NCBI GenBank assembly: GCA_903868145.1
Contig: CAIPTY010000048.1
Span: 1-32,079 of the forward strand
Direction: 5' to 3'
Origin: an uncultured Desulfuromonadales bacterium
Lineage (GTDB): Bacteria; Desulfobacterota; Desulfuromonadia; Geobacterales; Pseudopelobacteraceae
Length of the DNA stretch: 32,079 nucleotides
Below the pieces are notes generated by a model, which worked only from the letters and a program-made list of their open reading frames with translations, was not told the origin of the DNA and searched no databases. Below are positions 1-32,079 of the stretch, one piece after another (the stretch's first letter is position 1; each line of letters begins with the position of its first letter). The position numbers and the translations under genes were made by a program.

Positions 1-1044
1 CCTGATGGCGACGAATTCATCGATGTGTTTCAGGAATATCCCCAGCAGCGCGGGGTCGAAGAATTCACCCCTCCCCTCCTCCATGATGGCAATGCTCTTT
101 TCAAAGGAAAACGCCTTCTTGTAGGGGCGCTCCGAGGTAAGGGCGTCAAACACATCCACAATCATGACAATCCGGGCAAATATGTGGATATCCGCTCCCC
201 CGATCCCGTGGGGATAACCGCTGCCGTCCCATTTTTCGTGGTGCTGAAGGGCTATGATCTGCCCCGCCTCCAGCATGGGGTACTGGTCCGACTCTGAAAG
301 GATCTTGCCGCCGATCACGGTATGCAGCTTCATAATGCCAAACTCGGTCTCGTCCAGTTTACCCGGCTTCAGGAGGATCCGGTCCGGTATGCCGATCTTG
401 CCGACATCGTGGAGGGGAGAGGCAAATTTAAGGACCTCGCACTCTTCGTTCGACAGACCCGCAAGCAGTGCCAGCCTTTTGGAAAGCTCACTGATGCGCT
501 GGGTGTGCATGCCGGTTTCCTGGTCACGGAATTCGGCCGCCGTACCCAGCCGCAGGGATATCTCGTATTCGGCCCTCCGGGAGAGATCGAGAGCCTCTTT
601 CAGGGCGGAGGTCCTCTTGGCCACCTCCGACTCCAGAATATCGTTCATATCCCGTGACAGGTCGGAGAGTTTCTTGTTGCGTACCTGATTCATCACCCGC
701 AGCCGCAGTTCCTCGGGATTGAACGGCTTTGAAACAAAATCGTTTGCCCCCAGGGAGAGTGTACTGTTTACTTCGCTGGTGTTTCCGGTCACCACCACGA
801 TCGGTATGTCGCGCCACTCCAGGCTCTGCCGGACATACTGGATGAATTTACGGCCATCCATGACCGGCATTTCCAGATCAACCAGCATGGCGTCGATTCC
901 CGGATGCGCCTGCAGCATCTCAATGCCCTGCTGACCGTTGCCGGCCCTGATGACCCTGCAATCCGTTTCGGAGAGCACTGTCACCATCATCTCAAGAACC
1001 ATTTCCTCATCATCAACTGCAAGTATGATTATCTCATCAACCAT
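1..1044 (-). CDS. Response regulator with HD-GYP c-di-GMP phosphodiesterase domain (partial)
   Basis: The reading frame starts at the ATG at 1044 and runs off the left edge after 348 codons, so the C-terminus is missing. Residues 1-120 form a CheY-like receiver with acidic pocket D11-D12, phosphoacceptor D56 (in LVDLEMP) and the conserved lysine in SKPF. A coiled-coil linker follows (about 125-160). Next comes an HD-GYP domain with the HD signature in HDVGKIGIPD, the second histidine pair in HHEKWDGSGYP and the closing VDVFDALTSERPYK block. HD-GYP proteins normally hydrolyse cyclic di-GMP, here presumably under control of a partner histidine kinase that is not visible. It is divergent from the formate dehydrogenase operon, with a 474-base gap between them. 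The family call is very secure; the signal sensed is unknown. Confidence 0.93.
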   Translation of the reverse strand, partial: MVDEIIILAVDDEEMVLEMMVTVLSETDCRVIRAGNGQQGIEMLQAHPGIDAMLVDLEMPVMDGRKFIQYVRQSLEWRDIPIVVVTGNTSEVNSTLSLGANDFVSKPFNPEELRLRVMNQVRNKKLSDLSRDMNDILESEVAKRTSALKEALDLSRRAEYEISLRLGTAAEFRDQETGMHTQRISELSKRLALLAGLSNEECEVLKFASPLHDVGKIGIPDRILLKPGKLDETEFGIMKLHTVIGGKILSESDQYPMLEAGQIIALQHHEKWDGSGYPHGIGGADIHIFARIVMIVDVFDALTSERPYKKAFSFEKSIAIMEEGRGEFFDPALLGIFLKHIDEFVAIR

Positions 1045-1404
1045 ACGCTCTCTCCCCGCTCACGGTCTTGACTGGATGGATATAATGCCTGTTAATTAAA
1101 GGCGGATGGTGACAGCCGTCATAATGTCCTGATAATGAACGCACACGTGCTCTCTGTCAACAACATACCCTTCAGATTATGCCGGATTATCATCGCGCAT
1201 GAATTAAATGGATGAGGCCCTGACAGATATTTAAAACAGGATTATGTATTGCGGCAAACTGCTGACAGTGCTATAGTCCGCGACAGACGCAATCAAGATT
1301 CCAGCGGATACACCATTGCTCTAAAACATTTTTTCACACTGCTGGCTTGATACACCCATCAATGCGGTTTTCCATCTCCGAGCTGTCATGACCTACGGAA
1401 GAGT
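1045..1404. other. Divergent intergenic region, no gene seen
   Basis: This gap lies between the HD-GYP regulator (minus) and the fdn leader (plus). I see no coding frame that resembles a protein and no convincing sigma54 (-24/-12) or strong sigma70 promoter. The promoters of both divergent units should lie here. Confidence 0.4.
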
Positions 1405-1510
1405 TTCTATGGTCTGCAGCCACCGGGTTTCGCCGGAAACGGCGTGGCCTCCTTCTGGAAAGGGGATGGTTGGTGTCGGAAACGATTGCAACCATTTCAG
1501 TTGAAAGGAG
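1405..1510 (+). promoter_or_regulatory. Structured 5' leader of fdnG, possible molybdenum-cofactor riboswitch
   Basis: The leader immediately before fdnG can fold into at least two hairpins capped by GAAA (GNRA) tetraloops. One is CGCCG-GAAA-CGGCG at 1431-1444, enclosed by GCCA/TGGC (1419-1422 with 1445-1448). The other is TCG-GAAA-CGA at 1476-1485, enclosed by TGGTTG/CAACCA (1467-1472 with 1489-1494). The stretch GCCTCC...GGAAAGGGGATGG (1447-1469) between them resembles the conserved core I remember for the Moco RNA motif, which is known upstream of molybdoenzyme genes. The Shine-Dalgarno AAAGGAG (1504-1510) follows directly, so folding could control translation. The hairpins are visible; the riboswitch identity is inference and needs a covariance-model match. 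Confidence 0.45.
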
Positions 1511-1518
1511 AAAAATGT

Positions 1519-4500
1519 ATGGCCGTTTCGAGACGTGATTTTCTGAAACTCTCGGGAACCGGACTGGCAGCCAGCCTCGGCATCAGCTTCGATCCACTCG
1601 AAGCAAAAGCCGATGGTCTCGCTATCCAGCACGCCAAGGAGAGTACCACCATCTGCCCCTATTGTTCGGTCGGCTGCGGCATGATCGTGCACGCCCGGGG
1701 GGGGAACATCATCAACGTGGAAGGCGACCCCGACCACCCCATCAATGAAGGTTCCCTCTGCCCCAAAGGCTCGTCCGTCTACCAGTTGCGGGAAAACAAG
1801 GCCCGTGTCACCACCCCCCTGTACCGTGCTCCCGGTGCCAGTGAATGGAAAACCGTCTCATGGGAATGGGCGCTGGACGAGATCGCCAAAAAAACAAAGT
1901 CCGCCCGTGACACCTCCTTCGTTCCCACCAGTAAAATCAAGGTGAAAGAGAAGGTCGGCGGCGTCGAGGTTGATAAAGAGATTGAAGCGGTCGTCAACCG
2001 GACCATGGGTCTGGCCTCGGTCGGCAGCGCCGCGCTGGACAACGAAGAGTGCTATCTGTACCAGAAATTCTTACGGGGGTTAGGCCTGGTGTACATTGAA
2101 CACCAAGCCCGCATTTGACACAGCGCAACAGTTGCGGCTCTGGGAGAGTCGTTCGGACGCGGTGCAATGACGAACCACTGGATAGATTTCAAGAATGCTG
2201 ACGTAATCCTCATCATGGGGTCCAACCCCGCCGAGAACCACCCGGTTTCCTTCCGCTGGATCATGAAGGCCAAGGATGCCGGTGCGAAAGTAATAACCGT
2301 CGATCCACGTTTTACCCGCAGTGCGGCAAAATCCGATCTGTATGCCCCCCTTCGCTCGGGCACCGATATCGCCTTTTTGGGCGGTATGATCAACTACATC
2401 ATCCAGAACAAGCTCTATTTTGAGCAGTATGTGCGGGATTACACCAATTCGGCCTATCTGGTCAACGGCGATTTCAAGATGCCGGGCGAACTGGCCGGCC
2501 TGTTCTCCGGCTATGACCCAAAGAAACGCAGCTATGACGCCAAGGCCTGGTCATTCCAGAAAGACAAGGACGAGAATACCCTCAAAGACCCGACCCTGCA
2601 GGATCCCAACTGCGTATTCCAGTTGATGAAGAAGCATTACGCCCGCTACACGCCGGAACTGGTCTCCAAGACCACCGGCACGCCCAGGGAAAAGCTGCTG
2701 GAAGTTTACAAACTGTACGCCTCCACCGGCAGGCCGGACAAGGCAGGCACCTCCCTGTATGCCATGGGCTGGACACAGCATACCGTCGGCACCCAGAACA
2801 TCCGCGCCATGTCAATCATTCAGCTGCTGCTGGGCAATATGGGAATGGCCGGCGGCGGCGTCAACGCCCTGCGCGGCGAATCCAATGTGCAGGGTTCGAC
2901 CGATCATGGTCTGCTGTTCAACATCCTCCCCGGCTACCTGCCAGTGCCTTCGGCGGATCTGAAAGACACTGCCGCCTATATCGAAAAATACACCCCAAAA
3001 TCAAAAGACCCGCAGAGCGCCAACTGGTGGCAGAACCGCAACAAGTACATGATCAGCTACATGAAGGCCATCTATGGCGCCAAGGCCACCAAGGAGAACG
3101 ATTTCGGTTATGCCTGGCTCCCCAAGCTTGATCCGGGCATGAACGCATCGTGGCTGATGATCTTCGATAACATGATCAAAGGCAAGTTCAAGGGCTTCTT
3201 CGCCTGGGGGCAGAATCCTGCCTGTTCCGGCTCCAACTCGACCAAGGTGCGCAATGCCCTGGCCAAGCTGGAGTGGATGGTGACGACCAACCTGTTCGAC
3301 AACGAGACCGCCTCATTCTGGAAAGGTCCGGGGATGGATCCGGCCACAGTGAAAACGGAGGTTTTCTTTCTACCGGCAGCGGCTTCCTTCGAAAAAGAGG
3401 GGAGTATCTCCAACTCGGGACGCTGGGCCCAGTGGCGCACCGCCGCTGTCAAGCCGCTCGGTCAGTCCAAGCCGGATGCCGAGATTATCCACGAGCTGTT
3501 TCAGAAACTAAAAGCGATGTATGCCAAAGATGGCGGGGCTCTTCCGGAGCAGTTGACCAACCTGACCTGGAATTATGGTTTCAAACGCGCCGACGGCACC
3601 ATCAAGGCGGTTGATATTCACGCCGTGGCCAAGGAGATCAACGGCTACTTCCTGGATGACGTGGAGGACAAACCAAAACCGCTCAAACCGGGAGAAAAGG
3701 CGCCGCCTCCGGCCCCGGCCTGGGCACCCAAGAAGCTGCTCGGCAAGAAAGGCGAGCTGGTGGGCGGTTTTGCCATGCTGCAGGCCGATGGCAGCACCTC
3801 CTGCGGTTCGTGGATCTACTGCCAGAGTTACAACGAAAAGGGTAACATGATGGCTCGCCGGGGCAAGAAAGACCCGACCGGCCTCGGGATGTTCCCGGAA
3901 TGGTCCTGGTGCTGGCCGGTCAACCGCCGCATCATCTACAACCGCGCCTCCTGCAATCCGGAAGGCAAACCGTACAACCTGAAAAAAGCTGTGGTCTACT
4001 GGAATCCGAATGCCCCTCTGCCCAACGGCAAGACGGGCGCCTGGGTCGGTGATGTACCCGATGGCCCCTGGCCGCCGATGTCAGACGAGAAAGAGGGACG
4101 CAAACCGTTCATCATGCGCGCTGACGGTGTGGCGGCTCTGTTCGGCGCAGGAATGCGGGACGGCCCTTTCCCCGAGCATTACGAGCCGGTGGAATGCCCG
4201 GTGCCGGAGAACTTCTTCTCCAAGCAGATGACCAACCCGGCCAGCAAGGTCTTCAGTGACGCCAACGTCAAGGAAGACGTTCTTGCCACCTGCGACGTAC
4301 GCTTCCCGCTGGTGGCCACCACCTACCGTGTCACCGAGCATTGGCAGACCGGAGTCATGACCCGCAACACCCCCTGGCTGCTGGAGCTTCAGCCGCGCCA
4401 GTTCTGTGAGATCAGCGTCGAGCTGGCCAAAGAGAAGAATATCAGCAATGGTGATACGATCGAAGTGTCATCGGCCCGCGGCAAGATCGAGGCGGTTGCA

Positions 4501-4695
4501 ATGGTCACGATGCGCATCAAGCCTTTCAAGATCGGTGATCGGATCGTTCATCAGATCGGTCTACCCTGGTGCTTTGGCTGGCACACCCCCGGCGTGGGAG
4601 ACGCCGCTAACCTGCTGACCTCCACCGCGGGCGACGCCAACACGATGATTCCCGAAACCAAGGCTTTCATGGTCGGGATCGCGAGAAAGGGGTAA
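1519..4695 (+). CDS. fdnG: Formate dehydrogenase-N type catalytic subunit, selenocysteine-containing
   Basis: This is a single 1058-residue selenoprotein in which TGA at 2116-2118 encodes selenocysteine at residue 200. The frame continues without a break through the conserved QARI-Sec-H context and GAMTNHW to the stop at 4695. Start ATG 1519 is preceded by AAAGGAG at 8-base spacing and gives a twin-arginine signal (SRRDFLK, residues 4-10), so the enzyme is exported folded to the periplasmic face. Cys46, 49, 53 and 81 bind a [4Fe-4S] cluster; the remainder is the bis-MGD molybdopterin (or tungstopterin) oxidoreductase fold. It oxidises formate to CO2 and passes electrons to the FeS subunit encoded 3 bases downstream. 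The length fits the family (E. coli FdnG is about 1015). An automatic caller would split it into two genes. Confidence 0.96.
2135..2151 (+). promoter_or_regulatory. Bacterial SECIS hairpin
   Basis: A 7-bp stem (2135-2141 with 2145-2151, one G-U pair) closes a GGG loop. It begins 17 bases after the UGA codon at 2116-2118. A short hairpin with G in the first loop positions at this distance is the known requirement for SelB-directed selenocysteine insertion in bacteria. It lies inside the coding sequence and is translated. Confidence 0.8.
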
Positions 4696-4698
4696 GTC

Positions 4699-5490
4699 AT
4701 GGCCGATACTATAAACCAAGCTGCCCGTAAGGGTTTTCTCGTGGATACATCACGCTGCATCGGCTGCCGCTCCTGCCAGGTTGCCTGTAAGCAGTGGAAC
4801 AAACTTGAAGCCGATAAAACCGTCAATCAGGGTACGTTCGAAAATCCCCGCGACCTCACTCCGGCCCTCTACAACCGCATCAAATTCGTGGAGAAGGAGA
4901 CATCGGGCGAGGTTACCTGGCAGTTTTTCAACGAGCGCTGCATGCACTGCGGCGAGGCCGGCTGCATGAAGGTCTGTCCGTCACCAGGCGCACTCTACCG
5001 CACCAAAGACGGCATCGTGGCATTCAATAAGGAAAAATGCATCTCCTGTAAATACTGCGTATCAGGTTGTCCCTTCAACATTCCCCGTTACGACACGAAT
5101 GAGAAGGTCAGCAAATGTCATCTCTGCCTCGACCGTATTGACGGGGGGATGACGCCGGCCTGCGCCAAGGCGTGTCCAACAGAGACTCTTAAATATGGCA
5201 ACCGCAAACAGTTGATAGCCGCAGCAACCTCGGCCAAGAAAACACTCTACGGCGTTGATGACTTAAACGGTCTGGGCGTGGTCTATGCCCTGGAGGGGCC
5301 GCCGGAAAGCTACGGCCTGCCTGCCAAACCTCATATTCCGCTCTCCATCTTCCTCTGGAAGGATGTCATCAAACCCTTGGGTATCCTCGGTTTCTGGGGA
5401 AGTATCGGAGCCATGCTGCTGCATTATGTGACGATCGGCCCGAAACGGATCGAGGATGATGAAGCAGAAAAGGGGGATGGCCATGAATAA
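4699..5490 (+). CDS. fdnH: Formate dehydrogenase iron-sulfur subunit
   Basis: This 263-residue protein carries four cysteine groups typical of the FdnH/HybA ferredoxin-like family. They are CIGCRSCQVAC near the N-terminus, CMHCGEAGCMKVCP, CISCKYCVSGCP, and CHLC...CAKACP, together binding four [4Fe-4S] clusters that carry electrons from FdnG to the cytochrome b subunit. One membrane helix near the C-terminus (PLGILGFWGSIGAMLLHYV) anchors it, as in E. coli FdnH. There is no signal peptide; the family is co-exported with the Tat-targeted catalytic subunit. The start is 3 bases after the fdnG stop with a purine-rich site GAAAGGGG ahead of it. The 3' end overlaps the start of fdnI, which indicates translational coupling. 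Confidence 0.95.
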   Translation: MADTINQAARKGFLVDTSRCIGCRSCQVACKQWNKLEADKTVNQGTFENPRDLTPALYNRIKFVEKETSGEVTWQFFNERCMHCGEAGCMKVCPSPGALYRTKDGIVAFNKEKCISCKYCVSGCPFNIPRYDTNEKVSKCHLCLDRIDGGMTPACAKACPTETLKYGNRKQLIAAATSAKKTLYGVDDLNGLGVVYALEGPPESYGLPAKPHIPLSIFLWKDVIKPLGILGFWGSIGAMLLHYVTIGPKRIEDDEAEKGDGHE

Positions 5491-6100
5491 CTATATCGAA
5501 CGCTTCAGCACCAGTGAACGGGTTCTGCACTGGATCGTCACCGCCAGCTTCTTTACGCTGCTGTTGTCGGGGCTTGGCCTGTACTCCCGGCTCTTCAACG
5601 GATATTTCACTTTTTTCGGCGGCGGACAGAACGCCATCATGATCCACAAAATTGCGGGAGTGGTTTTCTTTTTCAGCTCCCTGTACATGTACTTCAATCA
5701 CAAGAAAGACATCTCCACTTTTGATCAGGACGACAAAGAGTGGGTCATAAAACAGGGGGGATATCTTGCGCGGGATCCCTCACATTTCAACATCGGCAAA
5801 TACAATCCGGGCCAGAAGCTGTTTGCTCTCTACATTGCGGCAGCAACGGCCGTTCTGGGCGTGACGGGCGTATTCATCTGGCTGCCTGCGTCGTTCCCGC
5901 GCTGGCTGGTGCAGGTTTCGCTCCTTACCCACGGTCTCATGTTTGTCGGCTCGATAATGTTCGTGGTTGTTCACGTCTATCTGGCAACCATCGGCAACCC
6001 CGGCACCATCGGCGCAATGCTCTATGGCGATGTAAAACGGAACTGGGCTAAAAAGCATCATCCCAAGTGGTACAAAGAAGCATCAGGCGAAAACCGGTAG
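5483..6100 (+). CDS. fdnI: Formate dehydrogenase cytochrome b556 subunit
   Basis: This 205-residue membrane protein has about four hydrophobic helices. Likely haem b ligands are the His in RVLHWIVTASFF (helix 1), HKIAGVVFFF (helix 2), and the histidines in LLTHGLMF and VVVHVYLATIGNP (last helix). The family transfers electrons from FdnH to menaquinone at the cytoplasmic side. I chose ATG 5483 over the earlier ATGs at 5456 and 5477 because the purine tract AAAAGGGGG (5468-5476) sits at the correct spacing only for 5483 and the protein then starts MNNYIERF as in relatives. It overlaps the fdnH stop by 8 bases, so the three subunits form one operon. Confidence 0.93.
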   Translation: MNNYIERFSTSERVLHWIVTASFFTLLLSGLGLYSRLFNGYFTFFGGGQNAIMIHKIAGVVFFFSSLYMYFNHKKDISTFDQDDKEWVIKQGGYLARDPSHFNIGKYNPGQKLFALYIAAATAVLGVTGVFIWLPASFPRWLVQVSLLTHGLMFVGSIMFVVVHVYLATIGNPGTIGAMLYGDVKRNWAKKHHPKWYKEASGENR

Positions 6101-6137
6101 CAGATATTCCGTCGTCCGCGTATTTTTCCAGCATTGA

Positions 6138-6166
6138 TGAGGGCGGCCCGTATCAGGCCGCCCTCA
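6138..6166 (+). terminator. Strong hairpin between fdnI and fdhE
   Basis: A perfect 11-bp GC-rich stem (6138-6148 with 6156-6166) has a 7-base loop. No clear T-run follows, so it may be a partial attenuator or an RNA-processing/stability element that lowers fdhE expression relative to the structural subunits, rather than a complete terminator. Confidence 0.5.
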
Positions 6167-6197
6167 GTCGTCATTCCACGTTGCGTGTGAGGGTACC

Positions 6198-7040
6198 ATG
6201 TCAAGAACACAGCAAAAAATAACCGCTCTGCTCCATGCAGCGCAGGCACACCCTGAATACGCCGGAATTGTTCCCCTGTTTGCCGGTATCTATCACTATG
6301 TGCTCGGCAGGGAACAGCAGACCGGAATTACCATTGTGCCGTCTGACGCTGATCCGGCGCAGCTTCTCGAAAAAAGCACTCCTCTGCTGAACAGTTCAAG
6401 CCTGCGGGTCGACCGGGAGCAGACCATCACATTTCTGATCGGGATTATCGGCGTGCTGTCCGAGACGGGGAAGGACAACGCCGAATATCTTCAGCAGATC
6501 GCTGCAGCGCTGCAGTCCGGAGCCATCGATCCCTCGGTTATATATGGGGCAATCCAGGAGCGGCACCGGGCACCGATTGACGATGCATCTAAAACCCTGA
6601 ACATACCCGCACCCCTTATTGAATATATCTTCGAGATCCCGCTCAGGACGGCTCTGGAAAACTTCTCGACAGGATACGGTGTCGATGTTTTTACCGGATG
6701 GCAGGAAAGTTTCTGTCCGATCTGCGGTGCACGGGCAGGCATGGCTGAATTATCCGGTGAAGAAGGGCGGCGGATGCTCTCCTGTTCGGCCTGCTCGTAC
6801 CTCTGGCCGTTCAAACGCCTGACATGCGCCTATTGCGGGTGTAGCGACCCGGAAAAACTATCCTATTTTACAGCCGGAGACGGTGCAACGAGGGTTGATA
6901 CCTGCACGGCCTGCAGCCGCTACATCAAAACGAGAGATTCGCGCAAGGGGGACACCGATGTGCCTCTGGAGGTGGAAGATCTGCTGACGATCCATCTGGA
7001 TCTGCTGGCTTCACGCGATGGTTTCGAGCGGGGAAAATAA
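6198..7040 (+). CDS. fdhE: Formate dehydrogenase accessory protein FdhE
   Basis: This 280-residue cytoplasmic protein of the FdhE family is needed for assembly and activation of respiratory formate dehydrogenases (known for E. coli FdhE, about 309 residues). The C-terminal half shows the rubredoxin-like CxxC set: CPICG near residue 174, CSACS, CAYCG and CTACS, which bind iron in relatives. The start ATG 6198 has GAGGG just upstream. It follows fdnI by 97 bases across a strong hairpin, so it is probably co-transcribed at a lower level. FdhD and the molybdopterin synthesis genes are not in the window. Confidence 0.93.
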   Translation: MSRTQQKITALLHAAQAHPEYAGIVPLFAGIYHYVLGREQQTGITIVPSDADPAQLLEKSTPLLNSSSLRVDREQTITFLIGIIGVLSETGKDNAEYLQQIAAALQSGAIDPSVIYGAIQERHRAPIDDASKTLNIPAPLIEYIFEIPLRTALENFSTGYGVDVFTGWQESFCPICGARAGMAELSGEEGRRMLSCSACSYLWPFKRLTCAYCGCSDPEKLSYFTAGDGATRVDTCTACSRYIKTRDSRKGDTDVPLEVEDLLTIHLDLLASRDGFERGK

Positions 7041-7090
7041 ACCTGGAAAAGCGGTTCAACACAGAAGCACGAAGACCTTAATTCAGGGAA

Positions 7091-7609
7091 TCAGGCTCTT
7101 ACCCCGACAAAGGCAACCGCCAGCCCTGCGGCAATCATCGAAACAATAAAGACCATCCACCCGGCAAGGTTCCCGCCCTGCCCCTGATCCGCTCCTGTCC
7201 CGAGAACTTTCCCGATCAGCAAGGCTGCGGCTGCGATGAACAGCGCGCAGCAGATCGTCACGCAGAGGGGACACCAACTGCCGATAACGTTTTTCTGTAT
7301 CCAGAGCAGGCGAAACTCGGCGCCGATTCCCGCAAAAATAGATGCAGCAAGTATCTGTTCCAGCAGAACAAACTTCCTCTGCAGCCAGAGCAGTATCAGG
7401 ATGGCACTGAAGTAGGCAATACCAAACCACCCCATATCGACACCGAAGAGGGTAAAACCGACCGTGTCACGGCAGGCGCTTGCCAGACACATCTCCTGTA
7501 TCACGGAAAATACGGCGACGATCAAGCCGGTGGATGCGGCAAGCCACAGAACAACAGACAAGATCCGGCGCAGTACTGCTGGATCCTGCCGTGCACCTGC
7601 TGTAAGCAT
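7091..7609 (-). CDS. VKOR-family thiol oxidoreductase
   Basis: This 172-residue integral membrane protein has four or five hydrophobic helices. Cysteine placement is diagnostic of vitamin K epoxide reductase homologues: a loop pair Cys41/Cys46 (MCLASACRD) after helix 1 and a CPLC redox motif at residues 113-116. Bacterial VKOR proteins reoxidise DsbA-like oxidases and pass electrons to quinone. No DsbA-like domain is fused here. The start at 7609 has TAGGAG at good spacing and lies 9 bases after the preceding gene, so it is the last gene of the cytochrome operon. Its presence there suggests a role in disulfide handling during c-type cytochrome maturation, which is inference. Confidence 0.85.
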   Translation of the reverse strand: MLTAGARQDPAVLRRILSVVLWLAASTGLIVAVFSVIQEMCLASACRDTVGFTLFGVDMGWFGIAYFSAILILLWLQRKFVLLEQILAASIFAGIGAEFRLLWIQKNVIGSWCPLCVTICCALFIAAAALLIGKVLGTGADQGQGGNLAGWMVFIVSMIAAGLAVAFVGVRA

Positions 7610-7618
7610 GAATATCTC

Positions 7619-8167
7619 CTATGTCCTCTTGCAATCCTGTGGCGGCATTCTGCCGGTTCTGGCTATAAACTCCATATCTTCCTTGTTTCTGGCAATCCCC
7701 TCGGCGCAGAAAGTCCATATCCGGTAACTTTCAACACCGAGGATTGTAATGCCGGAACCGCATACCGCCCAGTAATTTTCTTCGAGGGATTTGCCAAAAT
7801 AGTAGAAGAGAAAAAAGCCCGTCAGAAAGCCCAGATGACCAAAGCTGCTGCGATGTTCAATACCGGCGGTCATGCGGGAAAGGCTCAGAATGATGGCTGA
7901 AAACGTGTAGAGCAGCAACGCCGTACTGATAATGCGGGCCGACGGCGGGGCACCCAGAACTCCGGTGACTGTGTCAGGAGCGGGTAGAAAGAAAAACCCT
8001 TGCCAGGCGAGGATGCAGACGACGAGGAACAGAGAAAGTGCCATGATTCCCCGGAGTGAAAAGCGGTTCAGCCGGTTTATCTCTTTCAGTAAATCCTGTC
8101 GCAGCATTTCAGCGCCGTCGATGGGTGCACCGGTATCTGTCGACAGTTTTTCAGACATGTCTGTCAT
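7619..8167 (-). CDS. Membrane protein of the cytochrome operon, unknown function
   Basis: This 182-residue protein has a soluble N-terminus (about 38 residues) and about four membrane segments: near 40-62, 79-99, 107-125 and 131-152. I do not recognise a domain. Position suggests a small membrane component of the quinol-cytochrome complex; in Geobacter Cbc5-type clusters an uncharacterised membrane protein accompanies the cytochromes. The start ATG 8167 has only a weak GGGGA site, consistent with translational coupling to the gene ending 16 bases upstream. There are no haem motifs. Confidence 0.7.
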   Translation of the reverse strand: MTDMSEKLSTDTGAPIDGAEMLRQDLLKEINRLNRFSLRGIMALSLFLVVCILAWQGFFFLPAPDTVTGVLGAPPSARIISTALLLYTFSAIILSLSRMTAGIEHRSSFGHLGFLTGFFLFYYFGKSLEENYWAVCGSGITILGVESYRIWTFCAEGIARNKEDMEFIARTGRMPPQDCKRT

Positions 8168-8183
8168 GCGGTCCCCGGTGCTG

Positions 8184-9002
8184 TTAAGCAGGTTTCTCAG
8201 GCCGCGGTTTCTTGTCGGCAGTATCCACCTTCAGGTTATAGTAACGTATGGCAATGATGTCAAGATCATGGGGCAAATGAGGCGGTTTTTGCGGGATATC
8301 ACCTGTCTTTTCCGAAGAATCGACATAGTCTCTCAATCTCTGGATCGGAAGAAAAACATTTCGCCTTAACAGGGCGGTGACACCGCCAATAGTAAGAATC
8401 AGCGTCATCACCGTAAAAACGATCATCTGGATGCGCAGCATTCCCAGCGACCTGTCGCGCTCAATCCGCAACAACCCGATATCAAGAGTGCCCAGAACCT
8501 TTTGGTCGGGCGGATGAACATGACACGCTGCGGATGAACAGTCCGGCTCGTTATAGATGGGTGCGGTGATTGCCATTACGTCCAGCCCGTCCCGATTTTT
8601 AAAGGTGCGGGCCTGTTGCATGGTACCAAGATTGGATATAGGTGCAGGTCCTGTGTGGCAGACGACGCACCCCTCAGTATTCTTATCAACCTGCCGGCTT
8701 ATCTCATTAGTCCTGGCAGAGTAGATCACGACTCCTTTCTTGTTGAAAATTCTGACATGATCCACCCCTTTCTGTTCCCCCACGTTCCGTATGATGGTGG
8801 CCAGGGTTTCACGATCGGATTTGTGCATGGCATAGCGGGTGGATTTGAGTATGGTGTCGGCAAGGTTGGTGGCATGAACTATCTCGCCCCGATGGAGATC
8901 CTCACGAATAACCGAATACAGAATCAGGCAGCAGACGACCATGAATCCTGTAACGGCAAGACCGACCGGAACCAGCGCTTTTCCCATGAGTGTGGCAAAC
9001 AT
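8184..9002 (-). CDS. Membrane-anchored periplasmic di-haem sensor-like protein without output domain
   Basis: This 272-residue protein has a membrane helix at about 8-32, a periplasmic domain of about 155 residues, a second helix at about 191-213 and a short charged tail. The periplasmic part resembles the dCache/haem sensor region of Geobacter chemoreceptors and kinases. It has two covalent-haem motifs, CVVCH at 112-116 and an expanded CSSAACH (C-x4-C-H) at 155-161. The tail after helix 2 looks like the start of a HAMP linker (LRRNVFLPIQRLRDYV) but no kinase, GGDEF or MCP domain follows. In this operon it more likely serves as an electron-transfer subunit than a signalling protein. GGAGGG lies before the 9002 start. 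Confidence 0.78.
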   Translation of the reverse strand: MFATLMGKALVPVGLAVTGFMVVCCLILYSVIREDLHRGEIVHATNLADTILKSTRYAMHKSDRETLATIIRNVGEQKGVDHVRIFNKKGVVIYSARTNEISRQVDKNTEGCVVCHTGPAPISNLGTMQQARTFKNRDGLDVMAITAPIYNEPDCSSAACHVHPPDQKVLGTLDIGLLRIERDRSLGMLRIQMIVFTVMTLILTIGGVTALLRRNVFLPIQRLRDYVDSSEKTGDIPQKPPHLPHDLDIIAIRYYNLKVDTADKKPRPEKPA

Positions 9003-9049
9003 ACAAGCCCTCCATGAAACCTTGAACTGCGTGAAGCAGAGAGTTTACG

Positions 9050-9814
9050 TCACATCTTATGACACAACTCACACTTGTCCTGCACACCAAAAGCGGTTTT
9101 ACCCTCATGGCACTTTCCGCAGGATCCGCCTTTTTCCATCGCCTGCATCGACACCTTGGCCTTGCTGCGGGTTGTCGGGAAAAGCGAAGTGTGGCAGTCG
9201 GTGCATCTGTACAGACTGATATGGGACGTATGGCTGAACACAACGTTGCCGGTGGTTTTCTCCTCAAAGACCAGTTCTCTCACCGGGTGACATTTTGAAC
9301 AATCCTTCACGGAAAAAGCCTTTTTGGAGTTGTGACAGGCACCGCATGATTTCCCCTTCTCCATCTCCGTCATGGTGACGCGTTTATTCCGCCCTGCGGC
9401 AAAGAGAGAAGGGTGACACTCACCGCAATCGGGCGATGCGGCACGATGAAGCAGATGGCTGAATCTGGTCGGCCCCGTTGCCTTGACTTTAAAGCGTATC
9501 TCCGGTGTCAGATGGCAACGTGCGCACTCTTTGAGAGAAAAGGCTTTTTTCCCCTCATGGCATGCCCCGCACGACTTCCCTTTTTCCATCTCAGCCATGG
9601 AAAAATGTTTTTTCCTTTTCAGATCAAAAATGGTGTCGTGACATGCCCGGCAATTATTTGCCAGACCCTTCTTGTTTATATGGTTGCCATGGCTGAAAAC
9701 TACGCTGCCCAGGCCCTTGGTCGTAATAACCACATCACGGACGGTGACGGCGGACGCAGCGCTCTGGAAAATCAGGAATAATCCCGTCATGAGGAAAATC
9801 AGGCGGTACTTCAT
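9050..9814 (-). CDS. Nine-haem periplasmic cytochrome c built from three c7-like repeats
   Basis: This 254-residue secreted protein has a signal peptide ending near SAASA. It carries nine CxxCH sites: CRACH, CGACH, CARCH, CGECH, CGACH, CSKCH, CTDCH, CGKCH and CELCH. They fall in three tandem modules of about 75 residues, each with FSH..H, a first CxxCH, the marker EKGKSCGACH and a third CxxCH. Each module is a three-haem cytochrome c7-like unit, so the protein is a triplicated c7. I took ATG 9814, which has GGAGG at 7 bases and gives a clean signal peptide. It should carry electrons out of the membrane complex encoded by its neighbours, the position held by CbcC-like proteins in Geobacter. 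Confidence 0.9.
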   Translation of the reverse strand: MKYRLIFLMTGLFLIFQSAASAVTVRDVVITTKGLGSVVFSHGNHINKKGLANNCRACHDTIFDLKRKKHFSMAEMEKGKSCGACHEGKKAFSLKECARCHLTPEIRFKVKATGPTRFSHLLHRAASPDCGECHPSLFAAGRNKRVTMTEMEKGKSCGACHNSKKAFSVKDCSKCHPVRELVFEEKTTGNVVFSHTSHISLYRCTDCHTSLFPTTRSKAKVSMQAMEKGGSCGKCHEGKTAFGVQDKCELCHKM

Positions 9815-9927
9815 ACGATGTCCTCCGGCAGAGATTTCATAGTACCTCAAAAAAATGAGTTAAACAAAAGTGGGATGAGGGGCGGGGTAAGCTGAAACAG
9901 GCTGATTTCATGGTATTCCCCCCCACC

Positions 9928-10635
9928 CTAACCCTGTTTCTCTGTGCTTGAAATACCGATTTCAGGCTTGGTGATTTCGGTGGTTTTCTCAGGTGCATCG
10001 TCTTCGACGGTTTCCTCTTCCCAACCGTTCCACATCGGTTTGAAGTGGGCCAGGGGGGTATGTCCGAGAGTTGCCAGATAGATATGCACAAACAGAAAAG
10101 CGGTAAAACAGCAGGCCAGCAGAAAATGAGTCCCCACCAGTATCTTTATCCCCCCCAGCAGCATAAGCAGTTCGCGCAGGGGAGCAACATACATGAGCAG
10201 GACGCCGCTTGCAATAACCAGCGGCAGGAGGATGAACATGATTACCAGATAGGCGGCCTTCTGCATGGGATTGAATTTACTCTCCGGCGTGCTGTGGTGC
10301 GGATTGGGCTGCCCCACAAAATATGCAAGAAAATAGAAGTACGCCTGACGGAAAATCCCCGAGGTAAGATCCTTAACGGTCGGAACATAGAGCTTTATCA
10401 GGCTTCTCGCCACTATCAGATAATACACGAGCCAGAGCATGTAGGAGATGGAAACAACCACGCCCGCAGTATTATGCAGACGAATCGCCGCCTTGTAGGC
10501 TCCAAAAATATTTATGTAGTCGGGGAACCGTATCTGAATCCCGGTGATACACAGGGTAACGATTCCAAAAGCGTTCAGCCAGTGCCAGATTCTGACCGGC
10601 AGAGGTGTCATGTACATCATCTCTTTATGCTTCAT
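9928..10635 (-). CDS. Cytochrome b subunit of quinol:cytochrome c oxidoreductase
   Basis: This 235-residue membrane protein of the prokaryotic cytochrome b561 / hydrogenase cytochrome b family has about four helices. Histidines expected to hold haem b occur in VRIWHWLNAFG (helix 1), AIRLHNTAGVVV (helix 2) and the pair GTHFLLAC / VHIYLATLG. An acidic tail follows the last helix. I start it at ATG 10635, preceded by AAGGAG; a longer upstream frame is antiparallel noise inside the previous gene. It overlaps the end of the 7-haem cytochrome gene by 11 bases, so the two are translationally coupled. Its likely role is oxidising menaquinol and passing electrons to the multihaem subunits. The arrangement recalls CbcB in Geobacter Cbc5. 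Confidence 0.88.
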   Translation of the reverse strand: MKHKEMMYMTPLPVRIWHWLNAFGIVTLCITGIQIRFPDYINIFGAYKAAIRLHNTAGVVVSISYMLWLVYYLIVARSLIKLYVPTVKDLTSGIFRQAYFYFLAYFVGQPNPHHSTPESKFNPMQKAAYLVIMFILLPLVIASGVLLMYVAPLRELLMLLGGIKILVGTHFLLACCFTAFLFVHIYLATLGHTPLAHFKPMWNGWEEETVEDDAPEKTTEITKPEIGISSTEKQG

Positions 10636-11686
10636 GATTACTCTCCTTTCGATTCTTCCTGGTAAGAAACCGGAAAAAACCATGAGCAACCGGAAAAGAT
10701 AGACCCGCAGCAACGATAAGGGCGCCGATAATGTTGAGAGCAGTGCTTCTGGTTGTGCCGAGCATGTAAAAGTCCGGGGTACCGTACAGGATGTCAAGAA
10801 TGGCGCCTTTCTCCACGGAAAGTCTCGTAAATCCACCATTTTTTTCGGGAAAGGAGATAAAACTTTTCTGCATGGCCTTCGGACCGGACGCATGGCAAAA
10901 AGAACAATCCCAGCGGTTATTCAGTATCTGATAACTGTGAGTGACAATTTCCGGTGTCATCATGCCCCATAACCGCATGTTTTTTCCTCGAAGCTGGTGA
11001 TTGAATGCTCTCAGTTCCGCAAGCGATACAATGTTGTCGCCATTTAAGTCTATCAGTCTGCGGATATCCTCCCCGCGCGTCAGACCGGCAAGTTCTTCAT
11101 ATCCGGCTGTTTTGAATTCAGTCCCCGAACCGGGGAGGCGGCTTTCAATGGACATGATAATGACATAATCCTTTGAGCCGGTGTGGCAGGTGATGCAGAG
11201 CAGCGAATCAATATGGAGATCAGCCTGAGGCAACCATTTCGCATGACTCTGAATGGTTTTCCGGGTATCGTGGCACCTGGCACACGTACGGTTTATATCC
11301 TCTCCTGACATGGATGCCGGCAACCGTGCATCATGCGGATTATGACAGTCGTTGCATCGAGCCTTTGGGGCGTGGACACTTTTTGCATATTCATCATGAA
11401 CAGGTCCATGGCACTCTCCGCAGGTTGCTTTGGGCGGTATATAGCTGTCACCGGGATGCCCCGACGAGACCCGGTCATGACACGATGTACAGCCTACAAT
11501 AGCATGGGTTGTACTTGCAAACCTTGCGGGATCAATATAGACTCTCCTGATGGATGAGCTTTTGATTTCCGCGCTGCCATGGCAGGCCATACATTTTTCA
11601 TTTTCGGGACCGGCAGCCAGGGCAGTGCCAGTGAAGGCAATGAAAATCGCCAGACAGATACTTATCGATCGTGTATGCAGATGCAT
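10625..11686 (-). CDS. Seven-haem membrane-anchored cytochrome c with EF-hand-like motif
   Basis: This 353-residue protein has a signal peptide (cleavage near GTALAA) and seven CxxCH motifs: CMACH, CTSCH, CGECH, CNDCH, CARCH, CITCH and CSFCH. An EF-hand-like calcium loop (DLNGDNIVSLAEL, near residue 210) lies between haems six and seven. A C-terminal membrane helix (ALNIIGALIVAAGLSFPVA) and a basic tail anchor it. The start ATG 11686 with GGGAG is preferred over one 27 bases upstream. It is the first gene of a minus-strand operon running to 7091. The gene order (7-haem c, cytochrome b, multihaem c, accessory membrane proteins) matches what I recall of the Geobacter Cbc5 menaquinol:cytochrome c oxidoreductase, so it would be the CbcA equivalent. 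Confidence 0.9.
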   Translation of the reverse strand: MHLHTRSISICLAIFIAFTGTALAAGPENEKCMACHGSAEIKSSSIRRVYIDPARFASTTHAIVGCTSCHDRVSSGHPGDSYIPPKATCGECHGPVHDEYAKSVHAPKARCNDCHNPHDARLPASMSGEDINRTCARCHDTRKTIQSHAKWLPQADLHIDSLLCITCHTGSKDYVIIMSIESRLPGSGTEFKTAGYEELAGLTRGEDIRRLIDLNGDNIVSLAELRAFNHQLRGKNMRLWGMMTPEIVTHSYQILNNRWDCSFCHASGPKAMQKSFISFPEKNGGFTRLSVEKGAILDILYGTPDFYMLGTTRSTALNIIGALIVAAGLSFPVAHGFFRFLTRKNRKESNHEA

Positions 11687-11900
11687 GACGTAAACTCCCT
11701 GTTCCCGTACCAAAATGCTGGCAGCCGTTTTTTATATGCCCTCTCTTTCTTGTAACACGCTTTTCAAACTTTTCAATTACCGGCACAAAGAAAATCAGTA
11801 CTGCGTGTAAAATATGCTCAGCAGAGAAACGGAAAAAATGACAATAAGCGCTGGGAATATCGAAGGTGGCACTTCTAAATAACGATTAACGGGAGAGTGT
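11687..11900. other. Divergent intergenic region with no gene
   Basis: It separates the cytochrome operon (minus) from a small secreted protein (plus). It must hold both promoters, but I find no clear -24/-12 or -35/-10 pair that I would defend. Confidence 0.35.
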
Positions 11901-12248
11901 ATGCGAAAATGTGCAATTACAATTTTAAGCGTCGTATTGATGGCGCAGGGAGCCGTTGCGGCAGAAAAAACGGTAAAGTGCGAGATAACCAGCGGCAACA
12001 AAATCGTCTTCAATGCCAACTGTGTTTTTATGCCGGAAGAAGGTGGTTCCTTTTCCCTGTCCGGTATCAAGCAAAAACCGTTTTTTGACGGTATTTCAGT
12101 TATTTCGGTTTCAATAATTGAAAAAGGTGTTGCCGAGGTGCGCGGCTTGACTGCCGACGGGATAAATTCCAGGTGGGGTGAGGCCAAACGGTCAAATAAG
12201 GATAAGGCATGCTGGGTTGGCGAAGATTTTAAAGTTTGCGCCAGATAA
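11901..12248 (+). CDS. Small secreted protein, unknown function
   Basis: This 115-residue protein has a signal peptide (hydrophobic ITILSVVLMAQG, cleavage near AVAA). The mature part is about 95 residues with four cysteines: KCEI, NANCVF, KACWVG and KVCAR. They could form two disulfides, consistent with a periplasmic location. GGGAG precedes the ATG. I recognise no family. It is followed by a strong hairpin shared with the convergent secreted-protein gene. Confidence 0.72.
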   Translation: MRKCAITILSVVLMAQGAVAAEKTVKCEITSGNKIVFNANCVFMPEEGGSFSLSGIKQKPFFDGISVISVSIIEKGVAEVRGLTADGINSRWGEAKRSNKDKACWVGEDFKVCAR

Positions 12249-12285
12249 CATCAGTCCTGTTCGCTCCCTTCAAGAGAAATTCTCA

Positions 12286-12327
12286 CGCACGACTCCCGGC
12301 AATTTGAGCTTCACCGGGAGTCGTGCG
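12286..12327. terminator. Bidirectional hairpin terminator between convergent genes
   Basis: A perfect 14-bp stem (12286-12299 with 12314-12327) has a 14-base loop, midway between the ends of two convergent genes. The T-rich tail is modest on both sides (AATAATTGCTTCTTT on plus; TTTCTCTTG on minus). Confidence 0.75.
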
Positions 12328-12343
12328 GAATAATTGCTTCTTT

Positions 12344-12694
12344 CTACCTGATTTGACGGCGGGCATCACGGAGGCTCAACTCCCAGATACCTTCCCGGTC
12401 GTTAAAGACAGCGACGCGGTCAATATAGGTTCTTCCCCAGTCGGCGATCTCGATTGTGTCATCGCCTTTCACTCTCACACGTGCCCCATTGGAAGTCGGA
12501 AAGCTGCTGTTACCGGGCCTGTACGTCCAATTTACCCTGCCAAATTTTCCGGTCGTAATGAAAAAAGTTACCTGCGACCGGGTATCGTTCGTAATACGTA
12601 TCTCGGCACGCGGTGCGGCATCGGACACGAGTGGTATAAGCAAACATACAGCAACCACAGCCATTGCAACATAGATTCTAACCTGTTTCATCAT
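12344..12694 (-). CDS. Small secreted protein, unknown function
   Basis: This 116-residue protein has a signal peptide (VRIYVAMAVVAVCLLIPLV, cleavage near SDA-A). The mature part is predicted to be beta-rich, with TNDTRSQVTFFITTG and VRVKGDDTIEIADWG. It has no cysteines after the signal and no recognised motif. AGGAGG lies 9-10 bases before tandem ATGs at 12694/12691. It is convergent with the preceding secreted-protein gene across a shared terminator. Confidence 0.7.
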   Translation of the reverse strand: MMKQVRIYVAMAVVAVCLLIPLVSDAAPRAEIRITNDTRSQVTFFITTGKFGRVNWTYRPGNSSFPTSNGARVRVKGDDTIEIADWGRTYIDRVAVFNDREGIWELSLRDARRQIR

Positions 12695-12912
12695 AACGGT
12701 GATCCTCCTAAAATTGTGTAGTTATGTACTTTACCATTAGATTTACTACGCCTGCATTACCTGCAAATTCCATCCTGTCCAGATTTGATCTCGCGTGACC
12801 GGAGATTCTGAAATGCTCTCCTTTCTCGTTATTGAACTCCCTGTCCCCAGTTCTCTGAAATCAACTGCGATATTCCGTTGAAGGCCACAACATCCTCAGG
12901 CATGAGTGCAAT

Positions 12913-13296
12913 CTACTTCCACTCCCATGATGTCAGTTCATACCCGGCGTTTGACAATTTCTGATATACGACCGCTTCTGCCTGTTTCTCTTCGGAATTA
13001 ACCCTGACTGCCAGCTTGAGGCGATAATTCATCCCGGCTACGACCTGCTGCCGGACGCTCAAAATCTTGACCAGAACATATTGTGTGGCTGGTGTATTAT
13101 TTTTCCCCTGGGCCGTTTTTTCCTGTGTCCTGATCGCAAAGGCGGCGGCTGAGAGCACCTGTGCATCCGTCACGGATGCGTCAAAATAACCACCAGCCAG
13201 TGCCGGAGGGGTCTCCGCGGATTTTCCTGAACCTGGAAACAGCACCACCAGGAGAAGAAGTACCATCAGCAGGATTTGAAATCTTCCTGTTTTCAT
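12913..13296 (-). CDS. Secreted cystatin-like protein
   Basis: This 127-residue protein has a signal peptide (ILLMVLLLLVVLFPGSG, cleavage near KSA-E) and a mature domain of about 100 residues with the cystatin signatures. There is a GG near the N-terminus (ALAGGYFDAS) and the central QVVAG hairpin loop (QxVxG motif) in RQQVVAGMNYRLKLAV, then a strand and WEW near the end. Cystatins inhibit papain-like cysteine proteases through exactly these two elements. Bacterial members are uncommon and mostly uncharacterised. I start it at ATG 13296, directly before the signal peptide, although no good ribosome site is visible. It is divergent from the sigma54 regulator at 13515. Confidence 0.8.
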   Translation of the reverse strand: MKTGRFQILLMVLLLLVVLFPGSGKSAETPPALAGGYFDASVTDAQVLSAAAFAIRTQEKTAQGKNNTPATQYVLVKILSVRQQVVAGMNYRLKLAVRVNSEEKQAEAVVYQKLSNAGYELTSWEWK

Positions 13297-13514
13297 ATTT
13301 TTCACAGAACCCGACCTTTCTCCGAAACATCCATTTGGATCATCAGGACGACATCCGCTTCTGACAATACCCTTAGATTCAACCATCGTCAATGCGTTTT
13401 GTGAGTCTGAATACTTTGAAACTGATCTGCTGAATCCGTTATAATGTCGTATACATTTGACTTGTTTTAAAAAAATGGTAGCTTTTAGAGGTACGTAAAC
13501 CCAAAGGATCGTGT

Positions 13515-14963
13515 ATGCAACGAACAAGATTACTCATTGTTGATGATGAAGCAGCAATCAGGGACGGATTGAAACGTATTCTCGAACGCGAATCGTTTGT
13601 TGTCGAAACCTGCTCCAGCGGTTTTCATGCCATCGAGATCATGCAGCAGCATACGTTCGATCTGATCATAACAGACCTGAAAATGCCGGGTATGAGCGGC
13701 ATCGAGGTTCTAAAAGGCGTCAGAACCCTGCAGCCCGGCATCCCGGTAATCCTTATTACCGGCTTTGCTTCGATTGACACGGCTGTGGAGGCCATGAAAA
13801 ACGGGGCGTCGGATTATATATCAAAGCCCTTCGCACCCGACATTCTGATGGAAAAGGTTAAAAACGCCCTTTCCCAGCGTCACAGCTCTTCCGATGAGGC
13901 AGATTTCAAAGAGGAAGTCAGCCAGCATCATGGATTTCATCAGTTTATTGGAGAGAGTGCCGAGATGCAGAAGGTGTATCACCGCATCGTGCAGGTGGCC
14001 GCCACCAACAGCACCGTGCTGATCACCGGGGAAAGCGGCACCGGCAAGGAACTGGCAGCCCGTGCAATCCATGACAACAGCCTCAGAAAAGATAGGCCTT
14101 TTGTGGCGGTGGATTGCTCCTCCCTGGCGGAAACACTGCTTGAGAGCGAATTATTCGGACATGTCAAAGGTTCTTTTACCGGTGCGGTACAGGCAAAAAC
14201 CGGGTTATTCAAGATTGCCGACGGTGGCACCCTCTTTCTGGATGAGGTTTCAAACATCACTCTCTCTACTCAGGCCAAACTCCTGCGCACCCTTCAGGAA
14301 CGCAAGATTACCCCCATAGGCGGCACGCAGCCGGTGCCCATAGATATCCACCTGGTCGCCGCAACAAACAGGAATCTCAAAACAATGTCGCACGAAGGAA
14401 CATTTCGGGAAGATCTGTTTTTTCGTCTGAATATAATTCCTATCGAACTCCCGCCTCTTCGTGATCGCAGGCAGGATATTCCGATCCTCATACGTCATTT
14501 TTTGAAAAAGTACACACGGGAGATTGGCAAGGAGATCCGTGGGATTGCACCAGATGTCATGTCCTTTCTGGAAAACTATTTATATCCGGGCAATGTACGT
14601 GAGCTGGAGAATATGATTGAACGGGCGGTAGTGCTGGCGGAAGGAGATTGTATCCGAAATGAGGATCTCGAACTCTGGGACAGCAATGACGAGCCAGCAT
14701 CAAACAAGATGATTGACCGCATTCCCATGAACGCAGAAGAGCTTAAAGAGATGAAACGCCATATTCGGGATCACGCCATGGAATCCCTGGAAAGCGTGTT
14801 TGTGCGCAACGCCCTTGAACGTAACGGCTGGAATGTTACCAGAGCGGCCGAAGAGACCGGTATATTGAGGCCGAATTTCCAGAACATGATGAAGAAACTG
14901 CGGATTTCGATAAAGGGAGAACGGGGATTCAAACCGGATCATTCCCCCGATCCGTCAGAATGA
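13515..14963 (+). CDS. NtrC-family sigma54-dependent response regulator
   Basis: This 482-residue protein has a receiver domain at 1-120 (D10-D11, phosphoacceptor D54, T82, K104), then a sigma54-interacting AAA+ ATPase. The ATPase shows Walker A GESGTGKE at 172-179, the sigma54-contact loop as GSFTGA at 219-224 (Ser in place of the commoner Ala) and Walker B GGTLFLDE at 237-244. The C-terminal Fis-type helix-turn-helix includes ERNGWNVTRAAEETGI. Phosphorylation would license activation of sigma54 promoters; no cognate kinase is adjacent. The stop overlaps the start of a small duplicated ORF (ATGA). It marks the last clearly chromosomal gene before the tRNA-associated island. Confidence 0.94.
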   Translation: MQRTRLLIVDDEAAIRDGLKRILERESFVVETCSSGFHAIEIMQQHTFDLIITDLKMPGMSGIEVLKGVRTLQPGIPVILITGFASIDTAVEAMKNGASDYISKPFAPDILMEKVKNALSQRHSSSDEADFKEEVSQHHGFHQFIGESAEMQKVYHRIVQVAATNSTVLITGESGTGKELAARAIHDNSLRKDRPFVAVDCSSLAETLLESELFGHVKGSFTGAVQAKTGLFKIADGGTLFLDEVSNITLSTQAKLLRTLQERKITPIGGTQPVPIDIHLVAATNRNLKTMSHEGTFREDLFFRLNIIPIELPPLRDRRQDIPILIRHFLKKYTREIGKEIRGIAPDVMSFLENYLYPGNVRELENMIERAVVLAEGDCIRNEDLELWDSNDEPASNKMIDRIPMNAEELKEMKRHIRDHAMESLESVFVRNALERNGWNVTRAAEETGILRPNFQNMMKKLRISIKGERGFKPDHSPDPSE

Positions 14964-15049
14964 AAACCGATGTTGAATTTATGAATAGAACAGGATATAC
15001 AGGTACGCAGTCCGCAGAAAACAAGAAAATTGGAAGAGCACTTAAATAG
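14960..15049 (+). CDS. 29-residue small ORF, duplicated beside the intact tRNA
   Basis: The ATG overlaps the stop of the sigma54 regulator. Its first 13 residues (MKTDVEFMNRTGY) closely match those of another small ORF at 21802 (MKTSVEIMNRIGY), with several silent or conservative base changes between them. Both sit upstream of a tRNA-Ser copy. Whether it is translated is unknown; the match may reflect duplicated DNA rather than a protein. Confidence 0.4.
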   Translation: MKTDVEFMNRTGYTGTQSAENKKIGRALK

Positions 15050-15065
15050 TAGAGTTCCCCAGCAT

Positions 15066-15105
15066 GGAGAGGTGTCCGAGTGGTCGATGGTGCCTGACTC
15101 GAAAT
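15066..15105 (+). pseudogene. 5' half of tRNA-Ser(CGA), left attachment-site copy
   Basis: These 40 bases are identical to 22033-22072 of the intact tRNA-Ser: acceptor strand, D arm and anticodon stem-loop up to one base past the loop. The sequence then diverges completely. The bases before it are also similar between copies (TAGAGTT..CCAGCA). Loss of homology at the anticodon stem-loop is typical of tyrosine-recombinase attachment cores, so I read this as attL of the segment ending at 22072. It cannot form a functional tRNA. Confidence 0.82.
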
Positions 15106-15153
15106 GATCCCGAAAATCCGTGTAGCGTAAAACTCACATAAGCAAATCAATCC

Positions 15154-15187
15154 AATGCGTTAGCTAATACAGCTAGCGCATTTTTTT
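15154..15187 (+). terminator. Rho-independent terminator after the half-tRNA
   Basis: A 12-bp stem (15154-15165 with 15171-15182, one G-U pair) with loop AATAC is followed by an uninterrupted T7 run. It would end any transcript started at the promoter of the truncated tRNA copy. Confidence 0.88.
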
Positions 15188-15203
15188 GTTTAAAACGGCC
15201 TCA

Positions 15204-15224
15204 ATGGTGCACTGATGGTGCACT
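15204..15224 (+). repeat. Direct repeat of ATGGTGCACT, left arm-type sites
   Basis: There are two copies of ATGGTGCACT, at 15204-15213 and 15215-15224, with an 11-base period. An inverted copy lies at 15325-15334. The same tandem pair occurs at 21902-21922 near the other end of the segment. Short repeats about 100 bases from each core on both sides fit arm-binding sites of a tyrosine integrase; that role is inference. Confidence 0.65.
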
Positions 15225-15351
15225 ACTCGGCGAATATTCTCGAATGGGTACAAAACATGGCGACAGATTGAGCATCCCTGTGAAGGCCCGATTTTAAAGC
15301 GATTACAGGCAATAAAAAATGAAAAGTGCACCATAATTGCACTATTTTACA

Positions 15352-15380
15352 TTGACCACATCATAACTATCTGTTATAAA
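15352..15380 (+). promoter_or_regulatory. Sigma70-type promoter for the GHKL-like gene
   Basis: TTGACC (15352-15357) and TATAAA (15375-15380) are separated by exactly 17 bases. Initiation near 15387 would leave only about 16 untranslated bases before ATG 15403, with no Shine-Dalgarno. An inverted arm-type repeat lies just upstream at 15325-15334, so a bound recombinase could affect it. Confidence 0.7.
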
Positions 15381-15402
15381 AGCATATATTTTAATTTGTC
15401 AT

Positions 15403-16443
15403 ATGATTGTACATCATTGTCGCGGGTTTTCGTGGTTATCTTCCGAGTGGCTTGACAATAAAGATTGGGAACCACTTTCAATCATAGATTCAGCACCTGG
15501 AGAGGGCCTTGATTCTCCTGGCACTCTAATTGAAGTTAAAAGTCTTTATCCAAGTGTTTCCAGACATTTTCATAGCGAATCATTTGTCAATGAACTGCAA
15601 ACAGCACTCGGTGAGCACTTTACAACATTCTTGCAAAAGGGCCTCAACATCGAGGTTAACAATACTTTGGTGAAACCTGTTCGGGTGGAAGTCTTGGTTT
15701 CGGATCAAGTCGACGGTCCAGCTCCATATATTTATCAAAAGGAGATTGATGGTGTTAACGTTTCAATTACCGTTGGGCTAAACACAGGAAGAAGTTTTGA
15801 TGATGAAGATGACGAAAGCGGTGACTTTGAGCGAAATAGATCTGCAACGATTGCTGGCTGGACGGTTTTTTGTAACGACAGAGCTGTAATATTTGGCGAT
15901 AAAGGTCGCTTGACGGGCTGGGGCGATGGAGTCCCAATGTACCACGGTCAGTTCTCTGTAATTACTGGTATTGTAGAATTTCGTTCCGCATCTGCTGATA
16001 AGTTACCAATAACTACGACTAAAAGGGCTTTAGACACTTCATCTGAGGTTTGGCTTGAAGCTCGGGTAAAGATGCGCGAAGGATTAAGAGTTTGGATTAA
16101 TCATACAAATACATGGAAAAATCATCCTCGCTCCGAGCAATCAAAATACTGGGAATCAGCACGGCCTTTATCCTTGGCCAAGGCCGTGGAGTCTGTCGTA
16201 TCGCGAGATGTTACCAATAAACAGGATGGGGGAATTGAGTATAATCCAACAAAGAAAAAGGTCCTTCCAGTACCAGATACAAAAAAGCCTTCTTCAAGGA
16301 AAATTGTATTTTCGAGACCTATCGAAGAGATAAGAACCGTTTCAAGTGCTCTGTTTGATAGAGACGATGAAGCCCCCGGCGTTGTCGGTGACAAATGTTT
16401 TTATATCGTTCTTGAAAGTGCGCAGCAAAGGAAGGTGGAATGA
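15403..16443 (+). CDS. GHKL-type ATPase-like protein, apparently lacking its ATP-binding domain
   Basis: This 346-residue protein reads like the C-terminal two-thirds of a large Hsp90/MutL-like (GHKL) ATPase of the kind found in defence loci. From GTLIEVKSLYPSVSRHF onward it resembles the post-ATPase part, including TIAGWTVFCNDRAVIF and PITTTKRALDTSS. The N, G1 and G2 ATP-binding boxes are absent, and a stop codon in the same frame lies upstream at 15364. Either it is N-terminally truncated at the island's left end, or it is a genuine ATPase-free variant, since a good promoter sits directly upstream. It has no ribosome site. The stop abuts the start of the next gene, so the two are coupled. 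Family assignment is from memory of sequence style and is moderate. Confidence 0.6.
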   Translation: MIVHHCRGFSWLSSEWLDNKDWEPLSIIDSAPGEGLDSPGTLIEVKSLYPSVSRHFHSESFVNELQTALGEHFTTFLQKGLNIEVNNTLVKPVRVEVLVSDQVDGPAPYIYQKEIDGVNVSITVGLNTGRSFDDEDDESGDFERNRSATIAGWTVFCNDRAVIFGDKGRLTGWGDGVPMYHGQFSVITGIVEFRSASADKLPITTTKRALDTSSEVWLEARVKMREGLRVWINHTNTWKNHPRSEQSKYWESARPLSLAKAVESVVSRDVTNKQDGGIEYNPTKKKVLPVPDTKKPSSRKIVFSRPIEEIRTVSSALFDRDDEAPGVVGDKCFYIVLESAQQRKVE

Positions 16444-17436
16444 ATGGGTGCCGCCTCGTCCGTTGCCTACAAAATTCGACCGAATAAAGCAGTCGATAGG
16501 GAATTGTTTCTTTCCCTTCTAAGCCGTCTTAGTGCACACCTCAAGGTTGAAAACTATAAATATATTGGCCTTGGTGGACCGTTATTAGAGGATTTTCGCC
16601 TGTTGCATGCAAGGTTAGGCATCCGGGATATGGACTGTATTGAGATAGAAGAAAATGTCCATAAAAGACAAAAATTCAACAAGCCAATTGAATCAATAGC
16701 CTGCATTCACTCATCCTTGGAGGATTACCTTGCGGGCAATGATTTTGAGAAACCAGTGGTATTGTGGCTTGATTACACTGATCCAAGGAGTATTCAAAAG
16801 CAGATAGAAACATTTTCGAATCAAGTTATTGAATTGCCGATTAGCAGCATTATTCGCATAACCCTGAATGCAAATCCATCAAGTTTGGGAAAACCTGATG
16901 CTAAAGACTTAGCGGTGAATCTTCCTGGGGTAATAACTTCTCCAAGCGGAAAACCTACTGAATTGGAATGGAGATTGGAGCGCTTCAAAGAGCGTTTGGC
17001 GGACTACTATCCTGCCGATTTAACGCCAGATGATATGATGCAAAGAAATTTTGGAAAAAGCCTATTGAAAGCATTGCGCCTTGCCGTCGAGAAGACGGTT
17101 CTTGATGCCCGCGACAGAAAAGCAGTTTGGGCTCTTGCTACGAACTATTCAGATGGGCAATCGATGGTGACAGCAACCCTGATTGTTGCAACTCCTGACG
17201 ACACTCAAATTGAAAGCATATTAAAAAATTGGGAATTTACTTCAATACCACAAACCCCATTGGTTCTTGATCTGCCTGCGCTGTCCACTTTGGAGCGTCT
17301 TACTATGGAATCATGCGAGAACCCAAGAGATAAACTTGGTTACGATCTCCCGAAATCAGATATGAATCAAGATCCATTTTACACATTTAAGCGGTTCTAC
17401 AGAGTATTTCCTCATTTTTCTCGAATTGATATTTGA
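16444..17436 (+). CDS. Rossmann-fold methyltransferase-like protein, partner of the GHKL-like protein
   Basis: This 330-residue protein begins on the base after the preceding stop codon. Residues about 38-52 (YKYIGLGGPLLEDF) look like a glycine-rich SAM-binding loop. CIEIEE follows about 25 residues later (acidic ribose-binding position), and VLWLDYTDP falls near the position of a motif-IV-like strand. This suggests a class I methyltransferase fold, though the catalytic motif is not a standard DNA methyltransferase NPPY/DPPY. I do not know a characterised homologue. Coupling to a GHKL-like gene and proximity to drmA suggest an anti-phage role, which is inference. Base composition is more AT-rich than in drmA, so the pair and drmA may have different origins. 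Confidence 0.65.
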   Translation: MGAASSVAYKIRPNKAVDRELFLSLLSRLSAHLKVENYKYIGLGGPLLEDFRLLHARLGIRDMDCIEIEENVHKRQKFNKPIESIACIHSSLEDYLAGNDFEKPVVLWLDYTDPRSIQKQIETFSNQVIELPISSIIRITLNANPSSLGKPDAKDLAVNLPGVITSPSGKPTELEWRLERFKERLADYYPADLTPDDMMQRNFGKSLLKALRLAVEKTVLDARDRKAVWALATNYSDGQSMVTATLIVATPDDTQIESILKNWEFTSIPQTPLVLDLPALSTLERLTMESCENPRDKLGYDLPKSDMNQDPFYTFKRFYRVFPHFSRIDI

Positions 17437-17479
17437 ATAGTTGAATGACTAGTTCCCGATTGGATAGGGGTAATAATAT

Positions 17480-19522
17480 ATGAGCGACACCCAAGACCTC
17501 ACAATATTAAAGGGACCTCGGACTCCGAACGCATGGCTCGTCCAACTCGGTCAAAATGCGACCTTCAAAAAACACCTCGCCACTGTTACTGCTCCTCATT
17601 CGAGCCTCCCTGTAGTCGAGGAAGGCGATGGTTTTCTAATTGTCGACCAATCCAAGGGCGGGATAGTATCATTCGCTCGACTCTACCGCACGCGTTCTAC
17701 CTTAGTTGACACCACCTTCTATTTTGATTCCGTTGTGCCGCTCACTCCACCAGTTGATCCCGCGTCTTGTGGTGTATCGGTAATGGTAACCGGCGAAGTC
17801 CTGTCGAGAATGGACTGGGTGGTATTCACATCTGCATTGAAGCAATCTGCCGGGTTTGATTTCGCAGATATGCCGATCATAAAAACGAATTCTCCACTTG
17901 AACAGGCGTATCTCCGTGAAATGCTCCAGTTGGCGACTATGGACGATCTACTTGGCCCAGCTTGTGGTCCGGAAGAAGAGATCGTAGGCATGAGCGTCCG
18001 TGATCGCTATCTTGTCGGCAAGCTTGCGCCCCGCACACGGGGAGGTTTCGACGCTGTGGAAGGATTGAAAGGAGTCTCTGCCGAAGAAGAAACCACCGGT
18101 AATGGAGTAGCCCCCAAAGATCTAAAGCCATACGAAGAGACCGGGGAAGGTAAGAATAAGGCAGCACGTCGACGACTTCCCGGAGAAGAGTTCTCTGCAG
18201 CCGAGGGGCACTGTGATCCAGACGATGACGATAGCCTGGAGGTCGACGCTTCAAAAAACCAGTCTTTCGTTCCGTCCTCGATTGGTCTAACAGTCTGTGT
18301 CGACGGGGCTATTGAAGAGATTGAGCTTGATGTGACGTGGGGACGATACCAACGTACTGCCAGCGAAGAGCAGACCAGTGAAGACGGAAAAGCCATGCGG
18401 GCCTGGAAACGTATTCCCTCTGGCGGTAAGATAGTATTACCACTCAAGGACGGAAGGATCGGAGCGAGAAACCCCGATTCGGAATGTCCGAGTGTTGTAA
18501 TACAGGGTGCAGTCCGTCCGCCGTTGCCCTCTGGCGACAGATTGGTCACGATTTTTCTCGTTAACGACCAGGAGCAGCCGCCGCAGAACCAAGACGAAGC
18601 ATGGTTGTTTCAACCCGAAATCGCTTTGAGGCATCCAGAGGGAAAGGCTGTGTTCCGTCGTCGACCAGTAATGGAGAATGATGGAATAGATCAAGAACGA
18701 GAATCTCTTGAAATGATCTATCGGGGACGGGTCGAATTTGCTGTAGGCCACAGCGTGTCTGTGTGTGCAGAACATTCGGTTGAAGATCCTGAGAAGGCCA
18801 TTACTATTCGAACATCTGTGCTTCCGCAATATGAAGTGGCAGTCACCGAAACCCCTGGTCTGGATCCCGCAGATCGCCCCGCCATGAGGAGAATGGTTGA
18901 CGAGGGATTCTTGGATATGCAGACGCTGGCCGAACTCGACCAGCATGAACTGATATCTGCGTTGTCTATCATCACAGACGACTACGAGTCGTGGATATCC
19001 GAACAACGAAATAGAGTCGGAAAAGATGTAATCGGTTACGACGACGCAGCAAAACTGTCGATGGATCATTGTAACGAGATACTTATCCGTCTTCGTGAGG
19101 GGATCAATACCCTCAATACAGACAACAAAGCATTGAAGGCGTTTCGCTTCGCCAATGCGGCCATGGCTACACAGCGTATCCGTAGTATCTATGCGCTCGA
19201 AAGACGTCGTAAATCTGAAGCAGACCTCACTGCTATCAATATTCCAAAGAATCGCTCTTGGCGACCATTTCAGCTCGCATTCATTCTGCTGTCGATTCCA
19301 GCATTGGCAGATCCAACTCACAAGGACCGCACGAAACCGATCGAATCCTACGCGGATCTCTTATGGTTCCCCACTGGTGGTGGTAAGACAGAAGCTTATC
19401 TGGGTGTGGCAGCGTTCACTATGGCTATCCGTCGGATACAGGGGAGCCTGGGTGGCATGGATGGAAGTAGGGGACTCTCGGTCATTATGCGGTACTGCCT
19501 GAGCTGCATAGACGAAACCTGA
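17480..19522 (+). pseudogene. drmA: DISARM helicase DrmA, truncated after Walker A
   Basis: This 680-residue frame matches the N-terminal half of DrmA, the large helicase of the DISARM anti-phage system (full length about 1200-1300 residues). It has the acidic N-terminal region, then FRFANAAMATQR, RSWRPFQLAFIL and the Walker A block LLWFPTGGGKTEAYLG near residue 626. Homology stops at SVIMRY; the last eight residues (CLSCIDET) are foreign and the remaining helicase motifs are gone. drmB, drmC and the methylase gene that should follow are absent, so DISARM here is not functional as a whole. The start ATG 17480 has AGGGG upstream. The breakpoint near 19495 joins drmA to a run of small accessory genes. 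Confidence 0.8.
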
Positions 19523-19545
19523 AGCTGAAATCACATAACATCAAA

Positions 19546-19580
19546 CAGAGAAGGGTTGCCATCACCGGCAGCCCTTTCTG
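19546..19580 (+). promoter_or_regulatory. Leader hairpin A of a repeated family
   Basis: A 14-bp stem (19546-19560 with 19567-19580, one bulge and one G-U) has loop ATCACC. It is followed at once by CATTTTT and the GGAGG of the zinc-ribbon gene. It has the same architecture as hairpins at 20234, 20978 and 21613. Confidence 0.6.
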
Positions 19581-19597
19581 CATTTTTGGAGGTCATC

Positions 19598-19804
19598 ATG
19601 CGTTGTGAAATGTGTACCCGAAGACTGGGAAGCAGGGAAATTGCCCATGGCATCCGTTATGGCACTGCCGATCCGGTGAGCGACCTGTTTCTCCCCAGCA
19701 AAGAATCTGCCTACACCGTTATCTGCCAGACCTGCGGCGAATTGATCCTTCGACAGATCTACAGCCGCCTAAACAAACCAACTTCACCCCAATACCACCA
19801 ATAG
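19598..19804 (+). CDS. Small zinc-ribbon protein
   Basis: This 68-residue protein has two cysteine pairs, CEMC at residues 3-6 and CQTC near 44-47, expected to bind one zinc. ATG 19598 has GGAGG (19588-19592) at 5 bases; an earlier in-frame ATG at 19556 lies inside the leader hairpin and is rejected. It is the first of a run of small accessory genes ending with radC, typical cargo of plasmids and integrative elements. Function unknown. Confidence 0.72.
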   Translation: MRCEMCTRRLGSREIAHGIRYGTADPVSDLFLPSKESAYTVICQTCGELILRQIYSRLNKPTSPQYHQ

Positions 19805-19817
19805 AAAGGGAGCCATC

Positions 19818-20174
19818 ATGCTTTCCATCCATCCACGAGCCAACGAGATTGGCATCAATACCGGTATCAATGCTTTCAGTCTCACAAATAACGACCTCTT
19901 CAAAGCCATCGCTGAGGAAATTGATCTGGAGACCGTTACCAACCACGAGCTGAGAGAAATATTCTTCATAGTCAGAAAGCAGCTTTCCCGTTTGAACTGG
20001 CGGGAGTCAGTCACTTATGCCGTCAATCATCTTCCTTTTGGGCTCAATCAAACTCAGATTGCATGGGAAGGCCATAACCCTTGTATTGGTTGCCCTGATG
20101 CAATGATCGAAGACAATCGCTGTTATCACGACCAGGAATGCAAATCCTGGGAAATTTTTGAAGCCCGATTCTAG
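19818..20174 (+). CDS. Hypothetical accessory protein with Cys-rich C-terminus
   Basis: This 118-residue soluble protein has four cysteines near the end (NPCIGCPDAMIEDNRCYHD and ECKSW), which could form a metal site. AAAGGGAG precedes the ATG, and the gap to the zinc-ribbon gene is 13 bases, so they are probably one transcript. I do not recognise the family. Confidence 0.65.
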   Translation: MLSIHPRANEIGINTGINAFSLTNNDLFKAIAEEIDLETVTNHELREIFFIVRKQLSRLNWRESVTYAVNHLPFGLNQTQIAWEGHNPCIGCPDAMIEDNRCYHDQECKSWEIFEARF

Positions 20175-20233
20175 CGAAGCTGTATCGCAGAGGACCATCG
20201 GCAACTAATCACTCACCACATACATCAATCAAA

Positions 20234-20268
20234 CGAGAAGGGGATTACGGCAATGGAGTCCCTTTTCG
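20234..20268 (+). promoter_or_regulatory. Leader hairpin B of a repeated family
   Basis: Stem CGAGAAGGG / CCCTTTTCG (20234-20242 with 20260-20268, one G-U) has a loop containing ATTACGG. CATTT follows at 20269-20273, then AAGGAG (20280-20284). The order is the same as in hairpins A, C and D. Confidence 0.55.
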
Positions 20269-20293
20269 CATTTCTGAACAAGGAGAAATTTCC

Positions 20294-20443
20294 ATGCACG
20301 CCATACAGAAAAAAGAAACATATCCAACTGAATATACCTTCCTGCTCTGTGAATGCTGTTTTGACATTATTCTGGAAGACGATGCGCAGTATCACGGTGA
20401 CAACAGCTACTGCCACCACTGTATGGAGGAGATCCGGTTATGA
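20294..20443 (+). CDS. 49-residue zinc-finger-like protein
   Basis: This short frame starts at ATG 20294 with AAGGAG (20280-20284) upstream. Two cysteine groups, CECC near residue 19 and CHHC near residue 42, suggest a zinc-binding mini-protein. Its TGA overlaps the ATG of the next gene (ATGA at 20440), so they are translationally coupled. No family recognised. Confidence 0.65.
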   Translation: MHAIQKKETYPTEYTFLLCECCFDIILEDDAQYHGDNSYCHHCMEEIRL

Positions 20444-20955
20444 ACACCAGAAGATACATTTACGTGTCACCGCAACAGTATGTGAAGATCTTTGACGAGT
20501 GGCGCTATGAGTATTTCCTTGATGGCAGAATTCGATTCTCTCCTACCTTCAAGTTCCACCAGGGCCAGGACACCTTTAAGAAGATTGAACAGATTGCCTG
20601 GAAGGCACAGAAGGTCATCCGGAAATTAAGCTGCTTTGACTGGAACCGCTTGCTTCAGGAAACCGGCACGAACGCAATAGTAACCGAGGATGGCCAGAGG
20701 ATTGATTTCTACAGCAGGAAGCAGAAGGAACGTTGCCAGCGGGAAATGAGAGCAAACGCCGTCGTAAAGGTTATCAAGCAGTTCAGTGATGGAGATATCG
20801 TGCTCCACCACATATTCGAGGATGAGGGGCGATTGCTCGGATTTGTAATCATCGTCGGTCCGCGAGGCGGAATCAGGACTGAACATGGTTTTTCGGTAGT
20901 CAGAAATAACGGTGAACCATACCTGGTAAGAACTATCGGCAATCTGTTCGATTGA
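20440..20955 (+). CDS. Hypothetical accessory protein
   Basis: This 171-residue soluble protein overlaps the preceding zinc-finger-like gene by four bases. It has a basic middle (RKQKERCQREMRANAVVKVIKQF) and a C-terminal beta-rich part (VLHHIFEDEGRLLGFVIIVGPRGG). I see no catalytic motif that I can name. The context is accessory genes of a mobile segment. Confidence 0.65.
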   Translation: MNTRRYIYVSPQQYVKIFDEWRYEYFLDGRIRFSPTFKFHQGQDTFKKIEQIAWKAQKVIRKLSCFDWNRLLQETGTNAIVTEDGQRIDFYSRKQKERCQREMRANAVVKVIKQFSDGDIVLHHIFEDEGRLLGFVIIVGPRGGIRTEHGFSVVRNNGEPYLVRTIGNLFD

Positions 20956-20977
20956 CAGTAACCACATACCACTAACG

Positions 20978-21009
20978 AGAAAGGCAGGCCATTACGGTCT
21001 GCATTTTCT
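20978..21009 (+). promoter_or_regulatory. Leader hairpin C of a repeated family
   Basis: Stem 20978-20990 pairs with 20996-21009 (AGAAAGGCAGGCC with GGTCTGC-ATTTTCT; G-U pairs and one bulge) around loop ATTAC, giving the shared loop context CATTACGG. AAAAGGAG (21014-21021) and radC follow. Confidence 0.58.
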
Positions 21010-21029
21010 ATTTAAAAGGAGATATGACC

Positions 21030-21533
21030 ATGACCATTACAGCACTATTCGGAACAAAGGAAATTGCACACAAACCCAAAGCAATCAAATTCAAACAGAT
21101 CAAGGCCGTGTACGAGACTCTGACCGTAAGAGAAGAAATTACCAACTACCTGAAGCCGGGCACCAGATACACAGCACCACAGCAGGTGTACGAGACGTTC
21201 CGCTTCCTGATGCACGAGACGAAAGAAATGTTCATCTGCCTGCATCTCGATGGTAAAAATAAGATTCAATGCATGGATATTGTTAGTATCGGTTCGCTCA
21301 ACCAGAGCATCGTTCACCCAAGAGAGGTATTTAAAACTGCACTATTATCCAATGCGGCAGCGATACTACTCATCCACCAACATCCAACTGGTGATCCATC
21401 AGCTTCATCTGAAGACATATCTATCACTCGAAGATTGAAAGAAGCAGGTGAAATATTGGGGATCAAGGTACTCGACCATATAATTATCGGAGATGGCGAA
21501 TACCTCAGTTTTGTAGAACGGGGGCTGTTTTAG
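21030..21533 (+). CDS. radC: RadC-family JAMM protein (island copy)
   Basis: This 167-residue protein of the RadC/JAB family has the metalloprotease-like core near the C-terminus: HQHPTGDPSASSED (H-x-H...S-x-x-D). The usual HNHPTGD is HQHPTGD here. IHLDGKN-like text and SIGSLNQSIVHPREVFKTAL are characteristic of the mobile-element subgroup, which lacks the N-terminal helix-hairpin-helix of housekeeping RadC. I prefer the second ATG (21030), 8 bases from AAAAGGAG; the one at 21024 is too close. It is paralogous to the radC at 22618-23118 on the other side of the tRNA. RadC was named for DNA repair, but its biochemical role is unsettled; on islands it accompanies anti-restriction and defence genes. 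Confidence 0.88.
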   Translation: MTITALFGTKEIAHKPKAIKFKQIKAVYETLTVREEITNYLKPGTRYTAPQQVYETFRFLMHETKEMFICLHLDGKNKIQCMDIVSIGSLNQSIVHPREVFKTALLSNAAAILLIHQHPTGDPSASSEDISITRRLKEAGEILGIKVLDHIIIGDGEYLSFVERGLF

Positions 21534-21612
21534 CAATATCGTAGCAGCTAACAAATAGAAATTGACGAACATGGTCCATAAAATGGGTCATTACGGTACA
21601 AGTATCCCACGC

Positions 21613-21649
21613 CCTGAAACAAACTGGGGTGTTGGGTGCTGTTTCCAGG
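21613..21649 (+). promoter_or_regulatory. Leader hairpin D of a repeated family
   Basis: CCTGAAACA (21613-21621) pairs with TGTTTCCAGG (21640-21649, one bulge). TCATTACGGTAC occurs just upstream (21588-21599), and ACATTTCAAAGGAGG follows (21650-21663). The gene it should precede is reduced to a 13-codon frame. Confidence 0.45.
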
Positions 21650-21748
21650 ACATTTCAAAGGAGGTTCAGACTATGGTTATCAGGTATCGAAGTGATGGTT
21701 TTCACCATTCGTAACAATATCAGCACTCAAGGCTTCGCCTTGTTCGGT

Positions 21749-21792
21749 CTCTTGCCGGTCATTTGCAAAAAACCGCAAATGGCCATCAAGAG
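21749..21792. repeat. 18-bp imperfect inverted repeat
   Basis: 21749-21766 pairs with 21775-21792 with a two-base mismatch and one G-U, around loop AAAAAACC. Homology extends outward as CGGTCTC / GAGATCCG. It lies directly before the duplicated small ORF at 21802. Confidence 0.6.
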
Positions 21793-21801
21793 ATCCGAGT
21801 C

Positions 21802-21849
21802 ATGAAAACCTCTGTTGAAATCATGAACAGAATAGGTTATAAAGACTGA
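21802..21849 (+). CDS. 15-residue small ORF, partner of the one at 14960
   Basis: It encodes MKTSVEIMNRIGYKD, matching the start of the 29-residue frame at 14960 over 13 residues. Both copies lie upstream of a tRNA-Ser 5' half, and similarity resumes at TAGAGTT..CCAGCA immediately before the tRNA. It is probably a shortened duplicate; translation is uncertain. Confidence 0.3.
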   Translation: MKTSVEIMNRIGYKD

Positions 21850-21901
21850 CTGAATTTATTGCGCCCTTGACAACGTAAAACAGATAAAAACCGCCGAAAA
21901 A

Positions 21902-21922
21902 ATGGTGCACTCATGGTGCACT
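21902..21922 (+). repeat. Direct repeat of ATGGTGCACT, right arm-type sites
   Basis: Copies at 21902-21911 and 21913-21922 have an 11-base period, in the same orientation as the pair at 15204-15224. A partial copy AAAGTGCA follows. They lie about 110 bases before the right core copy and are absent from the corresponding position of the left duplicate. Confidence 0.65.
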
Positions 21923-22032
21923 AAAGTGCAAAAACCAGCGACAACGTAACGAAGATAGCAACAAATTGCAGCAAGTCTACAGAAAGCTAACATATTGGAA
22001 TAAAACAGCTAAATGTAGAGTTTAACCAGCAC

Positions 22033-22120
22033 GGAGAGGTGTCCGAGTGGTCGATGGTGCCTGACTCGAAATCAGGTGTTCTGAAAGGAACCTAGGGTTC
22101 GAATCCCTACCTCTCCGCCA
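22033..22120 (+). tRNA. tRNA-Ser(CGA)
   Basis: This is a complete 88-base type II tRNA including encoded CCA. The acceptor stem is GGAGAGG (22033-22039) with CCTCTCC (22110-22116). The anticodon stem is CCTGA/TCAGG around loop CTCGAAA, with anticodon CGA at 22067-22069 reading UCG. A long variable arm (GTTC..GAAC) and T loop TTCGAAT are present. The first 40 bases duplicate those at 15066-15105. It should be functional; its promoter and 5' half may derive from the inserted element. Confidence 0.97.
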
Positions 22121-22130
22121 CAAAAACAAT

Positions 22131-22164
22131 GGGTTACAGCGACGAGCTGTAGCCCTTTTGTTTT
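22131..22164 (+). terminator. tRNA-Ser terminator
   Basis: A 10-bp stem GGGTTACAGC / GCTGTAGCCC (one G-U) with loop GACGA is followed by TTTTGTTTT, 10 bases after the tRNA CCA end. Confidence 0.88.
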
Positions 22165-22175
22165 AAATTTGAAAA

Positions 22176-22197
22176 GCGTGAACGTATGCGTGAACGT
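22176..22197 (+). repeat. Direct repeat of GCGTGAACGT
   Basis: Copies at 22176-22185 and 22188-22197 have a 12-base period, just past the tRNA terminator. They may be arm-type sites of a second integrase belonging to the minus-strand segment at 22.3-24.6 kb; that role is inference. Confidence 0.5.
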
Positions 22198-22298
22198 TGT
22201 AAGTGCTGCTAGCGGTGAAATATTGTGAAATACAGCGCGAAGCAACTTCCACTGACAGCAAGCTTTTTATAGAGCTTCTGGCACTATCGGTAACTTGC

Positions 22299-22577
22299 TC
22301 AATATTCATCTGGAAACAATGCCGTAGTTACTGACCGGTCCCATTCCGTTATTATCCATATTGTAGGCACTCCTTCTTTCTTGTAGACCGAAAACAAACG
22401 ATCTCCCTGCTGTAGCGCACATTCGTTGGTAACTCTGTCTTCATCGCAGACTTCCCCCCAATCACCGGCTACATGTCGCCTCATTGACAGCATAACGTGT
22501 TTGGCAAACTCCTCGTTGCTGGCTATCAAATCATTAACGCCTCTGGTTATTACCATCTGTCCTGGATTGAATTTCAT
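22299..22577 (-). CDS. Plasmid-related small protein commonly paired with radC
   Basis: This 92-residue protein has the signature GDWGEVCDEDRVTNECAL...GDRLFSVYK and IITEWDRSVTTALFPDEY. I recognise it as the family often annotated 'plasmid-related protein' that accompanies RadC on mobile elements; no activity is known. ATG 22577 has GGAG upstream (CTTATAGGAG), and the frame's earlier codons are discarded. The gap to radC upstream is about 40 bases, so both likely share a transcript. Confidence 0.8.
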   Translation of the reverse strand: MKFNPGQMVITRGVNDLIASNEEFAKHVMLSMRRHVAGDWGEVCDEDRVTNECALQQGDRLFSVYKKEGVPTIWIITEWDRSVTTALFPDEY

Positions 22578-22617
22578 ATTGAAAACTCCTATAAGTTTTA
22601 TTGTTGCGTATCGCCTG

Positions 22618-23118
22618 CTAAAGCAGACCCTGGCATACGAACGATAGGTAGCTGTCACCGATAATAATATGATCGAGCAACTTAACGCCGATGATCTCTC
22701 CTGTTTCCTTCAACCGCCTCGTTATTTCAATATCTTCTCTGCTGGGTGTCGTATCTCCTGTGGGGTGGTTGTGTACCAGAATGAGGGCCGCCGCCGAACT
22801 TAACAGTGCCGTTTTGAATACTTCTCTTGGGTGAACAACACTTTGATTCAGGGAACCGACTGAAACTTCGTCAACGCAACAGATACGGTTTTTGCCGTCC
22901 AAATGAATGGCAAAGAAATATTCCTTCGTTTCGCGCCGCAAAAAGCTGAACGTATCGAAAACTTGCTCTGGACTGGTATATCTGGTGAATGGCTGTAAAT
23001 ATTGATTTACCTCCTCTTTGATGGTCAATGTTTCATATACCGCCCTGATTTGTTTGAGCCTGATCGTTCTGGGCTTCGCCGGAACCTGCTCTTGGCCGAA
23101 AAATGTTTCAATTGTCAC
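22618..23118 (-). CDS. radC: RadC-family JAMM protein (second copy)
   Basis: This 166-residue mobile-element RadC has the canonical HNHPTGDTTPSREDIE motif. It aligns end to end with the copy at 21030: IKFKQIKAVYETLT versus IRLKQIRAVYETLT, and SIGSLNQSIVHPREVF versus SVGSLNQSVVHPREVF. I start it at GTG 23118, preceded by AGAGGAGA, because that start gives MTIETFFG matching MTITALFG of the other copy; the TTG at 23136 overlaps the ribosome site. It is followed by the plasmid-related gene. The two radC copies face each other across the tRNA and are clearly diverged, so they were probably acquired separately. Confidence 0.88.
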   Translation of the reverse strand: MTIETFFGQEQVPAKPRTIRLKQIRAVYETLTIKEEVNQYLQPFTRYTSPEQVFDTFSFLRRETKEYFFAIHLDGKNRICCVDEVSVGSLNQSVVHPREVFKTALLSSAAALILVHNHPTGDTTPSREDIEITRRLKETGEIIGVKLLDHIIIGDSYLSFVCQGLL

Positions 23119-23268
23119 TATGCTCTCCTCTCGCAATTTTATAATTAGTTAGGGGCAGTCAGCAGTTGATGTAGACATGTTGCAGGATGCGGTATGGCAG
23201 CAAACTTCTGGTAGATACTTTTTTGTTTTGCCAACGATTTTATCGAGTCAGTAACTTTTCCCATGGTT

Positions 23269-23571
23269 TTAACCCTCCACCGAACTGAGATTACGAGGTT
23301 TTCTTCCACGCTTCGCCCCTGGAGCTACAGGACGGGTGTTCTCAGCAGTGACTATTTCTCGTGAAGCGTTCAGAGCAAGTAAATCCGACAGACGATTAGC
23401 AACAGCATTATCACCTAAGCGATACATAGGGGGCCATTTGCCAGTGATTCTGTCTCTGTACTGAGACGCAATTGATCTCCCTGTGATAATTGCAGCTTCT
23501 TTCGGTCTTACGAACCGATCTTCTCCTGCAACAAGCACAACTCCAATTTCCTCCATTGTTTCTATGGACAT
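23269..23571 (-). CDS. AlpA-like helix-turn-helix regulator
   Basis: This 100-residue protein has a MerR/AlpA-type helix-turn-helix core (RFVRPKEAAIITGRSIASQYRDRI), the conserved proline and MYRLGDNAVANRLSDLLAL. A basic tail (GAKRGRKPR) follows. AlpA-like proteins activate integrase/excision genes of cryptic prophages and islands. AAGGAG lies 8 bases before ATG 23571. It fits the remnant integrase further along the same strand. Confidence 0.75.
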   Translation of the reverse strand: MSIETMEEIGVVLVAGEDRFVRPKEAAIITGRSIASQYRDRITGKWPPMYRLGDNAVANRLSDLLALNASREIVTAENTRPVAPGAKRGRKPRNLSSVEG

Positions 23572-23698
23572 AAAAAAATCTCCTTGAATAAGTTGATATT
23601 ATCCGGTGCACCCGTTAAACATCACTCTAAATCAGGAGATTTCTTAATTCCACACGAGTAAAATATGAATTAAACTTGTAGTGAAAATAAATCGTATT

Positions 23699-24301
23699 TC
23701 AGTTTTTATGCTTCCTTCGTGGCTCCTTCTCTTTGAGATAATCATCAATCAAGGAATATAACTCTTTGACATCTTCAGCTTTTTGCTTTAGCTCTTCATC
23801 ATTATCAGTCAAGTCACACAAGTATCCATTTTCATAATCAGTGGAAAATTGTAGGGCATCCCTCTCTAAAATAGCCGAAACACCTCTGTTTACAGCACTA
23901 TAAATAGCGCTGTCTGTTATTTTTATATGATTTGTGTTTTCTTTATATTTTACGCCTCGCCTTTTGTCATACTTTCTTAGAGTATTCATCAATTCAGCTG
24001 TATCATTTATAGATTTTCGTAAAAAAAGAAAGTCTATCGCCATTGCCATGTCTCTACCCGTAGTGGGAGGTCTCCCTTTTGCATCGATATATGGTGGCTC
24101 TTTGCCTGTCAGATATCGATATATATCTACTTTTTCGACACTAGTGAGGCGTTTACTTAATATGACTTTATCGGCCAAAACTCTTTTTCTGTCATCTGGA
24201 TTAAAAGGAGGGGCAGCAGTTTGCTTTTCAGGAGGAGGCTTAGAATCGATATCTATTTGATTAGTAGCCCAACTACCTTGAAGAATTTTCTTTTTTTTCA
24301 A
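23699..24301 (-). CDS. Hypothetical accessory protein, TTG start
   Basis: This 200-residue, AT-rich, charged protein has a C-terminus rich in acidic and lysine residues (DNDEELKQKAEDVKELYSLI). AGGAGG lies 6 bases before TTG 24301, a strong reason to accept that start. RPPTTGRDMAMAIDFLFLRK is a conserved-looking block but I cannot name the family. It lies between the AlpA-like gene and the integrase remnant, so it is cargo of the minus-strand element. Confidence 0.65.
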   Translation of the reverse strand: MKKKKILQGSWATNQIDIDSKPPPEKQTAAPPFNPDDRKRVLADKVILSKRLTSVEKVDIYRYLTGKEPPYIDAKGRPPTTGRDMAMAIDFLFLRKSINDTAELMNTLRKYDKRRGVKYKENTNHIKITDSAIYSAVNRGVSAILERDALQFSTDYENGYLCDLTDNDEELKQKAEDVKELYSLIDDYLKEKEPRRKHKN

Positions 24302-24341
24302 TTACGCCTCCTGTGAGCCTAAATCTAATCTATTAAATAAC

Positions 24342-24580
24342 TTACGCTACCTTTTTTCCGGCAGTTATAGGAATAACTTTGCTTTCCTTACCGATGATAA
24401 TACTGTTCAGCTTACGTTCCCACTGTTCCATCACCATCTGTTTTTCTTTATTGTATGAATATCGGTTGTAGATATGTCCCACACCCTGTTTCTGCTTGGT
24501 GATATGGTTCTGAAGTCGGTCAATCATATCGCCAGACACTTCCATTTCAGCCCACCGTGTTGCAGCTGTACGCCTTAATA
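24342..24580 (-). pseudogene. C-terminal remnant of a tyrosine recombinase (integrase)
   Basis: The last 79 codons match the catalytic end of phage-type integrases. LRRTAATRWAEM contains the box II arginine context, SGDMIDRLQNHIT the downstream helix, and IYNRYSYNKEK the nucleophilic tyrosine. Everything upstream (N-terminal arm-binding and core-binding domains, box I) is missing. At about 24580 the sequence switches to the glycosyltransferase gene in another frame. It is therefore inactive and marks the right edge of the decayed element. Confidence 0.8.
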
Positions 24581-25476
24581 CCACCAACAACATGAATTGC
24601 TGCGCCGCAGACAACCAGTGCAATGTTGTAGTCGGCTCCGGAGAAGGTATTCTTTTCAAGTCCTTTGATAACTTCTGAAACAGATGCATACCACTCAACG
24701 GCAAGAAATTCAGGTGCGTATACCGCGCTCTGGCAGAAACCATTTTTCTTGATTATCTTGCCGAGCTTTATATCATCATCCGGACGAAGACGGATCGTCT
24801 GATGGCCACCGACCTGCCGGTACGCTTCGGTGCGTAGCATGTTGAAGGCGCCGATACCAATATGAAAGCGGCTCTTGGGATTGTGTGCCTTCCAGGGGCG
24901 TGAAAAGAGCGAGAATAACAGAATAAACGACACACCAAACATGCCGAGGAATGCAGTTGGCATCTGTAGGGACGGGGTAGCTGCCAGGTGGTCAAGGTGA
25001 TTCTTCTCCATATACGTCACTGCACGGGTAACGACCGATGGTTCCATGATAATATCAGCATCGGTGAACAACAGGTATTCTCCGGTAGCCTGACGGCTGC
25101 CGATCCAGAGCGCATGGTTCTTTCCCAGCCAGCCATCGGGAAGAGTGTCGATATGGATCACCTGCAGATTGGGGAATGATGCTGCAAGATCATCGAGTAT
25201 CTGGCCGGTTGCATCCTCAGAACGATCATCCACCACGATGAGTTCATAGTTCGTATAGTTGAGTGCAAGAAGCGACTGGAGTGCTGCGCGGATATTGCGC
25301 TGTTCGTTTCGGGCAGCAACGATGATCGACACACGTTTCGGGTTTGCGGGTAGTTCTCCAGACGTATCCCGAAGCGCTTCAACCGAGCGACTGCCAAAAT
25401 AGAGTTCGACTGCCATCAGGATAGTGAAGAAAAGTGTCAGCGCTGCCAACCAGAATGACCAGCCCAAAGACTCCAT
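24547..25476 (-). pseudogene. GT2 glycosyltransferase, 3' end replaced
   Basis: The 309-residue frame starts at ATG 25476 with an N-terminal membrane helix (FWLAALTLFFTILMAVELYF). A family 2 glycosyltransferase domain follows: VSIIVAARNE, VVDDRSEDAT, FTDADI (DXD) and a RLRPDDDIKLG acceptor-side motif. It resembles HpnB-like enzymes, which are about 380-390 residues with extra C-terminal membrane helices. After KNTFSGADYNIALVVCGA the sequence degenerates (AYSCNTVG) and runs into the integrase remnant, so those helices are lost. It may retain a soluble catalytic part but is best treated as truncated. Confidence 0.78.
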
Positions 25477-25605
25477 CCTTTACGCTTGAACAGCCAGTTT
25501 GCTTGTCACGCTGTCTATCTTATCTTGCATGGTTTGATCTCTGTCGGTACGTGTTCCCAGCTTGATGGTGGTTGTGATATTGACGCCGCATTACTCAACA
25601 ATACT

Positions 25606-27795
25606 CTATTTCAGCGTATCAGCATCATTTTTCTCTGCTTCCTTGATGGACAGCGAAATACGATTCCGTTGGGCATCCGCCGATAATACTTTGACTTTTA
25701 CTATCTGTCCTGCCCTGACTGCGTCGTTGGGATCCTTAACATACCGATTAGCCAGATGGCTTATATGCACCAATCCATCCTGGTGGACACCGATATCAAC
25801 GAAAGCTCCGAAAGCTGTCACATTTGTAACTACTCCTTGCAGGATCATCCCTTCCTTCAGATCCTTGATCTCCCGAACATCATCCCGGAAAGTTGCAGTT
25901 TGAAACTGGCTGCGCGGATCACGCCCCGGTTTCTTCAGCTCTTCAATAATATCGGTAAGCGTCGGCAGACCTACGTTTTCTGTCACGTAACGCTTCAGGT
26001 CGATTCTGCCAACTAACGAGGAATCTGCAACCAGTTGTTTCAGTGTGACGCCCAGATCGGTCGCCATTGCCTCCACCAGTTTATAACGCTCTGGATGAAC
26101 CGCTGTATTGTCCAGTGGGTATTTTCCATCTCTGATACGAAGAAATCCAGCTGCCTGTTCAAATGCTTTGGCTCCAAAGCGAGGTACTTTAAGGAGCGCC
26201 TTGCGAGTATTGAATGTACCGTTCTCATCACGGTAACGTGTTATGGCCTTTGCGAGTGCTGGTCCAACGCCGGATACATAGGCTAGCAGTGCCCATGACG
26301 CGGTATTCAGATCCACACCTACATAGTTGACGCAAGACTCCACCACTGCATCCAGTGACTTTTTGAGCATGCCTTGATTTACATCTTGCTGGTACTGACC
26401 AACACCGATACTTTTGGGATCGACTTTGACCAGTTCTCCAAGCGGATCTTGAAGCCTTCGAGCGATAGATATTGCACCACGCACCGTCAAATCTAATTCA
26501 GGGAATTCTTCCCTGGCAATGTCTGAGGCTGAGTAGATGCTGGCACCCGCCTCGCTGACCGAGACCACCGGTAGTTGTCGCACTGCAGCCGCCAGGGTCT
26601 CCTTGACGAATATTTCCATCTCGCGTCCAGCGGTACCATTACCGACGGCAAGCATCTCGATTGCATGGCTTTTAATCAACCGCAATAGATCTTGCTTTGC
26701 CTGGGGAATCCGCCCTTCACCGATGTGGGGATAGACCGCCACATGCTCCAGGAAACGCCCGGTTGCATCAACCGCAGCCAATTTGGAACCTGTTCGGAAA
26801 CCGGGATCAATTCCGAGAACACGTTTTCCCCCGGCAGGTGGTGCCAGTAACAGTTCCCGCAGATTCCGTGCAAATATCTGAATAGCTGCCTCGTCAGCCC
26901 GTTCTTTGCTTTCCAGGCGTAGTTCCACTTCAATGGATGTGGCGATCAGGCGTTTGTAGGCATCCTCTGCTATGTTCTCAAGTAATGAGGAAAAGATACT
27001 GTTTCTTACAACAAGACGTGACTTCAGCCCGGCCAGAATCTGCTCAACCGGGGCGCTGATCGACAGACAGAGTATCTCTTCCTTTTCGCCGCGCCGCATG
27101 GCCAGCATACGATGCGATGGAACGGCCTTGAGCAGCTCCTGATAGTCATAGTACATCTCGAATTTAGTGACTTGCCCTTTTTGGTCAGCAGCCACCCGCG
27201 AGGTCATGATTCCCTGCTCTTTCGTCAACCGCCGCACCATGGCACGGGCATCGGCGTTATTGGAAAGACGCTCGGCTAAAATATGACCAGCACCTTCCAA
27301 TGCGGCAGTTGCATCGGGGACCTCCTTTTCACGATCGATGAAGGGATGTGCGACTTCTTCGGCAGTTCCTGTCGCCAACTCCTGAGCAGCTATGATATCG
27401 GCCAGCGGTTCCAATCCCCGTTCTCGGGCAATGGTCGCCTTTGTCCGTCGTTTTGGCTTGTAAGGCAGGTAGAGATCTTCCACCTCAGTTTTCTGGCGAG
27501 AGGCTTCGATCTGCTGCTGCAGCTCCGGAGTAAGCTTTCCCTGCTCGTCGATGGATTTGAGCACCGTTATCTTACGCTCCTCCAATTCGCAGAAGTAAGT
27601 GAACTGCTCTTCAACCGTGCGGATCTGTACTTCGTCCAATTCACCAGTATGTTCTTTACGATATCGGGCAATGAAGGGTACAGTTGCTCCTTCCTGAAGC
27701 AGTTCGACAGTATGCTCTACCTGGAACGGCTTGAGACTGCTTGCTTCGATGATATAAGGGATTAATTTTCTGATTTGATCGGCGGTCAGCTTCAT
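25606..27795 (-). CDS. tex: Tex-family RNA-binding transcription accessory protein
   Basis: This 729-residue protein has the full Tex layout: N-terminal helical region (ATVPFIARYRKEHTGELDE), YqgF-like RNase H fold (VLGIDPGFRTGSKLAAVD), helix-hairpin-helix repeats (YVSGVGPALAKAITRYRDENG and LLKVPRFGAKAFEQAAGF) and a C-terminal S1 domain (VVTNVTAFGAFVDIGVHQDGLVHIS). Tex binds nucleic acid and affects transcription and stress tolerance; its exact role is unclear. The length matches the family. No adjacent gene appears to be in its operon; it starts at ATG 27795. Confidence 0.95.
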   Translation of the reverse strand: MKLTADQIRKLIPYIIEASSLKPFQVEHTVELLQEGATVPFIARYRKEHTGELDEVQIRTVEEQFTYFCELEERKITVLKSIDEQGKLTPELQQQIEASRQKTEVEDLYLPYKPKRRTKATIARERGLEPLADIIAAQELATGTAEEVAHPFIDREKEVPDATAALEGAGHILAERLSNNADARAMVRRLTKEQGIMTSRVAADQKGQVTKFEMYYDYQELLKAVPSHRMLAMRRGEKEEILCLSISAPVEQILAGLKSRLVVRNSIFSSLLENIAEDAYKRLIATSIEVELRLESKERADEAAIQIFARNLRELLLAPPAGGKRVLGIDPGFRTGSKLAAVDATGRFLEHVAVYPHIGEGRIPQAKQDLLRLIKSHAIEMLAVGNGTAGREMEIFVKETLAAAVRQLPVVSVSEAGASIYSASDIAREEFPELDLTVRGAISIARRLQDPLGELVKVDPKSIGVGQYQQDVNQGMLKKSLDAVVESCVNYVGVDLNTASWALLAYVSGVGPALAKAITRYRDENGTFNTRKALLKVPRFGAKAFEQAAGFLRIRDGKYPLDNTAVHPERYKLVEAMATDLGVTLKQLVADSSLVGRIDLKRYVTENVGLPTLTDIIEELKKPGRDPRSQFQTATFRDDVREIKDLKEGMILQGVVTNVTAFGAFVDIGVHQDGLVHISHLANRYVKDPNDAVRAGQIVKVKVLSADAQRNRISLSIKEAEKNDADTLK

Positions 27796-28144
27796 TACGG
27801 CTCCAGTCTATGTGACTTCAAACTGACAATTACTACCATAGCTAAAAGTATGCATACAAGGCAATCCAATGTATCCAGAATCGAAAAACGGACCGATATG
27901 TACATTTCTTACATTACGGGATGTAATTAAGGGAATGGGTGGAGATTTGGAGATAGTAGCCAGATTTCCGGATGGTTTTGTAAGAATCAATCAGTTTGAA
28001 AGTCTGGATCGTCCTCTGCAAATTTGATTCAATGCAAAGTCTGACTCGATGTTGAGCTTATGAGCCGGAAGCTTCTCAGTTGATTTACCCCCAGCATTGT
28101 TGCCTATTTTCGCTTATTGTTTAAATATGTTGTTAGATAACTAC
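27796..28144. other. Intergenic region with antitoxin remnant
   Basis: The only recognisable content is the short antitoxin-like frame at 27869-28027 on the plus strand. The rest is AT-rich with no promoter or hairpin that I would defend. Confidence 0.45.
27869..28027 (+). pseudogene. C-terminal remnant of a HigA/XRE-type antitoxin
   Basis: This 52-residue frame contains TLRDVIKGMGGDLEIVARF and PDGFVRINQF, which match the end of XRE-family antitoxins of the HigB/ParE-type toxin-antitoxin group. The helix-turn-helix part is absent and a stop lies in the same frame just upstream (27839). No toxin gene is adjacent. It is probably the leftover of a deleted toxin-antitoxin locus. Confidence 0.6.
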
Positions 28145-28666
28145 CTACTTTACAAATAATTTTGTGTAGTTTTCCATATATCTTATTTTATCCAAATCTT
28201 TTTTATAGAGTTCTAAAAATGTACCGAATATTTCCCGAGAATATCCACCTGTATAAAGTGCATAAAAATTTAGTGTGACTCCATTAGTCTCTTTATTTTC
28301 AGTAATGAATACGGATGCAACATCAGTATTATTTGCTAATTTGTTTGTTAGTTCAGTCATATCAGGTGAATAAGCTTTTGGTGATAATAAATATGTACGA
28401 AGGTATATAAAGTTGGGGATATATTCCTGAACCACTACATTGTTATGAATATCATGACGTGCGATAAAATAAGGCTTGTCTTTTTTATCAAAAATTTCAA
28501 CCTTGTATCCTAAAAACTCAAAATGATTAGCCAACTGCTTCACAGTTGGACTTAATTCTTTTTGTTCATTACCAACACTTTTATCTGCAGGCGTTCCCGC
28601 AAGGCTTTGTGTCATCAACATACAAGAGAACATAACAAATACAGCAACTTGAACAATGAATTTCAT
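28145..28666 (-). CDS. Secreted protein, possibly YbjN-like
   Basis: This 173-residue protein has a signal peptide (VQVAVFVMFSCMLMTQ, cleavage near SLA-G) and a mature alpha/beta domain. The end (SVFITENKETNGVTLNFYA then FGTFLELYKKDLDKI) is arranged like YbjN-type domains; that match is weak. AGGAGG precedes the ATG. The gene is markedly AT-rich compared with tex, suggesting transfer. Confidence 0.65.
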   Translation of the reverse strand: MKFIVQVAVFVMFSCMLMTQSLAGTPADKSVGNEQKELSPTVKQLANHFEFLGYKVEIFDKKDKPYFIARHDIHNNVVVQEYIPNFIYLRTYLLSPKAYSPDMTELTNKLANNTDVASVFITENKETNGVTLNFYALYTGGYSREIFGTFLELYKKDLDKIRYMENYTKLFVK

Positions 28667-28758
28667 AACAGCCTCCTGTTTAGATATTTTGTACCAAACA
28701 ACTCACTTTATCAAACGACTGGACGTGGAAGTGAACATACAGCTTACCATTTTAATGA

Positions 28759-29343
28759 TCAATTGGAATATTGAACCGGGCAAAAAAACGATCCCATATC
28801 TGCCCCCGCTGATCCCGGCAGAAAGAAGGCCGGTTTACCCAGACGTTTTATAAGTTCCCTATTTGCCAACTCGCGCTCTCTTGCCCGTCCGTCACGAATG
28901 GCATCAATTATGGACAGCAGGGCGTACAGTTCTTTATCCTTTATAGCCGCAGAAGGCACAGACTTGTATAGTGGTGAAAACTCATAGCCCCGCACTTCCC
29001 CTTCTGGATGTGGCCATACCGGAGGGACATCATTTGCACCAAGAACCAGCATTTCGTTTAGGGGATAGGCGGCATATCCGGTAGGGATTCCCCTGGTCAA
29101 TGGTCCGTGCTGCGGGGGATAGGCATATTTCACCCCATGAACCAGAAACTCTTCCAGGTTCTTCCTGACAGGCTTCTTGCGGGACTCATCAAACAATTGA
29201 GCAACGCTCGCCCGCTTGATGCCGGCATGTACCTCGGAAGGGCTCATGAAGAGATCAGCAGCCAAAGACGCAAACGACCAGTCGCTGTTTTTCACTACAA
29301 CCAGCTTGAGCAGAACAACTATATCTTGAGGTTTCAAGGTCAT
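28759..29343 (-). CDS. Putative winged-helix regulator
   Basis: This 194-residue protein starts at ATG 29343. The N-terminal 60 residues (LKPQDIVVLLKLV, WSFASLAADLFMSPSEVHAGIKRA) form a winged helix-turn-helix typical of small regulators. FLVHGVKYAYPPQHGPLTRGIPTGYAA is a conserved block that I have seen in uncharacterised proteins of toxin-antitoxin-like loci. No partner gene is visible, and its targets are unknown. The 5' neighbour is the FMN-binding-type protein, 135 bases away. Confidence 0.65.
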   Translation of the reverse strand: MTLKPQDIVVLLKLVVVKNSDWSFASLAADLFMSPSEVHAGIKRASVAQLFDESRKKPVRKNLEEFLVHGVKYAYPPQHGPLTRGIPTGYAAYPLNEMLVLGANDVPPVWPHPEGEVRGYEFSPLYKSVPSAAIKDKELYALLSIIDAIRDGRARERELANRELIKRLGKPAFFLPGSAGADMGSFFCPVQYSN

Positions 29344-29478
29344 GTCGCATATTCTATTCGCGAATAGCGAATGAATCAAGCAAATTATTCAATTAGGATA
29401 AGTTGTTCACCATTTAGCGGACAAATTGAAATATCCTTTAAAAATCAATCAAATTGCCTGTTATAGTTGAGGATTTAA

Positions 29479-29850
29479 TTACCAAGTTTGAGTTATAGTT
29501 TCGGGCGTAACAGCCAACGTAGCACGTAGCCAATCAAACTTTGACTTCAGTATATCGAAATCCGGCCCAGACGCTATAAATGCGGCTTTACCCTTTATCA
29601 GAAACCCTGCCCCAGGTCCATGCAACCCCTGAACTTTACTGCTTGCCAAGGTAATCAGAACTTTAGGGTTAAAAGTGATATTCGTCTCAGTCCGATGCAT
29701 GTAACCGGCAGGAATCAACAAGCGGCCATCTGCTGATATACGGATGTAACTATTCCAAGTGTTGACCATGTGTGGCCCTTCCTGACCCAAAGTGGCGATG
29801 GCAACTGCGCCGTCCTGTTTCAAAATTTCCAGCAATTTTTCGGGAATCAT
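29479..29850 (-). CDS. Pyridoxamine 5'-phosphate oxidase-like flavin-binding protein
   Basis: This 123-residue protein has the split-barrel flavin fold features: N-terminal helix, AVAIATLGQEGPHMVNTWNS (first strands), LLIPAGYMHRTETNI and KVLITLASSKVQG, then GFLIKGKAAFI. Small stand-alone members bind FMN, haem or F420; the substrate is unknown here. AGGAGG lies before the ATG. Confidence 0.8.
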   Translation of the reverse strand: MIPEKLLEILKQDGAVAIATLGQEGPHMVNTWNSYIRISADGRLLIPAGYMHRTETNITFNPKVLITLASSKVQGLHGPGAGFLIKGKAAFIASGPDFDILKSKFDWLRATLAVTPETITQTW

Positions 29851-30003
29851 TATTCTTCCTCCTGTAAATTATTTTACTGCATCCCGAACATCAGAAGCCC
29901 GAAAAGTTATACACGAAACATTTACTTCCTTGTCTCATACTCACCCTTCACAACCCTGCAAACTCAGTTCACAAGAGAAATTTGAAAGCCAATAAGTGAT
30001 CAA

Positions 30004-31249
30004 TCATCCATTTACTCTATTTACCCCCTCCATAACCCTCTTCAACATATCCTGCAACTTTTCAAAGCTGTACGGCTTGTTGACCATCCCGGCAATGTCA
30101 TCGCTGTCCAATCTAGATGTAACAACCGTATCTCCATAACCGCTTGAGATTATAATTGGAAGTTCGGGGGCAAGGGTTTTAAGCTCACGGAACAGTGCAT
30201 AGCCGTCCATGACCGGCATACCCATGTCGGTCACTACCAGAGTAATGTCTGAGGCGTTCTTCTTGTACAACTCCAGCGCTTCCTTGCCGTTATTTGCCTC
30301 TAGAACCGAGAATCCCATTGTTTGCAGCATGGTTCTCGCTATCATCTTGACCTGTTCTTCATCTTCTACCAGCAGTATGGTTCCGCTACCCTGCCAAGGT
30401 GTCGAGGCTATCTGTTGGGATGATTCAATTGTGTTGGAGTCGATGATCTGTACCGGCAGATAGACCTTGAAGGTTGTTCCTTTGCCCGGTTCACTGAATA
30501 GCTGCAATGCGCCTCTATGCGCTGTAACAATGCCGAGCACTGCAGACATGCCGAGGCCGCGCCCGGTAAACTTGGTGGTATAGAACGGCTCGAAGATGCG
30601 GTTATATGTCTCATCGCTCATGCCGCAGCCGTTATCAGTGACCTCCAGACAGGCATACCAACCGGGAGGGATAATCTTGCCAAGGTAATCCTTTTCATGC
30701 TGACCGGTACTGATAGCTTTCTTTGATAGCGACACAAGGACTTCACCCTGTGCTTCACCTATAGATTCCGACGCGTTGATGATCAGATTCATGGCGACCT
30801 GAGATATTTGACTGGCATCGGCTTTAATAGGGGGTATGTTTTCATGCCAGACATATTTGATTGCCACATTCTGGGGTATGGATGCTTTCAAGAGGTTGAC
30901 CGTCTCCGATACCTGTACTTCCAGATTGACCTTGGCTTCCACATATTGGGTCTTTCCTGCATAGGCCAGCATCTGTCGGCAGAGTCCTGCGGCACGCTCG
31001 ACAGCCTTCTCTATCCACAACTTCTTTTGAACGTTTGACTACATCCTCGGCAGTTTCAATGAGATCGATATCAGACATGTGCATACTGAGAAGTTCGTCT
31101 CGGGAATAACCCACCATCTGGCAGTAGCTGTCATTTACTTCAAGGATGGTGCCGCTTCTGGCATCGACCTGCATAAAACCATCTACAGAATTGGCAATTA
31201 TCGAGAGGAACACATCGGAATCCAGATGTCTGCGGTCTTCGGTATCCAT
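30004..31249 (-). pseudogene. Hybrid sensor histidine kinase with internal deletion and frameshift
   Basis: Reading from 31249, a PAS domain is intact (SIIANSVDGFMQVDARSG, ILEVNDSYCQMVGYSRDEL) as far as VVKRSK. At about 31020 the frame shifts by one and the text jumps to the end of a HisKA region (IEKAVERAAGLCRQMLAYAGK). An HATPase domain follows (NLIINASESIG N-box, VTDNGCGM G1, GRGLGMSAVLG G2), then a receiver (EDEE, phosphoacceptor in VVTDMGMP, KPYSF). The rest of the PAS/PAC region and the phosphoaccepting H-box (usually AHDFNN in this family) are missing. The deletion junction is near GAAG at 31020-31030. A separate 338-residue product could be made but could not autophosphorylate. Confidence 0.82.
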
Positions 31250-31346
31250 TTGCAATGCCTTTCAATCCTATTTATGCCGAAAAGATAGCATATTTAGAAG
31301 GTTTATCAAGTACCGGCTTGCATAAGCAGCATTAGTTATGTCTGGA

Positions 31347-31571
31347 TCAGTATTTGCCATAAACCACCGCCCGTGGTCTGCGCTTGCGAGAAACCTGCAA
31401 CGATCTGTCATAACTGGAGCTGTTTGACCTGTCAAGCAGCTCGTTGATCAGGCCACTGCAATCGGTTGAAGCAGAATAGGTAACAGTGAGAAAATCACCC
31501 CTCCATCGTATGAATGATTGATGGTTGTAGGTGGTGGTACCAGCATATTCTTGATAATATAAACTCATCAC
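31347..31571 (-). pseudogene. Possible remnant of a secreted cysteine-peptidase-like protein
   Basis: This 74-residue frame has DCSGLINELLDRS, reminiscent of the catalytic-cysteine segment of NlpC/P60-type or related cell-wall hydrolases, and RPRAVVYGKY near the end. There is no signal peptide, no Shine-Dalgarno and no His partner, so at most it is a fragment. It could be chance. Confidence 0.3.
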
Positions 31572-31718
31572 TGATCTTCATATCCACTTGCTGCTAATCT
31601 CATTCTTCCTTCAGCTAGCGAAGCTTCTCTTGACATGAGAAGTTAAAGTTGTTACCAACTTGAACCCTCCATAGTGAGGCATTTTATTGCGAAATTGTTT
31701 TCAAGGAGAGAATCAATT

Positions 31719-32079
31719 ATGTTTTCTGATCTTCCCCAGCGACAACAGAAATTCATCAAGGTATGGATAACTGTAGTTGCCATTATTTTCGTGGCACTTG
31801 GATTTCTGTCCGTTAATATTGTAGCTGGAGAAAAACAGACTGCTAACCGCAATCATCTATTGCGCATGACCCCAGGTACTGTTGAATCGGGGAAGACACC
31901 ACCCGATCCGCTTCCGACTAACACCAATTTCACGGCAGTAAATATTGGTACCTACCTGGACGGAATCGAAATAGTCTCTATCAAGGATTCGTACTGGACT
32001 GCGACATTCTATATATGGTTCCGTTGGAAGGGTGACAAGTCACTCGACCCGGGCAAGTCATTTCGGCTCGTTGATGCAA
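31719..32079 (+). CDS. Membrane-anchored protein resembling prokaryotic ligand-gated ion channels (partial)
   Basis: ATG 31719 with AAGGAG (31703-31708) opens a frame that runs off the right edge after 120 codons. Residues about 14-36 are a hydrophobic segment (VWITVVAIIFVALGFLSV) that may act as signal or anchor. Residues 76 onward (VNIGTYLDGIEIVSIKDS and TATFYIWFRWKGD) resemble the first strands of the extracellular domain of pentameric channels such as GLIC. The channel part, if any, lies beyond the window, so the family is tentative. Confidence 0.55.
   Translation, partial: MFSDLPQRQQKFIKVWITVVAIIFVALGFLSVNIVAGEKQTANRNHLLRMTPGTVESGKTPPDPLPTNTNFTAVNIGTYLDGIEIVSIKDSYWTATFYIWFRWKGDKSLDPGKSFRLVDA

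What the first reader, a model, noticed from the sequence alone, without database searches (positions are those of the whole stretch)
15352..17436. Coupled GHKL-like and methyltransferase-like gene pair inside a tRNA island
Two abutting genes, one resembling the post-ATPase part of GHKL ATPases and one a Rossmann methyltransferase-like protein without a standard catalytic motif, sit under their own sigma70 promoter directly ahead of a DISARM helicase. I know of no characterised defence system with exactly this pair. It may be an undescribed two-gene anti-phage module, or an unrecognised accessory of DISARM. The apparent absence of ATP-binding boxes is either truncation or a real ATPase-free variant.
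Basis: partly seen in the sequence, partly recalled or inferred. Interest (0 to 1): 0.72.

Follow-up and report, generated by a model that had tools for sequence, protein, structure and literature searches.

The report
Broken remnant of MORC-methyltransferase defence pair
The two genes are the leftover middle of a larger bacterial anti-virus gene cluster; this copy is broken, but its intact relatives form a widespread gene pair, with no name that I could find, that usually sits beside a DNA-methylating enzyme and sometimes inside the DISARM defence system.

Summary
The two abutting genes are real, but this copy is a remnant. 15403-16443 has lost the ATP-binding boxes kept by the other 52 of 53 aligned rows (homology starts at 15437, residue 137 of about 471). 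The following drmA stops halfway. The genome shows no second drmA and no C5 DNA methyltransferase gene. The 'ATPase-free variant' is rejected.

The pair as a family is real. The first protein is a MORC-like GHKL ATPase; the second is Pfam PF20553, a class I methyltransferase fold. Starting from the GHKL, the genes are adjacent in 62 of 65 genome loci and 68 of 80 viral-contig loci; starting from PF20553, in 10 of 10 testable genomes. Their divergence is tightly coupled (r = 0.90), that of the neighbouring Dcm less so (0.45).

In 27 of the 65 loci the pair is embedded in class 1 DISARM. The other 35 adjacent loci lack DrmA; 33 have a Dcm, 17 of these no Vsr. Best reading: a methylation-guarded, restriction-like module with an exchangeable methyltransferase, one branch of which docked into DISARM. 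No PADLOC (2023) or NCBIfam model covers the pair, and ten library searches found no name. Function is untested.

The parts
15059..15105 (+). left attachment-like site: copy of the 5' half (to the anticodon loop) of the tRNA-Ser(CGA) gene
   Evidence: direct repeat D1, 47 nt, 98% identical to 22026-22072; no tRNA called here by ARAGORN; role inferred
15206..15224 (+). GGTGCACTNATGGTGCACT double site near the left end of the island (possible integrase/excisionase arm site)
   Evidence: exact match; 3 matches in the window with up to 3 mismatches against 0.03 expected; role inferred
15325..15343 (-). second, inverted GGTGCAC-type site (2 mismatches)
   Evidence: role inferred
15352..15379 (+). 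promoter-like TTGAC-N18-TATAA upstream of the truncated GHKL gene
   Evidence: pattern match, 0.04 expected per window; not reported by the stricter scan; function inferred
15403..16443 (+). 5'-truncated paraMORC-type GHKL ATPase gene: the end of the ATPase fold, the S5/transducer-like domain (with TTTKR) and the C-terminus remain; the first 11 residues are not homologous
   Evidence: residues 12-343 align to 137-469 of Microvirga WP_173949777, 61%; DNA homology to L033 begins at 15437
16444..17436 (+). whole PF20553 (Methyltransf_35) gene, class I SAM-methyltransferase fold
   Evidence: 268.8 bits against cut-off 27, profile 3-308 of 309; AlphaFold2 model pLDDT 89.3; structural matches up to Z 14.5
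17480..19522 (+). 3'-truncated drmA (DISARM helicase); homology ends about 19495-19510
   Evidence: PADLOC DrmA 776.8 bits over profile 416-1076 of 1750; 28 of 28 homologues align up to its residue 677 of 680; rest of DrmA not found in the window
21904..21922 (+). GGTGCACTNATGGTGCACT double site near the right end of the island
   Evidence: exact match; role inferred
22033..22120 (+). intact tRNA-Ser(CGA); right attachment-like site
   Evidence: ARAGORN; repeat D1

Best explanation
In the window: a decayed fragment of a class 1 DISARM locus, left in an island at tRNA-Ser(CGA). A deletion or rearrangement removed what lies upstream of codon 137 of the GHKL gene (in intact relatives dcm, vsr, drmD and drmMI stand there) and the second half of drmA onward (drmB and drmC follow in relatives). 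Only the PF20553 gene is whole, so this copy is almost certainly inactive as a system (my confidence in this part: 0.93). In intact relatives, inferred: the GHKL protein is a paraMORC, an ATP-gated clamp that dimerises around DNA. PF20553 is its regular partner, a SAM-binding Rossmann protein. A neighbouring DNA methyltransferase (usually C5, sometimes N4/N6) marks the host's own DNA. The clamp-partner complex acts on DNA lacking the mark, either by cutting it through an unrecognised active site or by locking it up. The unit works alone with its methyltransferase, and one branch has become an optional module of class 1 DISARM. Shown: adjacency, co-divergence, the methyltransferase association, predicted folds, presence inside DISARM loci, truncation. 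Inferred: anti-phage function, self/non-self discrimination by methylation, DNA clamping, the role of SAM.
For: Truncation. No C5 methyltransferase in the own genome (0 matches, 97% complete), no second DrmA match, DrmMI-like matches only weak (at most 48.7 bits). Adjacency 62 of 65, 68 of 80 and 10 of 10. A Dcm hit is in 33 of 35 adjacent genome loci without DrmA, 24 of 27 with DrmA and 67 of 68 adjacent viral loci. Of the six without one at E 1e-5, L010, L021, L053 and L077 begin at a contig end on the upstream side, L035 begins at the 10-kb flank limit, and L062 has an N6_N4 methyltransferase 1.7 kb downstream. The methyltransferase next to the pair is N6_N4 type in L208-L211. GHKL-PF20553 distance correlation 0.90 (partial 0.88) against 0.45 for GHKL-Dcm, 73 dereplicated loci of 121. 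Fold: full-length GHKL (L033) to MORC3 Z 21.7, 296 aligned, rmsd 3.5; PF20553 a class I methyltransferase fold. DISARM-embedded: DrmA in 27 of 65 loci, DrmB in 27 of these, DrmMI and DrmC in 26, DrmD in 25; tree.
Against: No experiment of any kind. No nuclease is identified in the pair, so 'restriction' is by analogy; and I did not scan every neighbour of the stand-alone loci for nuclease domains: an HNH-like gene (by eye) sits near the pair in 3 of 39 loci and a MutH-like gene near L062. GHKLs without PF20553 also sit with C5 methyltransferases (11 of 12 non-adjacent viral loci), so that association belongs to the wider GHKL group. PF20553 may be a true methyltransferase with an unknown substrate, modifying rather than attacking. 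In six divergent loci (L075, L156-L160) the 1.5-kb flanks showed no C5 methyltransferase; wider flanks of the same six (L207-L212) showed an N6_N4 one in four, a C5 one about 1.2 kb upstream in one, and none that I identified in L207. The coincidence of a broken GHKL and no C5 methyltransferase in this genome may be one deletion, not a guard logic.
Confidence: 0.65

Rival explanations
1. The pair is a DISARM subunit set: in class 1 DISARM it adjusts which DNA the DrmAB complex attacks, and stand-alone copies are derived leftovers.
For: 27 of 65 loci have it in the same operon slot, with DrmMI upstream in 26 and DrmA downstream in 27, four of these after a gap of 1.2-4.3 kb; six stand-alone rows inside the 26-row DISARM clade look like escapes or losses.
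Against: All rows outside that clade are stand-alone (root by midpoint only); the only genome with both DrmA and PF20553 in the Pseudomonadota sample is the chosen centre; in L165 and L166 drmMI abuts drmA directly; none of 80 viral-contig loci shows DrmA within the 6-kb flanks.
Confidence: 0.15
2. PF20553 is an active methyltransferase effector or modifier: the GHKL clamp presents unmarked nucleic acid (DNA or RNA) and PF20553 methylates it, or methylates a protein, to stop the invader.
For: Class I fold; the best-scoring structures are RNA, protein and small-molecule methyltransferases (RsmD-like, METTL16, Trm1, PsiM). Conserved G42/G44 after strand 1, E67 at the end of strand 2 and invariant D110 at the end of strand 4 sit where SAM-site residues usually do.
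Against: No (D/N)PP(Y/F/W) motif; other invariant residues (R12, K15, R19, R75, D237, E284) suggest a different active or binding site; no sequence relative in the PDB by profile search.
Confidence: 0.2
3. Not defence: an epigenetic regulatory module of mobile elements, in which methyltransferase and clamp control the element's own expression or partition.
For: Common in IMG/VR contigs (83 relatives, 80 loci kept in one scan) and in filamentous phage PfAC20.
Against: Presence inside loci of a proven defence system (DISARM) and the exchange of methyltransferase type fit restriction-modification better; defence genes are also common on prophages (PMC11878078, passages, lists several in Pf phages).
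Confidence: 0.1
4. The window copy is a real, selected ATPase-free variant.
For: Both ORFs are open and a promoter-like site lies upstream.
Against: The start of homology is abrupt, the other 52 of 53 aligned rows keep the ATPase boxes, drmA next door is cut too, and the genome lacks a C5 methyltransferase gene.
Confidence: 0.03

Closest known systems
Class 1 DISARM (drmD, drmMI, drmA, drmB, drmC)
   Same: 27 of 65 loci carry the pair in this operon, DrmMI upstream in 26 and DrmA downstream, with a C5 methyltransferase in 24 and Vsr in 20 (Microvirga plasmid); the window keeps the GHKL end, PF20553 and half of drmA.
   Different: The pair is optional: in DISARM loci L165 and L166 drmMI abuts drmA. 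PADLOC-DB 2.0.0 has no model for either protein. 35 of the 62 adjacent genome loci have no DrmA.
Prokaryotic MORC/paraMORC ATPases of restriction-modification neighbourhoods (Iyer 2008, PMC2292703; parts 1-2 of 4 read, plus passages)
   Same: GHKL plus S5 domain, association with C5 methyltransferases and Vsr; that paper also notes a minority of neighbourhoods with methylases or restriction enzymes but no helicase. The fold of the full-length relative matches MORC3/MORC2.
   Different: What I read mentions no PF20553-like partner and no DISARM. Which paraMORC family (1-5) this is was not tested; I did not see the paper's figures.
HEF_HK / Response_reg_2 pair with C5 methyltransferase (Bellieny-Rabelo 2021, PMC8011034; passages read)
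   Same: A GHKL gene plus a second gene next to a C5 methyltransferase and often Vsr; the paper reports 91.6% linkage in 644 regions.
   Different: The partner there is a receiver-like domain (PF19192) and the GHKL carries PF19191; neither Pfam model was among the hits here.
BbrUII/HgiDII family restriction enzymes (NCBIfam NF050001)
   Same: A GHKL-related family annotated as restriction enzymes; the GHKL of PfAC20 matches it weakly (29.6 bits, E 2.6e-7).
   Different: Far below the cut-off of 550 bits; the model has 659 positions, while the pair's GHKLs in A4 are about 430-490 aa and have a separate partner gene.
VcSduA (Shedu with N-terminal GHKL, PMC12137116; passages read)
   Same: A GHKL ATPase used in a phage-defence protein.
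   Different: There the GHKL is fused to a PD-(D/E)xK nuclease; here no nuclease domain was recognised in the pair and the partner is PF20553.

Membership tests
Class 1 DISARM (window copy) | complete DrmA helicase | tested here: not met
   Frame ends at 680 aa, 28 of 28 homologues align to its residue 677; Microvirga DrmA is 1323 aa and its second half is not found in the window; no second DrmA match in the genome.
Class 1 DISARM (window copy) | DrmB, DrmC, DrmD and DrmMI in the locus | tested here: not met
   tblastn of the Microvirga proteins against the window gave nothing below E 0.05; genome-wide DrmMI matches at most 48.7 bits. DrmB, DrmC and DrmD were not sought genome-wide.
Class 1 DISARM (related loci) | drmD, drmMI, drmA, drmB and drmC together | tested here: met
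   Of 27 loci with DrmA: DrmB 27, DrmMI 26, DrmC 26, DrmD 25 (own profiles seeded from Microvirga); PADLOC DrmMI 1805.5, DrmB 268.0 and DrmC 344.2 bits in L002.
MORC/paraMORC GHKL ATPase (window copy) | N, G1 and G2 ATP-binding boxes | tested here: not met
   Absent; homology starts after them; present in the other 52 of 53 rows of A4.
MORC/paraMORC GHKL ATPase (related loci) | GHKL domain plus C-terminal S5-type domain | tested here: met
   HATPase_c_3 43.5 bits in L033, cut-off 25; model of L033 aligns to MORC3 ATPase-CW Z 21.7 over residues 12-364. Hsp90 chains follow closely (Z about 20).
MORC/paraMORC GHKL ATPase (related loci) | membership of one of paraMORC families 1-5 | not tested
   No alignment of those families was available.
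PF20553 Methyltransf_35 | score over the Pfam gathering cut-off across the domain | tested here: met
   268.8 bits, cut-off 27, profile 3-308 of 309.
Class I SAM-dependent methyltransferases | Rossmann-like fold of the class | tested here: met
   Model pLDDT 89.3; Z 14.5, 152 aligned, rmsd 2.4 to 2ift_B and Z 13.7, 217 aligned, rmsd 4.0 to Trm1 3axs.
Class I SAM-dependent methyltransferases | SAM binding and methyl transfer | not testable with these tools
   Only residue conservation at the expected positions.
Restriction-modification system (related loci) | cognate DNA methyltransferase | tested here: met
   Dcm hit in 33 of 35 loci without DrmA, 24 of 27 with DrmA and 67 of 68 adjacent viral loci; N6_N4 methyltransferase next to the pair in L208-L211 and near it in L062; none identified in L207. 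For the window genome: no C5 methyltransferase.
Restriction-modification system (related loci) | restriction activity on unmodified DNA | not testable with these tools
   No nuclease domain recognised in the pair; needs experiment.
BbrUII/HgiDII family restriction enzyme (NF050001) | score over the curated cut-off | tested here: not met
   29.6 bits against 550 for the PfAC20 GHKL; no hit for the window or L033.
HEF_HK / Response_reg_2 pair | PF19191 and PF19192 domains | tested here: not met
   Not among the Pfam hits at the E-value limits used.

The most novel reading that the evidence does not exclude
The intact trio (exchangeable DNA methyltransferase, MORC-like clamp, PF20553) is a restriction-modification system without a nuclease: the MORC-type ATPase topologically entraps and compacts unmethylated incoming DNA, with PF20553 as SAM-dependent sensor or modifier, making it a bacterial counterpart of MORC-mediated silencing, acting on unmarked DNA and portable enough to plug into DISARM.
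Probability: 0.2. Interest if true: 0.88.

Novelty: new variant of a known kind. Interest (0 to 1): 0.6.

Why it matters
Eukaryotic MORC ATPases silence genomic parasites by an incompletely understood DNA-compacting mechanism, and their bacterial relatives were placed beside restriction genes in 2008 (PMC2292703). This family offers a minimal testable case: a short MORC-like protein, one strongly co-diverging partner and a swappable methyltransferase, with a Vsr absent in about half of the stand-alone genome loci and no nuclease recognised in the pair. It may also give a partner to C5 methyltransferases now taken for orphans: the authors of the PfAC20 phage paper list its methyltransferase as an incomplete restriction-modification system (PMC11878078, passages), although the pair sits directly upstream. 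And it marks an optional component of a subset of class 1 DISARM that PADLOC-DB 2.0.0 does not model.

Tried and rejected
ATPase-free variant: rejected. MAFFT lays window residues 2-11 over the G1 region with a few shared letters; as nothing upstream of them is homologous I treat that as chance. Simple 'DISARM accessory' reading: too narrow. Looking for a further conserved gene in the 38 genome loci without DrmA plus PfAC20 (39 loci; ORFs of 90 aa or more within 7 kb, BLASTP 1e-5): no cluster spans more than 4 loci. A cluster of 3 (L038, L049, L063) looks HNH-like by eye; the domains of most neighbours were not scanned. L062 has a MutH-like gene and an N6_N4 methyltransferase nearby. Looking for PF20553 in kin of the host: 1 of 57, the genome itself. 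Profile search of the PDB with both alignments: no hits. The fold lists show no nuclease for PF20553, which excludes nothing; the BFVD library was not searched. The first genome-contig scan, with the truncated protein alone, found no relatives; the second, with a three-row alignment, gave 65 loci. The E. coli collection gave no match, plasmids 2 records (the second, L004, was not used), phages 1. A PF20553 scan of viral contigs gave 10 loci; 9 are contigs already held and the tenth (L189) begins at its contig's first base, so it was not counted.

Counts: left out: L001 and L005 (the window itself); L163 (cut by its contig start) from the PF20553-centred count; the centre genomes G057, G058 and G000, leaving 11 genomes, 10 testable. 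In one search the adjacency flags of L071-L073 and L075 are wrong because of their orientation; one search corrects this. L060, counted as not adjacent, is a GHKL fused to the end of a PF20553 protein. L026 has a Dcm hit only below 100 bits. In one search, 50 of 398 genomes match the DrmA model, 6 over its cut-off; most others are matches under 25 bits, so 'about 14' true DrmA genomes is my reading of the scores. One search kept 80 of 83 relatives.

Literature (held library only); 51 and 104 sought PfAC20 and HgiDII/BbrUII rather than a name for the pair. One search (Methyltransf_35, PF20553, DUF6094) returned no paper. PMC5867850 and the other papers were seen only in the listing. The original DISARM paper (Ofir 2018) was not seen. 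Aparicio-Maldonado 2021 was seen only as a reference in PMC9142583.

Full report
WHAT IS IN THE WINDOW. Two + strand ORFs abut exactly: 15403-16443 (346 aa) and 16444-17436 (330 aa), followed by a DrmA frame from 17480 to 19522. PADLOC and NCBIfam identify the last as DrmA (776.8 and 462.6 bits, the latter below its cut-off of 950 for the whole protein). Pfam identifies the second as PF20553 Methyltransf_35 (268.8 bits, cut-off 27) and gives nothing for the first. ARAGORN finds one tRNA, Ser(CGA), at 22033-22120. A 47-nt copy of its 5' half ends just after the anticodon at 15105 (98% identity), a usual place for a tyrosine-recombinase crossover (established knowledge, not tested). Three GGTGCAC-type double sites sit near the two ends, against 0.03 expected. 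No integrase was among the 19 window ORFs scanned with Pfam.

THE COPY IS BROKEN. An intact annotated relative is on a Microvirga plasmid: C5 methyltransferase, Vsr, drmD, MmeI-type drmMI, ATP-binding protein (471 aa), O-methyltransferase (331 aa), drmA (1323 aa), a DUF1998 (DrmB-type) protein, drmC. Residues 12-343 of the window protein match residues 137-469 of the 471-aa protein at 61%; the first 11 residues lie outside the match. The closest relative I found, a Methylococcaceae MAG (L033; GHKL 77.6%, PF20553 protein 72.3%), matches the window's DNA from 15437 to 17433 only. In alignment A4 (53 rows) the N-box, G1 and G2 residues checked are in the other 52 rows, with one exchange in L033, and missing in the window (two G1 columns, C and G, are matched there by the stretched-out first residues of the window row), while TTTKR of the S5 part is in all 53. 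Among the 65 genome loci, L065 also lacks the boxes because its contig starts inside the gene, and the longer GHKLs of L064 and L068 do not fit my G2 pattern. 28 of 28 homologues align with the drmA frame up to its residue 677 of 680, about half of Microvirga DrmA, whose second half gives no significant match in the window; DrmB, DrmC, DrmD and DrmMI give nothing below E 0.05 there. The genome (97% complete) has no C5 methyltransferase match, no other DrmA match and only weak DrmMI matches. PF20553 occurs in 1 of 57 genomes of its kin, itself. The 'ATPase-free variant' is therefore a truncated gene in a remnant of an acquired DISARM locus.

THE FAMILY. I scanned one genome for each of 84,980 species with an alignment of three GHKL proteins and got 65 loci. 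In 62 of 65 a PF20553 homologue is adjacent on the same strand. The exceptions are L060, a GHKL fused to the end of a PF20553 protein, and L064 and L068, longer GHKLs. Of the 62, 27 hold DrmA in the same locus (DrmB in 27, DrmMI in 26, DrmC in 26, DrmD in 25, Dcm in 24, Vsr in 20; in four of them 1.2-4.3 kb separate PF20553 and drmA) and 35 do not. Of those 35, 33 have a C5 methyltransferase hit, 16 with and 17 without a Vsr hit. The two others are L053, whose contig starts at the GHKL gene, and L062, which has an N6_N4 methyltransferase and a MutH-like gene nearby. A scan of viral contigs gave 80 loci (of 83 relatives); 68 have the adjacent pair, 67 of these with a C5 methyltransferase and none with DrmA within the flanks. 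The 12 others hold GHKLs without an adjacent PF20553 gene, 11 of them with a C5 methyltransferase. Searching the other way, PF20553 is found in 5 of 398 genomes (phylum of G057), 5 of 395 (own phylum) and 5 of 337 (class of G058). Leaving out the three centres and one genome counted twice, 11 remain; 10 can be tested and all 10 have a GHKL next to it. In wider flanks of six of these, the methyltransferase next to the pair is N6_N4 type in L208, L209, L210 and L211, a C5 type stands about 1.2 kb upstream in L212, and in L207 I identified none among the genes scanned, which include a SNF2-type helicase and a NOV_C protein.

ONE UNIT, EXCHANGEABLE METHYLTRANSFERASE. For 121 loci with all three genes, 73 after dereplication at 85% GHKL identity, pairwise distances of GHKL and PF20553 proteins correlate at 0.90 (partial 0.88 given Dcm), GHKL and Dcm at 0.45 (partial 0.21), PF20553 and Dcm at 0.41 (partial 0.01). 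Spearman values are 0.72, 0.27 and 0.14. In 64 loci without DrmA the Pearson values are 0.83, 0.43 and 0.37. Identity distances saturate, so these figures are comparative only; the GHKL-Dcm value also exceeds all 999 permutations. A tree of 53 GHKLs places all 19 DISARM rows in one 100/100 clade of 26 rows, with six stand-alone rows and the window; the label changes at least four times, and all rows outside the clade are stand-alone (midpoint root, several long branches). One docking into DISARM with later losses is the simplest reading; several dockings are not excluded. The window groups with L033 (100/100), which shows no drmA within 9 kb downstream. In the Pseudomonadota sample the only genome with both a DrmA and a PF20553 match is the centre, and in L165 and L166 drmMI abuts drmA without the pair.

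WHAT THE PROTEINS LOOK LIKE. AlphaFold2 of the full-length L033 GHKL (pLDDT 84.5, pTM 0.79) matches MORC3 (Z 21.7, 296 aligned, rmsd 3.5), MORC4 (20.6), Hsp90 (20.0) and MORC2 (19.7); rows within one Z unit are tied, so MORC proteins lead only slightly over Hsp90. Foldseek itself ranked Hsp90 first. Neither alignment finds a PDB relative by sequence profile. The window's PF20553 protein (pLDDT 89.3) is a class I methyltransferase fold, with 50 listed entries at Z 12.6-14.5, among them RsmD-like proteins, METTL16, PsiM and Trm1. Eleven residues are invariant in 52 homologues: Y9, R12, K15, R19, Y40, D50, R75, W108, D110, D237 and E284. G42/G44, E67 and D110 lie at the ends of strands 1, 2 and 4, where SAM-site residues usually sit (inference). 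The usual (D/N)PP(Y/F/W) signature is replaced by W-x-D-Y.

HOW IT MOST LIKELY WORKS. By analogy with MORC ATPases and MutL (established knowledge), the ATPase would dimerise and close around DNA. The methyltransferase would mark self, and PF20553 would supply recognition, SAM sensing or chemistry. No further gene cluster spans more than 4 of 39 loci without DrmA, so if this is restriction then PF20553 or the GHKL C-terminus hides a nuclease, or DNA is disabled without being cut, or an unscanned neighbour cuts. That this genome has both a broken GHKL and no C5 methyltransferase fits a guard logic, but a single deletion explains it equally well.

WHAT IS KNOWN. paraMORCs next to C5 methyltransferases and Vsr were described in 2008, a minority of MORC neighbourhoods without a helicase (PMC2292703, parts 1-2 of 4 and passages). 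A different GHKL pair with receiver-like partners was described in 2021 (PMC8011034, passages). PMC9142583 (passages) lists DISARM's parts and 'additional auxiliary genes' without naming such a pair. NCBIfam names BbrUII/HgiDII restriction enzymes, which the PfAC20 GHKL matches weakly (29.6 bits) and a second GHKL in L022 better (306.3 of the 550 needed). No PADLOC or NCBIfam model covers the pair, and ten paper searches found no name for it. Preprints, most subscription journals and later defence databases were not searched.

VERDICT. As a feature of this window: a broken remnant. As a pointer: a widely spread, co-diverging MORC-PF20553 pair for which I found no name, with an exchangeable DNA methyltransferase, and an optional part of class 1 DISARM; a new variant of the known MORC-in-restriction theme.

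Noticed in passing
L022:19152-20831: A second GHKL gene directly after drmC in a DISARM locus matches the BbrUII/HgiDII restriction-enzyme family over its first 371 positions (306.3 bits, cut-off 550).
   Followed up: partly
L060:9944-11467: A GHKL reading frame is fused to the last part (profile 252-308 of 309) of a PF20553 protein, either a natural fusion or another decayed copy.
   Followed up: partly
L140-L145, L147, L149, L151-L153, L064, L068: Longer GHKLs (about 560-630 aa) with C5 methyltransferases but no PF20553 gene: apparently a separate version. Eight sampled (L064, L066:998-2689, L068, L140-L142, L145, L151) reached no NCBIfam cut-off.
   Followed up: partly
L003 (Pseudomonas phage PfAC20) 280-3711: The filamentous phage carries GHKL, PF20553 and a C5 methyltransferase in a row; its authors list only the methyltransferase, as an incomplete system (PMC11878078, passages).
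   Followed up: yes
L038:12639-13370, L049:13211-13978, L063:13560-13997: A small protein with CxxC and DHVPS motifs, HNH-like by eye, sits near the pair in three loci.
   Followed up: no
window 21024-21533 and 22618-23136: Two RadC-domain genes, one inside the island and one just outside it on the other strand.
   Followed up: no
window 14960-15002 and 21802-21844: A second direct repeat (43 nt, 81%) upstream of both attachment-like sites; the right end may carry a diverged copy of the chromosomal sequence or a second element.
   Followed up: no
window 15154-15182: Terminator-like hairpin (12 pairs, T tail) between the tRNA fragment and the truncated GHKL gene.
   Followed up: no
L207, L211: Divergent GHKL-PF20553 pairs near SNF2-type helicases (the one in L211 with a PLD domain), an N6_N4 methyltransferase and a DUF1156 protein (L211) and a NOV_C protein (L207): larger defence-like operons that may have taken up the pair.
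   Followed up: partly
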